Source of the DNA: an uncultured Isosphaeraceae bacterium
GTDB taxonomy: Bacteria; Planctomycetota; Planctomycetia; Isosphaerales; Isosphaeraceae
DNA: 64,000 bases
Assembly (NCBI GenBank): GCA_945957605.1
Contig: CAMFLR010000001.1
Coordinates: 496,001-560,000, forward strand
Reading direction: 5' to 3'
The notes beneath the pieces are model-generated. The model worked only from the letters and a program-made list of their open reading frames with translations, was not told the origin of the DNA and did not search any database. A program made the translations under genes and the position numbers. Positions 1 through 64,000 of the stretch are shown piece by piece. Position 1 is the stretch's first letter; the number at the start of each line of letters is the position of its first letter.

Positions 1-1
1 T

Positions 2-604
2 GGCATCTATCTCTCGTTGCAGACGGTCGACGTTGATCGCAATTGGTTTGACTCCGGCCTGAACGCAACGGCGCCGTTAGCAAAGGTCCGACGTTGGATG
101 CCCCCGGTTTTTCCCGAATTCCCGCCATATAGCGAAGGAATTCGCAAAATGAATCGTCGAGTCGAAATGCTTTTAAGCGAGCACGCATCGGTCGATTGCC
201 CGCCAGGTACGTCGCTCGAACAGTTTCTCGAGAAAATACATCGGCTCAACTTTCCCAAGTATCCGTCAGACCGAATCAAGACACAGATTATCGAACCAAT
301 CGACAAAGATCCGGATGCGCGGCCGATCACCGTTTTGATGTCGATGCACGACGTACCTGTTCGTCAGATTCTTGACGAAGCGATGAAGCAAACAAACCAT
401 AGTTACTGGCTGGTTGAAGGGGAGCTTATTGTCGCGAGAAACGTCTGGGACAATACCGAAGATTTTGCTGAGTCTCTCCAGCTTTTGAATCACGAACCAA
501 GTCGAGATCCTTACTTTTGTATTGGCGAATGTTTTGTCGCGATCCTTGCCGCAGGAATTGGTGCGATTCTCGGGGGAACTATCTACGATCGCGCAACGCA
601 GTAA
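2..604 (+). CDS. STN-like domain membrane protein, 5' end cut by window edge
   Basis: The frame is open to the left edge of the window, so the true start lies outside. The visible part has a run resembling the secretin/TonB short N-terminal (STN) module: a 'PPGTSLEQFLEKI' strand-helix, then a second helix and strand ('VPVRQILDEAMKQTN', 'YWLVEGELIVAR'). It ends in one hydrophobic helix followed by a short YDR tail. The last 30 residues match the end of the next gene at many positions (PYFxIGxCF...IYDR), so the two are tandem paralogs. No secretin barrel follows. Function is unknown; a membrane-anchored protein with a periplasmic STN-like domain is inferred. Confidence 0.65.
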   Translation, partial: GIYLSLQTVDVDRNWFDSGLNATAPLAKVRRWMPPVFPEFPPYSEGIRKMNRRVEMLLSEHASVDCPPGTSLEQFLEKIHRLNFPKYPSDRIKTQIIEPIDKDPDARPITVLMSMHDVPVRQILDEAMKQTNHSYWLVEGELIVARNVWDNTEDFAESLQLLNHEPSRDPYFCIGECFVAILAAGIGAILGGTIYDRATQ

Positions 605-653
605 CGTAAGGCATGAGTCGGAGAGCACGCTCATCTTCCACGAGGACTCCGCA

Positions 654-1928
654 ATGAAAGCGTCCCCGCATTACCGAGTCACGATTGGAGGCATTGGTTT
701 AGTCGTGCTCGTATGTTCGCTTCTTCTCGCTGGACTCGTGCAGCATTCAGACACCTGGGCCTCAATCATTCATTTGCTTTATGGGACGTTATTGGCACTT
801 TCCCTGGTTGGTGCGATTTGTGTTCCTAAGGAGAGACGCGCTCCTTGGCTCGGCTTCGCGGCTTTTGGAATTGCACACTCCGTGTTTACGGTGAGACCAT
901 TTCCGGAAAAGTATCTTTCCGACTGGGTGACTTATCTCATACACGTGTCGACTGGAATGGCTCGCGTGGAGATGCCGTCCTTATTTGCCGGCGATCGTGA
1001 GATCTCGGAGATCGTGTCGTATTCTTGCGGCCTGATCTTTGCATCAGTCGGCGCGGTCGTTTCGCAGTTTGTATTCAGCGGTTTTCGTGGCGAGCCAATC
1101 ACTCAATCGGCGAATGTTCATCCGGCGCGTCGAGCATGGACCGCGCGGCGCATTCTGGGAGCACTCGCAGAGTATCTAGCCTTTGCCTATGTCGCGTTGC
1201 TGGCAACTCGATGGTGGCCGAGCCCAGCATCGACGCTTGTAATCTACACGACTTGGGGAGTGTTATTACTAATCGCTATCGCCGCGGCGTTTGGTCGAGG
1301 CCGTCCGCGTGCTTTGTATCTTGGCGCCATGTTATTCGGCACTGTCTATCTCATGTCAGTAACTCTGCACCTCCCATCATATTGGCAAGGCTGGCCGCGG
1401 CCAGCGACGCATTTGATGTTGAACGCGATTCGGCCGTGGATCCCTGGAGCGACTCCCCCGAGTTATCCGGCTCCGTCCAGCGAAACGGTCGCGGCTCATG
1501 AGCGCATACGCTCGATTTTGAACCGGCCCGTCACCATTGCATTCGACAATCCGATCACACTTCAAGAATTCTTCAAGCAAGTCGACAAAGTTTTCATCGA
1601 AGTCGACGGCAAGGATGCGGGAATTCAAATTGAGCCTGTTGCACTGCAGGAAGCCGAGGCCACGTTAGAGTCGCCCATAAGGGTATCCTGCGTTGATCGC
1701 GAACTCAGGCAGGTTTTGAGGTCAGTCCTGCGTCAGTTGGGTATGGTTTATCATATTGAAGGTGGCGCGATTGTTGTCGAGGCGGCGTCCTCGGACCATC
1801 GCATACTTGAGCCCCTTGATAGTCTGGTCGCCCCGTATTTTCAGATTGGTCAATGTTTCCTGGCAATTTGCGCTGCCGTGATCGGGGCGTTTCTGGGACC
1901 AATGGTTTACGACCGCGTTGCGGAGTGA
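654..1928 (+). CDS. Polytopic membrane protein with C-terminal STN-like domain
   Basis: This 425-residue protein has about six hydrophobic helices in its N-terminal 270 residues. An STN-like segment follows at about residues 275-370 (ITLQEFFKQVDK, RELRQVLRSVLRQLG, GGAIVVEA), then one C-terminal helix ending in YDRVAE. The ATG at 654 was chosen because GAGGA sits 7 bases upstream; the longer frame begins inside the previous gene. It is a longer paralog of the gene just upstream, lying 49 bases after it. Its 3' end overlaps the convergent TIMP-like gene by 22 bases. The role is unknown; the domain layout suggests a membrane protein with an envelope-facing binding module. Confidence 0.75.
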   Translation: MKASPHYRVTIGGIGLVVLVCSLLLAGLVQHSDTWASIIHLLYGTLLALSLVGAICVPKERRAPWLGFAAFGIAHSVFTVRPFPEKYLSDWVTYLIHVSTGMARVEMPSLFAGDREISEIVSYSCGLIFASVGAVVSQFVFSGFRGEPITQSANVHPARRAWTARRILGALAEYLAFAYVALLATRWWPSPASTLVIYTTWGVLLLIAIAAAFGRGRPRALYLGAMLFGTVYLMSVTLHLPSYWQGWPRPATHLMLNAIRPWIPGATPPSYPAPSSETVAAHERIRSILNRPVTIAFDNPITLQEFFKQVDKVFIEVDGKDAGIQIEPVALQEAEATLESPIRVSCVDRELRQVLRSVLRQLGMVYHIEGGAIVVEAASSDHRILEPLDSLVAPYFQIGQCFLAICAAVIGAFLGPMVYDRVAE

Positions 1929-2500
1929 TGCGAGTCCGCTTCATCGTTAGTGAAGGGCTCATTTGAGCGGCGAACTTTTGGTCGCCACCGGCGTGCCGCG
2001 AACACGCCGATCATGAAGCCAGTAGTTACGGCTGCGAGAACAGTCAGAATTGGGAAATGCGACTCGTGCACGAACTCGGTTCCTGGTTCTCCGAGTTCGG
2101 CGAGGTCCGCTTCGGCCTGCATGATTTCGACCGTGCGCGTACAAATGCTCGTTTCGAGCTCCTCGACGTCGTAAGCGTAAACCAAATAAGTTTTTCCGGC
2201 TTCAAATACGAAGCCGCAGTCTCCTTCGCCGTGGCCGGTGAATACGACGAGTTCCGCGGATCGAGGGCCCTTGTAAAGCTTCTTAACCTCGAATGTGTAA
2301 TTATGTCGCGTGCATGTGCTTCGATGATCGATCCAACTCGACGTGCGACGCGAAACCACTCGCCCCACGAAAACCGCACTTGCTTGCGACACGGCCGTTC
2401 GTAGCGATGGTTTTGGAGCACAACTACACGCGATCGACGATGGACCGGGATTTATCGCTACGACGAATACCAATGCCAAGCATTTGTAAACCCGTTGCAT
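1907..2500 (-). CDS. TIMP/netrin-like secreted protein with C-terminal membrane helix
   Basis: The 197-residue protein has an N-terminal signal sequence ending just before C25-S-C27 (IACSCAPKPS), the arrangement found at the mature N terminus of TIMP/netrin-like domains. The pattern then continues with VFVGRV, a YTFEVKKLYKG strand, GDCGFVFEAGKTYLVYA and TSICTRT, giving three further cysteines for disulfides. A hydrophobic helix near residues 150-170 followed by RRWR would anchor it in a membrane. In bacteria the function of such domains is not established, and protease inhibition should not be assumed. It is convergent with the STN-like gene. Confidence 0.75.
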   Translation of the reverse strand: MQRVYKCLALVFVVAINPGPSSIACSCAPKPSLRTAVSQASAVFVGRVVSRRTSSWIDHRSTCTRHNYTFEVKKLYKGPRSAELVVFTGHGEGDCGFVFEAGKTYLVYAYDVEELETSICTRTVEIMQAEADLAELGEPGTEFVHESHFPILTVLAAVTTGFMIGVFAARRWRPKVRRSNEPFTNDEADSHHSATRS

Positions 2501-2597
2501 GGTTGTGACTCTTTAGTGCCACGCGGATTCTTTGTTTGCCTATTACGAATGTAAGGGGTTGGGCTCTAACGCGTCAACGGCGGGTCGGGTCGTAACT

Positions 2598-3431
2598 TTA
2601 GCCGTTTGATTCAGCTACAAACGCGGCGCGAATCCCTTCAGATATCGTCGGATAATCAAGATTGACCAGAAGCTCGTTTTTCATGCGTTGGTTGGAAACA
2701 CGTCGGTCGAATTCTTCGGCGGTGGCTGATGTAAAGGTGACTGGCGGAGCACCCAGTAACTCGGCAGTCAGGCTATAAAGTTCGCTTCGCGGCGCCGGAT
2801 GATCGTCGGCGACGTTGTAGATTCGCCCTGATTGACCGCGATCGAGGGCAGCGATCACGGCAGAGGCGGCGTCGTCGACGTGGATGAGATTGATCACATG
2901 ATCGGGCGAGCCGATGACTGCTTCACCAGCGAGAATTGCTGCGCGGCGGATGATGCGCCCCGGACCATAGAGGCCGGCGAGTCGCGTGATGCACGCCCCC
3001 CTACTCTGGGCGATCGCTTCGGCTTCGAGGCAGAGGCGGCCTGATTCAGACGTGGGCTCGGTGGCAGAATTCTCGTCGACCCACACACCTCCACTTTGCC
3101 CGTAGACACCCGTTGAACTGGTGTAGACCCAGTGTTTCGGCGCGCTTGAGAGATGGTCGAGAAAGCGAGAGAGGCCATCGATGTAGACGGACCGCATCGG
3201 CTGGCCGGAAGAACGATCGAAGCCGATGCAGTAGACGAGGCGATCGAATACAGGAAGTTCGGTCGCGGCAGGATTGAGGACGTCCAGAACGACAGGCTCG
3301 ACGCCAATCGCCTGCAAGCTAGCGGCCCAGGCGGCGCTGCGCGTCGTGCCGAGCACTCGCTCGCCCGCTTCAACCAGTTTGCGAGCGATCCGCCGCCCCA
3401 GGTAGCCGCAGCCGATGATGAGAGTGGTCAT
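2598..3431 (-). CDS. NAD(P)-dependent sugar-epimerase-like SDR
   Basis: This is an extended or atypical short-chain dehydrogenase of 277 residues. A Rossmann motif GCGYLGRR lies at residues 7-14, followed by a strand ending in LDVL and a conserved VYTSSTGVYG segment. Closest in style are the YeeZ-like proteins annotated as NAD-dependent epimerase/dehydratase; the substrate is unknown. The start codon overlaps the ruvX stop by 4 bases (ATGA), so it is translated as part of the guanylyltransferase-ruvX operon. Confidence 0.8.
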   Translation of the reverse strand: MTTLIIGCGYLGRRIARKLVEAGERVLGTTRSAAWAASLQAIGVEPVVLDVLNPAATELPVFDRLVYCIGFDRSSGQPMRSVYIDGLSRFLDHLSSAPKHWVYTSSTGVYGQSGGVWVDENSATEPTSESGRLCLEAEAIAQSRGACITRLAGLYGPGRIIRRAAILAGEAVIGSPDHVINLIHVDDAASAVIAALDRGQSGRIYNVADDHPAPRSELYSLTAELLGAPPVTFTSATAEEFDRRVSNQRMKNELLVNLDYPTISEGIRAAFVAESNG

Positions 3432-3913
3432 GATTCGTTTTCTTGTTCATCCGTCAGGGGAGCGGTAGGTGGCTCGATTGTTTCGGGACAGCCGGCGTCA
3501 AGGAAGTCTTGCAACAGAATCTGGGCGGCGAGCATGTCGCGACGTTCCTTGCGACCCTGGCGTTTCACGCCTGCGGCAAGTAAACGCTCCTCGGCGTCGA
3601 CGGTGCTGTAACGCTCGTCGTGGTAGACGACCTTGATGGTCGTTTCACGTGCCAGCCATTCTCCCCAGGCTCTGGCTTTTTTGGCTGAATCGCTCATTTG
3701 CCCGCTCGTGTGTAGGGGCAGACCGATGACGATTAGGTCGATGTCGTGCTCTTCGACGAGCTTGCGGTAGTGGCGAACGTCTTGAACGGCATCGCGCCGC
3801 TCGTAGACTTCGAGCGGCGTGGCGATTTTGCGCCTGGGGTCGCTCACTGCGGCTCCGACGCGCCGCGTGCCGAAGTCGATCCCCAGCACGCGTGTCATGG
3901 GCGCGTAGCTCAT
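3428..3913 (-). CDS. ruvX: Putative pre-16S rRNA nuclease / Holliday junction resolvase-like RuvX (YqgF)
   Basis: The 161-residue protein has the RNase H-like YqgF fold signature. The motif LGIDFGTRRVG contains the first catalytic Asp (D13), followed by the VIGLPLHTSGQMS loop, the YHDERYSTVDAE segment, and a C-terminal Asp in the MLAAQILLQDFLD helix. The family matures the 5' end of 16S rRNA in E. coli and has been proposed as a junction resolvase. It overlaps both neighbours by 4 bases, showing translational coupling. An internal ATG five codons in (MTRVLG) is an alternative start. Confidence 0.93.
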   Translation of the reverse strand: MSYAPMTRVLGIDFGTRRVGAAVSDPRRKIATPLEVYERRDAVQDVRHYRKLVEEHDIDLIVIGLPLHTSGQMSDSAKKARAWGEWLARETTIKVVYHDERYSTVDAEERLLAAGVKRQGRKERRDMLAAQILLQDFLDAGCPETIEPPTAPLTDEQENES

Positions 3914-4989
3914 AGCGTTGCGCCAAATCCTGCTTTGTCGAGCCCTTCAACCAGCGACTTGAGCTTGTCGAGCTGGTCTTTGCGGGCGACCAGAGTCGCG
4001 CCGCCAGATTGCACGATCACCAGGTCGTCGACACCCAACGTGGCGATCAGGCCACCGTCGTCGGAGACGATGATGCTTCCTTTCGTCTCGACCGCGAGCA
4101 CGCTGCCCTGGACGGTGTTGCCCTGGGCATCGGGTGGGACGAGCTCGGTGAGGGCACGCCAATCGCCAACGTCGTTCCAGTCATAAACGACCTCGAGAAC
4201 GCGGACGTTGGTTGCCTTTTCCATCACGGCCTTGTCGATCGGCACCTTTTCCATTTGCGGATATTCACGCGCAATCACTTCTGCTTCTTGCGGCGTGCCG
4301 AGCGCCTGACCGACGCGCTCGAGTGCAGCGTAAAGGTTAGGGCGATGCTTGGCGAGGGCGTCGAGAATGGCCTGCGCACGCCACACGAAAATGCCGGAAT
4401 TCCAGGCGAAGCGGCCTTCGGCGAGGAACTTTTCGGCCGTGGCGCGATCGGGTTTTTCGCGGAATTGCGCGACTTTGTTCAGCGCGATGCCGTGCTTGCT
4501 TCCCAGATCCTCACCTCGTTCGATGTAGCCGTAGCCGGTTTCGGGACGAGTGGGTTTGATACCGAATGTCACGAACGCCGACGGATCCTCGTCGATCACC
4601 TCGACTGCGGCCTGGACCGTCGCCAGGAACTTTTCGGCGGGTTGAATGACGTGGTCGGCCGGCATCACGATCATCGTGCCGTTGGGATCGGCCTTGGCGA
4701 CGATGAGCGCAGCCAGGCCGACGCATGCGGCGGTGTCGCGGGGACAGGGTTCGGCGACGACGTTTTTTGGTGGAAGCTGGGAGAGCTGGGCCTTCGTCGC
4801 TTCGGCCTGGTCGGCGCCTGTGATGATGAAGGTGCGATCGGCGGGAGCAAGCGGCGCGATCCGAGCGACCGTTTGCTGAAGCATCGTGGCGTCGCCATGC
4901 AGGCGGAGAAGTTGCTTGGGGCGGTTGCGGCGGCTCTTGGGCCAGAAACGGGTGCCGGATCCTCCGGCCATGACGACGGCGTAAAGCAT
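3910..4989 (-). CDS. manC: Mannose-1-phosphate guanylyltransferase
   Basis: This enzyme makes GDP-mannose from mannose-1-phosphate and GTP, feeding polysaccharide and glycan synthesis in the cytoplasm. The nucleotide-binding signature GGSGTRFWPKSR lies at residues 9-20, followed by the PKQLL lysine. Later motifs VMPADHVI, PETGYGYIE and WNSGIFVW are typical of the family. At 359 residues it matches the short GMP form without an isomerase domain. The gene lies 6 bases after a YcxB-like gene and overlaps ruvX by 4 bases. The symbol is by family; manC versus a generic GMP name cannot be settled from sequence alone. Confidence 0.92.
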   Translation of the reverse strand: MLYAVVMAGGSGTRFWPKSRRNRPKQLLRLHGDATMLQQTVARIAPLAPADRTFIITGADQAEATKAQLSQLPPKNVVAEPCPRDTAACVGLAALIVAKADPNGTMIVMPADHVIQPAEKFLATVQAAVEVIDEDPSAFVTFGIKPTRPETGYGYIERGEDLGSKHGIALNKVAQFREKPDRATAEKFLAEGRFAWNSGIFVWRAQAILDALAKHRPNLYAALERVGQALGTPQEAEVIAREYPQMEKVPIDKAVMEKATNVRVLEVVYDWNDVGDWRALTELVPPDAQGNTVQGSVLAVETKGSIIVSDDGGLIATLGVDDLVIVQSGGATLVARKDQLDKLKSLVEGLDKAGFGATL

Positions 4990-4995
4990 GAGAAG

Positions 4996-5649
4996 TTAAA
5001 TCTCGTCTCGAATAATTGGGTCCGGCTTGGCCGTCGACGTGCTAATCGGCTCGCACATCCTGTACATCAACGCCTCGCTCCTGGCCCACGACTTTACGCT
5101 GTTTGCGTCGTCCTGTGAATAAAAGCTTACGGCGTCGTACCAGGTGAAGCCCCTGTTCGTCTCAACCGCAAAGCCGTTGTGATACTCGCTGAACGAGCGA
5201 ACTTCGGCCCATTTTTGCTCGGTTTGTGCACCGTTTGTGGTTGTGTGAATTCCAGATGGACCGAATTCCACGTCTGAGACTCGCTGCTCGTCAGTCAAGT
5301 TTGTGAGCCGGGCTTTTGCCATGTTGCGAGCACGCCAGCGGTTGAATGCACGCACGATCGCGACTGGCGGCTCGCTTGTCGCCGGCCAGAAATAGACCAA
5401 GGCGGCAAACAGACCGATCATGCTCAGCCTTGCGGGCATTGCCATGAGGTACGAGCCGCGGACGGGCGTTGACAGCACGGTCAAAGCGACGACTGCTGTC
5501 CCTCCCCACCTGAGAATTGGGAGCGGAATCGATGCTTTCGAAAACGGCTTTACCGACCGTTTCCGCATGACGTAGAGATCGAATGAGGCGTCATAACCGC
5601 GCATCGCATTGTCGAGCGTCCAAATCTGGCGAATCCGAACCGCTTCCAT
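4996..5649 (-). CDS. YcxB-like membrane protein, paralog 3 of 3
   Basis: The 217-residue protein starts MEAVRIRQ, the same pattern as the two paralogs upstream (MESIQVRA, MELVQIRA). It has two adjacent hydrophobic helices at about residues 48-90. A soluble C-terminal domain follows with the YcxB-like layout: VEFGPSGIHT, KWAEVRSFSEYHNGFAV, and a closing helix with SVKSWARS. Family function is unknown; such domains are membrane-associated. It ends 6 bases before the guanylyltransferase gene and may be co-transcribed with it. Confidence 0.7.
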   Translation of the reverse strand: MEAVRIRQIWTLDNAMRGYDASFDLYVMRKRSVKPFSKASIPLPILRWGGTAVVALTVLSTPVRGSYLMAMPARLSMIGLFAALVYFWPATSEPPVAIVRAFNRWRARNMAKARLTNLTDEQRVSDVEFGPSGIHTTTNGAQTEQKWAEVRSFSEYHNGFAVETNRGFTWYDAVSFYSQDDANSVKSWARSEALMYRMCEPISTSTAKPDPIIRDEI

Positions 5650-5704
5650 CGAAGATCCCCGATTCTGTGACCATTGCGGCGGACTCCCTGGCGGTTCAAG
5701 AATT

Positions 5705-6238
5705 TCAGAACTTTGCGGCGCTCACAAGATCATATTTTCGCGCTAGCCGCGCCCAACGCAAGACCTGATCGAGCTCAGCCTGCGAAGCGAACCAGGACGC
5801 ATCGACCCAAAATGCCCTTGAGCCTTCGAACATAAGAAGAAACCCAGATTGGTTTTCGAGGACCATGGGAAGCGTTTCCCAATTGTGAACGACATCGCCA
5901 GCGACCACACGAATGTGAATGCTTTCCTGCGTGAAGGTGAGTGTGGCGAACGTCATTTTCGGCGGCATTTGTCGCGCCGACCAGCGAATGATGAGATTCC
6001 AGAGCGGTGGAACGAAGAGGATAATTCCACCCATCACAAGCAGCGGAATTGGGGCTGGCGCGTTCGGATCTGGGCGGATCAATCGAAAAATGCCCAGGCT
6101 GAACCAGATGGCTCCCAATATGGTCACAATCCACGAGCCCACGACCATAATTTTCGTTTTGCGGGCCGTAATGAGAGCATCGCGCGCGTGCAGAAGCGTG
6201 TCGGGCGTGTCGATGGCGCGGACCTGAATCGATTCCAT
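5705..6238 (-). CDS. YcxB-like membrane protein, paralog 2 of 3
   Basis: This 177-residue protein begins MESIQVRAIDTPDTLL. The ATG at 6238 was preferred to an upstream TTG because it aligns with the starts of both paralogs. Two hydrophobic helices lie at about residues 33-80. The C-terminal YcxB-like domain contains TFTQESIHIRV, HNWETLPMVLENQSGFLLMF and FWVDASWF. The closing helix (QVLRWARLA) matches VVSWAREG of paralog 1. Function is not known. Confidence 0.7.
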   Translation of the reverse strand: MESIQVRAIDTPDTLLHARDALITARKTKIMVVGSWIVTILGAIWFSLGIFRLIRPDPNAPAPIPLLVMGGIILFVPPLWNLIIRWSARQMPPKMTFATLTFTQESIHIRVVAGDVVHNWETLPMVLENQSGFLLMFEGSRAFWVDASWFASQAELDQVLRWARLARKYDLVSAAKF

Positions 6239-6332
6239 GCTGCTTTGCTCGCGAATGCGTTCAGCGGTCAATTCCAGACCTGATGATAACGGCCAGGCGA
6301 CGTCGTTCTATCTATGTTGTGCGGCGAGCAAC

Positions 6333-6361
6333 AAAAAAGGCCGACGTTGCCGCCGGCTTTT
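6333..6361 (-). terminator. Probable intrinsic terminator after YcxB-like paralog 1
   Basis: On the minus strand AAAAGCCG and CGGCCTTTTTT form a GC stem with one bulge around an about 10-base loop, followed by six Ts. It lies 83 bases after the stop of the gene ending at 6444. Confidence 0.5.
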
Positions 6362-6443
6362 ATCTTGAGTCTGATTGCGAATCTCTGCCAAACAGTTTGG
6401 AAGGCGCTTCTTCGTGCGATTTCCGCAAGAACAGTGGGAATAT

Positions 6444-7040
6444 CTATGCATCAAGCTCGTAATCGCCGAACGCGGGTTTGTCAGGAGGGACGATCAACGA
6501 CGCCGCGGAATTGAATTTCTGCGCACCCTCTCGTGCCCAGGATACGACGAGATCCGCGTCGCTTTGGTGGCGAAACCAGGTCGCGTCGATCCAGTAGCCG
6601 AGCATTTCGGGCGAGAAAACCAGAAGGCCAAGCTTTGTTTCATAGGCGAGCGACGAGGCCCGCCACTTGAATTTGGTTTCGCCGAGTGCGTTGCGAAGTT
6701 GAATGGTGTCTGGGTCGAACGTGAATTCACCGAATCGCTTTTCATCCGCGCGCTGGCTGATCGAACGTGCGATTCGGTATCGACCGCCCGCGTGATAGAT
6801 TCGCGGAAGGACAAGTCCGGCGATCCCGAGGATCAGAAACAAGATTGACGGGTTGGTGCCGGGGCCATGATTGTCGATGACAGCGTACGAAATTCCCGCT
6901 CCAATAAGTCCCGCACTCAGCACTCGCCACAAATGAATGCCATGGTGCGCATCCGAACCGCTACTTGACGCCTTAATCGCGTCGATACCTCGCATGACCG
7001 TATCAACCGTGTCTTGGGCTCGAATTTGAACGAGTTCCAC
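6444..7040 (-). CDS. YcxB-like membrane protein, paralog 1 of 3
   Basis: The 198-residue protein begins MELVQIRAQDTVDTVM, aligned with the other two copies. Two hydrophobic helices at about residues 42-85 are followed by a soluble domain with FTFDPDTIQLRN, KFKWRASSLAYETKLGLLVF and WIDATWFRHQSDADLVVSWA. This is the clearest of the three for the shared 'W-D-ATWF...SWA' ending. The function is not known; three diverged copies in a row point to local gene duplication. Confidence 0.7.
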   Translation of the reverse strand: MELVQIRAQDTVDTVMRGIDAIKASSSGSDAHHGIHLWRVLSAGLIGAGISYAVIDNHGPGTNPSILFLILGIAGLVLPRIYHAGGRYRIARSISQRADEKRFGEFTFDPDTIQLRNALGETKFKWRASSLAYETKLGLLVFSPEMLGYWIDATWFRHQSDADLVVSWAREGAQKFNSAASLIVPPDKPAFGDYELDA

Positions 7041-7109
7041 GACGTGCGCTCCAGCAGATCGACCAAAACGTTTTCGAGTTTTGATGTTTTGGTCGATCGT
7101 CTGATGGAT

Positions 7110-8558
7110 TTACGGTCGTAGGTAAATCGACTTCTCGATATGCGTCCCCGGCGCGATCTTGGTCTTCAACTCATTCGCATCGAGGGCAAAAAGCGGGCTG
7201 ATTTCGAGACCGAAAGGAACCGAGCCGTCGCTAGCTCGGGCCACAGTTGCACCCGCAGTTTCGAGCCACTCGGCGAAGTTTTCCGACATCCGGGCACGCA
7301 CGGTCGCGGGAGAATCGGGTCCAGTCGCGTTTTTCAAAGGCTCGAACTCGACCTTGCGATCGGTTTCGACGAGCGTGTAACGCGCAGCCAGCGGTAGTGC
7401 ATCGAAGATGAATTGCTCGAACTTCACAGCGTTCGGCGCACTTGGCTGGACGAGTTCTCCAGCTTCGTTGACGTAGGGTACCTTCTTCAGTGCACGATGG
7501 AACGGCAGGCTGATTTCGCCCGACGCCAGGCGCTGAAGGAATGCAAGCTCGAACAGGTGAATCGCGATCGATCCGGCCCAAAGTTGCAGGCGGCCGTCGG
7601 GCTCGCGGCGCTCGGCGAGTTCGGCGGGCAGGTCGGAATATTCGATCACCTGCGGCATGCCGTCAACTGTGACGACGACACCCACCTTTTCGTCGGGACG
7701 TACCTTTTCGATCACCTTGAACGACATTTCCGCCTTGGCCTGAAGGTGCAAACCGAGGAACGCGGGGTCGGCGATCTTGACAAGCGGATTATCGACTTGG
7801 AAATAAAATAATGTTTTGATGCCAAGCGAGGCCATTTCGTCGAAGCAGCTCGGGCCGCCGTCTGGCCCCTTGGCGTTGAGTGCGGCGATGGTGCCGCCGT
7901 GGCCATCGGGGCTGAGCGCCAGACCGTCATTGGTGGCGAGCAGGACGCGGCCGGTTTCGGAGTCGACCGCAGGCATATTCCCTTGCACGAACAGGCGCAA
8001 ATGGCTCAGGCCGAAGCGGTTATTGTCGTCGAAGAATTGCTGCGTGATGTCGTTGTTTTCGGGGCTCGTCATCACGTAGAGCGGGATCGGCCGACCGAAT
8101 CGGCGTCCGAGTGCGACGATTTTCTCAGCGTGAATTTGAAAGAGGCTAGCGCCTGAGACGGGGCCGATGGGATAGGTTCCCTTCGGGCCTTCAAAGCCAA
8201 GACGTGTCCCGGATCCGCCGGCGACGAGAACGACCGCGACCTCGCCACGGCTCAGGGCATCGTGGCCGATCTCGGCGACAAGCCGACGCGCCGAGCGCTC
8301 GGCGTCGGTCTGCGGGAGGCCAAAGACTTCAACCGGGCCGACGGATTCGATGGGCGGTACGGAGGACTCGGACCCGCGCACGAGTTTGGCGACGAGGTTG
8401 TCGATCCGTTCGAAGTCCATCGCTGAAACTTGTGCCAGGAGCTGCGCCTGGGCGGGCTCGTCCAGGTCGTTCCAGAATCGAAGCAAATGATCCTGGCGGT
8501 GGCGAGCGAGTCGCGCGAGAAGGGCGGAGTCGGGTTGCATAGGTGAGTGTCTCGCCAT
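7110..8558 (-). CDS. UDP-sugar pyrophosphorylase (UDPGP/AGX type)
   Basis: This 482-residue protein belongs to the eukaryote-like UTP-sugar-1-phosphate uridylyltransferase family. The AGGSGTRLG nucleotide loop is at residues 113-121 with the KGTYPIGP lysine at 126. Further family segments are YVMTSPENND, PDGHGG, YFQVDNPLVK and the KFEQFIFDALPL region. The sugar (GlcNAc or glucose) cannot be told from sequence. The start could be the ATG at 8558 or a second ATG six codons later. It follows the PhnP-like gene by 17 bases and is probably in the same transcript. Confidence 0.9.
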   Translation of the reverse strand: MARHSPMQPDSALLARLARHRQDHLLRFWNDLDEPAQAQLLAQVSAMDFERIDNLVAKLVRGSESSVPPIESVGPVEVFGLPQTDAERSARRLVAEIGHDALSRGEVAVVLVAGGSGTRLGFEGPKGTYPIGPVSGASLFQIHAEKIVALGRRFGRPIPLYVMTSPENNDITQQFFDDNNRFGLSHLRLFVQGNMPAVDSETGRVLLATNDGLALSPDGHGGTIAALNAKGPDGGPSCFDEMASLGIKTLFYFQVDNPLVKIADPAFLGLHLQAKAEMSFKVIEKVRPDEKVGVVVTVDGMPQVIEYSDLPAELAERREPDGRLQLWAGSIAIHLFELAFLQRLASGEISLPFHRALKKVPYVNEAGELVQPSAPNAVKFEQFIFDALPLAARYTLVETDRKVEFEPLKNATGPDSPATVRARMSENFAEWLETAGATVARASDGSVPFGLEISPLFALDANELKTKIAPGTHIEKSIYLRP

Positions 8559-8575
8559 CCCTCGCGGGGGGTGGG

Positions 8576-9364
8576 TCAGAATTTTAGAGAGAGGCCATCG
8601 TAGGCCAGACGCACGTTTTTCGGCAAGGCAGACTCCGTGGCCTCATGATCGAAAACGTGTGAAAGATGGGTGAAGTATGCCTGTTTTGGCTGGGTTCGCG
8701 CAACGACTCCGAGCGCTTCTTCGAGACTGAAATGCGTGGGGTGTGGCTCAACTCGCAAAGCATCAAGGATCAGGATGTCGAGCCCTTCGAGCAGCGGCCA
8801 GCTCTCGTCGGGAATGCGGTTCACGTCGGTGCAATAGGCAAGATTACCGATTCGGAAACCGAGGACGCGAAAGCGGCCGTGTTCGAGACGGATCGGCGTA
8901 ACCACCTGTCCTAGCACGACAAACGGCTGCGCAGGCGCGATCCGCTCAAAGACGACTTGCGGCACACCGCCGGCGGGCATCTTCGTGGCGTGCTCGTTGA
9001 ACGCATAAGAGAAGACTTGGCGGATATTCGCCTCGACGAAGTCTTCGCAGAAGATCGGCACGGGAGCGCCGGTCATTTTAGGAAAGAGCCGGGCGTCGTC
9101 GAGTCCGAAAAGGTGGTCGGCATGAGAATGCGTGAACGCGATCGCGTGCACGTATCCTACCTTTTCCCTGAGGAGCTGTAGCCGCATCTCGGGCGTGGTG
9201 TCGATCAGCAGCCGCCCCTGCGGGAATTCGAAGAGCACGCTGGGACGCGTTCTATGGTTACGAGGGTCGTTGGACAGGCAAACGTGGCAATCGCACCCCA
9301 GAACCGGCACACCCGTCGATGTCCCGCTGCCAAGAAAAACCAACCGGCGCTCGCCCTCGGACAT
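8576..9364 (-). CDS. MBL-fold phosphodiesterase, PhnP-like
   Basis: The 262-residue protein is a metallo-beta-lactamase-fold hydrolase. The metal motif THSHADH lies at about residues 78-84. Near the N terminus is SGTSTGVPVLGCDCHVC, the PhnP-type segment with a cysteine pair. PhnP hydrolyses phosphoribosyl cyclic phosphate, but many relatives have other substrates, and no other phosphonate gene is nearby. The ATG at 9364 was preferred to a GTG three codons upstream because an AGG lies 8 bases before it. Confidence 0.85.
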   Translation of the reverse strand: MSEGERRLVFLGSGTSTGVPVLGCDCHVCLSNDPRNHRTRPSVLFEFPQGRLLIDTTPEMRLQLLREKVGYVHAIAFTHSHADHLFGLDDARLFPKMTGAPVPIFCEDFVEANIRQVFSYAFNEHATKMPAGGVPQVVFERIAPAQPFVVLGQVVTPIRLEHGRFRVLGFRIGNLAYCTDVNRIPDESWPLLEGLDILILDALRVEPHPTHFSLEEALGVVARTQPKQAYFTHLSHVFDHEATESALPKNVRLAYDGLSLKF

Positions 9365-9755
9365 TCCATGCACCTGTGCTGGGGCGCGGTTCTCTGGCTG
9401 TGCTGAACCCGCGCTGGTGACTCAAATCCCCCGGAAGCCGTCGCATCATTCTACGCGGCACGTCGATGAGACGCGACGTCAGTCGACGATGGCAAGCGAA
9501 TGGGAGCGATTCTCAAAGCGATGGCTTGCTACGAGTGGGTGCATGTGTGCAGATTTCTCTTTGATTGGTGGCCGGCAAATCAGACTTCCCGAAACCCTGG
9601 CGAAAGTTTGGTCGTCGTCTGTCCATTAAGAGGTAGAGAGGCCCCTGAGCCAGACGTCACGTCGGCTTGACCGATGGGCCAGAATATCTCTAAAATACAC
9701 GTTACATTCGACTTAGAGCGGATAATCCGCAAACTCGGCGCGAGGCGATGCTGGA
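9365..9755. other. Divergent intergenic region before secA
   Basis: This 391-base stretch separates the PhnP-like gene from secA. No convincing gene is seen in it. The only clear element is the secA promoter near its right end. Confidence 0.6.
9667..9696 (+). promoter_or_regulatory. Sigma-70-like promoter of secA
   Basis: TTGACC and TAAAAT are separated by 18 bases, each with five of six consensus bases. The -10 element ends 59 bases before the secA ATG. The same TTGACC -35 sequence occurs before blaI-like and HAF genes in this window. Confidence 0.6.
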
Positions 9756-13361
<3,606 letters not shown>

Positions 13362-13420
13362 CGATCGTAACGGTCGTCCGGAAAAATCGGTGGTTTTTCC
13401 TCGCGCCTGAATCCAATGAG

Positions 13421-13448
13421 AACCTCCCGTGCTCCACGGGAGGTTTTT
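13421..13448 (+). terminator. Intrinsic terminator of secA
   Basis: CCTCCCGT and ACGGGAGG form an 8-bp perfect stem around a 5-base loop, followed by five Ts. It lies 60 bases after the secA stop. A weaker AT-rich inverted repeat (GGAAAAA / TTTTTCC) lies just before it at 13379-13400. Confidence 0.88.
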
Positions 13449-13644
13449 CCATGCCCCGACCTAAAGACAGTCAGAGTCTTAGATTACACGCCGAGTTCAG
13501 AGCATGGAGGCTTTGCCTGCATGCAAGCAATTACGCGGTGCTCATTGATGTGTGACGCGTAATTGAGGCGTTTACGATCGGGCTAGGTATGAGCCTTGCA
13601 TAGGTGGTCGGGCAACTGGAACATCCCGAGGGGAAGGATTCCCG

Positions 13645-14952
13645 ATGCCGATAGTGCTCAACTTGATTTATCTCGGTTTGATTACCCTGCTCTCGCCGGT
13701 GCTGGCGCTTCGGGCGTGGAAGACGGGCAAGTATCGCGAAGGGTGGGCCGAAAAGTTCTTCGGTCGCGCTCCTGTACGCGTTGGCGACGGCCCCTGCCTC
13801 TGGTTCCACGCCGTGAGCGTGGGCGAGGTACTGCTGCTCCGTCCGCTGATTGCCGAGTTCGCCAGGCGCCGACCGGGCTGGGAGATTGTGATCTCCGCGA
13901 CCACGTCGACCGGCCTCAAAGTGGCTCGCGAGACCTATCCCGATTTGGTGACGTTCTACGCTCCGCTCGACTTTTCGTGGGCGACGCACCGGGCGATCAG
14001 CCGTGTCCGGCCGACAATTCTTGCCCTCGTCGAGCTCGAAGTCTGGCCGAATCTCGTCCGCGCTGTGAAGCATGCGGGCGGACGGGTGGCGATCGTCAAC
14101 GGACGCCTGAGCGTTCGGAGCCATAAGGGATATCGCCGCCTTCGCGGTCCCCTGAGCAAGACATTCCGCCGGCTCGACAGCGTCGCCGTGCAGACGGACG
14201 AATACGCCGCGCGTTTCGCCGACCTGGGCGTGCCGCTCGACCGCATCAAGGTCACCGGCTCGGTGAAGTTCGATGGGCTCGAGGGGAATCGCGCAAATCC
14301 GCGCACGGTCGCCCTCAAGAAGGCCCTCAACCTCGGCTCCTCAGAAATCGTCTTCGTCGCCGGTAGCACGATGGACGGCGAGGAATCCGCTGCCCTGGCC
14401 GCCTATCGCAACGCGAGAATCACGCACCCGAGCCTTCGACTCGTCATCGTCCCCCGCCACGCGGAACGGTTTGAGCAAGTCGCGCAAATGCTCGAAGCGG
14501 CGGGAGAACGCGTGATTCGCCGCAGCAAGAACAATGCACGATCGCTCCAGGGCGAGCCGCCCGCAGTGATTCTCGTCGATACGCTCGGCGAACTTAGCGC
14601 GGTCTGGGGCCTTGCCGATATCGCGTTCGTGGGAGGCAGTCTTTTCCCCGGTCGCGGTGGTCAGAACATGATGGAGCCGGCGGCGTTTGGTGCGTCGGTG
14701 ATGTTCGGGTCGCACACAAGCAACTTCCGCGCGACTGTCGAGCAATTGTTGCATCGCGGCGGAGCCCGTCGGGTGAGCGATGCTGCTGACCTAAGAAACG
14801 CCCTGCTCGAAGATCTCGATGACCCCGAAACGGCCGCCGTTCGAGGCGCCACGGCGAGCGCGTTCGTGCTCGCACAAAATGGTGCTTCGCTCCGGACGTT
14901 TGATGAGATCGACCGGCTGGTCGACCTCCGAAGTCTCGATCGGGTGGCGTAA
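13645..14952 (+). CDS. waaA: 3-deoxy-D-manno-octulosonic acid (Kdo) transferase
   Basis: WaaA (KdtA) transfers Kdo from CMP-Kdo to lipid A precursors at the inner membrane. The 435-residue protein has an N-terminal hydrophobic anchor (residues 1-22) and the conserved WFHAVSVGEVLLLRPL segment with the catalytic-type Glu at 61. It also has ISATTSTG, LVELEVWPNLV, KVTGSVKFD, VPRHAERF, GGSLFPGRGGQNMMEPAA and the family C-terminal helix. This supports a lipid A-type outer membrane. A GAGGGGAAGG ribosome-binding site lies upstream. Confidence 0.96.
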   Translation: MPIVLNLIYLGLITLLSPVLALRAWKTGKYREGWAEKFFGRAPVRVGDGPCLWFHAVSVGEVLLLRPLIAEFARRRPGWEIVISATTSTGLKVARETYPDLVTFYAPLDFSWATHRAISRVRPTILALVELEVWPNLVRAVKHAGGRVAIVNGRLSVRSHKGYRRLRGPLSKTFRRLDSVAVQTDEYAARFADLGVPLDRIKVTGSVKFDGLEGNRANPRTVALKKALNLGSSEIVFVAGSTMDGEESAALAAYRNARITHPSLRLVIVPRHAERFEQVAQMLEAAGERVIRRSKNNARSLQGEPPAVILVDTLGELSAVWGLADIAFVGGSLFPGRGGQNMMEPAAFGASVMFGSHTSNFRATVEQLLHRGGARRVSDAADLRNALLEDLDDPETAAVRGATASAFVLAQNGASLRTFDEIDRLVDLRSLDRVA

Positions 14953-14966
14953 ACGCCGGCGACGAG

Positions 14967-15476
14967 TCACTTGCGATACTGATCGTCGCTGACGTGCTCC
15001 AGCCAGTCGACAACCTTGCCGTCGAGCTGTTCCTGAATTGCGATGTGTGCCATCGCGGTTGTGGGCGTGGCGCCGTGCCAGTGCTTTTCGCCGGGCGGGA
15101 ACCAGACGACATCACCAGGATGAACTTCCTCGATCGGTCCACCTTCGCGCTGAACCCAGCCGCAGCCGAAAGTGATGATCAGCGTTTGTCCCAGCGGATG
15201 CGTGTGCCAGGCCGTTCGCGCACCGGGCTCGAAGGTGACGCTATTGCCGGCGGCTTGAGCGGGCGGTTGCACGGGAAACAGCGGGTCAATTCGGACGGCA
15301 CCTGTGAACCAATCGGCCGGCCCTTTTGCAGATAGTCGCGAGCCCACACGCAGAATCTCCATACCGCTCTCCTTGATGCTATGAGAATATGCTTTAAAAT
15401 TTTGTACGTCGCCGAATGCCATGATTGCCAACCCTGCGCCGGCCGTCATCAGCAATTCGCGGCGGGAAATGGGCAT
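14967..15476 (-). CDS. Cupin-domain protein with Tat-like signal
   Basis: The 169-residue protein starts [20 protein letters not shown], a twin-arginine-like signal (SRRELL), so export in folded form is likely. The cupin barrel has WHTHPLGQ (His 91 and 93, Gln 97) and [12 protein letters not shown] (His 132 and 134), giving a full metal site. Such monocupins are often annotated as carboxymuconolactone-decarboxylase-associated or quercetinase-like; the substrate is unknown. The start is uncertain (ATG at 15491 is possible, TTG at 15563 unlikely). A terminator hairpin stands between it and the reductase gene upstream. Confidence 0.8.
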
Positions 15477-15514
15477 GCATGATGGGTACATGGATATCAA
15501 GTTGAGTTCGAATT

Positions 15515-15549
15515 GAAAAGGATGGCCCACACGTTTGTGAGGGCCATCC
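15515..15549 (-). terminator. Intrinsic terminator of the aldo/keto reductase gene
   Basis: GGATGGCCC and GGGCCATCC form a perfect 9-bp stem with a 12-base loop. On the minus strand the stem is followed by TTTTC, directly after the reductase stop. It would reduce read-through into the cupin gene. Confidence 0.85.
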
Positions 15550-15559
15550 GAAAATTGCT

Positions 15560-17631
<2,072 letters not shown>

Positions 17632-17816
17632 TGGCCGGTGGTCCCTGGATTGGTGATCCCTTACCCGGAAACATTAGAGGGACGCCAGCTCGAAACGGAA
17701 AGGATCGTTCCTCCAAATGTCTTGCCTAATTCTCTAGCCGCCTCCGTAAATCACTCAGATCGTGTCCAGTTTGGTAACCTAAACCTATGGCTGCTAACGC
17801 TCGCTGGGAGATGCAA

Positions 17817-18722
17817 ATGGAAGATCAGAACGATACTCGCAAACGTCTCGCTCGGCTGCTGAATGAAGTTGCGAGCGAAGAAGGAATGCATCCCACCGCC
17901 GTGGAAGGCGTGCAGGTGGTCCGCCGGTCGGAGCCCCTGCCCCGCGCACCGATGGTCTATCACCCGCGGATCATCATCGTCGGTCAGGGACAGAAACGGG
18001 CGTATATTGGCGATGAAGTTTATACATATAACGAGTATAACTATTTAGTCTCGTCTGTGCCGATGCCGGCAGAGTGCGAGGCTGACGCAAGTCCTGAAGT
18101 TCCGGTGCTGATTCTCGCGATCGATGTCGAGCCAACGATGCTCGGCGAGATGCTGCTCGAGATGGATGAATCACCCACTCCCGATGGCCCCACGCCCCTC
18201 GGCCTTTCGATCACGCCGATGAGTGAGGAACTGGGCGGTGCGGTGATCAGACTTCTCGAATGCCTGAAACGGCCGCTCGACAGCCGGATGCTCGGCCGCC
18301 AGACGGTTCGAGAGATCGTCTATCGGGTCCTGTGTGGCGAAAGTGGCGGGGCGCTTCGCGCGCTCGCGAGTCGCGACGACCATTTTTCGCGGATCGCTCG
18401 CGTGCTCAACCATATCCACCTGGCTTATGCACAGCCGCTGAGTTTGGAAAGCATGGCCAGAAGGGCGGGGATGAGCGTCTCGGCTTTTCACCATAACTTC
18501 AAACTCGTGACGGCGAGTTCACCGCTGCAATACTTGAAGCGAATTCGGCTCGACCATGCGCGGCGGTTGATGGCTCACGATGGGCACAACGCAAGCATGG
18601 CGGCTCGGGCTGTAGGGTACGAAAGTCCGTCGCAGTTCAGCCGCGAGTTCAAGCGACTGTTTGGAGCGACGCCCGTCGAACAGGCGGAACAGGTCCGGGC
18701 GCGGTTGGTTGTCACAACCTAA
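17817..18722 (+). CDS. AraC-family regulator, YqhC-like
   Basis: The protein of about 301 residues has an N-terminal AraC_N-type domain (YHPRIIIVGQGQKRAYIGDEVY, VSSVPMPAECE) and a C-terminal double helix-turn-helix. The latter includes LSLESMARRAGMSVSAFHHNF and AARAVGYESPSQFSREFKRLFG. This domain pairing is that of YqhC. The ATG at 17817 was chosen because GGGAG lies 6 bases before it; ATGs at 17787 and 17811 are in frame. It is transcribed divergently from the alcohol dehydrogenase-reductase genes over a 185-base shared region and probably regulates them. Confidence 0.9.
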   Translation: MEDQNDTRKRLARLLNEVASEEGMHPTAVEGVQVVRRSEPLPRAPMVYHPRIIIVGQGQKRAYIGDEVYTYNEYNYLVSSVPMPAECEADASPEVPVLILAIDVEPTMLGEMLLEMDESPTPDGPTPLGLSITPMSEELGGAVIRLLECLKRPLDSRMLGRQTVREIVYRVLCGESGGALRALASRDDHFSRIARVLNHIHLAYAQPLSLESMARRAGMSVSAFHHNFKLVTASSPLQYLKRIRLDHARRLMAHDGHNASMAARAVGYESPSQFSREFKRLFGATPVEQAEQVRARLVVTT

Positions 18723-18962
18723 GCTCGAATTGATCTTATTCTTGGCGTAAGCCCGAACGCTGGACCAATTTGCCTCGTTTATCAGTCGTTGGCATGAACG
18801 ATTGTGCGCGCATGCGACAACAGGGCGTTGATTTGGATCTCACATGGTGATTTTCATAGGGTGTTTTGACAGAATCTTGTTCCCTAATTACGACTTCTGA
18901 CGTAATGTAATCTCGAAGTCCCAGATCCAAAGGGACGGGCTAGCACTCTAAGGGAGGACGTG

Positions 18963-19292
18963 ATGAGCGAGAATGTCGCCGGCGAAGCCGCGCCGCAAGT
19001 GCAGCAGAATGAAGTTGTGGTCGACGATTCGGCCACGAAGCCCTCGTATTCCAACTTCTGCCGCGTGACCGCGACGCCGGAAGAGGTGATCCTGGATTTC
19101 GGCCTGAATCCTCAGCCGTTCGCCCAGGGCCGCCAGGACGTGAAGGCCAACGAGCGGATCGTAATGAATTTTTACACCGCCAAGCGCCTTCTCTCCGCCC
19201 TCTCGATGACGATCCAGCGCCACGAAGGCACCTTCGGTTCGATCGAGCTCGACGTTCGTCGTCGCGCCGGCGGCCAGGGCACCAACGCCTGA
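18963..19292 (+). CDS. DUF3467 domain protein
   Basis: The 109-residue protein matches DUF3467: YSNFCRVTATPEEVILDFGL, then RIVMNFYTAKRLLSALSMTIQRHE and FGSIELDVR. The function of the family is unknown. AGGGAGGA lies 5 bases before the ATG; a GTG directly before the ATG is also possible. A perfect TTGACA occurs at 18866 but no good -10 was found. The gene ends at a strong terminator and looks monocistronic. Confidence 0.85.
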   Translation: MSENVAGEAAPQVQQNEVVVDDSATKPSYSNFCRVTATPEEVILDFGLNPQPFAQGRQDVKANERIVMNFYTAKRLLSALSMTIQRHEGTFGSIELDVRRRAGGQGTNA

Positions 19293-19334
19293 TCCGAGTT
19301 AGCCCCCAAAGGCTTTCCGGCAGTTTGCTTCACG

Positions 19335-19367
19335 AAAGACCGGGGATCTTCCCCGGTCTTTCTATTT
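19335..19367 (+). terminator. Intrinsic terminator of the DUF3467 gene
   Basis: AAAGACCGGGGA and TCCCCGGTCTTT form a 12-bp perfect stem with a 3-base loop, followed by CTATTTT. The duplicated HAF leader begins directly at its T tract. Confidence 0.92.
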
Positions 19368-19490
19368 TAACTGTCCGGCATTGACCCGTTTACGTGAATG
19401 GATTAGATCATTCGCTGAGCCGGCAAGTCGTGGGCTAATCTGTTCGCCCACGCCCCTTCGCTGAGGAAGGATTCCTCGAATGCGATCAAT
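19366..19490 (+). repeat. 125-bp direct repeat, copy 1 (leader of HAF gene 1)
   Basis: This stretch is identical base for base to 20575-20699, 1209 bases downstream. It holds the whole upstream region and the first 11 bases of the coding sequence. It contains TTGACC at 19381 (a weak -10 follows) and GTGGGC/GCCCAC, a 6-bp hairpin. A second hairpin over the ribosome-binding site is listed separately. Confidence 0.95.
19463..19477 (+). promoter_or_regulatory. Hairpin over the ribosome-binding site, HAF gene 1
   Basis: GAGGAA, loop GGA, TTCCTC form a 6-bp hairpin that ends 2 bases before the ATG. The only Shine-Dalgarno-like bases (GAGGAAGGA) are inside it. It could lower or condition translation. 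Confidence 0.5.
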
Positions 19491-20469
19491 TCGCGGTCAC
19501 TGGAAATGCGTCATCCTTGGGATGCTCGGCCTACTTGCGCTAACGACAACCAAGGCACATGCTTCAGCCATGTATTCGGTGACTGGCCTGGGCATTCTTC
19601 CTGGAACCACCCAGAGTCTGGCGGTCGGAATCAATTCAAGCGGGCAAGTGATCGGTGTTTCCTACAATACTTCGCTCAACGACTCTGACGCCCAATCGTT
19701 TTTGTACAGCAGCGGTTCGCTTACTCGTGTTAGTCCCGTGGGTGGAGGCCCAGCGAAAGCGATTAACGATTCCGGAGTGATCGTAGGAGGCTCAAACATG
19801 TCAATCAATAATTCCGGAGAATATACTGTATTAACTGGCTCAGCGGGTCCAAACCTGTTGCAAACCGCCTCATCCACGATAAACTTACAACTATTGGAAC
19901 CCACTCATGTCAATGATTCCGGTGAGGTCGTTGGTACCTACTACTCGCCCGGTGCCGCATCTCGGATCGGCGTCTTCGAGAATGGCAAGCTCAACCTAAT
20001 AGGTGACCCAGGCTTAGGGATAAGCGGTAATAACAGTGGAGACATACTGGGAATCATCCCGGGACCGCAGAACAAGACGATTGTTTATCAAGCGAATGGA
20101 GCACAGGTCGATCTTTCGAAGCTTGCCGGAGGACTTGGTGCCGATGGCTACGCAATCAATGATCGCAGTCAAGTTGTCGGAAGTGTATATTCCGGCGCCC
20201 CATCTCCGGATCATGCGTTCATTTATACGAATGGTCAAGTTCTTGATTTGAACAGCCTCATTCCTCCCGGATCAGGCTGGCACTTGGACGAAGCTTTTGG
20301 AATCAACAACGCAGGTCAGATTGTTGGTCAGGGGACGATTGACGGTAATCAGCGTGCATTTCTTTTGACTCCTCAGGCCGTTCCCGAGCCACAGACCCTT
20401 GCGCTTTATGCAGGCGCGATCTTGGCCAGTTATTGCACTTTGCGACGCAAGAAAGTGGGAAATCCTTAA
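19480..20469 (+). CDS. HAF-repeat PEP-CTERM protein 1
   Basis: The 329-residue secreted protein has a signal peptide ending near AHASA. Repeated HAF-type blades follow (VGINSSGQVIGVSY, AINDSGVIVGG, HVNDSGEVVGTYY, AINDRSQVVGS, GINNAGQIVGQG). The C terminus has the PEP-CTERM sorting signal AVPEPQTLALYAG, a hydrophobic helix and RRKK. Such proteins are exported and handled by exosortase; no exosortase gene is in the window. It is a tandem paralog of the next gene, with near-identical signal peptides and diverged bodies. Confidence 0.9.
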   Translation: MRSIRGHWKCVILGMLGLLALTTTKAHASAMYSVTGLGILPGTTQSLAVGINSSGQVIGVSYNTSLNDSDAQSFLYSSGSLTRVSPVGGGPAKAINDSGVIVGGSNMSINNSGEYTVLTGSAGPNLLQTASSTINLQLLEPTHVNDSGEVVGTYYSPGAASRIGVFENGKLNLIGDPGLGISGNNSGDILGIIPGPQNKTIVYQANGAQVDLSKLAGGLGADGYAINDRSQVVGSVYSGAPSPDHAFIYTNGQVLDLNSLIPPGSGWHLDEAFGINNAGQIVGQGTIDGNQRAFLLTPQAVPEPQTLALYAGAILASYCTLRRKKVGNP

Positions 20470-20574
20470 TCTCGGCGTCCCAACGAGAATGCCTGATCGA
20501 ATTCGTCCCCTCTTCAGAATCTTGCACTCCAGTTCGGTGGGACTTTCAGGTTTAGGTAGGTTTGCAGGAGCCGC

Positions 20575-20699
20575 TTTAACTGTCCGGCATTGACCCGTTT
20601 ACGTGAATGGATTAGATCATTCGCTGAGCCGGCAAGTCGTGGGCTAATCTGTTCGCCCACGCCCCTTCGCTGAGGAAGGATTCCTCGAATGCGATCAAT
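20575..20699 (+). repeat. 125-bp direct repeat, copy 2 (leader of HAF gene 2)
   Basis: The stretch is identical to 19366-19490. It places the same promoter-like sequence, hairpins and first codons before the second HAF gene. Confidence 0.95.
20672..20686 (+). promoter_or_regulatory. Hairpin over the ribosome-binding site, HAF gene 2
   Basis: The same GAGGAA-GGA-TTCCTC hairpin as in copy 1 ends 2 bases before the ATG of the second gene. Confidence 0.5.
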
Positions 20700-21678
20700 C
20701 CGCGGTCACTGGAAATGCGTCATCATTGGGATTCTCGGCCTCCTTGCGCTAACGACAACCAAGGCACATGCTTCAGCCATGTATTCGGTAACTGACCTGG
20801 GCACCCTGCCTGGGACGACGCAAAGCGAAGCAGTTGGGATTAACGCGAGCGGACAAGTGGTTGGTGTTTCTTACAACACTTCTCCCCACGACTCCGATGC
20901 ACAGTCGTTTTTGTATAGCAGCGGAGCGCTTTCGGCCGTAACGCCCTTGGGAGGCGGTCCTGCGAATGCCATTAACGATTCCGGCTTGATTGTCGGAGGC
21001 AACATTACATCGGTGAACAATTCCGGAGACTATACAGTCGATACAGGATCCGCCGGGCCGAATCTCTTCCAATCCGGCGCAAGTTCCACAAATCTGCAAT
21101 TGCTGGAGCCGTACCATATCAACGATTCGGGACTAATCGTCGGCGCGTACCTGCCGCCTGGTGAAGCGATTCATGTTGGGATATTCCGGAACGGCAAGCT
21201 ATCACTTCCTGGCGAGCCAGGCGGTGGTCTCAGTGTTAACAACGCAGGTGACATACTCGCGATCGTCACAGGCCAGCAAAACAGAACCGTCATTTATCAC
21301 TCCGACGGGACCTCAACCGACCTTTCAAAAATCGCCAGCGGTTCGGGCGCGATGGGGAGAGCACTCAACGACCGCGATCAAGTCGTGGGAATTGTATACT
21401 CGAGCAACTCGATACCAGACCACGCGTTTATGTATAGCAGCGGCCAGATCTTCGATTTAAATAGCCTCATACCTCAGGGATCAGGTTGGCAACTGACTCA
21501 AGCATTCGGAATCAACAATGCAGGGCAGATCGTTGGTCAAGGAATGATCGACGGCGCTCAGCATGCGTTTTTGCTCACTCCTCAGGCCGTTCCGGAGCCG
21601 CAGACTTTCGTGTTGTACGTGGTCGCGACCTTTGTGGGCGTTTGTAATCTTCGACGCAAGAGAGTCGGAAATCCTTGA
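20689..21678 (+). CDS. HAF-repeat PEP-CTERM protein 2
   Basis: This 329-residue paralog has the same length as HAF gene 1. It has the same signal peptide with three conservative changes, HAF-type repeats (VGINASGQVVGVSY, AINDSGLIVGG, ALNDRDQVVGI, GINNAGQIVGQG), and the ending AVPEPQTFVLYV plus helix plus RRKR. The body is clearly diverged from copy 1, whereas the leader is identical. Both are probably surface-anchored or secreted. No terminator hairpin was seen after either copy. Confidence 0.9.
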   Translation: MRSIRGHWKCVIIGILGLLALTTTKAHASAMYSVTDLGTLPGTTQSEAVGINASGQVVGVSYNTSPHDSDAQSFLYSSGALSAVTPLGGGPANAINDSGLIVGGNITSVNNSGDYTVDTGSAGPNLFQSGASSTNLQLLEPYHINDSGLIVGAYLPPGEAIHVGIFRNGKLSLPGEPGGGLSVNNAGDILAIVTGQQNRTVIYHSDGTSTDLSKIASGSGAMGRALNDRDQVVGIVYSSNSIPDHAFMYSSGQIFDLNSLIPQGSGWQLTQAFGINNAGQIVGQGMIDGAQHAFLLTPQAVPEPQTFVLYVVATFVGVCNLRRKRVGNP

Positions 21679-22230
21679 GCTGGAAGAGTTCGAAGACCAT
21701 GTCGGGTCGAGTTTGTCCGCCGCTCAGAATCTACTCTAATCGCTGACTGCGACCCTTCGGGATTGTCAACGCTTGTAAGAGCAGCGACGCAAGGATCCGC
21801 GATTGCGATGAATCGCGGCTCACGAAGTGCGGGATTCATCGTCATGATCGGCTTTCGTGACCGAGCCTGCCGGCGTCAAAGTCCACGCAATTGGCAATTC
21901 GAGGCCCGCTGTTTGCCGTGGATGGCCGGACAGGTTTTCCCGGTTTTCCTGTTTTCTCCATCATATTGTCTTGATTCGCCAAATTGGTTTACGCGTCGCA
22001 TCGCGTTTGTTGGTACTAACCAGAATCTTCGGACCTTTCGTTTATCTCCGTACGGTCTTCCGGCCGATTCCTTTGGTAACGAGTATTCCGCGCTGACCGG
22101 TCTGCCGGTTCGTAAGGACATTCTCGATGTTCGGATGAACGGCGAGCGCCGGTCGCACCGATCATCATGATTGACGGGCACTTCGGCCTCGGTCCAGGAC
22201 GGACGAGTCATAGGTTTAGGAGATAACGGA
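21679..22230. other. Non-coding stretch before the subtilase gene
   Basis: These 552 bases hold no convincing gene; frames across them lack a family signature and a good ribosome-binding site. The last bases carry AGGAGA at 22218-22223, the ribosome-binding site of the next gene. Promoter elements could not be assigned. Confidence 0.5.
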
Positions 22231-25200
22231 ATGTCTCAACCATCCCGACCCAGGACGCGTGGCCCCAAAGGGCGCCGGCGGACCTACAAGCTTGAGCAGG
22301 TGACCCATCTCGAGGATCGCCAGGTGCTCACGCCCTACTTGCCGCTCTACCCGCGGCAGGCGACCTTCACCAACTCCGTGACAGCCGGCAACACGACCAC
22401 CGGTGTGATCACGGTCAACGAATCATCGAGCAACCTGAACGCCGCGACCTTCCCCAGCGCCGCGCCGCTTGTCAGCGTCTCGCAGTTTGCCCCATCGTCC
22501 GATTTCGGCGGCGACATCGTTCGCATCGAAGCGGGACCGGGCGGCTCGTTCGGCAACGGCGTGTACGCGATCTCCCGTGGTGCCGGTGCGAACGCCTCGC
22601 TTGGTGCGATCAATCGCCCGGGCGTGATCTACCGCGTCGACCCCGCCACTGGCAAGTCGTCGGTCTTCTTCGACCTCAACTCGGTGCTCAACCAGCTCGA
22701 ACCCGGTACCGGCGCCACCGCCGCGAACTCGGTCAGCTCGGCGAGCGGCCTGGTGAACTGGTACGACATCAGCTTCGACCCCGAAGGCTACTTCGACGGC
22801 AAGCCGTCGATGTTCGTCGCCTCGGTCGATCGCAGCGATCCGAACAAGAACGTCATCTACCGGATCGCTCCGGACGGTACGTTCATGGGCGCGTTCGCCA
22901 TGTTCACCGACGGTCAGTCGGCGTTGAAGTTCACGAGCAACCCGTCGGCGATTCTCGTTCCGCCCACCGAGCAGCAGAGCTTCCTCCGCGGCATCATCGC
23001 GGGCAGCGGCTCGGGTGCGAGCACGGTCGGTACGACGACGTTCTCGGCGTTCTACTTCAACGCGAACCAGTATCGTCCCGGCCAGAACATCAGCAGCGCG
23101 ACGCTTCCGTTCGGCATCTCCGAAACCGCTCTATCGGAAGGCCCGCAGACGTCGCTCACGTCGGCGAACATCGACTACATCTCGCCGGTGTATTCGACCT
23201 TCACCGACTTCGGCACTCAGGCCGGCGGCGGCATCCCGGGTCAGCCCGGTCTGTCCGGCGTGCAGGGTTTGAACGGTGAGCTGCTGATCAACGGCGGCGC
23301 GTTCCCGACAGCCTACACGTCGAACTTCGTCGACCTGAACCCCGCGATTGCGACCTACTATCGCCGGTTCGAGGATTCGGCGTTCGACTACTACGGCTAC
23401 TTCTCGCAAGGTCTGACGGTCACCGCGCCGACCACGACGACCACCACGACAACCACCACGTTCCCCGGTATCAAGGGAACCGTGCTCGCCGCGTCGGACG
23501 AAGGTGGCAACTCATTCGCCTCGGTGTCCGGTCTAGGCGTCGGTACGCTCGCCTGGGCAGGCAGCCTGTTCGTGGCCGACCTTGGCACCGGTCTCTCGGT
23601 TTCTGTCACAGCCCCGACCGACACGACCGCCACGGTCATCCCGGTTCAGGGTGGTGGCACCGCCGCGGTCTCGACCGGCAACCTGTTCTCGCCGCCGACC
23701 GGCAACCTGGGCGGTCGTATCGTCCGCATTACGCCTGACGGTGTGGTGACGACGTTCGCCGAAAACTTCAACACCTCGGGCAACTACGACTCGTCGAGCT
23801 TCCAGCAGTCGAGCTTGAGCATCACGTTCTCTGCCGACGGCACCACGCTGTACGCGGCGGACAACGATGGCATCTGGCAGTTCAAGACGGTTGCGAGCCT
23901 CGCCGGCTCGACGTCGGGTTCGATCGTCGGCCTCAACGACCTCCGAACCCTCGGCGTGCCCTACGACGGCCAGAACAGCGCCGTCGCAGTGGTGGACACT
24001 GGTGTGTCCGCGACCAACCCGAACTTCCGCGGTCGCGTGGCAACCGGTACCAGCGTGATCACCAACGCACCCGGTAACGTCGACACCGCGCCGGCTCAGA
24101 CTGGTACGACCACCAACGGTAACAACAACGGCAACAATAACGGTAACGGCAACACAACCTCAAACACCGTTCTGCCGACGACCAACGACGGCCACGGAAC
24201 GCTGATTGCCGGCGTCATCGCACAGTTCGTGCCCCAGGCCACGATCGTGCCGGTCAACGTGTTTGCTCCGTTCGTCGTCCCGGTCGGCACGTCGATCGGT
24301 GGCAACGGCAATGGCAATAACAACGGCGGCGGCAATACCGGCAACGGTAACGGCAACACGAACACAACCAGCGTGTCGACGAACTCGAACGCTCTGTCGA
24401 ACACGCAGTACGTCTACAAGGCGCTCAACTACGTTGCCACGCATCCGTACGTGAAGGATCCGGTCCGACCGAACGTTTACGATCGCGTGGTTGCCGTTAA
24501 CCTCGGCTTCGGCTCGACGGAATCGTTCAACTCGGAAGGTGTGGCGTATCGCCGCTATCCGCAGATCGTCATCGCACTCAAGAACCAGATGGCGCAGTTG
24601 CGTCGCCGCGGTATCCAGCCAATTGCTGCTTCCGGTCAGTTCGGCGCGCCGTTCGGCGCCAGCTCGAGCGGTACTGGCACCAACAACGGCGGCAATACCG
24701 GCAACGGTAACAACACGAGCGGTACGACGCCTGGTGGTGTCGACAACTCGCAGAATACGAACGTCGGCGACACGCAGGGTATGTCGCTGCCGGCAATCCT
24801 CGACGAAGTGACGTCGGTTACAGGCTCGATTCCGTTCCCGTTTGTCACTGGTCCGAGCACCCCGCCGACCAACCCGACGCAGGGTACCTTCCCGAGCTTG
24901 GTTGGACCGGTGCTGCTCTTTGCGAACACGATTAACATCGGCTCGCTCGGCGGTACCACGACCGGCAACACGACGACGACCACCACCGGCGTGGTCTCGA
25001 CGAACAGCCTCAACGCTCTGACCCTGGGCAACTCGCCGTTCAATCCGTCGAGCCAGGGCGGCAACGGCAACAATGGCAACACCGGCAATAACAACAACAA
25101 CAACAACGGTGTTTCGCAGCAGATCTTCTACGCCAACGCAATCCTCGCCGCGGCGAACCGAAGCATCACAACCGACTACGCGGCTCCGTCGATCGATATC

Positions 25201-26772
25201 CCGACCTTCCGTCGCAGCTTCGCGGGTAATGGCAACGAGAACAACGCGTTCACCTCAGGTGGTACGTCGCTCTCGTCCGCGATCGTCACCGGATCGTTCG
25301 CACTCGTCAGCTCGGCTCTGTCGTACTGGACGACTCTCGGCAAGACGGGCGTGACCTCCGACGCCTATCTGAACATGCCGGTTGGCACCAACATGCTCAA
25401 CTTCGGCAAGAACTCGGTGCCGAGAACGCTCCAGAAGTACAACAATCCCGACGGTATCAACTCGATCCTCGAGTGGACAGCCGTGCCGATTGCCGACGAG
25501 AACAACGGCATGACGCAGTCGACACCGCAGCTCCCGCTGGGCAGCACGTCGCCGACGAACTACTCCGAGATCAACGTCGCCAACGCGGTGGCTGCAATCG
25601 AAGGTTCGGTCGCCATCAAGTACCTGCTGGCACACAACACCTTCAACGTCATCGATACCAATCACGACGGCCTGATCACCGCCCAGGAACTCCAGAACTT
25701 CACGGACAACGCGAAGACGATGGGGATGGCCGAACAGGGAGCGATGGCTCGACTGCTGGGTGGTACCGCCCGCATCGGCTCCAATAACACCGAAGGAACC
25801 GCGATCACCGAGACCACGGGTGCCTTCGAGTCGCCGGATCAGCCGGATGCTCTCCAGCGTCGGTTCAACTTCTTCGACTACGCGGCTCACGGCCAGCTCG
25901 ACGGTGTGATCTCGATCAACGACATCAAGAACCTGTCGAAGGTCTTGCTGCCGGGACCGACGGCCTTCATCGTCACTGACCGTCAGCGGGCGTCGAACAT
26001 CAACTACCTGCTCGACCCGGCTGCCGCTCGCAACTACGCTGCACTCCAGCACACCCAGCCGAGCTACGAGTGGGTGCCGAAGAGTGCGGTGGCGAAGTAT
26101 CGCGGCCTCTCGCCGGCGAACTTCGGTGTCGACCGCAACGTCACGCCGGGCAGCTCGTTCCCTGTCTTCGAGTTGTTCAACCGCACTGCGGTTCAAGCGG
26201 GCGTAACCTCGAACTCCTCGAGCAACAGCAACTCGAACAACAGTTCGACGAGCGGCACGACGACCACGCCGGCCACGACCACATCGACGACGGGCTCGAC
26301 CTCTTCGTCGAACACGACAACCACGCCGACGTCCAGCAACAGCACGACGACCGGCACCAATACCTCGAGCACGGCGAACACCAACACAAGCACGTCGGGA
26401 ACGACGAGCTCGTCGCTCGGCACCAGCAGCACCGGCTCGACTGGAAACCTGCTCCAGCAGCTCACGTCGATCCTGAACCCGGGCACGCCGACGCCGCAAG
26501 GCAACATTGCCCCGACGACCACAACCGGCAGTTCGTCTACGACAACGCCGACCACTCCGTCGACCTCGGTCACGACTCCTTCGGCGACGGTTCTGCCGCC
26601 CGCCACCCCGACGACGCAGGGAACCACGGTTCCCGCCTCGACGACGACTCCGACCACGACCACCACGGTCAATCAGGCCGGACCCATCAAGAAGCATGCG
26701 ACGAAGGCGAAGAGCAAGGGCTTGCTCAACGACTTCTTCGACTCGGTGAACAACGCGTTCAAGAAGATCTAA
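22231..26772 (+). CDS. Giant secreted subtilisin-like (S8) serine protease with EF-hand region
   Basis: The 1513-residue protein starts at an ATG 7 bases after AGGAGA. Residues 27-33 (LEDRQVL) after a basic run match the planctomycete LEPR-XLL-type N-terminal motif. An N-terminal region of about 550 residues looks like a propeller-like non-catalytic part. The S8 triad is then visible: Asp589 (VVDTGV), His655 (GHGT) and Ser1013 (GGTSLSSA). The position usually held by the oxyanion Asn is Gln803 (ASGQFG). Four Gly/Asn-rich loops interrupt the catalytic part near residues 626-645, 690-717, 809-834 and 943-960. An EF-hand loop lies at 1142-1153 (DTNHDGLITAQE) with a weaker second one, then a Ser/Thr-rich tail and a basic end. 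Confidence 0.88.
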   Translation: MSQPSRPRTRGPKGRRRTYKLEQVTHLEDRQVLTPYLPLYPRQATFTNSVTAGNTTTGVITVNESSSNLNAATFPSAAPLVSVSQFAPSSDFGGDIVRIEAGPGGSFGNGVYAISRGAGANASLGAINRPGVIYRVDPATGKSSVFFDLNSVLNQLEPGTGATAANSVSSASGLVNWYDISFDPEGYFDGKPSMFVASVDRSDPNKNVIYRIAPDGTFMGAFAMFTDGQSALKFTSNPSAILVPPTEQQSFLRGIIAGSGSGASTVGTTTFSAFYFNANQYRPGQNISSATLPFGISETALSEGPQTSLTSANIDYISPVYSTFTDFGTQAGGGIPGQPGLSGVQGLNGELLINGGAFPTAYTSNFVDLNPAIATYYRRFEDSAFDYYGYFSQGLTVTAPTTTTTTTTTTFPGIKGTVLAASDEGGNSFASVSGLGVGTLAWAGSLFVADLGTGLSVSVTAPTDTTATVIPVQGGGTAAVSTGNLFSPPTGNLGGRIVRITPDGVVTTFAENFNTSGNYDSSSFQQSSLSITFSADGTTLYAADNDGIWQFKTVASLAGSTSGSIVGLNDLRTLGVPYDGQNSAVAVVDTGVSATNPNFRGRVATGTSVITNAPGNVDTAPAQTGTTTNGNNNGNNNGNGNTTSNTVLPTTNDGHGTLIAGVIAQFVPQATIVPVNVFAPFVVPVGTSIGGNGNGNNNGGGNTGNGNGNTNTTSVSTNSNALSNTQYVYKALNYVATHPYVKDPVRPNVYDRVVAVNLGFGSTESFNSEGVAYRRYPQIVIALKNQMAQLRRRGIQPIAASGQFGAPFGASSSGTGTNNGGNTGNGNNTSGTTPGGVDNSQNTNVGDTQGMSLPAILDEVTSVTGSIPFPFVTGPSTPPTNPTQGTFPSLVGPVLLFANTINIGSLGGTTTGNTTTTTTGVVSTNSLNALTLGNSPFNPSSQGGNGNNGNTGNNNNNNNGVSQQIFYANAILAAANRSITTDYAAPSIDIPTFRRSFAGNGNENNAFTSGGTSLSSAIVTGSFALVSSALSYWTTLGKTGVTSDAYLNMPVGTNMLNFGKNSVPRTLQKYNNPDGINSILEWTAVPIADENNGMTQSTPQLPLGSTSPTNYSEINVANAVAAIEGSVAIKYLLAHNTFNVIDTNHDGLITAQELQNFTDNAKTMGMAEQGAMARLLGGTARIGSNNTEGTAITETTGAFESPDQPDALQRRFNFFDYAAHGQLDGVISINDIKNLSKVLLPGPTAFIVTDRQRASNINYLLDPAAARNYAALQHTQPSYEWVPKSAVAKYRGLSPANFGVDRNVTPGSSFPVFELFNRTAVQAGVTSNSSSNSNSNNSSTSGTTTTPATTTSTTGSTSSSNTTTTPTSSNSTTTGTNTSSTANTNTSTSGTTSSSLGTSSTGSTGNLLQQLTSILNPGTPTPQGNIAPTTTTGSSSTTTPTTPSTSVTTPSATVLPPATPTTQGTTVPASTTTPTTTTTVNQAGPIKKHATKAKSKGLLNDFFDSVNNAFKKI

Positions 26773-26802
26773 GTCTCCTGTCCGTGACTCGTTCGTCCCC
26801 CG

Positions 26803-26847
26803 AAGCCGGCCGCGCCACACTCTTGTGGAGCGGCCGGTTTCGTCTTT
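26803..26847 (+). terminator. Intrinsic terminator of the subtilase gene
   Basis: CCGGCCGC and GCGGCCGG pair over 8 bp, with an inner CCAC/GTGG stem, followed by TTTCGTCTTTT. It abuts the end of the convergent exonuclease gene and may act for both strands. Confidence 0.8.
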
Positions 26848-27420
26848 TCACGACGTGCTCTTTGTGGAACGTCCCACGTGTTCGGCCAGCATGTTGCAGA
26901 ACAAGGCCCCCTGCCCGATCGCGTCGTCGAGCGCCTTGTGCGTGTGCGGCAGGTTGTCGAACCAGCGCTTCGGCATGTTCCGTTTCGTGGCGTTGCGGTA
27001 CTCGGTTTTCAGCACCGCCATCGCATAGCTCTTCACGTCGAGTGCAGAGAACGAGAAGGGTGATTCACCTGCAAATCGAATCATGTACCAATACATGAAC
27101 AGGAAGTCGAATCCCGCGGGATACGCCACGAAAACCGGTCGTCCTTGCAGACCTTTCACCCAGCTCACAAATGCGCGCATCGCCTCGGCCGGCTCGCGCA
27201 AGTCGCTGCGATGGGCGGCCCAAGCCTCGGGCTGAGTTTTCCACCACTCCATCGTTTCGGGATGCCCCTGCGCATCCGGCAACGTATGCAGGTTCGCCTC
27301 GAACGTGGCGACCATTTGCTTGTCTGGCGTAAAAGCTGCGGCGCCGAAGCTGAGCATCGAGTTCGGGCCAGGTATCGGCCCATCGGTTTCGATGTCGGTG
27401 CTGATGTAGATTTCTGGCAT
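26848..27420 (-). CDS. DnaQ-like 3'-5' exonuclease
   Basis: The 190-residue protein has the RNase H-like DEDD exonuclease layout. Asp9 and Glu11 lie in STDIETDG, a second Asp at 105 (PAGFDF), and the closing [11 protein letters not shown] has His161 and Asp165. It resembles the Rv2179c-like exoribonuclease group. The ATG at 27420 was chosen because AGGAGA lies upstream at normal spacing; the frame stays open further upstream without homology. A decayed copy of its 5' end lies on the far side of the porin gene. Substrate (RNA or DNA) is unknown. Confidence 0.85.
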
Positions 27421-27628
27421 GCTCTTTCTCCTCGTTGTGATCTCATTTGTTGGATTTGATCTACTATCGCTGAGTTCACCCATGTGTTCAACGGTGTTCG
27501 AGCGAGCCTCAATGTCGATTGAGTTTGTCGTGATACTAAAATATTGAAATGCGTTGACATAATTTGAAGCGCCGTCGCCGGCGTGTCGATCTGTGACGAT
27601 AGGAGCAACTTCGCTGAGGATGGTGTAG

Positions 27629-29371
27629 ATGCAGGGCACCGGAGGGCGATCGCGGGCGTTTGCGTGCGGTGCATTCGTCGGATCAGTTTTGTTGTTTCAG
27701 TCCGCGACGGCATGCGCACAAACCGCACCCACGCCACCAGCCCCTACTCCCCCCGCGCCGAAACCGCCTGCGTCGAAGGATGCGGCGCTCGAAGAGCGAT
27801 TTCGCAAGCTCGAAGAACGCTATGAGGCGATGGAAAAGCGCCATGCCGACGAATATCAGGCGCTCAGTCAGAAGTATGACGAACTCAAAAAGCGTGTTGG
27901 ACCTGAAGAAGAAGTCGAAGGTGAAGCGGCGGGGCCAGCGGGAGCGCGCCCCTCAGAAGTTGGGCCCAATGCGCGAGCTGTCTCCGGAATCGACGCGCAA
28001 GGAACCGAAGGACGCACGTTCGTCCGCGAGGCCGCGTCGAGTTCGAAGAACAAGTCGGCCGCGCGCGTGGAATTCGACGAAGGGATTGAGTTCTCGTCGA
28101 CCGACGATGAATTCAAGCTCAACTTCCATAATCTGACTCAGGCCGAATATCGCGCGTTTCCTTCGCAGGATCAGGGGACGCTCAAAGACCAGTTCTTCAT
28201 TCCTCGCCAGCGCTGGTATTTCACCGGTCAGGCTACGAAGAACGTCGAGTTCTACACCGTGATCAATCGCGGGTATGGCTCGCTCGACCTGCTTGATGCG
28301 TTCATGACGGTCAATATCTCGCAAAGTCTTTCGAATCGCACGGCCGACGAGATTGGCTCTGGCGCACAAGGCACCGGTGGCCGTACGACGGTCGATCGCG
28401 CTCGCGGCACCGACCCACGCGTGCGATTTCGTATTGGCCGCATGAAAACGCCGTATCTCTACGAATACTTCTCGATTTCCGAAGGCGACCTGATTGCACC
28501 CGAACGCAGCCTCTACGCCGCAAATCTCGCGGGGAATCGCCAGGTTGGTGCGATGTTGCTGGGCGACATCGTTGAAGACCGCGTCGGCTATGCGTTTGGT
28601 CTCTTCAATGGTCCCAGACGCTCATTTCAAGACTTCAATAGCGACAAGGATCTATTTCTTTACTTGAATACACGTCCATTTTTGCAGAGCGAACGATTTT
28701 CCGCCTTGAAGTACTTCAACATCGGTGGCGATGTGAACGGCGGGTTCGAGAACAATCCAACGCAACCGACCTTCTTTACAACCGCCTCCGACCAGACGAC
28801 ATCAACCACCGCGCAATCACTCTCGCCGACATTCCTTCAATACCGCAATAACGTGACCGAACAGGGACGGCGCCTGCAGTACGGGGCACACATCGCCTAC
28901 TTCCGCAACAGCCTGATGCTACTCGCCGAGTACGGCGGCGGCACTGTGAGCTATGGTCTCGCGGGAAAGCCCGGAACTGTAACAGGCGTCCCCGTGAACG
29001 GTTGGATGATCCAGGCGTCGTACTTTCTCACCGGTGAAAAGCTCACTCGGCGCGTGAACGTCGTTCGACCGTTGCACGACTTTGGATTTCACGACGGCAA
29101 GTTCACATGGGGCGCCTTCGAGGTCCATGGGCGCATAAGTGAACTCGATCTGGGACAGCAGGTCTTCACTCACGGGTTCGCCGATCCGAATCTCTGGGCG
29201 AATCGCGCGGGCGCAACTGATATTGGTATGAACTGGTATCTGAATTACTACACGAAAGTCTACTTCGACTGGCAGCACGCCTTCTACGGTAATCCTGTCA
29301 CGACGGGCGTCAGCGGTCGATTCATGAGCACGACAGACCTCTACTGGCTCCGCTTCCAGCTCTTCTTCTGA
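27629..29371 (+). CDS. OprP/OprO-type outer membrane porin
   Basis: The 580-residue protein has a signal peptide ending near ACAQ, a Pro-rich linker, and a heptad-rich coiled coil at about residues 50-90. A long beta-strand-rich barrel follows ([45 protein letters not shown]). It ends in a terminal Phe (WLRFQLFF), the usual outer-membrane barrel signature. This is the phosphate-selective porin O/P family; the actual solute is unknown. GAGGA lies 8 bases before the ATG. Confidence 0.88.
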
Positions 29372-29409
29372 CGATCAAGGCTCGCGCTGGAATCGATGGG
29401 GATGGGCTA

Positions 29410-29525
29410 TATTCACGCCTAGATTAGGCTTCGTCCGAGTAACATCAGTTGCACCTGGCGCCGAGGCCGCGCATCGAGTTCGGACCATCGGTATGGATAT
29501 GGGGGCCGATGGAGATTTCGGCCAT
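29410..29525 (-). pseudogene. Remnant of the 5' end of a DnaQ-like exonuclease gene
   Basis: Read on the minus strand from the ATG at 29525, the sequence encodes MAEISIGPHIHTDGPNSM, clearly related to the intact gene's [14 protein letters not shown]...NSM. DNA identity is high through GGCGCC at about 29457 and then fades, with frame loss and an early stop. The two catalytic acidic residues are both changed to His, and six bases or more are deleted in the GPIPGPNSM part. An AAGGAA ribosome-binding site is still present upstream. It is best read as a decayed duplicate. Confidence 0.7.
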
Positions 29526-29565
29526 CTTGTTCCTTTCGCGAAGACCTCGAACTCGGTCAGGCCGT

Positions 29566-30309
29566 TCAAATCTGGAGCGGCGGGTCGCCGAGCTGCCAGA
29601 TGGTTTTGACCTGCGAAGGCATGTCGTCTGGTAATGACTCTGCAACTCCCGTCGGCAAGAGAATTTTGCATTCGGCGGGTTTGGAGATCACGACGGTAAA
29701 CGTCAGGGCGCCGGCGACAGCGAGCGCCGTTCCAAACGCGTTGCCAAAGTTTGCATTAGTGCGGAGAAAAAGACCGTCGTGGAACCGAAGCCTTTTCCCT
29801 TTGCCTGAGGGATACTTCACTGACGCGCCAACTTCAAACCGCTGCGCTTTGCCTTGAAGGTTGAGTGGGACGGGAATCGCAATCCTCGCGACGCCAAAAG
29901 CGCCTGGATCACACGGAATTTGATATGTGAGCGTGGGAATCTCAGCACGATTGAGCCAGAATCCCTTTCCCGGCCTGACGGCGATACAGCCCGTGCACGG
30001 CCGATCATATTGATTCATGAAGTGGGCTGTGAGCATGCAAACACCGTCAACCGGATTGGCGCTAAGCGCGAATGCGAATCCGTCGCGATTGAAGTAGGTA
30101 CCCGACAGCGCTTTGAGATAATCGGGAGCGAGATCGGGCCGGAAATGAAGCTTCAGAAGGAGCCCGATCGCGGCCAAGCCGACGATCGGAGCAACGACTC
30201 TCGCAATCCAGGTGGCCTGATCCGGGCGCTCCTTGATCCAAAGAAAAAAAGTCGCAATCGCGGCGACTATGAAAACAAGCGAACAAACAGATTTGATCGA
30301 CTCGACCAT
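29566..30309 (-). CDS. Hypothetical membrane protein
   Basis: No family was recognised for this 247-residue protein. It has two N-terminal hydrophobic helices (about residues 7-23 and 36-52), a soluble middle of about 130 residues with a Cys pair (PCTGCIAV), and a third hydrophobic helix near residue 200. Codon use resembles the neighbours. The exonuclease remnant follows it in the same direction. Confidence 0.6.
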   Translation of the reverse strand: MVESIKSVCSLVFIVAAIATFFLWIKERPDQATWIARVVAPIVGLAAIGLLLKLHFRPDLAPDYLKALSGTYFNRDGFAFALSANPVDGVCMLTAHFMNQYDRPCTGCIAVRPGKGFWLNRAEIPTLTYQIPCDPGAFGVARIAIPVPLNLQGKAQRFEVGASVKYPSGKGKRLRFHDGLFLRTNANFGNAFGTALAVAGALTFTVVISKPAECKILLPTGVAESLPDDMPSQVKTIWQLGDPPLQI

Positions 30310-30416
30310 CGAGTATTCCCTCGGGAATGATTTGGTCCTGGCCGATCGAAGCTATCATGCGCGAACGTTTGGCGGAAGTCGCTCCCTGGTCGCGAAAGCT
30401 GTCGCTCCATTTCACC

Positions 30417-30454
30417 GAAAACGAAATCGCCCGAGCAGAGGCCCGGGCGATTTC
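30417..30454 (-). terminator. Intrinsic terminator of the M50/HlyD cluster
   Basis: GAAATCGCCCG and CGGGCGATTTC pair perfectly over 11 bp around a 10-base loop. On the minus strand the stem is followed by GTTTTC, 32 bases after the stop of the M50 gene. Confidence 0.87.
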
Positions 30455-30485
30455 CGCAGATCGAAATATCTTTCGCGCTACGACA

Positions 30486-32681
30486 TCACAGAGTGAAGTG
30501 GAACGTCTTGGCGAGCAGGCGGTAGAGCCACCAGCCGAGCGAATGCGTTCCGCCATCGATCTTCGCAAACCCTCGCAAGCCGGGCTGAAGCGAAAGGTCG
30601 GAGTTGTCGATCGGGATGATCACTTCATAAACCGCGGTGATCGGCTTGGCCTGGCCAGTCTTCTGGTCCTGCTTGGTGGCGATTTCGCCGCCGGCTGCGT
30701 TGGAAAGTTCGGGCGGAATGTCTTCGCGGTTGCGAGTCGCAACTTCGGAAACATGGCTCTTGAACGTCTTTTCCGACGTGCCGTAAACCTTGACCCACGC
30801 GGTCGCAGTGGTGTCCTTGTTCGAGTTGATTAGGTCGACGTCGGCCTGGTCAAGAATCAGGTGCGCTTCGAGTTTCTGCGGATCGGCAACCGAGCAGAAT
30901 GGCTTGCCTGGCTTTACCCACTGCCCCGTCGTTTCTTTGTGCGGCAGGCCGAAGATACGGCCATCGCGTGGGGCGACGAGGTTCAGGTCGGCGAGTTGTT
31001 CGTTGATCTTGTCGATGAGCGGTTCGAGGTCGGTCGCCACCTTCGCGTACTGTTGCTTCTGTGCGCGAAGTTCGAGGTCGGACGAGTTGCCGAACCAGAC
31101 AGCCTTGGCGTTGTTGGAGTTGTGCCGCTCCATGAGCTGAAGACGCTCGCGCTGCTTGTCGGGGTTCGACAGGCTGGCGATCGGATCGCCCTTCTTCACC
31201 ATCTCGCCGTCTTTGACGTACAGCTCGACGAGCCGGCCGGGAATCTCAGCATAGACCAGGTCTGGCTTGGCCTCGGTGAGCACCAGTGTGCCCTGCACGC
31301 GTAGCGGAGTGGGGATCATCAGGACCCCGGTCGCCACGGCAACCACAACCGCGGCGAAGAGGCCGGCTCGAACCTTTTTCACCTTTCGCATCCTCCCAGG
31401 AGTTTTCAGGAATTTGACGATTTGGTAGCCGGGCATCACCGCCAGCGGCACCAACGAGCCGATTGCCAGGACCGCACTGATCGAGCCGAGCTTGTACGGC
31501 TTGAGGAACGTGTACATGAAATAAAGAATGCCGAACGTCACCACCCAGCGATAAAGGTAACTTGCAATCGCGTAGATGACGAACAGCGCCCGGCGCGACC
31601 GGGGCATGTAGCTTTGCACGGGCACTTCCAGCCCGAGCACCTTTTCCTGGAACAGATACCCAAAGAACTGCGTGCTCTTCACGCGAAGGTTGGGGATTTC
31701 CAGGTAGTCGGACATGACGTAGTAACCGTCATATCGCAACAGCGGGTTTGCGTTGAAGAGAATCGTGTTCACCGAGCAGATGAACATCGTCGCGAGGCAT
31801 AAGCTGTTGAGCAGCCCTTGCTCGGTATTCCACCAGACGAAGGTGGCGATACTCGCAAGGAAGCACTCGACGAAGATACCTGCCGCGGAGATCCAGATAC
31901 GCTTCCACTTGTTGGGAAGCAGCCAGCTATCGGTCACGTCGCAATAAAGCGCCGGCGTGAGCACGAGGAACAGCATCCCCATTTCGTGGACTTCGCCGCC
32001 GAAATGTTTTGCTGTTAGACCGTGTCCGAACTCGTGAATGACTTTGACGACCGCCAGACTACACCAGAAGTAGACGATGGTGCGCCAGTTGAAGAAACTC
32101 TGGAAATCTGGCAAGCGTGCGCTGAAGGTTCCCCACTGGCTGACGACCAGCGTGAGTGCAGCGCCCATCATCAGAAAGCTGAAGATGACGAACGTGCGGG
32201 TGAAGATCCAGCGGAACCAGGGGTACATCCGCTCGAGCAAACGCTCGGGGTCGATGATCGGAATCTTGACGTAAAGGATGTTGGCGAAGAACTGCCAAAC
32301 CTTCTTCCACATCCGCTTCTTGCGACGACGGATGAAGACGCCGGCCTGGTCGGGCGTGTCGATCTGGGCGATGCCAGCTTCGTGAAGCTGGGCGACGAAT
32401 CGGATCAGGTCTTCGACAGAGATCGTTTGCGGGCGATACTTGCGTTCAAAGGCACGCTTGACGTCTTGGAGATTTTGCTTGCCGTCAAACTGTTGAAGCA
32501 AAAAGTATTCTTCGATTTTGAAGCGAAAATACTTGAGAGCAATGGGATCTTTAACGACGTAGTGGGTCATCCCCTCGTAAAACTGGGGCTGCACAACGAG
32601 GTCGGGGCGAAGCTTCACCACGAGATGTTCGGCGGCCTGTCCCGCAGGCGCTGTGGGCGTGATGGCAGGTGCGGAACTCAT
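30486..32681 (-). CDS. PqqD-like / M50 peptidase / HlyD fusion membrane protein
   Basis: The 731-residue protein joins three parts. Residues about 20-105 form a PqqD-like winged-helix (FLLQQFDGKQNLQDVKRAFE, VEDLIRFVAQLHEAGI). Residues 150-450 form a polytopic site-2-protease domain with HEFGH at 216-220 and NPLLRYDGYY at 312-321, which supply the zinc ligands and the third Asp. Residues from about 455 form a HlyD-type biotinyl-lipoyl and barrel adaptor (TLVLTEAKPDLVYAEIPGR, NLVAPRDGRIFGL). It is the last gene of the adaptor cluster and ends at a terminator. A role in processing or exporting peptides or proteins through the envelope is inferred, not shown. Confidence 0.85.
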   Translation of the reverse strand: MSSAPAITPTAPAGQAAEHLVVKLRPDLVVQPQFYEGMTHYVVKDPIALKYFRFKIEEYFLLQQFDGKQNLQDVKRAFERKYRPQTISVEDLIRFVAQLHEAGIAQIDTPDQAGVFIRRRKKRMWKKVWQFFANILYVKIPIIDPERLLERMYPWFRWIFTRTFVIFSFLMMGAALTLVVSQWGTFSARLPDFQSFFNWRTIVYFWCSLAVVKVIHEFGHGLTAKHFGGEVHEMGMLFLVLTPALYCDVTDSWLLPNKWKRIWISAAGIFVECFLASIATFVWWNTEQGLLNSLCLATMFICSVNTILFNANPLLRYDGYYVMSDYLEIPNLRVKSTQFFGYLFQEKVLGLEVPVQSYMPRSRRALFVIYAIASYLYRWVVTFGILYFMYTFLKPYKLGSISAVLAIGSLVPLAVMPGYQIVKFLKTPGRMRKVKKVRAGLFAAVVVAVATGVLMIPTPLRVQGTLVLTEAKPDLVYAEIPGRLVELYVKDGEMVKKGDPIASLSNPDKQRERLQLMERHNSNNAKAVWFGNSSDLELRAQKQQYAKVATDLEPLIDKINEQLADLNLVAPRDGRIFGLPHKETTGQWVKPGKPFCSVADPQKLEAHLILDQADVDLINSNKDTTATAWVKVYGTSEKTFKSHVSEVATRNREDIPPELSNAAGGEIATKQDQKTGQAKPITAVYEVIIPIDNSDLSLQPGLRGFAKIDGGTHSLGWWLYRLLAKTFHFTL

Positions 32682-32847
32682 GAGTCGATCGTCCTCGACA
32701 GGGTGGTCGCCGTTTTGCCGGCGCGGCTCATCCGAGCGTGAGTGAGCGGTCGGTCGTTTGCAGGCGTCCGACCCGAGGGCGACACTCCGTCACGTCGCCT
32801 TCGGATCGGGGCCACAGTCTTCATCAAGTCGCCAGTGGAATATGGGA

Positions 32848-33906
32848 TCAATTTCGCGGGAGCGTCGGCAGTTCGGTCGCACTCGGACGAGTGGCCGGAT
32901 CGCTGGTGTTCGAGAGCGGCGGCAGCGATGGCGGCTGGACCGGCGTGTTGGCGACCGCCGGAATCGCAGCAGGCTCGACAGCCGTGGCAGCAACCCGACG
33001 CGGCTTGGCACCAGGCGCGTTCAGGCGAAGCGTGAGCGTTCCCTTCATGCCGGGGCGAAGCTCGAAGTTGTCGTTCTTGAAGTCGGCATAGATGCGGACT
33101 TCCGTGGCAACTTGAGGCTGCACTTGCGGGTCGATGAAAGAGATTACGCCGCGGAACTTCTTCTGTTCGATTGGCAGCACATTTCCACGCTTGCCGTGAA
33201 CGGTAAGCTGCCACTCGACCTCGTCGCCTTCGCTAAGCCGGAACGAGGTTTCGAGCGGAACGAAGAAGAAGACGCGAACTTTCTCAAGATTGCCAAGCTC
33301 GACGACCGGCTCGTTCGCCTTGACGCTCTCACCCTCGCGTTTGAGGACCTTGAGAATCACGCCGCTGAACGGAGCCTTGATCGTATGCTCGTCGCGAGCC
33401 TGTGTCGCCAGGGCGAGTTCGGCCTGGGCGAGCTTCTGGTTTTCTTCGGCTTCCTGAATCATCGCCTCCGTAACAGCGACTTCAGCGAGCGACTTCTCGT
33501 AGTCTTCCTGCGAAACGTGACCACCCTGCATCGAGCGAAGGCGCTTGTTACGAGCGAGCGAAGCGATCGCCTGTTCGTACTGAGCCTTGGCCTTCTGGAT
33601 CGCGCCCGTGCTGGTCGCAGCGGTCTTGGCCTTGGCGACGAGCAGCTCGGCCTTCTGCTTGTGCAGTGTGCCGATCACACCGCTCTTCTGCACGTTCTTA
33701 CCGATTTCGAGCTCGAGCTTTTCGAGCACGCCTTCGGTCAGAGCCGAGATATCGGACTTCTGGATGAATTCAAAGGTCGCGTCGTCAACCAGCAACGTTT
33801 CGCCTTCGGCCGCTTGCTGCGCCTGGGTGGCGGTTGCGAGAAACGGAGCTGAGACAGCGATCAACGCGCCCGTGGTCAGCGCGAGCAATTTGCGAGGGAG
33901 GAGCAT
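32848..33906 (-). CDS. HlyD-family periplasmic adaptor
   Basis: The 352-residue protein has a signal peptide (ending near TQAQ), a lipoyl half-motif, and a coiled-coil hairpin of about 100 residues (KAQYEQAIASLARN, QEDYEKSLAEVAVTE). The second lipoyl half (TIKAPFSGVILKVLKREGE), a beta-barrel domain and a Pro-rich tail follow. This is the membrane-fusion-protein fold of RND/ABC efflux adaptors. GGAGT lies upstream of the ATG at good spacing. It sits between the other two genes of the cluster; no RND pump, ABC transporter or TolC gene lies in the window. Confidence 0.88.
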   Translation of the reverse strand: MLLPRKLLALTTGALIAVSAPFLATATQAQQAAEGETLLVDDATFEFIQKSDISALTEGVLEKLELEIGKNVQKSGVIGTLHKQKAELLVAKAKTAATSTGAIQKAKAQYEQAIASLARNKRLRSMQGGHVSQEDYEKSLAEVAVTEAMIQEAEENQKLAQAELALATQARDEHTIKAPFSGVILKVLKREGESVKANEPVVELGNLEKVRVFFFVPLETSFRLSEGDEVEWQLTVHGKRGNVLPIEQKKFRGVISFIDPQVQPQVATEVRIYADFKNDNFELRPGMKGTLTLRLNAPGAKPRRVAATAVEPAAIPAVANTPVQPPSLPPLSNTSDPATRPSATELPTLPRN

Positions 33907-33979
33907 GGCACACTCCGGTCGATAGAGATGGTCGGTCGGGGAGGTAGAAGCCGCGTTGTATTCGTTTGTGTGTTCATCG

Positions 33980-34014
33980 CCGTCTCAAAGCCCGCATTTG
34001 GAGCTTTGAGACGG
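33980..34014. promoter_or_regulatory. 12-bp inverted repeat between the two adaptor genes
   Basis: CCGTCTCAAAGC and GCTTTGAGACGG form a perfect stem around an 11-base loop in the gap between the GAF-HlyD and HlyD genes. No T tract follows on the minus strand. It may stabilise or partly end the transcript, setting the ratio of the two products. Confidence 0.5.
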
Positions 34015-34050
34015 GAGGATATGAGAGGGAAGTGGCTCGGATCGTTCCGA

Positions 34051-36117
34051 TCAGTTGAGGAACGGCCAGCGGAAGAACACCGTCTCGTAGATGACGTGGA
34101 GCACGTCGCGGAAGATGACGTAGCTCAGACGGGCCTCGCCGCAATCGACTCGGGCACGAACCTCAGCACCGGGACGGAGCGTCTTGTTATTGGTGAGGAA
34201 CTCGTCGCGAACCTTGTCGCTGAACCCGACCGTCACCTTGACGACGTGCTTCGTCTCGACCAGTTCGGCCTTCGAGCCGACGCGTCGTACGAAACCTTCG
34301 TAGCGGTGCTTGGGATCGGTCGCGATCACGAAGTAGGCTCGGAGCGCTGTTCCCGGCGGCTTGGTGCCCGCTGTGATCTCGGCGGCCAGCTTGCTCTGTG
34401 CGTCGAGAACCGGGCCCATGTCGTCGTCGGGTACTTCGACTTCCATCACCCATTCGCCGTCAGTCGCGGCGATTTGCAGCAATTCCTGGCCGATTTCGAC
34501 CGGACGCTGATTGAGGTTCTTCTTGGGTTCCCAGGTGGTGATGATGCCGTCCTGCGGCGCCTTCACCTCGAGCATCTCGAGCTGCTTCTTGATGATCTCA
34601 AGCTCTTGATGCGCCGAGTCGGCCCGAATCTTGGCTTCAGCTTCCTGGCCCTTGAGCGAGTACGATTCGCCGTTGCGCGACTTGTCGGCCCGTTCCGCCT
34701 GGTCGTGATAGTGGCTCTGCTGCGCGCGGGCGGCCGCTTCCTCGCCGAGGAGCTTGCCGTAATCCTTTTCGAGATCCTTGCTCTCGATGATGACAAGCGT
34801 TTCGCCCTGCTTGACGAACTGGCCGTGGTCGACGAGCACCTTGCCCACCACACCCGGGTGCGGAGCATAAAGAACCTGACGCGTTTCGGGCAGCAGCGAG
34901 CCGCGGCCTTCGATCGTCAGCTTCCAGGGAACGAAGGCAAGAACGCAAATCACAGCGACGAGCAGGACGAGCACAGCGACGATCTTCGCGAGCGTACGAC
35001 CGCGGAAGAACCGCCAGGGCGAACCGACTGCCTTGAGGATCGGCAGGAATGTCTTGTCGTGCTCCGACGCATTCCAGAGTGCGGTCGACGAGTGGCGCGA
35101 TACCACTTCGCAACGCGCGTGGATATCGGTCGGCGCTACTTCGTCGCCAATCTGCTCGGCCACAACGCAGCCGAACGGAACCTTGTCTTTGCCCGGCTCA
35201 ATGTCAGGGCGATAAAGCAGCGTAACGACGACGACCTTCGAGCCTGATTCGTCGATGTAAGTTTCGAGTGCGTCGCGAATATCCGGGGCGAAACCTTCGG
35301 TATTGCCGGTGTAGACGAGGTCTTCACCCGAGCGAAGCACGACCTTGCAAAGCTTGGTGAGGTCGCGGATCAGGTTCGCGCGTTGTTCGACCACTTCCTG
35401 GCCGCTGACGGCCTCGACCATCGTCCGGCCGCCGACTTTGAGCGTGACGCTCAAACGGTCGCAACCGACGAGTCGCTTACCTTCGTTGGCAACCGTGAAA
35501 CTCGTATCTTTCAGGTGAAGAGACGAGTGAATGTCGTGCGTGAATGTTTCGAGCTGGTTCCACAGCTTCTGCTGCGAAACCATCTGGCGCATCTGGCGAT
35601 TTTTGAGGTAAGTGCCGGCCAGGTCGCAAAGGTCGCTCACGAAGCGGAGCGTGCTCTTCTGGCTGGCGGCCTTACGCGTGGGATCCATCAGGATTTCAAG
35701 CAGACCGACGACCTGCTTGTCGACCATCAGGGGCGCGATGATGAGCGCGTAGTTCGTGGGATTGCCGGCGTTGGGAAGGCCTTCGACCGTCGCCTGCGGC
35801 GGGATGATCTGCGGCGACGCCGCCTGAATCATGCAACCGAGCAGTGCGTCGTGAGGCGCTGTGCGAACGCGGCCGTCCATGAGTCCCGAGATGCGGAACT
35901 CGAGCTGATATTGCAGCTTGAGTCCACCGCGGCCGTCGAGCAGCCAGAGCACACCGGCCGACGCCGCGACAGCCGCGACCGACCGATTGAGGAACTCGAC
36001 GTAAAACTCGGGAGGCTGGATATCCGACTCGGCCAGTTCGGCTATCTCGCCCACTAGCGTGCGGATCTGGTTCTTTGTCTGTTCAAGCAGACCGGGATCA
36101 ATAGTTTCTTCCGGCAT
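34051..36117 (-). CDS. GAF-domain / HlyD fusion membrane protein
   Basis: The 688-residue protein has two GAF-like domains in the cytoplasmic N-terminal part (about residues 40-175 and 195-345). One transmembrane helix follows at about 376-396, then a HlyD-type periplasmic part with lipoyl halves (YAPHPGVVGKVLVDHGQFV and VKAPQDGIITTWEP), a coiled coil between them, and a barrel. The layout would let a cytoplasmic sensor domain act on an envelope adaptor. It is the first gene of the three-gene cluster. The ligand of the GAF domains is unknown. Confidence 0.85.
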   Translation of the reverse strand: MPEETIDPGLLEQTKNQIRTLVGEIAELAESDIQPPEFYVEFLNRSVAAVAASAGVLWLLDGRGGLKLQYQLEFRISGLMDGRVRTAPHDALLGCMIQAASPQIIPPQATVEGLPNAGNPTNYALIIAPLMVDKQVVGLLEILMDPTRKAASQKSTLRFVSDLCDLAGTYLKNRQMRQMVSQQKLWNQLETFTHDIHSSLHLKDTSFTVANEGKRLVGCDRLSVTLKVGGRTMVEAVSGQEVVEQRANLIRDLTKLCKVVLRSGEDLVYTGNTEGFAPDIRDALETYIDESGSKVVVVTLLYRPDIEPGKDKVPFGCVVAEQIGDEVAPTDIHARCEVVSRHSSTALWNASEHDKTFLPILKAVGSPWRFFRGRTLAKIVAVLVLLVAVICVLAFVPWKLTIEGRGSLLPETRQVLYAPHPGVVGKVLVDHGQFVKQGETLVIIESKDLEKDYGKLLGEEAAARAQQSHYHDQAERADKSRNGESYSLKGQEAEAKIRADSAHQELEIIKKQLEMLEVKAPQDGIITTWEPKKNLNQRPVEIGQELLQIAATDGEWVMEVEVPDDDMGPVLDAQSKLAAEITAGTKPPGTALRAYFVIATDPKHRYEGFVRRVGSKAELVETKHVVKVTVGFSDKVRDEFLTNNKTLRPGAEVRARVDCGEARLSYVIFRDVLHVIYETVFFRWPFLN

Positions 36118-36351
36118 GGTGGTCCCGTAGGTAGAGAGCCAGAGGTCGGTTTTCCCGATGCCTCAATCCGCAACGCGCGCCCTCTTGGCGTTAACTAATC
36201 ACAACGGGACCACCTGACTTCCCTTCTTCCTTGGAAATTTTTCCAAAACCGCGCGCGGGCTTTCCACGGCCGCTCCGTTCGCCCCAGAACTCGCATGGTA
36301 CAATCTTCGCGTCAGCCCCTGTTTATTTGCCTAGACCCCCTGGATTTCGAT

Positions 36352-37392
36352 ATGTCGACGGTGTCCTCGACGCAGCCTATCCATCTTGTCACCGGTGCCA
36401 CGGGGCTACTCGGAAGTCACATCGCCGAAAAACTCGTAGCGAACGGTCGGCGAGTTCGCGCCCTCGTCCGTCCCACGAGCGACACTAAATTCCTAAGCTC
36501 GCTTGGTATCGACGTCGTCGTGGGAAATCTGGTCGATCCAGCGTCCTGCCGCTCAGCCATGAGAGACGTCTCAATCGTCTACCATGCCGCGGCAAAAGTG
36601 GGCGACTGGGGGAAATGGGCTGAATTCGATTCAGACTGCCTCGACGCGACCGAAGTGCTCGCGAAAGTTGCCGTCGAAGCGAAGGTAGAGCGTTTCGTTC
36701 AGATCAGTTCAACGAGCGCTTATGGTCATCCCAATGAAGGCGGCCCGCCTGTTGATGAAACCGCCGAATTAGGCCAGAACCTCTGGCCGATCTGGGATTA
36801 CTACACACTCAGCAAGGTTGAATGCGAAAAGCTCCTGTGGCGAGCGGTCGAGCGCGATGGCTTGCGATTGACCGTCATTCGCCCAAGCTGGCTCTATGGC
36901 GAGCGTGACCGAACGACGGTCGCCCGGCTCGTCACTCGGCTCCGCGCGGGGAAAGTGCCGCTGATTGGTCCCGGCAATAATCCGCTCAGCGCGATTTACG
37001 CCGGGAATGTCGCCGACGCCGCGATCATGGCGGCCGACGACCCCAACTCGGTCAACGAGGCGTACAATATCACGTCGATGGGGCCGATCACGCAGTCAGA
37101 GTGGCTAAGCCTGTTCGCCGACGCGTGCAATGCCCCAAGGCCAAGGCGACACGTCCCTTACGGCGTAACCTTTGCCGCAGCGTTCATGCTTGAAGCGATT
37201 GGGAGACTAAGAAATCGCAAGCGTCCACCGTTAATCACTCGCTACGCGACGTGGCTGATGGCCCGTCAGGTCGCTTACAGCACCGAGAAGGCGACGACGA
37301 AGCTTGGCTGGAAGCCGGCGATTGGCTATCCCGAGAGTATCGCGCGATCAGTTCTGTGGTATCTCGAACAAACTGACCGTCCCAATCGTTGA
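36352..37392 (+). CDS. NAD-dependent epimerase/dehydratase (3beta-HSD-like SDR)
   Basis: The 346-residue protein has the extended-SDR pattern. TGATGLLGS lies at residues 14-22, an active-site Ser segment (QISSTSAYG) follows, and the YYTLSK motif has Tyr151 and Lys155. PSWLYGERD and a variable C-terminal substrate part follow. It resembles 3beta-hydroxysteroid dehydrogenase/sterol-type and dihydroflavonol-reductase-like SDRs; the substrate is unknown. The ATG at 36352 starts the homology; no clear ribosome-binding site precedes it, so the transcript may be nearly leaderless. It is divergent from the GAF-HlyD gene over 234 bases. Confidence 0.88.
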   Translation: MSTVSSTQPIHLVTGATGLLGSHIAEKLVANGRRVRALVRPTSDTKFLSSLGIDVVVGNLVDPASCRSAMRDVSIVYHAAAKVGDWGKWAEFDSDCLDATEVLAKVAVEAKVERFVQISSTSAYGHPNEGGPPVDETAELGQNLWPIWDYYTLSKVECEKLLWRAVERDGLRLTVIRPSWLYGERDRTTVARLVTRLRAGKVPLIGPGNNPLSAIYAGNVADAAIMAADDPNSVNEAYNITSMGPITQSEWLSLFADACNAPRPRRHVPYGVTFAAAFMLEAIGRLRNRKRPPLITRYATWLMARQVAYSTEKATTKLGWKPAIGYPESIARSVLWYLEQTDRPNR

Positions 37393-37559
37393 GATGCATA
37401 CACTCGTCGCTATTCGGCACAACCCGCGCGTTTTGCCACTTGCCGACTGAAGTTGCCGATGCCACGATATCATTAAGAACCCGCGAAGCCGCGTACTTCA
37501 CTCGCACGCTCACCTCGCGCACAGCCACGTAGATCGACACCTTTGTGGAGTTATCGCGC

Positions 37560-40460
37560 ATGAATTCTCGACTCGCCCGCCCCTGGGCGCTCGCGTGGTC
37601 GGCCGCGCTCGCCGTTCTTGTAACGGCGCCTACCTTCGCCGACGATAAGCCGGCCCCTGCCCCCAAGCCGGCCGTTTCACCGACCGACCTCGACCTGGCC
37701 GACCTCCTTCGCGCCCGCGCCGGCTCCCTGAGCGGCGGCGGCTCGAGCGGTTCCAGCGACCCCAAACGCTACCGTGACTTCAACGAAGTGACGCAGGGCG
37801 CGAACCGGCAGGACGGTCTCTTCACGCTCTATCAGAAGGACGACCACCTCTACGCCGAGATCAAGCCGTTCCAGTTCGATCAGCCGCTCTACGCCACGGC
37901 GATGATCGCCCGCGGTCTCGCTCGCGCGGGAGAACCGCTGAGCGACCCCAACGACCCGCTCCTCGTCGTCTTTCATCGCGCTGGCGACAAGGTGCAAGTC
38001 ATCGCCCGCAACTTCTTCTTCAAGGCCCCATCGGGCTCGCCGATTGAGAAGGCGGTCAAGCAGAACTACACCGACAGTGTGTTGATGGCGCTGCCGATCG
38101 TCAGCCTCAATCCCGGCGGCGGGATGAGCGTGCTCGTCGACCTCGCCGACATCTACTTCACCGATTTCGCCAAGGTCGGCCTCGGTTTCATCGACCGCAG
38201 TCGCACGAACTGGTTCAAGGTGAAGGCGTTCCCGAACAACCTCGAACTCGAAGTTCAGGCGACCTTCGGCGGCGCAGGCCGAGCCGGCACGGCTGACGGC
38301 GTTTCCGATGGCCGTGGTGTGACGATGGTCATTCACTACAGCCTGCTCAAGCTGCCGGATCCGATGTACCACCCGCGTGTCGCCGATGATCGCGTGGGCC
38401 ACTTCCTGTGCGCGCTCAAGGATTTCGGCTCGAACGATCCCGACACCAACTTCATTCGTTTCATCAACCGCTGGCGGCTCGAAAAGGCCGACGCCCGCGC
38501 CAAGCTCTCGCCGCCCAAGCGGCAGATCGTTTGGTGGGTGGAAGACACTGTCCCCGTCGAGTATCGTCCGTATGTTGAAGCCGGCATTCTTGAATGGAAC
38601 AAGGCATTCGAGAAGATCGGCATTCGCAACGCCCTCGCGGTGCGCTGGCAGTCGGAACGCGACGACTTCGACCCCGAGGATATGAACTACTGCACGATTC
38701 GCTGGATCACCACGAATCGCACCTATGCAATGAGCTGCTTCCGCACCAACCCTCTCACCGGCGAAATCCTCGACGGCGACGTGATTTTTGATGCGTCGTG
38801 GGTCAAGTCGTGGAAGAAGGATTACGCCTTCCTGACCGGCTCGACACCCGTCACTTCCGACGGCCGCAACGGCGGTGACGATGCACCACTCGCGATGGGC
38901 GAAATCATTAGCCCGATCCTCGCCGACAAGAAGGGCTACGGCCAGTTCTTGCCCGCGAAGCCTGGTCGCAACGGCGGACTCGACGTCGTCCCCGCCGAGT
39001 GGGGACCTCTCCAAATCCAGCTTCAGCGACGTCTCGCCGCGCAGAACCAGCACGCCTGCCAACTGACGACCGGCATGAATTCGGAACTAAGTCTTGCCTC
39101 GGTCGTCTTTTCCGACCTGCCGCTCGCCCAGGCCGGAGTGGGCTCGCCGGGTGTCGCGGCCGACGCGAAGCTGCCCGAAGAGTTCATCGGCCAGTTGATC
39201 AAGGAAGTCGTGATGCATGAGGTGGGCCACTCGCTCGGCCTCCGTCACAACTTCCGCGCCAGCGCAATGCTCACCGCCGACCAACTCAACGACACAAACA
39301 TCACCCGCGTGAAAGGCCAGGCGGCGAGCGTGATGGATTATAACCCCATCAACCTCGCGCCCAAGGGCCAGAAGCAGGGCGATTACGTCACGCAGACGCT
39401 CGGCCCGTACGACTACTGGGCGATCGAATACGCCTACAAGGAAGTGATGGGTGACGAAGCCGGCGAGCTCAAACGCATCGCCGCCCGCTCCGCCGAGCCG
39501 GACCTGCTGTTCGGCGAAGACTTCGACAAGATGATGAACAACGACCCACTCGTGAATACGTACGACCTCGGGTCGGACAACTGCCGCTTCGCGAAGGATC
39601 GGCTCAGTCTTGTCGAAAGCCTGCTCAAAGATCTCGATACGAAGGTGGTGAAGGACGGCGAGTCGTGGACTCGGGCTCGCGTGGCGTTTTCTTCACTAAT
39701 CCGGCAGTACGGCAACGCGGCGACGTTAGTTTCGCAGTACGTCGGCGGCCAAACTGTGACGCGCGATCACAAGGGTGACAAGGGCGCACGTGATCCCGTC
39801 GTGCCGATCGCGGGCGACAAGCAGCGCGAGGCGCTGGGGATTCTTGTCGACCATGTTTTCAGCGACAAGGCGTTCAAGTTTTCACCGACTTTGTTGCGTC
39901 GTCAGGCGAGCGAGAAGTGGATGCACTGGGGCTCGCGTCCCGATGGCGTCGACATCTCAATTTACGACCGCATCCTCGGCATCCAGCGCATCGGCCTGGC
40001 GCACTGCCTCGACGCTGAAGTGCTCACCCGCGTGCAGGATCAGGAATTGCAGTCCGATCCTGGCTCGAAGCCGCTCGCTCTTGCTGAGATTTTCCGTACG
40101 CTCTCGAACGGAATCTTCAGCGAGCTGACGATCGATCCCAAGGCCAAGCCGAACACCCTGGCGATCTCAACAATTCGCCGCAACATTCAGCGCGAGTACA
40201 TCTCGCGGCTCTCCGGCATCGTCCTTGGACCGAAGGCCCCTGCCCTGGGCGGTAACTTCATGTTCGTGGTGTTCTCCGGCTCAGACGAAGCCCCAGCCGA
40301 CGCCCGAGCGCTGGCACGTCTCCACCTCAAGGAACTCGCGGCAAAACTCGGCCCGGCGACCGCCCAGGCCAGCGATGACACTACGAAGGCTCACCTTGAA
40401 GAATGCCAGCAGCGGATCTTCCGCGTGCTGGGTGCGAATGTGAGCGCGAACCAGCCGTAG
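37560..40460 (+). CDS. Secreted zinc metalloprotease (DUF5117/DUF4953-type)
   Basis: The 966-residue protein has a signal peptide (MNSRLARPWALAWSAALAVL...FADD). The metzincin-like zinc site HEVGHSLGLRH is at residues 553-563, with His553, His557 and His563 as ligands and Glu554 as catalytic base. The Met-turn SVMDYNP follows with Met592. Upstream are DUF5117 features (FFFKAPSGSP, WWVEDTVPVEYRPYVEAGI). The GTG 15 bases upstream was rejected because GGAG lies 9 bases before the ATG at 37560. It is monocistronic and ends at a strong terminator. Substrates of this family are not established. Confidence 0.92.
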   Translation: MNSRLARPWALAWSAALAVLVTAPTFADDKPAPAPKPAVSPTDLDLADLLRARAGSLSGGGSSGSSDPKRYRDFNEVTQGANRQDGLFTLYQKDDHLYAEIKPFQFDQPLYATAMIARGLARAGEPLSDPNDPLLVVFHRAGDKVQVIARNFFFKAPSGSPIEKAVKQNYTDSVLMALPIVSLNPGGGMSVLVDLADIYFTDFAKVGLGFIDRSRTNWFKVKAFPNNLELEVQATFGGAGRAGTADGVSDGRGVTMVIHYSLLKLPDPMYHPRVADDRVGHFLCALKDFGSNDPDTNFIRFINRWRLEKADARAKLSPPKRQIVWWVEDTVPVEYRPYVEAGILEWNKAFEKIGIRNALAVRWQSERDDFDPEDMNYCTIRWITTNRTYAMSCFRTNPLTGEILDGDVIFDASWVKSWKKDYAFLTGSTPVTSDGRNGGDDAPLAMGEIISPILADKKGYGQFLPAKPGRNGGLDVVPAEWGPLQIQLQRRLAAQNQHACQLTTGMNSELSLASVVFSDLPLAQAGVGSPGVAADAKLPEEFIGQLIKEVVMHEVGHSLGLRHNFRASAMLTADQLNDTNITRVKGQAASVMDYNPINLAPKGQKQGDYVTQTLGPYDYWAIEYAYKEVMGDEAGELKRIAARSAEPDLLFGEDFDKMMNNDPLVNTYDLGSDNCRFAKDRLSLVESLLKDLDTKVVKDGESWTRARVAFSSLIRQYGNAATLVSQYVGGQTVTRDHKGDKGARDPVVPIAGDKQREALGILVDHVFSDKAFKFSPTLLRRQASEKWMHWGSRPDGVDISIYDRILGIQRIGLAHCLDAEVLTRVQDQELQSDPGSKPLALAEIFRTLSNGIFSELTIDPKAKPNTLAISTIRRNIQREYISRLSGIVLGPKAPALGGNFMFVVFSGSDEAPADARALARLHLKELAAKLGPATAQASDDTTKAHLEECQQRIFRVLGANVSANQP

Positions 40461-40494
40461 TGGTTCAAGCCTCATTGCGAAATCGTTGCCAAGA

Positions 40495-40525
40495 GGAGGC
40501 TGGATTTTCCAGCCTCCTTTCTTGT
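40495..40525 (+). terminator. Intrinsic terminator of the metalloprotease gene
   Basis: AGGAGGCTGGA and TCCAGCCTCCT form an 11-bp perfect stem with a 3-base TTT loop, followed by TTCTTGTT. Confidence 0.88.
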
Positions 40526-40753
40526 TGTGAGCGCTCGCAGAATCTTCTTTGTTCGAGGTAGTACAGGAAAGAGCCTATCGTAGCAACACCGAAAAAGCGG
40601 CCGGCATGGAAGGCTCTAACCGGCGTGAACCTCAGCATATTCGCCCCTCTCCTCGGTATCATTAGTTCTGAATCATCACGTGATTCGTCGCCAAATTCGA
40701 GTATCAATAGGCTTCTCCAAATGTGGCGATTCGCATCTCAAGGGACTTGCCTC

Positions 40754-41128
40754 ATGCGTTTGCCCGATGCCAATCGCTTTTTATCCATCTTGGTATGTGC
40801 TTTTTTCGCAATCATCGGTGAACTTGTCTTGTCTTTCCCATTCGCCTTTTCACCGGGGTGGGCAAACGGGGCTCCCGGATTCACCCTCTACCAGGCGTGG
40901 ACAATCGGCGTATCTTCGTTTCTCTTCGTCTTTATCGTGACAGTCGGTGTCGGTACCGCCGCTCTGGTTGCGTATACCCTTTGTCGCTTCCGACGAACAC
41001 TTCAGTTCGCCACGCCGGTCTTCGTCGGATTCCTCGCTTTCGTTTCTACATTTGCTGCCGTCTTTTGTGCGTTCGCATTTCGATCGGTTTACGAGAGTGC
41101 GTTTGCGGAATGGCCCAACGGGTTGTAG
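40754..41128 (+). CDS. Small hypothetical membrane protein
   Basis: The protein of about 125 residues has three to four hydrophobic helices (LSILVCAFFAIIGELVL, WTIGVSSFLFVFIVTVGVG, PVFVGFLAFVSTFAAVF). AAGGGA lies 8 bases before the ATG at 40754; the open frame extends further left without support. No family was recognised. It precedes another membrane protein gene in the same direction, suggesting a two-gene unit. Confidence 0.55.
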   Translation: MRLPDANRFLSILVCAFFAIIGELVLSFPFAFSPGWANGAPGFTLYQAWTIGVSSFLFVFIVTVGVGTAALVAYTLCRFRRTLQFATPVFVGFLAFVSTFAAVFCAFAFRSVYESAFAEWPNGL

Positions 41129-41283
41129 TCGAACATCCGTCTCATCTGTACGGTGAACTGCACCGTCGGCCTCGCCATGGCATCGCAAAACGGATCGCGC
41201 GACATCCATACGTCGTTTCTGCCAGGGTATTTCATTTTCACAAGTCGGAGTCCAGCAAGAATCAATCCCACGGGAGCGTTTTC

Positions 41284-42033
41284 GTGAGCACGGCCAGCCA
41301 ACCACTACAACCTGCACCAGCGCGTACGCGCAGTTTCGAGCCGTTTCGCCCACTTCTCTCCGGCTTTTTTGGAATCCTCGCCCCCATCGTTTGCTTGCTG
41401 GTGATGGCCTTCGGCGATCCTCTTATTGCGGAAATCCCCGGCCTCGCCTTTTTTAATCGCTATCCGATTTTCAATTACAGTTTCGTCGCGATTAGCATCT
41501 TCGTTTTACTCATTTGGCTGAAAATGGGCATACGTATTGGTTGCTACAGCGGCCTGCTTGCTGGCGCGATGCTAATAGGTGCTGCATACTCTGGCCTGCT
41601 CGGTGTGGTGCTTTTTCCCATGAGCGTTGTGGGACTGATGGTCGCAATTGGCGCTTTCGGCTTCACACCGTTGTTCACGTCTTACGTTTTTTACCGCAAC
41701 GCCGAACGAGCCTGCCACCTCGCTCAGGCACGTCTAGGTTACCGACGCTTCGTGGGGACGCTTTTCGTCGGTGCCGTTCTCGCATTCAGCATTCCTTGCC
41801 TCGTTGAAGTGTATGCAACCCGCAGCCTGAACCATGCCGTTGAGTCCATCACCTCTGGCCAACCCGTCGCGAAGGCCATCCCACTCCGATTGATTGCGCC
41901 CATCTATCACAATGCATTTATAGCGGCCTACCAACGCGAAACAAACCACGATCGACAGTCGCAGATCGCCGCGGCGTATCGTGAGATTTTTCACCGAAGC
42001 ATCGAGGAATGGATCAGATGGCTGAACGACTGA
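41284..42033 (+). CDS. Hypothetical polytopic membrane protein
   Basis: The protein of about 249 residues begins at a GTG (VSTASQPLQPAPART), 7 bases after GGGAG. The frame is open far to the left but that part is Arg-rich shadow of the previous gene. Five hydrophobic helices are seen (SGFFGILAPIVCLLVMAFG, FVAISIFVLLIWLKMG, AMLIGAAYSGLLGVVLF, VGLMVAIGAFGF, LFVGAVLAFSIPCLVEV). A soluble C-terminal helix pair follows. Function is unknown. Confidence 0.6.
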   Translation: MSTASQPLQPAPARTRSFEPFRPLLSGFFGILAPIVCLLVMAFGDPLIAEIPGLAFFNRYPIFNYSFVAISIFVLLIWLKMGIRIGCYSGLLAGAMLIGAAYSGLLGVVLFPMSVVGLMVAIGAFGFTPLFTSYVFYRNAERACHLAQARLGYRRFVGTLFVGAVLAFSIPCLVEVYATRSLNHAVESITSGQPVAKAIPLRLIAPIYHNAFIAAYQRETNHDRQSQIAAAYREIFHRSIEEWIRWLND

Positions 42034-42098
42034 TCTGTCGTTCTTAAGAATTCATCGGCGGATTCAAGTTTGCAACTTCTGATTCCAGTCGGCTTTCA

Positions 42099-42494
42099 CT
42101 AAGGTATCCACGGAAATAACAGCCGGCGATGATAGACGTCCCGCTTTTCTGACATTTCACGAGCGTTCTTTTCGTATTCTTTAATGATCTCGACCCGCCA
42201 CTGCAATTCCTGTATCCAGCTTTGTAAATCCACGTCGAACCAATGAACGCCGATGCCAAGGTGTTCCCCGCTCTTCTCGCGATCTTCCCACGAGTAAGGC
42301 GTCCCTTGCTTTTCTCTGCAAACGGCGATTTGTTTTCGGTTGTATTCAATTTCACGAAGGCAGGTATTCGCACCCATGGCAGATCGACTTCGCTTGTAAC
42401 GATTTTGCAGTTCTGTTGACGTCCCGAGCAAAATCGCTACAAGGAACACCACAAACATGATGATCCTCGTCGTCAGATAGCGAACGAACTTCAT
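42099..42494 (-). CDS. Hypothetical single-pass membrane protein
   Basis: The 131-residue protein has one N-terminal hydrophobic helix (IIMFVVFLVAILLG), then an external or cytosolic part rich in charged helices with two cysteines (NTCLREIE, AVCREK). GAGG lies 7 bases before the ATG, overlapping the end of the upstream HEAT-like gene 11 bases away, so the two are probably co-transcribed. No family was recognised. Confidence 0.55.
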   Translation of the reverse strand: MKFVRYLTTRIIMFVVFLVAILLGTSTELQNRYKRSRSAMGANTCLREIEYNRKQIAVCREKQGTPYSWEDREKSGEHLGIGVHWFDVDLQSWIQELQWRVEIIKEYEKNAREMSEKRDVYHRRLLFPWIP

Positions 42495-42505
42495 CGCTCA
42501 GCCTC

Positions 42506-44011
42506 TCACGGTTGCTGCAAAGCCGCATTGAGGCTCATTGTCGTAAATTCGACGAAGAACGGATGACTCGGCACCGCGTGCTGCGGATCCGAAAGCTGCC
42601 AGGCCAGCCCCAGTGCCGATTGGCCCAACTCATCACGTCCCGACGCTCGCCAGAACGCCGCCATCCAGAGCAGCATGCGCTGATAAAGTTCGATTCGAGA
42701 CGCGAGGCGATGTTCAAATAAATAGCGGTATGCACCCGCATCGCGCTTGGGATCGGGCTGAGCCCCCGTTTCGCGCAAGCCGATTTCACGCGCGAGATCG
42801 ATTGTGAATTCCGATGTATCGGCCCAATCGGGGCAGGCAGATAATACCGCGATTGCACGATTTCGCATCTCGTCGAACGGCAATGTCGACGGATCCCAAT
42901 CGCCAAACAGTCCGCCGCGCGCGCACCGGAACCATGGCCCGGCCGTGCGTTCGATCCAGTATCGCAGCGCGGGAGACGTGTGTGGACCGCAGAGCGAGAG
43001 ACTTCCCCCCAGCAGCCGAAGCGCCAGCTCCGGCGCGTTTTCGACGACGTCCGACTCGGACTGATCGTTCAGCGTCTCGAACGCTTCATCAAGCCCGATC
43101 GTCCCCGTCCCATCCTGGCCGACGACGTCGACAATCCCCTCCAGGACGTGACAAACAAACGCCGCGCCGGTCCAGCGGTTGCCGTCGAGTGAGGCGAGCA
43201 AAATCGTCGATCGCCCTTCACCGTCGACCGCCGTCACCTGACTGCGAATCGGGATGTGAATCGGCGGGTTGACGACCGCGAGTTCAGTACCTGCGGTTTC
43301 CCCAATCCGATCCCGTGCTCGCTCGGCAATCGCCGGATCAGGATGTGCGTGCGCAATCGATTCCCAGGCATTCTTGACCGCTAACTCAGTGGGATCGCGA
43401 TCTTCAAGCGCATCGAGCGCCGCCCAACGCGTGGCCGGGTCGTGTGCGAACGCGAGCAATCGGAGGAACTCGACGAGCCCGGGACCGCCAGGCATGTCCG
43501 CAAGCCCAGCAATGATCTCGGCCCGCACTTCGGGCTCGACCGCTGTCAGTCCTTGAAGTGCGATCCAGGGGCCGTCGGCTTCGTCTTCGAGTCCGGCCGC
43601 CAAGGCTTCGAGCGAACTGTCGCCCTCAATGATCTCGTTGAGATCATCCCACCACTCGCGAAGCTCGGAATGTGCCTCTTCTTCAAGCAAACCGGCGGTA
43701 TGCAGAAGTGATAGCGCTTCCCACGCCCGTTCAGCCGGCAACTGCGGCTGTTCTGCGAGTTGCGACGCGAGCACGTCGAACAATTCCCGATCGCCGAATG
43801 CCTCGACGATCCGCAAAACCGCTTCGGCATCGTCTCCGCTCAGGTCGGATAACCGAGGACGAACCGCGTCGACCAGCCTTTCGCGCGGAAACCGCTCGAC
43901 GACTGCCGTCAAAATTGCTTCACGTGCCGAATCGTCAAGCGCATCGTCGTCGCGCAGGCGGTCGAGCATTGCTTCGGCAGTCGTGTCATCGTCCCTGATC
44001 AATCCGTCCAC
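42506..44011 (-). CDS. Acidic HEAT-repeat-like hypothetical protein
   Basis: The 501-residue protein is rich in Asp, Glu, Ala and Leu. Its first 250 residues show short paired helices of HEAT/armadillo type (AEIIAGLADMPGGPGLVEFL, RWAALDALEDRDPTELAV). The rest has no recognised domain (PPIHIPIRSQVTAVDGEGRS onwards), and ends in an aromatic helix (YQRMLLWMAAFWRASGR). There is no signal peptide, so it is cytoplasmic. It is divergent from the gene at 44120 and may be a protein-protein scaffold. Confidence 0.65.
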   Translation of the reverse strand: MDGLIRDDDTTAEAMLDRLRDDDALDDSAREAILTAVVERFPRERLVDAVRPRLSDLSGDDAEAVLRIVEAFGDRELFDVLASQLAEQPQLPAERAWEALSLLHTAGLLEEEAHSELREWWDDLNEIIEGDSSLEALAAGLEDEADGPWIALQGLTAVEPEVRAEIIAGLADMPGGPGLVEFLRLLAFAHDPATRWAALDALEDRDPTELAVKNAWESIAHAHPDPAIAERARDRIGETAGTELAVVNPPIHIPIRSQVTAVDGEGRSTILLASLDGNRWTGAAFVCHVLEGIVDVVGQDGTGTIGLDEAFETLNDQSESDVVENAPELALRLLGGSLSLCGPHTSPALRYWIERTAGPWFRCARGGLFGDWDPSTLPFDEMRNRAIAVLSACPDWADTSEFTIDLAREIGLRETGAQPDPKRDAGAYRYLFEHRLASRIELYQRMLLWMAAFWRASGRDELGQSALGLAWQLSDPQHAVPSHPFFVEFTTMSLNAALQQP

Positions 44012-44119
44012 AGCTTGGCCCCCTTGCCGACCTTCCTGGATTCGTGTATCTCATCCTCCCTGGTGTCGTCGCGGTTATCAAGCCCAGCGGTCGGCCGTCT
44101 GCGTTGAAGGAACGAACCC

Positions 44120-44572
44120 ATGCTCGCAATCGATTTTTCCGCACTCCTGGGCACGCCGATTACCGACCTGGCCGCGTCGGCATTCATTGCGTCAGTTGGA
44201 GCAGTGCCCGAAACTCGCTTCATCGACGATCGCTACAATCTTACGATCGAAGAAAAGGGGCTCGCGTTCGTCGCAACGCCCGAAGGACGCATTTCAGCCA
44301 TTCGCTTTCATCGCGAAGGATACGAAGGGTTTCACCAGTTCCCCGGAGTTCTGCCCGACGGCCTGGAGTTTTCCAAGTCCCGTCAGGAAGTACAGCATCT
44401 TCTGGGACGTCCCAGCCAAACCGGCGGCGGCACGCGGAGCGCTCTGTTTGGCGTCGTTGCCAAGTGGGATCTGTTCGATCGCGAGGGTTATGCGCTCTTC
44501 GTGCAATATGTCGACGGTGCGGAGTCGATTGCTTATGTATCGCTGATGCGCCCAGATACCGTGATGCGATAA
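44120..44572 (+). CDS. Hypothetical small cytoplasmic protein
   Basis: The 150-residue protein has no recognised family. It has a regular alternation of strands and turns: FDDRYNLTIEEKG-like start, GFHQFPGVLPDGLEFSKS, EVQHLLGRPSQTGGG, KWDLFDREGYALFVQY, SIAYVSLMRP. This layout resembles small immunity-like or SMI1-like single-domain proteins, but I cannot assign it. It converges on the helicase gene, whose stop is 7 bases away. Confidence 0.6.
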   Translation: MLAIDFSALLGTPITDLAASAFIASVGAVPETRFIDDRYNLTIEEKGLAFVATPEGRISAIRFHREGYEGFHQFPGVLPDGLEFSKSRQEVQHLLGRPSQTGGGTRSALFGVVAKWDLFDREGYALFVQYVDGAESIAYVSLMRPDTVMR

Positions 44573-44579
44573 GATCAAT

Positions 44580-46577
44580 TCAAAACGGCTCGTCAGCTTC
44601 GAGAATCGCCGGTTCGACGAGCGCTGGATCGACTTCGGTGAGAAACCGGCTCGGCTTGGCGACGACCGCCGAACCCCATCCGCCGCGTTGGAGCAGCGTG
44701 GGATAGGTGAGATAAAGCTCGTCCATGGCCCGCGTGACGGCGACATAAAAAATCCGCCGCTCCTCGTCTTCACCGCCCTCTTCCTTGAGCGCGCGGGCGT
44801 TGGGAAAACCTTCCTCGACAAGACGGATCACAAACACGCGCGACCATTCCAAGCCCTTTGCCTGGTGAATGGAGCTGAGGATGAGATTCGAGTCGGGTTC
44901 GGCCGAGTCGAGCGTATCCGCGCCGTAGATATCGCCGGCGAGAAGCAAGTCGGCGATCAAGCGTTCGAGGCTATCGTACTTATCAGCAAGCACCTGCATT
45001 TGCTCGATGTCGGCGATGCGCTGGTCGGGGCGTTCGTAGCGAGTTTTCACCGTTGCGGGATAGCCGCCTTGAAGGATCGCGTGAATCGCTGCTGCTGGAT
45101 GACTTTCGGGGTCGGTGCCTTGAATTTTTCGCAAGTCGGCGACGAAGCCGGCGAATGGTCCCTTGCTCTTGGTGGGGATGATTTTCATCATCTCGGCCGT
45201 GGCGATTGCACTTAGCGGCTCGGGTGATGACGCGAGTAGATCGTGAATCGACTTCGATTTCGCGGGGCCAATTCCTGGCAGTAGCAACAAGATTCGTCGC
45301 CAGGCTGCTTCGTCCTTGCCGTTGACGATCACGCGCAGGTAGGCAAGCACATCTTTGATGTGAGCTTGTTCGAAAAACCGCTGACCGCTACGGATGCTGT
45401 AGGGAATTCCGCGAGCGACAAGCTCAGCCTGAAGCAGCACGCTATCGTGGTGGTTGCGATAGAGCACGGCCATGTCGCGCAGGCTGATCCCCTGCTCGTG
45501 CCATTCCAGCACTTGCTGGCAAACAAATTCTGCTTCTTCGGATCCGTCGCGTGCAGGGACGGAAACAGGCAGAACGCCGGGAGATCGCGCTGAGACGAGC
45601 GATTTCTTGAAGCCGGTCTCGTTGTGTGCGATTGAGGCGTTTGTGAACGCCACGATCTCAGGTGTCGACCGATAATTGGTTTCGAGTGTGAACACGCGAG
45701 CATTTTTATTACGCTCGGCGAACTCGAGGATGTTATCGTAATTCGCCCCTCGGAAACCGTAGATCGATTGTGCATCATCGCCAACCGCGGTCAGGTTGTT
45801 GTGGCCGTTGCGTGCCAGTGTTTCGACAAGCCGAGCTTGAATCGTGTTCGTGTCTTGCATCTCGTCGACAAGGATGTGCCGGAAGCGCTGGGCGATGACT
45901 TGCGATTGCTCGGGAAACTCCTGGATGAGCCGATCCCACTGACCGAGCAGGTCGTCGTAGTCCATGCAATTCGCCGCACGCTTGCGCTGGGCGTAAAACT
46001 CGGCGGCGCGTTCGAGCTGGGCTGACCAGGTTGTGAGATCCGAATGCCGCTCCTTGATCAGTTCGGAAATCGTCGTGTTGACGTTGAACGCGAAGCTGAT
46101 CAGGTTTTGCACACGCCCCGGCTTGGGAGTCATTTGTTCCTGGCCGAAAATGCCGGCGTCGTCCATCGCCAATCGGATGAGGTCTTCCTGGTCTTCGGAA
46201 TCGAGAATCGTAAAGTTAGATGCGAAGCCGAGCGGTTCGGCAAAGCGCCTCAGAATACGATTGCCGATGTGATGGAATGTTCCTGCCCAGACGCGTCCTG
46301 CTTCGGGGCCAACGAGTGATTCGAGTCGCGCGAGCATTTCGCGGCTGGCTCGTCGAGTAAAGGTGACGAGCATGATCGAATCGGCGGGCACACCGTTCGA
46401 GAGCAGGAACGCCACCCGATAAGTGATGACTCGCGTTTTGCCCGATCCGGGGCCGGCGAGGATCAGGTTATAGCCATCGGGCGCGGTTGCGGCGGCGTAC
46501 TGCGATGGATTCAGGTCGCGCGCGAATTGATCGAGGAGTCGTAAGTTGCCTCGCCGTTCGAGCTTGATTCGTCGCAT
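44580..46577 (-). CDS. UvrD/Rep/PcrA-type DNA helicase
   Basis: The 665-residue superfamily 1A helicase has Walker A AGPGSGKT at residues 41-48, motif Ia (VTFTRRASREM), motif II (LVDEMQDTN), motif III (VGDDAQSIYGFRGA), motif IV (ETNYRSTPEIV), motif V (SSIHQAKGLEWSRVF) and motif VI (FYVAVTRAMDELYL). It unwinds DNA in repair or replication. It is slightly shorter than E. coli UvrD (720). Without a tree it cannot be named uvrD, rep or pcrA. Confidence 0.94.
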   Translation of the reverse strand: MRRIKLERRGNLRLLDQFARDLNPSQYAAATAPDGYNLILAGPGSGKTRVITYRVAFLLSNGVPADSIMLVTFTRRASREMLARLESLVGPEAGRVWAGTFHHIGNRILRRFAEPLGFASNFTILDSEDQEDLIRLAMDDAGIFGQEQMTPKPGRVQNLISFAFNVNTTISELIKERHSDLTTWSAQLERAAEFYAQRKRAANCMDYDDLLGQWDRLIQEFPEQSQVIAQRFRHILVDEMQDTNTIQARLVETLARNGHNNLTAVGDDAQSIYGFRGANYDNILEFAERNKNARVFTLETNYRSTPEIVAFTNASIAHNETGFKKSLVSARSPGVLPVSVPARDGSEEAEFVCQQVLEWHEQGISLRDMAVLYRNHHDSVLLQAELVARGIPYSIRSGQRFFEQAHIKDVLAYLRVIVNGKDEAAWRRILLLLPGIGPAKSKSIHDLLASSPEPLSAIATAEMMKIIPTKSKGPFAGFVADLRKIQGTDPESHPAAAIHAILQGGYPATVKTRYERPDQRIADIEQMQVLADKYDSLERLIADLLLAGDIYGADTLDSAEPDSNLILSSIHQAKGLEWSRVFVIRLVEEGFPNARALKEEGGEDEERRIFYVAVTRAMDELYLTYPTLLQRGGWGSAVVAKPSRFLTEVDPALVEPAILEADEPF

Positions 46578-46677
46578 CGCTGTTGAGAGATTCCAAGCCT
46601 GTAAATTCGCGGTTGAGGTTGGTATTATGCCCTACTTCGCTTGAGATTGAACAGATTTGCGCCAGGAATGCTCTACC

Positions 46678-47472
46678 GTGGAAACCGCGCCAACGACGAC
46701 GATCATCCGAGAGCCCCAGGTTTACCTCGTTGGCCGCCAGCAGGTCGATGATGCAGCAATTGCCCAGTTTTTGGGTGATCACGACGTATCGAAGTGGAGC
46801 ACCGACACCGAAGAGGCGGGCGAGAAGCTCGTCGAGGTTGCCGGTCGCCTCTGCTACATGTCGTTCGCGAAGCCGCGTCCCGGCGGGAATCATGCTTACA
46901 TCGGGCACATTCTCGAAGTCGGCCACGGTAGCGTTCTGGAACACGCGGTTTTCAACCTGATCATCACCGGCGTGAGTCGGTCGTTCACGCACGAACTGGT
47001 TCGCCACCGCGCTGGTTTTGGTTACTCACAATTGAGCCAACGGTTCGTCGACGAGTCGGAATGTGCGTTCGTCGAACCCGAGCCGATTGCCGAAGATCCT
47101 GAGTTGCACGCCATCTGGCTGCGCGCGATCGAAGCGAGTCAGGCGGCTTACCGCGAACTGGCCGACGGTCTGGCCGCGCGGTTCTCCTCGATTGAAGACA
47201 AGACGCTGCGACGCAAGAAGGCGCGGGAGGCGGCTCGGTCGGTTCTCCCTAACGCGACCGAGACCAAGATCTTCGTCACTGGAAACGCCCGCGCACTGCG
47301 GCACTTCATCGAGATGCGTGGCGATGCCGCGGCCGATGCCGAAATCCGCAAGGTCGCGTTGGCGGTGCTTCGCCTGCTCAAAGCCGAAAGTCCCAACCTC
47401 TTCGGCGATTACGAAATCGTTGACCTTCCTGAAGGCGGTCAGGCTGCGAAGACGCAATTCAGCAAAGTGTAA
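46678..47472 (+). CDS. thyX: Flavin-dependent thymidylate synthase ThyX
   Basis: ThyX makes dTMP from dUMP using FAD and methylene-tetrahydrofolate. The 264-residue protein has the ThyX signature starting RHRAGFGYSQLSQRF (RHR at residues 109-111). The preceding GHGSVLEHAVFNLIITGVSRS region and the later AREAARSVLPNATETK segment fit the family. The RHR-to-SxR spacing is one residue longer than the RHRx7S form of T. maritima. The GTG at 46678 is the likely start (AGGA is 10 bases upstream); a TTG at 46657 is possible. Confidence 0.95.
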   Translation: METAPTTTIIREPQVYLVGRQQVDDAAIAQFLGDHDVSKWSTDTEEAGEKLVEVAGRLCYMSFAKPRPGGNHAYIGHILEVGHGSVLEHAVFNLIITGVSRSFTHELVRHRAGFGYSQLSQRFVDESECAFVEPEPIAEDPELHAIWLRAIEASQAAYRELADGLAARFSSIEDKTLRRKKAREAARSVLPNATETKIFVTGNARALRHFIEMRGDAAADAEIRKVALAVLRLLKAESPNLFGDYEIVDLPEGGQAAKTQFSKV

Positions 47473-47878
47473 GCGTTTCGCGACGATCGCCTAATCTGGC
47501 GGAAATCGTTTGCCGCGACCTGTCTGGCAGCGAAATGGTGCCGATTTCGACGAGATTCGGGACGCCGAGGATGCTGGCGGCGAGTCTTGGACGTGGATGT
47601 GTCCCATCAATGGGTGGACAGCACGCGAAGCAGTAAGAAAGCATCGATCCCGCTCGCGCATCGGGTTAAATCGTGGACACTCCCTTTCCTTGCCCGATAG
47701 ACTTAGTTGGCTTGCATCCCGCCCCGAGATTGTGATCCTCGTTTGTGGCGTTTGCATCGAGCGGCTGTCCGGCCTGGGTTTGATGGTCGGCACGCGTAGC
47801 AGATTGCATGCGTCCTGTCTTGCAAATCCCCTGTGACTCGCGTTCATTTCTCCCTTTTCTCTCGCGTGAGAGCCGAAG
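47473..47878 (+). other. Long leader region before rho
   Basis: These 406 bases between thyX and rho hold no convincing gene. The right end contains a C/T-rich, G-poor part, listed separately. Long untranslated leaders are known to mediate rho autoregulation in other bacteria, so the length may be functional. Confidence 0.5.
47811..47866 (+). promoter_or_regulatory. C-rich leader segment, possible rut-like site
   Basis: The segment has roughly twice as many C as G and few stem-forming bases (for example CATTTCTCCCTTTTCTCTCG). It ends 12 bases before the rho ATG. Rho binds such RNA, so autogenous control is plausible. Confidence 0.35.
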
Positions 47879-49006
47879 ATGGATCAAACGGCAGCGGCCC
47901 AAACCCATACCGGTGTGCTGGAGATGCATCCCAAGGGGCATGGGTTCCTGCGGGATCCAAAGCGGAATTACAAGCCGGGTGTAAAAGATATTTACGTCGG
48001 CACGCCGCTGCTTTCGAAATTCCGGCTCAAGCAAGGGGTAAAGCTCACCGGTACGCTCGAATCGGCCAATGGGAGCGATGCGCCCAAGCTTGGTGCGTTG
48101 GTGGAAGTCGAAGGGCATACGCCAGATAAGTACGCGGAGTTGCTCGAGTTCGATGACCAGACGGCGATCGACCCCCACGAGCGGATTCGGCTCGAGGTCG
48201 GGGCCGAGCCGCTCGGTGTCCGCGTGATGGATTTGCTCACGCCGATTGGCAAAGGCCAGCGCGGGTTGATCGTCGCCCCCCCGCGGTCTGGAAAAACGAT
48301 GCTGCTCCAGCAGATCGCCGCGTCGATCGCCCAGAATCATCCCGAAGTTTATCTGGTTGTGTTGCTTGTCGACGAGCGGCCCGAAGAAGTCACCGAGATG
48401 AAGCGCACGGTGCGCGGCGAGGTGATCGCATCGTCGTCCGACCACACGATCGAAGAGCAGATTCGACTCGCGCAACTGACGATCGATCGCGCCAAACGCA
48501 TTGCCGAAGCGGGCGGTCAGGTCCTCATCTTGCTCGATAGCCTGACTCGCCTGGCGCGGGCCTACAACAAGGGATCAAGCTCGGGCCGGACGATGACGGG
48601 TGGCGTCGACATCAAGGCGCTCGATGTCCCTAAGCGTCTCTTCGGATCGGCGCGGAAATTCGACGAAGGTGGCAGCCTGACCGTGTTGGCGACCTGCCTG
48701 ATCGAAACTGGCAGCCGGATGGACGAGATCATTTTTCAGGAGTTCAAAGGGACCGGCAACATGGAGGTCGTGCTCGACCGCCGTCTTGCCGACCGCCGCG
48801 TCTGGCCTGCGATCGATATCAACCAGTCGGGCACGCGTAAGGAAGAGCGGTTGCTTGAACCCGACACGCTGGCGAAGGTGACGCTTTTGCGTCGGACCCT
48901 TGCGGGAATGAAGCCGGTTGATGCGATGGAAGGACTCGTGCGACAGCTCGCCAAGACGAAGTCAAACGCCGAGTTTTTGGAGACGATCGGCAAAGTTCAA
49001 AAGTGA
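47879..49006 (+). CDS. rho: Transcription termination factor Rho, short form
   Basis: Rho is the RNA-binding hexameric ATPase that ends transcription. The 375-residue protein has the cold-shock-like RNA-binding domain ([30 protein letters not shown]). The ATPase follows with P-loop APPRSGKT at residues 133-140, [11 protein letters not shown], the Q-loop region ([21 protein letters not shown]) and [10 protein letters not shown]. It is shorter than the 419-residue E. coli form and lacks the N-terminal helix-bundle domain. The start at the only good ATG fits this. Confidence 0.96.
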
Positions 49007-49080
49007 GTTTCTTGTGGATGTAATTGGCTAGTAAAAACCAGTGCTCCTCGCCCTGTGCTCCGGGGGCAGTTCGATACGAC

Positions 49081-49113
49081 TCACGGTGACCAATCCAGAC
49101 ATGGTCACCGTGA
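49081..49113. terminator. Hairpin between convergent rho and BlaR1-like genes
   Basis: TCACGGTGACC and GGTCACCGTGA form a perfect 11-bp stem around an 11-base loop. No clear T tract follows on either strand, so its role as a terminator is uncertain. Confidence 0.45.
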
Positions 49114-49163
49114 ATGTTCTGCTCCCTCGGTGAGATTCGGAAGGATATGTTTCCCGCGGATCA

Positions 49164-51863
49164 TCACTCGGGGGTGAGCGTGAACGTCACCTCTTCGGTC
49201 TTTCCTTCTGTGAGCGTCATTGTGCGAGTGGCCGGTGCGAATCCTGCGGCTTTCACGCTCACTGTGACTTCTCGATCCGGCGCGAGTTGACTTGTGCGCC
49301 ACTTGCCGTCGGCTTGCTCTTCGAAGCTCACGTCAGACTGACCGTCACCCTTGATGACGTATTTCCCTTCCGCCGGTCCGTCCTGTGTCACGTAGTCGAC
49401 GCTTGGCCGGAACCCCTTAACTTGCTTTCCATCCTTCGTCACCGCGTTGATCAAAATGATCGGCGCGACGTAGCGAATGATTTCGACCTCGCTCGAATCG
49501 CGATCCAGCGAGCCGAGGTGAATTGTCCTCGCGTGATGCAGCTCACCGTCTTTTTTGGTGCGGAACATCAAAGATGAGTGTTCATTGGTGACAAGCATGA
49601 TCTGCGCCTCTTGAAGCCCCTTGGGCACAAGGACACGATACAGGCCGTCGGGCGTCGAGGCACATTGCGCATTCCAGTCGACCTTATTGATCTCGCCCGA
49701 GAGCCAGAATTCGTGTCCCGATCGTTTCTCGCGTTTGCTGTTGTAAAGCTGCGCGGTGAAGACGATGTGGGGAACCGCCTTCAACTCGATCGACGGTGAT
49801 TTTTCCGCGTCTTTGAGTGTGACCTTGGTCGGCATGAATGTCGCGGGCAAGGGACGACGCGCTGGGTCATGTGCTCCTTCGCGTGTTGAGGGATCCCAGC
49901 CGCGATCGGTCGGAGTGACGCTGTATGCCCCTTCGGGAAGAGGGCGGAATTCAAAGCTGCCGTCATCCTTCGTAATCGTTGCGCGATGAATCTGCCCCGC
50001 CACCCACTGCGGTATCAAACTCTCGTCGCCTGTCCCCTTCTCAACCTGGTTGGCCTCGACAAAAATCCCCGCGACCGGCTTATCGTTTTCGTCGACGGCT
50101 TTACCTCGTAAGACAACGCCTTTCTTGAGCGTGAAGGTACCAAGGTCGCCACGCTGGTCGGGCTTGAGTCCGTGCTGTTCTGGCGCGAAGTCCTGGGGAA
50201 GAATCCAGTAACCTGCCGGCCCTTGTGGATGGATTACCAGGTGAAAACGCCCCTGCGCGTCGGTCTTGGTCTCGCTGAATCGGCCGGAGTTTGTGGGATC
50301 CTTGTCGGGCGACGAGTAAGCTCCGACTTTTACATCCGCGACCGGTTTGCCATCCGGCGATTTGACGATCCCTTCGATCGCCTTTCCGGGATCAATTTCG
50401 AGTTTCTCAAAGAACGGCCGCTCGCCTAGCGTGATGTTCTTGAGGATCATCCCATAGCTGTAGCCGCCGAAGTATTGAATGTGATTGGCGGAATCAACAT
50501 GAAGCGTGATATAGAGGCGGGGAAGTGCATTTTCTTCTGGCGTGATCGAGAATTCGTAGGCACCGTCGGCGCCCGAGGTTTGTGGAACTTCACGCAAGGT
50601 TCGAGGTTCGTTCGTCTTGGCGTCGCCGCTTGTTGAAATCTCGACGACGACCTTCGCGCCGGCGACAGGCTTTCCCGTCCCCTTTTCAACGAGGTGGCAT
50701 TTCCAAACACGGTCGGCTTCGGCCTTTTTGGCCTCTTGCTTCGCGACGGGTTCGTCGGGAGTTGTGGCAGCGTTGAGACGCAGGCTCGAGGCCGCGACGA
50801 TGACACCACATGCAATTGAAGCGGCCGTCAGGCTCCAGATCGTCCGACAGCGCAACGCCAGTGGTTCACGATTCTGTACAAGCATCGTCACCCTCCGGGA
50901 GAGGTTGGACCGCCGGTCGCTAATCCCCAGCGCAGGGAGATAGCGGCCCGAGGTTTGAAAGCGGGCGAGACGTACGAGATGGGATGCATAGTCTTCGGGC
51001 GATCCGCTCGCCGCGGCGCGGGCGTCGGCGAGAAAATCCTGGCAGAGTCGAAGCTGACGCCGCAGCCACCAGAACAGCGGCTGATAGAACAACAGAGCGC
51101 TCGCCAGACAGGTGAAACTCCAAGCCCACGAGTCCCGTCGTTCGACGTGCGACCATTCATGAGCCAGCATATATCGAATCAACTCGCGATCGGCTTCGGC
51201 GTCGAGCCCGCATGGCAGGAGAATGACGGGACGCAGAAACGTGTAGGTCGCGGGAAGCGCGATGCGACTGCTTTCGAGAAGTCGCACCCGCCCTCCGGCA
51301 CGTCCTGCGACTTCGTTCAAGATCGCACAAAGCTCGCTGGAAGCCGGCGTGGCGTTTCTCGTAAGCAACCAGAGTGCGATCTGGCCAAAGAGCCACCAGG
51401 CGATGAACCCCACGATGATTGCGCCATATCCGACAAGAATGAGCGACGCAAACGAAAGCGTTTTTCCCTGTGGCTGCTCGATGATTGCAGGAGAAGAACG
51501 CGATTCCGCGGCGGGTGGCATCTTTGCCGGCTGAGCTCGATTCGCAATCGGGCGAACCGGATTGGCGGTTGTTTCCGTCGAACGTTCAATTGCTTGCGGC
51601 TGCGGCATACTGCTGGAAGCCGCAGACACAAACTGCCGCCGCGCAGGCTCCGCAGGAAGTACGTCGGCCGACCAGTGGGGAATCGCGGGCAGCAACGAAA
51701 GCCATGGAGCGATCAGCGCACCGATGAGGGTGAGTAAGATCACCTGCACACGATGCACTGGCTGGCGGCAAAGGCGTGTGGCGAGCGAGCCCGCACTCAC
51801 AACGAGAAGGACGGCAAACGCTGAGGTGACAAGCTGCGGAACGGTGCCAAACTGGTCGATCAT
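49164..51863 (-). CDS. BlaR1-like M56 metallopeptidase with carboxypeptidase-regulatory-like domains
   Basis: The 899-residue protein has N-terminal membrane helices (about residues 10-60 and 138-165) and the M56 zinc motif HEWSH at 235-239. A further helix lies at about 345-365. Instead of the penicillin-binding sensor domain of BlaR1/MecR1, it carries a long periplasmic part with carboxypeptidase-regulatory/CnaB-like strands (GTGKPVAGAKVVVEIS, SPDGKPVADVKVGAYSS, DENDKPVAGIFVEA, TVSVKAAGFAPATRTMTL). It follows the BlaI-like gene by 1 base, so it is the sensor-protease of that pair. The signal sensed is unknown. Confidence 0.9.
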   Translation of the reverse strand: MIDQFGTVPQLVTSAFAVLLVVSAGSLATRLCRQPVHRVQVILLTLIGALIAPWLSLLPAIPHWSADVLPAEPARRQFVSAASSSMPQPQAIERSTETTANPVRPIANRAQPAKMPPAAESRSSPAIIEQPQGKTLSFASLILVGYGAIIVGFIAWWLFGQIALWLLTRNATPASSELCAILNEVAGRAGGRVRLLESSRIALPATYTFLRPVILLPCGLDAEADRELIRYMLAHEWSHVERRDSWAWSFTCLASALLFYQPLFWWLRRQLRLCQDFLADARAAASGSPEDYASHLVRLARFQTSGRYLPALGISDRRSNLSRRVTMLVQNREPLALRCRTIWSLTAASIACGVIVAASSLRLNAATTPDEPVAKQEAKKAEADRVWKCHLVEKGTGKPVAGAKVVVEISTSGDAKTNEPRTLREVPQTSGADGAYEFSITPEENALPRLYITLHVDSANHIQYFGGYSYGMILKNITLGERPFFEKLEIDPGKAIEGIVKSPDGKPVADVKVGAYSSPDKDPTNSGRFSETKTDAQGRFHLVIHPQGPAGYWILPQDFAPEQHGLKPDQRGDLGTFTLKKGVVLRGKAVDENDKPVAGIFVEANQVEKGTGDESLIPQWVAGQIHRATITKDDGSFEFRPLPEGAYSVTPTDRGWDPSTREGAHDPARRPLPATFMPTKVTLKDAEKSPSIELKAVPHIVFTAQLYNSKREKRSGHEFWLSGEINKVDWNAQCASTPDGLYRVLVPKGLQEAQIMLVTNEHSSLMFRTKKDGELHHARTIHLGSLDRDSSEVEIIRYVAPIILINAVTKDGKQVKGFRPSVDYVTQDGPAEGKYVIKGDGQSDVSFEEQADGKWRTSQLAPDREVTVSVKAAGFAPATRTMTLTEGKTEEVTFTLTPE

Positions 51864-51864
51864 T

Positions 51865-52263
51865 TCAGCCCTCCTTGTTCGTTGAGTCGCCTTCAGATGC
51901 CTTTCGTTTTCGCGCTGATGCGATGAGACGTTCGAGCCCGCGCAGCTCGGCCTCGCTCACGTCCTTGGCTTGCAACAGGCTCAGAACAGCCTGGTCGATC
52001 GCGCCGTCGAACACCTTGTGCAACATGCGCGAGGTGACGCGATCGCGGCTGTACGTCGGCTCGTAGACGAACACGCGGCCGTTTGCTGAATGTCGCACCA
52101 GCCCCTTCTCTTCCATGATCCGGAGCAAGGTTTGCACTGTGTTGAACGCGAGTTCGTCGTCGGGGCACATCTTGCGATGCACCTCGCGAACGGTGCCCGA
52201 CCCTATTTCCCAGAGCGCCTTGAGCACATCAAGCTCGCGCGGACTCGGATCTGTCTCCGACAC
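51865..52263 (-). CDS. BlaI/MecI/CopY-family repressor
   Basis: The 132-residue winged-helix repressor has the family pattern PSPRELDVLKALWEIGSGTV, AFNTVQTLLRIMEEKGLVRH and the YEPTYSRD wing. A C-terminal dimer helix follows (RGLERLIASARKR). Such proteins repress their own operon until the partner M56 protease cleaves or inactivates them. A near-perfect palindrome lies 20 bases before the start (see the operator entry). It is the first gene of the operon with the BlaR1-like gene. Confidence 0.93.
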   Translation of the reverse strand: MSETDPSPRELDVLKALWEIGSGTVREVHRKMCPDDELAFNTVQTLLRIMEEKGLVRHSANGRVFVYEPTYSRDRVTSRMLHKVFDGAIDQAVLSLLQAKDVSEAELRGLERLIASARKRKASEGDSTNKEG

Positions 52264-52282
52264 CTGCCACCTCCTGGTGCCA

Positions 52283-52336
52283 TCACCTGACTTATTAAGT
52301 TAGGTGAAGAATAGGCGTGCGAAGTTCGGCGGTCAA
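52283..52336 (-). promoter_or_regulatory. BlaI-type operon promoter with adjoining palindromic operator
   Basis: On the minus strand TTGACC (52331-52336) and TATTCT (52308-52313) are separated by exactly 17 bases. Directly after the -10, at 52283-52307, lies a 25-base dyad with half-sites TCACCT-x-ACTT and AAGT-x-AGGTGA; only one base pair and the centre deviate. This position covers the transcription start and fits a repressor operator of the BlaI type. Confidence 0.75.
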
Positions 52337-52472
52337 GGGGTGAAATTCGTGATTTACGCGGAAGTGAGGAGCACGATTCGTGCGCGGTGACCTGTGGAGT
52401 CGGTCCCAGCGCGCGGTTAAACTCTCTATTCTCACCCACTTGCCTGCGTTCCTACCCTCGAGGTTTTCTTCC

Positions 52473-54020
52473 ATGATTGCCGCTCGCCTGACACGATGGG
52501 CTGCCCTGCTGGGCACGCTCGCAGGTGCCCTGTTCGTTTCGTCGGTACAAGCCGATGTGAAGTTGCCCGCCCTGTTCACGCCGCACATGGTTCTTCTGCG
52601 CAACGCCAAGGACAAGGTGTGGGGCTGGGCTCAGCCCGGCGAGGCCATTAAGGTTGGAATCAACGGCCAGGTAAAGACGACCGAGGCCGGCAAGGACGGT
52701 AAGTGGTCGGTCACGCTCGACCCGATGCCGGCCGGTGGCCCGCACTCGTTGAGCATCAGCGGCAAAAACACGATCGTGATCGACGACGTGCTGGTTGGCG
52801 AGGTCTGGATCTGCTCGGGCCAGTCGAACATGGAGTGGAGCGTCAGCGCGGCGAACGACGCCGACCTTGAATCGCTCACTGCGAAGTATCCCAAGATTCG
52901 TCTCATCACCGTGCCGCTCGTTGGAACGCAGGAACCGCAGAGCGACTTCAAGGGTAAGTGGGAGCTTTGCTCGCCGCAGTCGGTCCGTGGATTTTCGGCC
53001 GTTGGCTACTTCTTCGGTCGGCAGCTTTATGAAACGCTTGACGTGCCGATCGGCCTGATCGACAACGCCTGGGGTGGATCGTCATGCGAGGCCTGGATTC
53101 GTCGCGACTTGCTTGAAGGTGACTCGAAGTATGCCGATTTGATGTCGAACTGGAAGAAGCAAGAGGCCGACGCTCCCAAGGCTGAAATCGAATTCCAGAA
53201 GAAGCTCGACGAGTGGAAAGCTGCGGCGGAGAAGGCGAAAGCCGAGAAGAAGCCGGCGCCTCGTCGCCCGAATGGTCCCGCCGACGCGATGCGCGGTCAG
53301 CATCGCCCCGCAAACATTTACAACGGCGTGCTCAAGCCGACAATCGGCTACGGCATTCGTGGCGCGATCTGGTACCAGGGTGAGTCGAACACCGGAAACG
53401 CCAAGTTGTATCGTGATATGTTCCCGCTCATGATCAAGAGCTGGCGCGACGAGTGGGGAATCGGTGACTTCTCGTTCTACTGGGTTCAACTCGCCGACTT
53501 TCTGGCTGAGCGTCCGCAGCCTGGCGATAGCAACTGGGCCGAGCTTCGCGAAGCACAAACACTCACCATGAACCGGTTGCCCAAGACCGGTCAGGCCGTG
53601 ATCGCCGACCTGGGCGAAACGCAGGACATTCACCCTCGCGACAAGCAAAACGTCGCCAAGCGCCTTGCTCGTTGGGCTCTCGCGAACGATTACGGCGTCA
53701 ACGTGCCCTACCGCAGCCCGCAGTTCGCGTCGCTGTCGATTAAGGGCGATAAGGCGACCGTGAGATTCAACCACGTGGGTAGCGGGCTGAAGGCGTTCGA
53801 CGTTCCCGAGATCAAGGGATTCGCGATCGCCGGCAAGGACGGGAAATACGTTTGGGCGAAGGCGAAAATCGTCGGGACCGATACTGTTGAGGTCTCGGCT
53901 GAAGGCGTGAAAGAGCCGACCGCCGTGCGCTACGCCTGGGCCGACAATCCGGTCGCCAATCTCTACAGCGTGGCTGGTTTGCCGGTCACTCCGTTCCGGT
54001 CGGACTCGGACGCGAAGTAA
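52473..54020 (+). CDS. Sialate O-acetylesterase-like (SASA) enzyme
   Basis: The protein of about 515 residues has a signal peptide (MIAARLTRWAALLGTLAGAL...VQAD) and a small beta domain, then the SGNH-type esterase core. ICSGQSNMEWSV carries the catalytic Ser, AIWYQGESN supports the oxyanion region, and ETQDIHPRDK holds the Asp-x-x-His. The family removes O-acetyl groups from sialic acids and other glycans; planctomycetes use many such enzymes on polysaccharides. GAGG lies 9 bases before the ATG at 52473. The gene ends at a clear terminator. Confidence 0.9.
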   Translation: MIAARLTRWAALLGTLAGALFVSSVQADVKLPALFTPHMVLLRNAKDKVWGWAQPGEAIKVGINGQVKTTEAGKDGKWSVTLDPMPAGGPHSLSISGKNTIVIDDVLVGEVWICSGQSNMEWSVSAANDADLESLTAKYPKIRLITVPLVGTQEPQSDFKGKWELCSPQSVRGFSAVGYFFGRQLYETLDVPIGLIDNAWGGSSCEAWIRRDLLEGDSKYADLMSNWKKQEADAPKAEIEFQKKLDEWKAAAEKAKAEKKPAPRRPNGPADAMRGQHRPANIYNGVLKPTIGYGIRGAIWYQGESNTGNAKLYRDMFPLMIKSWRDEWGIGDFSFYWVQLADFLAERPQPGDSNWAELREAQTLTMNRLPKTGQAVIADLGETQDIHPRDKQNVAKRLARWALANDYGVNVPYRSPQFASLSIKGDKATVRFNHVGSGLKAFDVPEIKGFAIAGKDGKYVWAKAKIVGTDTVEVSAEGVKEPTAVRYAWADNPVANLYSVAGLPVTPFRSDSDAK

Positions 54021-54028
54021 ATGGGAAA

Positions 54029-54062
54029 GCGCGGGACCGGTTTCGCGCCGGTCCCGCCTTTC
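54029..54062 (+). terminator. Intrinsic terminator of the sialate esterase gene
   Basis: GCGGGACCGG and CCGGTCCCGC form a 10-bp perfect stem with a 7-base loop, followed by CTTTCG. Confidence 0.83.
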
Positions 54063-54093
54063 GTTGAATTGGATTTCCGAAGGATCTCGACTC

Positions 54094-55032
54094 ATGAAGT
54101 TGGTGTCGAAGTTTGCCGGATGGATCGTCCTTTTTGTCGCATCTCATGTCGTTGCTCAGGATCAGCAAGCCAAGCAAACGACTTCAAAGGAACCCGCCCC
54201 ACAAAAGCTACAAATCGCAAGGATTGAGAACACGTATAAACTCAGCTCCAATCTCTACAGCGGCGGCGACCCGCATGGTCTCGAAGCATTAACGGCTCTG
54301 CAGAAGTTGGGCATCAAGACAATCATTAGCGTCGATGGCGTTGCACCTGATATTGAAGCGGCGCGCAAGCTCGGCATGCGTTATGTCCACCTGCCGATCG
54401 GTTACGACGGCGTGCCTCGCTCGCAAGCCGTGAGAATGGTGAAGGCAGTGAAATCGCTTCCCGGCCCGATTTATGTGCACTGCCACCACGGAACGCATCG
54501 CGGACCAGCGGCTGCCGCGGTTTGCGAGATTGCGGTCGAAGGATGGACAAACGAGCGCGCGGTTGACTGGCTAAAAATCGCCGGAACGTCTGCGGATTAT
54601 CTTGGCCTGTACACATCGGCACGCGAATTTACTGTGCCTACCGCTGATGAACTCGCTCGAGCGGGAGATACATTTCCCGAGCAATCGAAAGTTGCCGACT
54701 TGGTTGAGTTGATGGTGAAGGTTGACGAGCGTTGGGATCGTTTGAAGGCGGCTCAAAAGTTGGGATTTCCGGCGGCAAATCAGAATCGCGACGATGCGCT
54801 TCAACTCGTGGAATTATTCCGCGAAAGCGCGCGGCTTCCTGAATCGAAGGAAAAGGGATCGGCATTTCAGCGGGAGATGGCGACAGCAGAACGCGCCGCG
54901 ATTGGCTTCCATGAGTCGCTAACCAAAACGGATGGTCCGAAAGTGGTAGACTCCTCCAAGACGCTCGAAGCGGCCTTTAACGCAGTCGGGAAAAGCTGCA
55001 AGGCCTGCCACGCGCGGTATAGGGATAATTGA
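54094..55032 (+). CDS. Periplasmic tyrosine-phosphatase-like domain joined to a cytochrome c'-like haem domain
   Basis: The 312-residue protein has a signal peptide (MKLVSKFAGWIVLFVASHVVAQ). Residues about 40-180 resemble a dual-specificity/DUF442-type phosphatase: SNLYSGGDP, IKTIISVDG, YVHLPIGYDG and the P-loop HCHHGTHRG with Cys130 and Arg136 in a CX5R frame. Residues about 200-312 form a helix bundle that ends in SCKACHARYRD, a CxxCH haem site (Cys302, Cys305, His306) placed near the C terminus as in cytochrome c'. AAGGAT precedes the ATG. The combination suggests a haem-sensed or redox-linked periplasmic phosphatase; activity is not shown. Confidence 0.8.
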   Translation: MKLVSKFAGWIVLFVASHVVAQDQQAKQTTSKEPAPQKLQIARIENTYKLSSNLYSGGDPHGLEALTALQKLGIKTIISVDGVAPDIEAARKLGMRYVHLPIGYDGVPRSQAVRMVKAVKSLPGPIYVHCHHGTHRGPAAAAVCEIAVEGWTNERAVDWLKIAGTSADYLGLYTSAREFTVPTADELARAGDTFPEQSKVADLVELMVKVDERWDRLKAAQKLGFPAANQNRDDALQLVELFRESARLPESKEKGSAFQREMATAERAAIGFHESLTKTDGPKVVDSSKTLEAAFNAVGKSCKACHARYRDN

Positions 55033-55067
55033 GCGAAATGGAAGTTATATTCGCATGATAGTGTGAT

Positions 55068-55679
55068 TTACTTTTCAGCATCCAGGCTCTTGATCTGCAA
55101 TCGGCGAAATCGAACGGCTCCATTCTGTGACTGCAGGCCGATCGGTCCTTTGACGGGCTTTGCCATCTTGCCGACGTTTACATTGATTCCATTGAGCTTG
55201 GCGATGATTTTTTCTTCGTTCGCCTCGATTTCCGCTTCGTTCCATTCGCCCGGCTGTTTATATGCCTGGCGCTGGAAATTCGCGCTGGTTTTGGCCTCGA
55301 ACTGAGCTTTCAGGCCGAAAAGACTGCCAGGATCGTCGGCACCGATTTGATATTCGATGCACTCTGGCCAGACGACGTGCGGCGGTTTGATTCGCACGAG
55401 CACACCGCTGTTCGCTTCAACCTCGGCTGGTTTTACGTCATCGGGGACTTCGAGCATCCATTCGAATTTCAGCACGAAGTTCTTGTATTCGGTCTTGGTT
55501 GCGAGATAGCCGCGCGACTTGCCTGCGATGCGGATCTCGCCGTCTGTCAGGCTCGCATCGGCGGCTTCGATCTTGATCAGGTCGAACGTTGTCGCCAGGT
55601 CGCCGTTGAGGAGCGGTTTGAAATCAGTTTCCGCTGGCGACAGCAGTACGCCGGCGAGAAGTAAAACGTATAACGGCAT
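55068..55679 (-). CDS. DUF1080 (3-keto-disaccharide hydrolase-like) protein
   Basis: The 203-residue secreted protein has a short signal peptide and a concanavalin-like beta-sandwich of DUF1080 type (FKPLLNGDL, YKNFVLKFEWML, NSGVLVRIK, PGEWNEAEIEANEEKI, GPIGLQSQNGAVRFRRLQIK). DUF1080 proteins include 3-keto-disaccharide hydrolases acting on oxidised glucosides. It converges on the haem-phosphatase gene, with 35 bases between stops. Confidence 0.88.
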   Translation of the reverse strand: MPLYVLLLAGVLLSPAETDFKPLLNGDLATTFDLIKIEAADASLTDGEIRIAGKSRGYLATKTEYKNFVLKFEWMLEVPDDVKPAEVEANSGVLVRIKPPHVVWPECIEYQIGADDPGSLFGLKAQFEAKTSANFQRQAYKQPGEWNEAEIEANEEKIIAKLNGINVNVGKMAKPVKGPIGLQSQNGAVRFRRLQIKSLDAEK

Positions 55680-55881
55680 GGCAGATTCTCAGTTGGGGCG
55701 AAGGTCAAATCGCGCCGATCGTAGCCAAATGGGCGTGATTTGGGGAGGCATCAGCGAAATGCTGACTCGATCCAACGATTCACGCTTCACCTTGTTCACG
55801 CACGCGTGGAGAGTTAAGCTAGGGAAATCGCCGTGAGTTATGTCTCACCGGACAAGTCGTTGAGAAGGGAAGCGTTGCGCT

Positions 55882-57657
55882 ATGGCCGACGCGGAAGATC
55901 CGAAGCGTCTTCGCCCAACCAATCCAGCCGCCGGGCAGCCTCTGCCCCGTCTCTGGAAGGCTGAACCCGAGCCCGAAGACGAAGGACCGCCACGTCGCGA
56001 CCGCAGGTCCAGGCGCGATCGCGAAGAGGCAGAGGCCGAAGCCGCCAAGGCCGCGGAAGCGCCCAAACCGAAATCAAAGTCCAAATCGAGCGATAAAAAA
56101 ACGCCTCGCAACCCCGACTCGCCTCGCGCCAAGGGTAAGGGCGTGCTCGTCGAGGAAACGCCCGAGCTTGATACTCAGGAAACACGCGCACGCGTTCGCA
56201 TGGCCATCGGCGCATTGGTCGCGCTCGTTGCGATCGGTGGAGTCGTCGTGGTCTATCGCCAGTTTTTCGGCGCGCCTCCAGAAGACCTCAGCGAGGTGAT
56301 TGACGAAGGTGCGGGCATGAAGGGCGGAGCGACCGTCGCGACTGCGCCGTCGAATCCCGGCGCGAATCCGCAGGTCGAGCAAGAAGCGGTGAACGCGCTT
56401 TCAAACGCCCGCCAACTCGCGAAGAATGGCAAGATCAAGGAAGCGACCGCCGCGCTCGAACGCATCACGAAGTCATACCCCAAGACGAAGACCGCCGATC
56501 AGGCCAAGGCTGCGCTCGAACGCCCGAAACAGCAGCTTCCGCTTTTCGTGGATGACGGGGTTGTCGTTGCGACGACTCCCACCGAAAAGAAGCCTGCACC
56601 CGCGGAAAATCCTCCGCCAACGGTGGTCGTCGCTGCCGACACGCCGAACGCGACGATCTCGCCCGCGATGCCCAAAGATGCGACGGTGCAACTTCCCGTG
56701 AACACGGGCGAGTCGCCGAAGGCTCCGTCGGAAGGTTCGGCCGCATCGCGTGGCAAGGTTCCCACCAAGCCGCTCCCGTCAGGGTTTCACATCGAGCCTG
56801 ATTCGGGCGTGCACACCTCGGGCTGGCCCTATCAAATCGTGAGCGATCGCGACGGCGCCGTGATGGTTCTCGTTCCCGGCGATACCTTCACGCTCGGTCG
56901 TAACGACGGCACTCCCGACGAGGGGCCGGCGCACCAGGTGAAGCTGTCAACATATTATATTGATCAGCATGAAGTGACGAATCGGCAGTACGAGCTTTAT
57001 CTCAAGGAAACGGGGCGGAAGCGTTCGACCAAGGCGGCTGCGAAGGACGCCCCCAAAACTCGAACCGAAGAAGATCCTGTTACCAACGTGTCGATGCTCG
57101 AAGCCAAGGCGTATTGCGACTGGGCTGGAAAGTCGTTGCCGACGGAGGCGCAGTGGGAAGCCGCAGCGCGTTCGACCGACTCACGGCTCTATCCCTGGGG
57201 ATCGTCGGAGCCAACGTGGTCGAAACCGCGCGTCCCCAATCAGATCGATCCGGTGAATACATATCCGCTCGACCAGTCGCCGTATGGCCCAATCGACATG
57301 GCGGGAAATGCGTGGGAATGGACGACGGACTGGTTCGACTCGCGCTATTATCAATCGATTCGCGGGCAGGTGCTCGTGAATCCAACGGGTCCCACAGCGA
57401 GCCGATCGACGCCTCCACAAGTTGTTGTAAAAGGTGGCTCGAAGCGCTGGTTTGTTGCCTGGCGTGAAGGGCGCAAAGTTGATACCAAGTTGCCTTATGT
57501 GGGGTTCCGAGGCGTACGCGTTGTCGAGACGACGCCTACGACGGAACTCGCCGCCCCGGCTGCGGTGCCCCCCGCTGCACAACCGGGAGTCGCAGGGCAG
57601 CGGCCCACGCCCGTGCCACCGGCGACCAAGGGGAATGCCGCCGCGACACCGTTCTGA
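55882..57657 (+). CDS. Membrane-anchored FGE-sulfatase-domain (SUMF1) protein
   Basis: The 591-residue protein has a charged, Lys/Arg/Pro-rich cytoplasmic N terminus (1-105) and one transmembrane helix (about 106-127). A short helical repeat stretch follows (NARQLAKNGKIKEATAALERI), then a Pro-rich linker. The FGE/SUMF1 domain runs from about residue 320 (MVLVPGDTFTLGRNDG) to 540 (WGSSEP, DMAGNAWEWTTDWF, YVGFRGVRV). The domain of formylglycine-generating enzymes is widely reused in planctomycetes for non-enzymatic surface or kinase proteins; the Cys pair of the active enzyme is not seen. It ends at a very stable hairpin. Confidence 0.87.
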   Translation: MADAEDPKRLRPTNPAAGQPLPRLWKAEPEPEDEGPPRRDRRSRRDREEAEAEAAKAAEAPKPKSKSKSSDKKTPRNPDSPRAKGKGVLVEETPELDTQETRARVRMAIGALVALVAIGGVVVVYRQFFGAPPEDLSEVIDEGAGMKGGATVATAPSNPGANPQVEQEAVNALSNARQLAKNGKIKEATAALERITKSYPKTKTADQAKAALERPKQQLPLFVDDGVVVATTPTEKKPAPAENPPPTVVVAADTPNATISPAMPKDATVQLPVNTGESPKAPSEGSAASRGKVPTKPLPSGFHIEPDSGVHTSGWPYQIVSDRDGAVMVLVPGDTFTLGRNDGTPDEGPAHQVKLSTYYIDQHEVTNRQYELYLKETGRKRSTKAAAKDAPKTRTEEDPVTNVSMLEAKAYCDWAGKSLPTEAQWEAAARSTDSRLYPWGSSEPTWSKPRVPNQIDPVNTYPLDQSPYGPIDMAGNAWEWTTDWFDSRYYQSIRGQVLVNPTGPTASRSTPPQVVVKGGSKRWFVAWREGRKVDTKLPYVGFRGVRVVETTPTTELAAPAAVPPAAQPGVAGQRPTPVPPATKGNAAATPF

Positions 57658-57704
57658 TTCCCCTGGTGCGGGCGGGATTCTCGGTTCCGCACAATTCAAT
57701 GCAG

Positions 57705-57757
57705 CAGGCCCTCGTGCCGGTCGTGAATCCACGACCGGCACGAGGGCCTGTGATTTT
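57705..57757 (+). terminator. Very strong intrinsic terminator, 21-bp perfect stem
   Basis: CAGGCCCTCGTGCCGG... pairs with the mirrored ...CCGGCACGAGGGCCTG over 21 bp without a mismatch, around the 4-base loop AATC. The stem is followed by TGATTTTGTT. It lies between the FGE gene and the small basic gene and may serve both strands. Confidence 0.85.
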
Positions 57758-57792
57758 GTTGGGACGTGAAGCATCAACCGCTCAGGCGATTC

Positions 57793-57915
57793 TCACTTCT
57801 TCGTGGGGGCCTTCGCGGCCTCCGTCTTCGCACTCTTCGACGCAGCGGTCTTGGCGTTCTTCGCGTCCTTGATCTTGTCTTTCTTCGCCTTGTCTTTCGG
57901 AGCCTTGTCACCCAT
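57793..57915 (-). CDS. Small basic Lys/Ala-rich protein (MGDKxPK type)
   Basis: The 40-residue protein begins MGDKAPKDKAKKDK and is almost entirely Lys, Ala, Asp and Thr. Short proteins with the start MGDKxPKxK are widespread in bacteria and uncharacterised. AAAGGTG lies about 8 bases before the ATG. It is read separately from the longer open frame it sits in, because the similarity begins at this Met. Confidence 0.65.
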   Translation of the reverse strand: MGDKAPKDKAKKDKIKDAKNAKTAASKSAKTEAAKAPTKK

Positions 57916-58206
57916 CGTGGTCACCTTTCGTGTGAGATGCCTCGAGAAGAAATGGGGTGAGAAATGACGTGACCGGGACGCCCTGACCCAGGCACCCGAT
58001 ATCACTCGTATGAAATATGCGCAGAAAGTTCGAAAGTGACAAGCGTGATCTGAATCGAAGAATCGTTTTGACCGCCGGTTTTTATGCCTTGATGGTAAAA
58101 AGATCTGGATACGTGGAGATTGCGAGAACCAAGGAAGCCATCGCGCCGTAACCAAGGTTGTCGAGACAACCGAAATTGGCCCTGAACTCAGAGAGGGGAG
58201 AATGCC

Positions 58207-58593
58207 ATGCGGTGCTTTCCGATGACGTTGGGAGGAGTGGTTAGGCTGACCGCACTGGTAGGAACGCTCGCTTTCTTGCCGGCGACTGAGGCATTCGCGC
58301 GAGGCGGCGGCCATCACGGACATGGAGGCGGTCACGCCGCACACGTTGGGCATCATGGACACGGCGGCCATCGCGGTGTGACGATGCAAAGCGGCGGCTG
58401 GTCGCATCATCATCGAGGCTGGCGCGGTGGGGCTTGGACGACGAGCGCGTACTCAGGAGGGAACGGCTGGCACGGACATCGCGGCGCGTTCGTTTCGGGC
58501 AGCGGCGGATACAGGCCGATTTTTGTGCCGCATAAGGGGTGGCGCAGGGTGCCGTCGCGCGGGTTGCACGCGTTGCTGAGGAATTCGCGTTGA
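58207..58593 (+). CDS. Secreted Gly/His-rich protein
   Basis: The 128-residue protein has a signal peptide ending at EAFARGGG. Its mature part is rich in Gly and His (HHGHGGGHAAHVGHHGHGG), suggesting metal binding, followed by Trp/Gly and Arg motifs. A GAGGGGAG ribosome-binding site lies about 8 bases upstream. The signal-to-mature junction (AFARGGG) is shared with the Gly/Asn-rich gene at the right edge of the window. Function is unknown. Confidence 0.7.
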   Translation: MRCFPMTLGGVVRLTALVGTLAFLPATEAFARGGGHHGHGGGHAAHVGHHGHGGHRGVTMQSGGWSHHHRGWRGGAWTTSAYSGGNGWHGHRGAFVSGSGGYRPIFVPHKGWRRVPSRGLHALLRNSR

Positions 58594-58734
58594 AGCTTCG
58601 ATGCATCAGAATTCGGGAGCTACTGGCTATCCCAGCGCTCTTTTATGCGAGAGAAAACGGGCAGACACTGGCGAAGCGAGTGGCACCCAACTCGAAACTT
58701 CGCGATGGCAGTGAACTTGTGATTCGAAATGAAG

Positions 58735-58774
58735 AACCTCGCGATCCGGCGTGCACCGGAACGCGAGGTTTTGG
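58735..58774. terminator. Bidirectional terminator hairpin
   Basis: AACCTCGCG and CGCGAGGTT form a 9-bp stem with an inner CCGG/CCGG stem. TTTTGGTTT follows on the plus strand and TTCTTC on the minus strand. It lies 19 bases after the end of the molybdenum hydroxylase operon. Confidence 0.7.
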
Positions 58775-58792
58775 TTTAGATCGGCCTGTCAA

Positions 58793-59086
58793 TCAAAGCG
58801 GTTGATAGCACGAACGGGTTTCGCACGAGCAGTCTTGTCGTCCCACCATCTCGTCGTCGGGACCGAACCCTTTGAGGGTCTGGCCGCACCAGAAAATGGT
58901 GTTGTCGTAATCGTCGTGCGGAACGCCGTAGATGCCGTTGTAGACGTAAGCACCTTTGTTGCGAAGGTGACGGCACGGCACGCCCGGTGTCTCCGTTTCC
59001 GACTCGCCCTCGGACGAAGGCGAGTCGGGCCTAGGGTCCGGATTCGATTCCGTTGGTTGGTCCATCGCGGGGTCGTCGCCATGCAT
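58793..59086 (-). CDS. Small Cys-rich conserved protein, last gene of the Mo-hydroxylase operon
   Basis: The protein of about 97 residues starts MHGDDPAMDQPTESN, a disordered acidic/Pro part. A compact Cys-rich region follows (PCRHLRNKGAYVYNGIYG, DDYDNTIFWCGQTLKGFGPDDEMVG, QDCSCETRSCYQPL). AGAGGG lies 8 bases before the ATG at 59086, 4 bases after the FAD-subunit stop, so it is translated from the same transcript. The pattern C-x-H ... WC ... C-x-C-x4-C looks like a metal or iron-sulfur site. Function is unknown. Confidence 0.7.
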   Translation of the reverse strand: MHGDDPAMDQPTESNPDPRPDSPSSEGESETETPGVPCRHLRNKGAYVYNGIYGVPHDDYDNTIFWCGQTLKGFGPDDEMVGRQDCSCETRSCYQPL

Positions 59087-59090
59087 TGGC

Positions 59091-60080
59091 TTAGCCCTCT
59101 TCCCAGTAGCGATTGCCCACCGCCGCCAGCAACGCACGCTTCACGACGCTCTTCGTCAGCGGGATTTTGTAGCCGTTGTCGGAAAGCGGCTTTGCCCCCT
59201 GCACAGCGGCGTCACCGGCCGCCGCAGCGGACTCGGCGTTCACAGCCTTGCCGGTGATCGCCTTCTCGGCGGCTTCTGCGCGGTAGGGAACCGGCGCAAC
59301 TCCGTAAACGATCACGCTGGCCGACTTCACCGTGTTGCCGTCGAGATCAAGGTTGACCGACGCCATGACGAGCGGCCAGTCGTGCGCGGCCTTCTGACGG
59401 GCCTCGTACGACGCATTCTTGCCCTTGGCGGCGGGAACGGTGACCTTGGTAACGATCTCGTTAGCAGCGATCGTCAGTTCGCGATCGTCGGCCTTCTTGG
59501 GAATCTGGTAGAGCGAAGCGACCGGAATCGTCCGCTCTCCCTTCGGCCCAAGAATCGTCGCCGTCGCACCCAGCGCGATCAGCGGCGCGGCGAGGCTCGA
59601 CGGGCTGACGAACAGCGCGTCGCCATCGGTGTGGAAGATCGCGTGGTAGCGATTATCTCCCTCACGCACCATGTTTTTGCCGTCCTTCGTGGGAAGGAGG
59701 CCGAAACCTGCGCGGTAGTACCAGCAGCGCGGACGCTGGCAGAGATTGCCGCCGACCGTCGCCATGTTCTTGATCTGCGGTGTGCCGACTTCGGAGGCCG
59801 CCTGCCAGAGAGCGGGATAGCTCTCCTTGACGACCTTGCTCGACAGCAGGGCCGCCAGCGTGGTTTCTGCGCCGATCGTCAGACCCGAAGCGGCGTCGCC
59901 GCTCACGCCGGCGATCGCGGAGATGTCCTTGAGGTAAACAACCCGCTTGGGGCTGGTGACCAGGTCTTTCATTCGGCTGATCAGGTCGGTACCGCCTGAG
60001 AGCGGGGCCGCATCGACCCCGTCGAGCGCCTTGACCGCCACTTCCGCCGAGCTGGGGGAAACGTATTCAAAAGCCTTCAT
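59091..60080 (-). CDS. FAD-binding subunit of xanthine dehydrogenase-family Mo hydroxylase
   Basis: The 329-residue medium subunit has the FAD motifs LSGGTDLISRMKD and TVGGNLCQRPRCWYYR. It transfers electrons between the FeS and FAD centres. Two cysteines (114 and 119) sit where PaoB-type subunits hold an extra [4Fe-4S] cluster, but the later cysteines of that site are not seen. It lies 3 bases after the Mo subunit and 4 bases before the Cys-rich gene. Confidence 0.9.
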   Translation of the reverse strand: MKAFEYVSPSSAEVAVKALDGVDAAPLSGGTDLISRMKDLVTSPKRVVYLKDISAIAGVSGDAASGLTIGAETTLAALLSSKVVKESYPALWQAASEVGTPQIKNMATVGGNLCQRPRCWYYRAGFGLLPTKDGKNMVREGDNRYHAIFHTDGDALFVSPSSLAAPLIALGATATILGPKGERTIPVASLYQIPKKADDRELTIAANEIVTKVTVPAAKGKNASYEARQKAAHDWPLVMASVNLDLDGNTVKSASVIVYGVAPVPYRAEAAEKAITGKAVNAESAAAAGDAAVQGAKPLSDNGYKIPLTKSVVKRALLAAVGNRYWEEG

Positions 60081-60083
60081 GGA

Positions 60084-62288
60084 TCAGGCCTTCCCTTCTT
60101 TGGAAGCGAGCGCGTCGAGGACGTTCTTCGGACTCATCGGCCAGTGCGGGACGCGGACGCCGATGGCGTTCGCCACGGCATTGCCGATTGCGGCTGCTGT
60201 CGAGACCGTCGGCGGTTCACCGACGCCGATCACACCGCGGGCCTTCATGGCAGGCGTTTCATACGCGTGGACGACGATTTCGGGAATGTCCGAAGCGCCG
60301 GCGAGCTTGTACAGCTCCATGTCGGGATTGAGCATGATGCCCGAGGTCGGGTCCATGATGCGTTCCTCGAACAGGCCGTAATTCAGGCCGCCGATCACGC
60401 CGCCGTACACCTGGGTTTCCCAGGTGAGTTTGTCGATGATCAGACCGGTGTCCTGAACGGCGACGATCTTCTTGAGCCGGACGACGCCGGTTTCAATGTC
60501 GACCGTCACTTCGGCAAACTGGCAACCAGCGACACCGCCGTGCTGCGACGCCAGGCCCGGCGACGACTTGCCCACCACCGAGATCGGCTGCATGCCGAGC
60601 TTGCGGCAGGCGTCCTTCCAGGCCATCTTCGCCACGCCTTTGACCAGCACCTGGCCATCAGCCAGCGAGAGGTCTTCCGGATTGGCGGCGAGGGCCGGCG
60701 CAAGCTTTGTGAACAACTCGTCGCGGGCGAGCGTGACGGCGTTGAGGGCCGGCGGGCTCATCGCGGGAGTCGTTGTCGAACCGCCGGACGGCTGGCCGGG
60801 CGGGAACGTGCTGTTGCCGATGTTCGACGTGATATCGGTCACCTTCAGGCCAAGCACTTCGGCGGCGATGATCGCGAAGATCGTCCGCGCGCCTGTACCG
60901 ATGTCCTGAGTGGCCGTCTTCATCTCGACGGCACCGTCTGGGAAGATCGTGCAAGCGACCTGGTTGGTCGGTGGACCTCCGCCGCCCCACTGGTGAAGCG
61001 CCATGCCCAAGCCGTGACGGATCGGGCTGCCACCGTTCACATGACCGCGCGGCTTCCACTTGTTCTTCCAGCCGATCAATTCGGCGCCGATTTCAACTTC
61101 ATCATGATAGACCGGCGTGCGGTCGACAGTCGGCTTGGAGAAGCCGTCTTCGACCATGTCGGTCGGCTTGAGGTTCTTGAGTCGGAATGCGAGTGGATCC
61201 ATTCCTAGCTTGTCAGCCAGGTCGTCCATCGCGGCTTCCATTACCAGGCAACCCTGGGGGTGACCTGGAGCACGCATAGCGCGGGCATTGCCGCCATTCA
61301 CGAAGATGTCGGAGTGCGTGCGCGAAGAGGCCGGAACGGCGTAGACATAAGGCAGCGGGAAAGCAGATCCCGCACCAGCACCGCCAGTTCCACTCGTTTC
61401 GGCGATCATGCCGATGAGCTTGCCTTCTTTCGTCGCGCCGAGCTTCACGTGAGCAATCGCGCTGGGACGATTGCCGCCGCCCATGTGCTCGTGAGCACGG
61501 TCGAGGAACATGCGGACGGGTAGTCCGCCGGCCTTCTTCGACAGCTTGGCCGCAGTGACACCCCAGATATCCGCACCGAACTTCGAGCCGAAGCCGCCGC
61601 CCATCACATCGGTGTGAACCGTGACGTCGGTGATGGGAATCTCGAACGCGCCGGCGAGTTCGTTCGCCGTTGGGCCGACGGCCTGCGTGCTGGCCCACGC
61701 TTCGATCTTGCCTTCCGGCGTCCAGCGCACTGTCAAACCGTGCGGTTCGAGGCAAACGTGCGTGATGACCGGAGCGCTGTAGCTCGCCTCGATCGTTACA
61801 ACATCGTCGCCCTTGAACGCGTCGTCTGGCTTGCCAATCGTGACCGATCGTCCTTTGCGGACATTCTTGACGATGCCGCCGCCCTTGAAGACTTCAGGCG
61901 CTCCCTCGGCACGAGCCTGCTCTTCGGTCGCGACGTGCGGGAGGACTTCGTACTCGACTTTGATCGCCCGGATCGCGTCGAGCGCTTGCTCTTCGGTCTC
62001 AGCGGCGACGGCAGCGATGTCGTCACCCTGGAAACGCACGAGGCTTCCCGCCTTGATGTTTCCAGCCGGAAGCACGGCCTTCACGCCCGGCAGCTTTTCC
62101 GCGGCGCTGAAGTCAAGCGATTTGATCCTGGCGTGTGCGTGCGGGCTGTAAAGCATCGCGCCGAAGAGCATTCCTTCGGGATGGGAGTCCGAAGGATACT
62201 TGGCACGGCCGGTGGCTTTGGCCATACCGTCGAGCCGCGTGACGCGTGTGCCGATGATCTTGGGATTCTCGGGCCAATTGGTGGGCAT
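60084..62288 (-). CDS. Molybdopterin-binding subunit of xanthine dehydrogenase-family hydroxylase
   Basis: The 734-residue catalytic subunit has the aldehyde-oxidase/xanthine-dehydrogenase layout. The N-terminal RLDGMAKATGRAKYPSD part is followed by the Mo-cofactor domain (GGFGSKFGADIWG, MRAPGHPQGCLVMEAAMDD, TQDIGTGARTIFAIIAAE, GVGEPPTVSTAAAIGNA). It oxidises aldehydes or heteroaromatic compounds by hydroxylation; the substrate is unknown. Gaps of 3 bases on both sides show a tight operon. Confidence 0.92.
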   Translation of the reverse strand: MPTNWPENPKIIGTRVTRLDGMAKATGRAKYPSDSHPEGMLFGAMLYSPHAHARIKSLDFSAAEKLPGVKAVLPAGNIKAGSLVRFQGDDIAAVAAETEEQALDAIRAIKVEYEVLPHVATEEQARAEGAPEVFKGGGIVKNVRKGRSVTIGKPDDAFKGDDVVTIEASYSAPVITHVCLEPHGLTVRWTPEGKIEAWASTQAVGPTANELAGAFEIPITDVTVHTDVMGGGFGSKFGADIWGVTAAKLSKKAGGLPVRMFLDRAHEHMGGGNRPSAIAHVKLGATKEGKLIGMIAETSGTGGAGAGSAFPLPYVYAVPASSRTHSDIFVNGGNARAMRAPGHPQGCLVMEAAMDDLADKLGMDPLAFRLKNLKPTDMVEDGFSKPTVDRTPVYHDEVEIGAELIGWKNKWKPRGHVNGGSPIRHGLGMALHQWGGGGPPTNQVACTIFPDGAVEMKTATQDIGTGARTIFAIIAAEVLGLKVTDITSNIGNSTFPPGQPSGGSTTTPAMSPPALNAVTLARDELFTKLAPALAANPEDLSLADGQVLVKGVAKMAWKDACRKLGMQPISVVGKSSPGLASQHGGVAGCQFAEVTVDIETGVVRLKKIVAVQDTGLIIDKLTWETQVYGGVIGGLNYGLFEERIMDPTSGIMLNPDMELYKLAGASDIPEIVVHAYETPAMKARGVIGVGEPPTVSTAAAIGNAVANAIGVRVPHWPMSPKNVLDALASKEGKA

Positions 62289-62291
62289 CGG

Positions 62292-62915
62292 TCAGGCTCC
62301 CTTCATCGCTTTGGCCGCGGCGAGCGCCGCCTCGAGCACACCAATATATGTTCCGCAACGGCAAATGTTGCCGTCGACACCCTTGCGAACTTCGTCGAGT
62401 GTCGGGTTCGGGTTGCGGTCGAGAAGTGACTTACAGGCGGTCACGAAGCCAGGCGTGCAGTAGCCGCACATCAGGCCGTCGTGCTGAACGAAGGCGTGGG
62501 GAACGCCCGTGGGGCCGGTGTCGAAGCTCTCAACCGTCTCCACCTTCTTGCCCTGACAGGCAATGGCGAGCGTGGTGCACGAGTAAACGGTTGCACCGTC
62601 GATAATCACCGTGCAAGCGCCACAACTCGCGCGGTCGCAAACCCGCTTCGGACCGGTCACGTCGAGCCGGTTGCGCAAGGTGTCGAGCAGGGTGCAGCGC
62701 GGTTCGATCTCGGTCGAGAGTTCCTTGCCGTTGACCTGCAACTTGAGCGTTACGGTATCGGCAACAACCTTGTATTCCGGCTCCGCCGCCTTGGCCTCGT
62801 CGAGCGAAGCCACCGCTGGGCCGGTGATCACGGCCGTAGCCGCTGCAATGCCCGAGCCTCTGAGGAAGTCGCGACGACTCGCTCCTACCTTCGGTTTCTG
62901 ATCGAGGTCTGCCAT
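62292..62915 (-). CDS. 2Fe-2S subunit of xanthine dehydrogenase-family hydroxylase, Tat-exported
   Basis: The 207-residue small subunit has a twin-arginine signal (SRRDFLRGSGIAAATA, Arg14-Arg15), so the folded complex is exported. Two [2Fe-2S] sites follow: CDRASCGAC (Cys93, 98, 101, with 113) and MCGYC plus ICRCG. The ATG at 62915 was chosen because GGGAG lies 7 bases before it; upstream in-frame starts lack support. It is the first gene of the operon. Confidence 0.92.
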   Translation of the reverse strand: MADLDQKPKVGASRRDFLRGSGIAAATAVITGPAVASLDEAKAAEPEYKVVADTVTLKLQVNGKELSTEIEPRCTLLDTLRNRLDVTGPKRVCDRASCGACTVIIDGATVYSCTTLAIACQGKKVETVESFDTGPTGVPHAFVQHDGLMCGYCTPGFVTACKSLLDRNPNPTLDEVRKGVDGNICRCGTYIGVLEAALAAAKAMKGA

Positions 62916-63391
62916 CAGCATTCTCCCGTATCCCAGACGCACATCCCAAATCCATCAACAGCAGGCGGACCGCTCGCTCCGCACTCGGCAAACGGAAACG
63001 ATGGCATCGCCGGTTCAGGCTTGCAAGAGTTGGGTATCAAAACGCACGTAGATGGTAATCTGGGCAAGTTTCCGCCCAAATCCAACTGTCTCGAATCGCG
63101 TCGGATGCCATGATTATGGTGTGACATGACACAATCATGGCGCAGCGATTTTCCAGAGAAATGAGCAGTATTGCGCTCAGTTTGATAGCCAGACGCTTCT
63201 CAAGTTGCGCGTGGATACGTTGTGAGTTCGTATTTTCTTGCGGTACACGATCTAGACTTGGCGTAAGACGCTGACGAATAGCCACTTCTCGGCGCGGGCG
63301 GCATGTGGGATGCTAGAAATGTGACTACGTTGGCCCACGTTGCGTCGCGACGATTTGGCCCTTGCGTCAAGTCATCAAGGGGAGAACACCC
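62916..63391. other. Divergent intergenic region with a palindrome
   Basis: These 476 bases separate the Mo-hydroxylase operon from the Gly/Asn-rich gene. No gene was seen. A dyad (CCATGATT 63108-63115, AATCATGG 63133-63140, with inner GTGT/ACAC) could be a regulator site. Promoters could not be placed with confidence. Confidence 0.5.
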
Positions 63392-64000
63392 GTGAGACGT
63401 CGTATCCGTAAGAGTTCGCTAGTGGCCGCCCTGATGGCGGCGGTGATGCTTGCGCTTGGAGCGCCTGAGGCGTTCGCACGCGGTGGTGGTGGAGGAGCCC
63501 GCGGTGGCGGAGGTGGCTTCCGCGGTGGCGGTGGAGGCGGCGGTTTCCGCGGCGGCGGGGGTTATGGCGGCGGTGGATATCGACCCGCAAATATGGGGGG
63601 ATATCATCCGTCCACAGGCTTCGCGGGCGGGGGCTACCGGCCGCAGACGAACAACTTTGTGAACCGTGCGCCGGCCAACAATTTCACCAACCGCGCTCCG
63701 ATCAACAATGGCAACATCAATCGCGGTCAGGTGAATAACTTCGGCGGTAACCGTACAGCCATCAACAATGGCAACATCAACCGCGGCGGTAACACGTTCA
63801 ACAACCGTCCGATCAACGTCAATAACAACAATTTCAACCGGGTCGGCGGCAACAACAACTTCGCCGGCAATTACCACAACGGCGTCTACAATCGCGCGAA
63901 CTACCCGTACCACTCGAACTGGGTGAACGGCTACTGGGGCGCTCATTACCCTGGTTACCGCCACTACCCGTATGGCGGCTACGGTGGTTGGGGTTACGGT
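63392..64000 (+). CDS. Secreted Gly/Asn-rich protein, 3' end cut by window edge
   Basis: The frame runs from a GTG, 7 bases after AAGGGGAG, to the right edge without a stop (203 codons). It has a signal peptide (MRRRIRKSSLVAALMAAVML...PEAFARGGG) followed by Gly-rich repeats (FRGGGGG, YGGGGYRP). Asn-rich repeats come next (INNGNINRG twice, NNRPINVNNNNFNR), then a Tyr/His/Gly-rich end. The AFARGGG junction is the same as in the Gly/His-rich gene at 58207. It is probably a low-complexity surface protein. Confidence 0.8.
   Translation, partial: MRRRIRKSSLVAALMAAVMLALGAPEAFARGGGGGARGGGGGFRGGGGGGGFRGGGGYGGGGYRPANMGGYHPSTGFAGGGYRPQTNNFVNRAPANNFTNRAPINNGNINRGQVNNFGGNRTAINNGNINRGGNTFNNRPINVNNNNFNRVGGNNNFAGNYHNGVYNRANYPYHSNWVNGYWGAHYPGYRHYPYGGYGGWGYG

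Follow-up and report, generated by a model that had tools for sequence, protein, structure and literature searches.

A single gene in the genome of an uncultured Isosphaeraceae bacterium encodes a polypeptide in which a domain of predicted DSP/PTP fold is joined to a C-terminal class II c-type cytochrome domain, and the same combination recurs in a family of planctomycete and verrucomicrobial proteins marked by the signature HC[HFY]HGxHR[GSA], an invariant methionine (Met207), and a CxxCH motif. Each of the two domains comes from a known superfamily; no description of a phosphatase-cytochrome fusion, of its signature, or of its planctomycete and verrucomicrobial spread was found in the open-access literature, and we know of no cysteine phosphatase with a built-in haem. 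The function tentatively proposed here, which is given somewhat less than an even chance, is that of a periplasmic protein, either a cysteine phosphatase or a phosphate binder, that is coupled to redox state: the haem would exchange electrons with Cys130 or gate this residue.

The Fusion Gene and Its Surroundings

The fusion gene occupies positions 54094..55032 (forward strand, stop codon included) of the window, that is, the whole stretch of 64,000 nucleotides that was analysed, and was delimited by the reading of the open reading frame (ORF) and by its homologues. Translation from the ATG start codon gives a product of 312 aa, with a CX5R loop at Cys130/Arg136 and a CKACH motif at residues 302-306 of the same ORF, exactly as the initial annotation had claimed. 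A Shine-Dalgarno-like AAGGA was read directly from the sequence 9 nt 5' of the ATG (54080..54084, forward strand). Between the upstream SASA-esterase gene and the fusion gene lies a terminator-like hairpin (54031..54057, forward strand) with an 11-pair stem, nine of whose pairs are G-C, followed by a T-rich tail, which was detected by a consensus-based scan whose sites are no more frequent than in shuffled sequences. Given this hairpin, the fusion gene probably forms its own transcription unit.

The first 21 residues (54094..54156, forward strand) have, by inspection, the character of a signal peptide, with cleavage after VVA, which agrees with the exported polypeptide first proposed for this locus and strongly implies that the protein leaves the cytoplasm. 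A lipobox-like motif takes the place of such a signal peptide in 41 of the 100 homologues collected, as judged by a simple pattern.

The neighbouring genes in the window, assigned by Pfam to a SASA esterase, a 3-keto-disaccharide hydrolase, and an FGE-sulfatase, offer no functional clue. PADLOC matched nothing, and no NCBIfam model reached its cut-off for the fusion protein. Further upstream, on the reverse strand (49164-52263), a BlaI/MecI-like repressor gene precedes a BlaR1/MecR1-like M56 peptidase gene, an assignment made by eye, and the peptidase gene carries a long C-terminal extension.

The Phosphatase Domain

Residues 37-190 (54202..54663, forward strand) form a mixed alpha/beta domain in the AlphaFold2 model of the full protein, which was built from an alignment of 61 homologues and has a mean pLDDT of 91.4 and a pTM of 0.84. 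This pTM, reached despite a disordered N-terminus, suggests that the two domains of the modelled protein have a defined arrangement. The DSP fold of the model was recognised by both VIA-align and Foldseek, and the best structural match is TpbA (4r0s_A; Z 17.8, rmsd 2.7 Å, 154 residues in VIA-align), which is also the best solved match of the domain in Foldseek (E 1.1e-6), followed among the structural matches by VHZ, SsoPTP, the PFA-DSPs, and others. The sequence points in the same direction, given that phmmer searches of the solved structures matched residues 31-164 to TpbA (2m3v, E 5e-11; 4r0s, E 8.5e-11), while Pfam returned weak matches to several DSP families for the N-terminal part.

The models of phosphatase-like sulfurtransferases remained below their curated cut-offs (TIGR01244, 18.9 vs 85.85 bits; Blh, 18.6 vs 625), as did the DUF442 model PF04273 (22.5 bits, cut-off 26.1), and the DUF442 structure 3gxh aligned with the domain at Z 15.3. 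The fusion protein is classed here by its predicted DSP fold and not as a proven classical phosphatase, since the window member lacks the Ser/Thr that follows the P-loop Arg. Three other DSP genes were found in the genome, all of them without a cytochrome domain.

In the P-loop (H129-C130-H-H-G-T-H-R136; 54478..54501, forward strand), HCx5R is present in all 95 of the aligned homologues, and H129, C130, H132, G133, and R136 are invariant. The invariance of H129, C130, G133, and R136 in 95/95 sequences indicates a functional oxyanion-binding Cys loop under selection. The invariant or near-invariant positions of the DSP part also include G57, P60, V80, D81, P101, Y104, G164, G171, and L172. Asp81 (in SVDG; 54334..54336, forward strand) is kept in 94 of the 95 homologues and is a candidate acid/base or Arg-orienting residue.

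The residues that usually assist catalysis are far less constant. A Ser or Thr after the P-loop Arg is typical of cysteine phosphatases, though not universal, and the DSP-only relatives recovered in the verrucomicrobial search have a Thr there (HCxHGxDRTG). The window member has Gly137 at this R+1 position (54502..54504, forward strand), where the family has G in 67 sequences, S in 25, and A in three, so that a hydroxyl is missing from 70/95. Asp105 (54406..54408, forward strand) aligns with the probable general acid of TpbA, Asp105, whose loop reads 131-HCKHGNNR-138 (PMC4409338), and the 29 homologues (of 95) that lack this Asp have N, S, A, G, H, K, or R instead; both the Asp and the R+1 hydroxyl are missing from 23. 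In the human PRL phosphatases, an Ala after the P-loop Arg leads to a long-lived phosphocysteine; in PRL1, once the Asp is gone along with the R+1 hydroxyl, this intermediate persists for weeks (PMC12192612).

Given that the R+1 hydroxyl and Asp105 are unconserved, a pattern reminiscent of the slow PRL phosphatases, what the fusion family conserves is probably not a rapid hydrolysis of the classical kind, and phosphatase turnover may not be the family function at all. Either this is the case, or Asp81 or the P-loop histidines would replace the missing catalytic helpers. That Cys130 and Arg136 never vary speaks, in turn, for the retention of a covalent or anion-binding chemistry.

TpbA (PA3885 of Pseudomonas aeruginosa; PDB 2m3v, 4r0s, 4r0t) shares its fold, its export, and the HCxHGxxR loop, and has its Asp105 in the same place as most family members, but is a single-domain protein, whereas the fusion family combines an HCHHGxHR[GSA] loop with a c-type cytochrome. 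The PRLs (PTP4A) share the DSP fold (Z about 14.5) and, with most members of the family, the lack of a Ser/Thr after the P-loop Arg, and this analogy suggests a long-lived phosphocysteine in the fusion family as well. Unlike the family, however, the PRLs are eukaryotic, have no haem, and keep the Asp of the acidic loop, which is absent from many of the fusion proteins.

The Cytochrome Domain

The C-terminal part of the protein (residues 200-312; 54691..55029, forward strand) is assigned to the class II c-type cytochromes by Pfam, by its AlphaFold2 model, and by its structural match to NaxLS. The top Pfam match of the protein is PF01322 (Cytochrom_C_2, cytochrome c'), which covers residues 206-310 with an E of 1.3e-6, over the curated cut-off, and phmmer also matched this part to cytochromes c' among the solved structures. 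Four long helices are modelled in the full protein (202-222, 229-247, 256-279, and 287-309), forming a four-helix bundle with the CxxCH in the last helix, and the domain modelled alone reaches a pLDDT of 93.3. The best structural matches are the anammox NaxLS cytochromes 6r6o and 6r6m (Z 14.2-14.3, rmsd 1.7-1.9 Å), with cytochromes c' next (Z 12-14) and cytochrome cb562 behind them (Z 12.0). For a bundle of helices, such Z values are moderate, and the Foldseek E values are weak (0.012 at best); the assignment is upheld by its agreement with the sequence, through PF01322 and CxxCH.

The agreement of phmmer (TpbA), PF01322, and AlphaFold2 bears out the pairing of a phosphatase-like and a haem domain that was first proposed from the letters of the sequence, and both the DSP fold and the four-helix bundle are present in the model, with Cys130 and CxxCH invariant in the orthologues. 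The CKACH motif (54997..55011, forward strand) is the predicted haem c attachment site, with His306 as the proximal ligand, and CxxCH is found in all 92 of the homologues that extend to the C-terminus. The (near-)invariant positions of this domain in the set of 95 are M207, C302, C305, H306, and R310. It is strongly implied that the haem is bound covalently, and its attachment is made plausible by three PF01578 cytochrome-assembly genes in the genome.

The predicted distal ligand is Met207 (54712..54714, forward strand), which is invariant (93/93) and lies within the initial turns of helix 1 of the model. In the aligned ranges of the structures, it corresponds to residue 32 of NaxLS and to Met7 of cytochrome b562, a register in which residue 5 of the model corresponds to residue 25 of 6r6o, and residue 6 to residue 1 of cb562 3nmi, with no prior gap assumed. 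The structural ranges were used here because a profile-profile alignment with cytochrome c' (hhalign) covered the C-terminal half alone, and the MAFFT alignment of helix 1 with cytochrome c' was unreliable. The deposited NaxLS structures C32G and C32M/C101M carry mutations at this residue 32; Cys32 is the distal haem ligand of NaxLS, and Met7 is the known axial Met of cytochrome b562.

A Met also occupies the distal position in the stand-alone class II cytochromes of the same genome (L124, L127), in one proteobacterial cytochrome c' that was compared, and in the cytochrome c' of Rhodospirillum molischianum. A Met at this position, as in some cytochromes c', is no proof of ligation, and it is displaceable. 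Even so, the invariance of Met207, in register with the distal ligands of b562 and NaxLS, favours a six-coordinate His306/Met207 haem, which is considered rather likely, and an electron-transfer haem of this type is more likely than the open, gas-binding haem of a cytochrome c'. The earlier description of the domain as cytochrome c'-like stands for the fold and the place of the CxxCH, in agreement with PF01322; the invariant Met207 speaks against a cytochrome c' in the strict sense, with a five-coordinate, gas-binding haem and an open distal site.

NaxLS (Kusta0087/0088 of anammox planctomycetes; PDB 6r6m, 6r6o, 6r6n) has the same four-helix bundle, C-terminal CxxCH, and aligned distal position, but is a small, soluble class II cytochrome c heterodimer with Cys32, whereas the fusion family has a Met there and an additional phosphatase domain. 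The cytochromes c' (PF01322) share the bundle and the CxxCH near the C-terminus, and lack the combination of an invariant distal Met with a phosphatase domain.

Distribution and Evolution of the Family

Approximately 70 fusion loci were found among the genomes of 84,980 species, and these belong to Planctomycetota, Verrucomicrobiota, or metagenome-assembled genomes, while the ten weakest matches of the scan are proteobacterial stand-alone cytochromes c' or a short DSP-only match. The fusion is present over its full span in 67 of the 199 planctomycete genomes sampled, and is patchy in the Isosphaeraceae (approximately 10 of 25 genomes, that of the window included). In 195 sampled genomes of the phylum of the verrucomicrobial relative, the one full-length fusion is the reference itself. 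In the maximum-likelihood tree, the verrucomicrobial copies fall in at least two places among the planctomycete copies, which may reflect transfer or paralogy. Copies of the Isosphaeraceae type are also found on two plasmids, pPL62-1 (L149) and pOJF2_1 (L150), which share the replicon cluster rep_cluster_171, and these copies are annotated as "hypothetical protein" and "dual specificity protein phosphatase".

The occurrence of the full-length fusion in independent planctomycete and verrucomicrobial genomes rules out an assembly chimera or a frameshift artefact. The HCx5R and CxxCH motifs co-occur in every complete homologue examined, which implies that the two domains would be functionally coupled. 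In one verrucomicrobial locus (L145; G234:C30:41500-45500), a divergent second ORF is suggested by matches that cover residues 35-90 and 193-311 but leave out the P-loop region, and a reading of this region for CxxCH ORFs of more than 90 aa found none.

Gene Neighbourhoods in the Relatives

No conserved operon partner emerged from ORF clustering or when 113 neighbouring ORFs were scanned with Pfam. The fusion gene of Rhodopirellula rubra, R. sallentina, and Aporhodopirellula aestuarii lies directly 3' of a SCO1-COX2-COX1-COX3-COX4 operon, on the same strand (L059:1980-8867, L061:1404-8789, and L073:1830-8780), and in plasmid pPL62-1, a SCO/cox cluster lies 2 kb from the fusion gene, on the opposite strand. 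These links to oxidase genes are restricted to two lineages among approximately 112 loci (1.68 Mb). Approximately 0.6 would be expected by chance, based on the three COX1 genes of the 8.8-Mb window genome and on the assumption that the other genomes resemble it in COX1 density, so that the link is near chance overall and suggestive only.

Other genes were observed in individual lineages. On pPL62-1, a DUF3365 gene, like the SCO/cox cluster, lies at most about 8 kb from the fusion gene. One planctomycete lineage has a conserved gene for a 2Fe-2S ferredoxin-like protein of 119 aa just upstream of the fusion gene (L042:6326-6682, L044:7361-7717, L074:7381-7737), and a relative of this gene is present at L040:12646-12999.

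Possible Functions

In the mechanism proposed here, a TpbA-like phosphatase domain would be fixed in position against a class II cytochrome with a His306/Met207 haem, which would accept electrons from, or donate them to, the respiratory carriers of the periplasm. The redox state of the haem would then determine whether Cys130 is present as a thiolate, in oxidised form, or as phosphocysteine, or else which shape the P-loop takes, and the phosphate on a periplasmic target would be removed or retained according to the redox state of the respiratory chain. That many members lack the customary helper residues suggests a slow phosphoenzyme acting as a switch, as opposed to a fast hydrolase. Oxidation of the catalytic Cys is known to inactivate cysteine phosphatases. 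The phosphatase activity, the flow of electrons to Cys130, the kind of substrate, and the switching that we infer here are favoured by the nature of the closest solved DSP match, TpbA, which is an exported or periplasmic phosphatase, and by the oxidase genes that adjoin the fusion gene in some lineages; against them stand the lack of conservation of the general acid, the R+1 hydroxyl, and the gene neighbourhood, as well as the near-chance frequency of the oxidase links. The more specific proposal that Cys130 is itself a redox centre, with the Cys of an oxyanion loop swapping electrons with a covalent His/Met haem of the same polypeptide, is regarded as doubtful.

The same poorly conserved helpers of phosphate hydrolysis, together with the weak TIGR01244 and Blh matches, far under their cut-offs, and the similarity to the DUF442 structure, could also indicate an oxidoreductase that uses the phosphatase fold, in which Cys130 and the anion loop would act on a sulfur or other oxyanion (thiosulfate, sulfite, or persulfide, for example) and the haem would pass electrons to the respiratory chain or receive them from it. 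His/Met cytochromes are, as a rule, electron carriers, and the oxidase operons next to the fusion gene in two lineages would suit such a role, but the top match in both sequence and structure, TpbA, is a true phosphatase and no sulfurtransferase, and sulfur-oxidation genes do not recur beside the fusion gene in the Pfam scan of its neighbours, which leaves this explanation unlikely. The loss of the general acid and the R+1 hydroxyl would equally suit a DSP domain that acts as a binding module, either a pseudophosphatase or a dock for phosphate or phosphopeptides, placing an electron-transfer cytochrome near its partner, in the way that the PRL phosphatases bind CNNM transporters (PMC12192612). 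This seems quite improbable, given that the nucleophile Cys130 and Arg136, which would be superfluous in a pure dock, are invariant.

The gas-controlled phosphatase suggested in the initial annotation would require a five-coordinate, cytochrome c'-like haem, at which the binding of NO or CO toggles the activity. The top Pfam match is that of the cytochromes c', which are also among the best matches of the fold, and it has been suggested that NaxLS, the nearest fold, holds NO (PMC7438415). The invariant Met207, however, aligned with the ligands of b562 and NaxLS, predicts a closed sixth site and points to a His/Met six-coordinate haem, and gas-related genes do not recur in the Pfam scan of the neighbours, so that gas control is not supported as stated and seems very unlikely. 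The alternative offered in the initial annotation, a protein of phosphatase fold with a part in electron transfer, may still hold.

A haem-phosphatase fusion so widespread and so strictly conserved in planctomycetes would tie respiratory electron flow directly to phosphate signalling in the periplasm, or else represent a redox chemistry new to the phosphatase fold. Were Cys130 itself the redox centre, this would represent either a new oxidoreductase chemistry of the PTP fold or a respiratory chain that exerts direct electrical control over the dephosphorylation of proteins. The fusion family provides a clean, testable target for these ideas, with Cys130, Met207, and the CxxCH motif as mutational handles.
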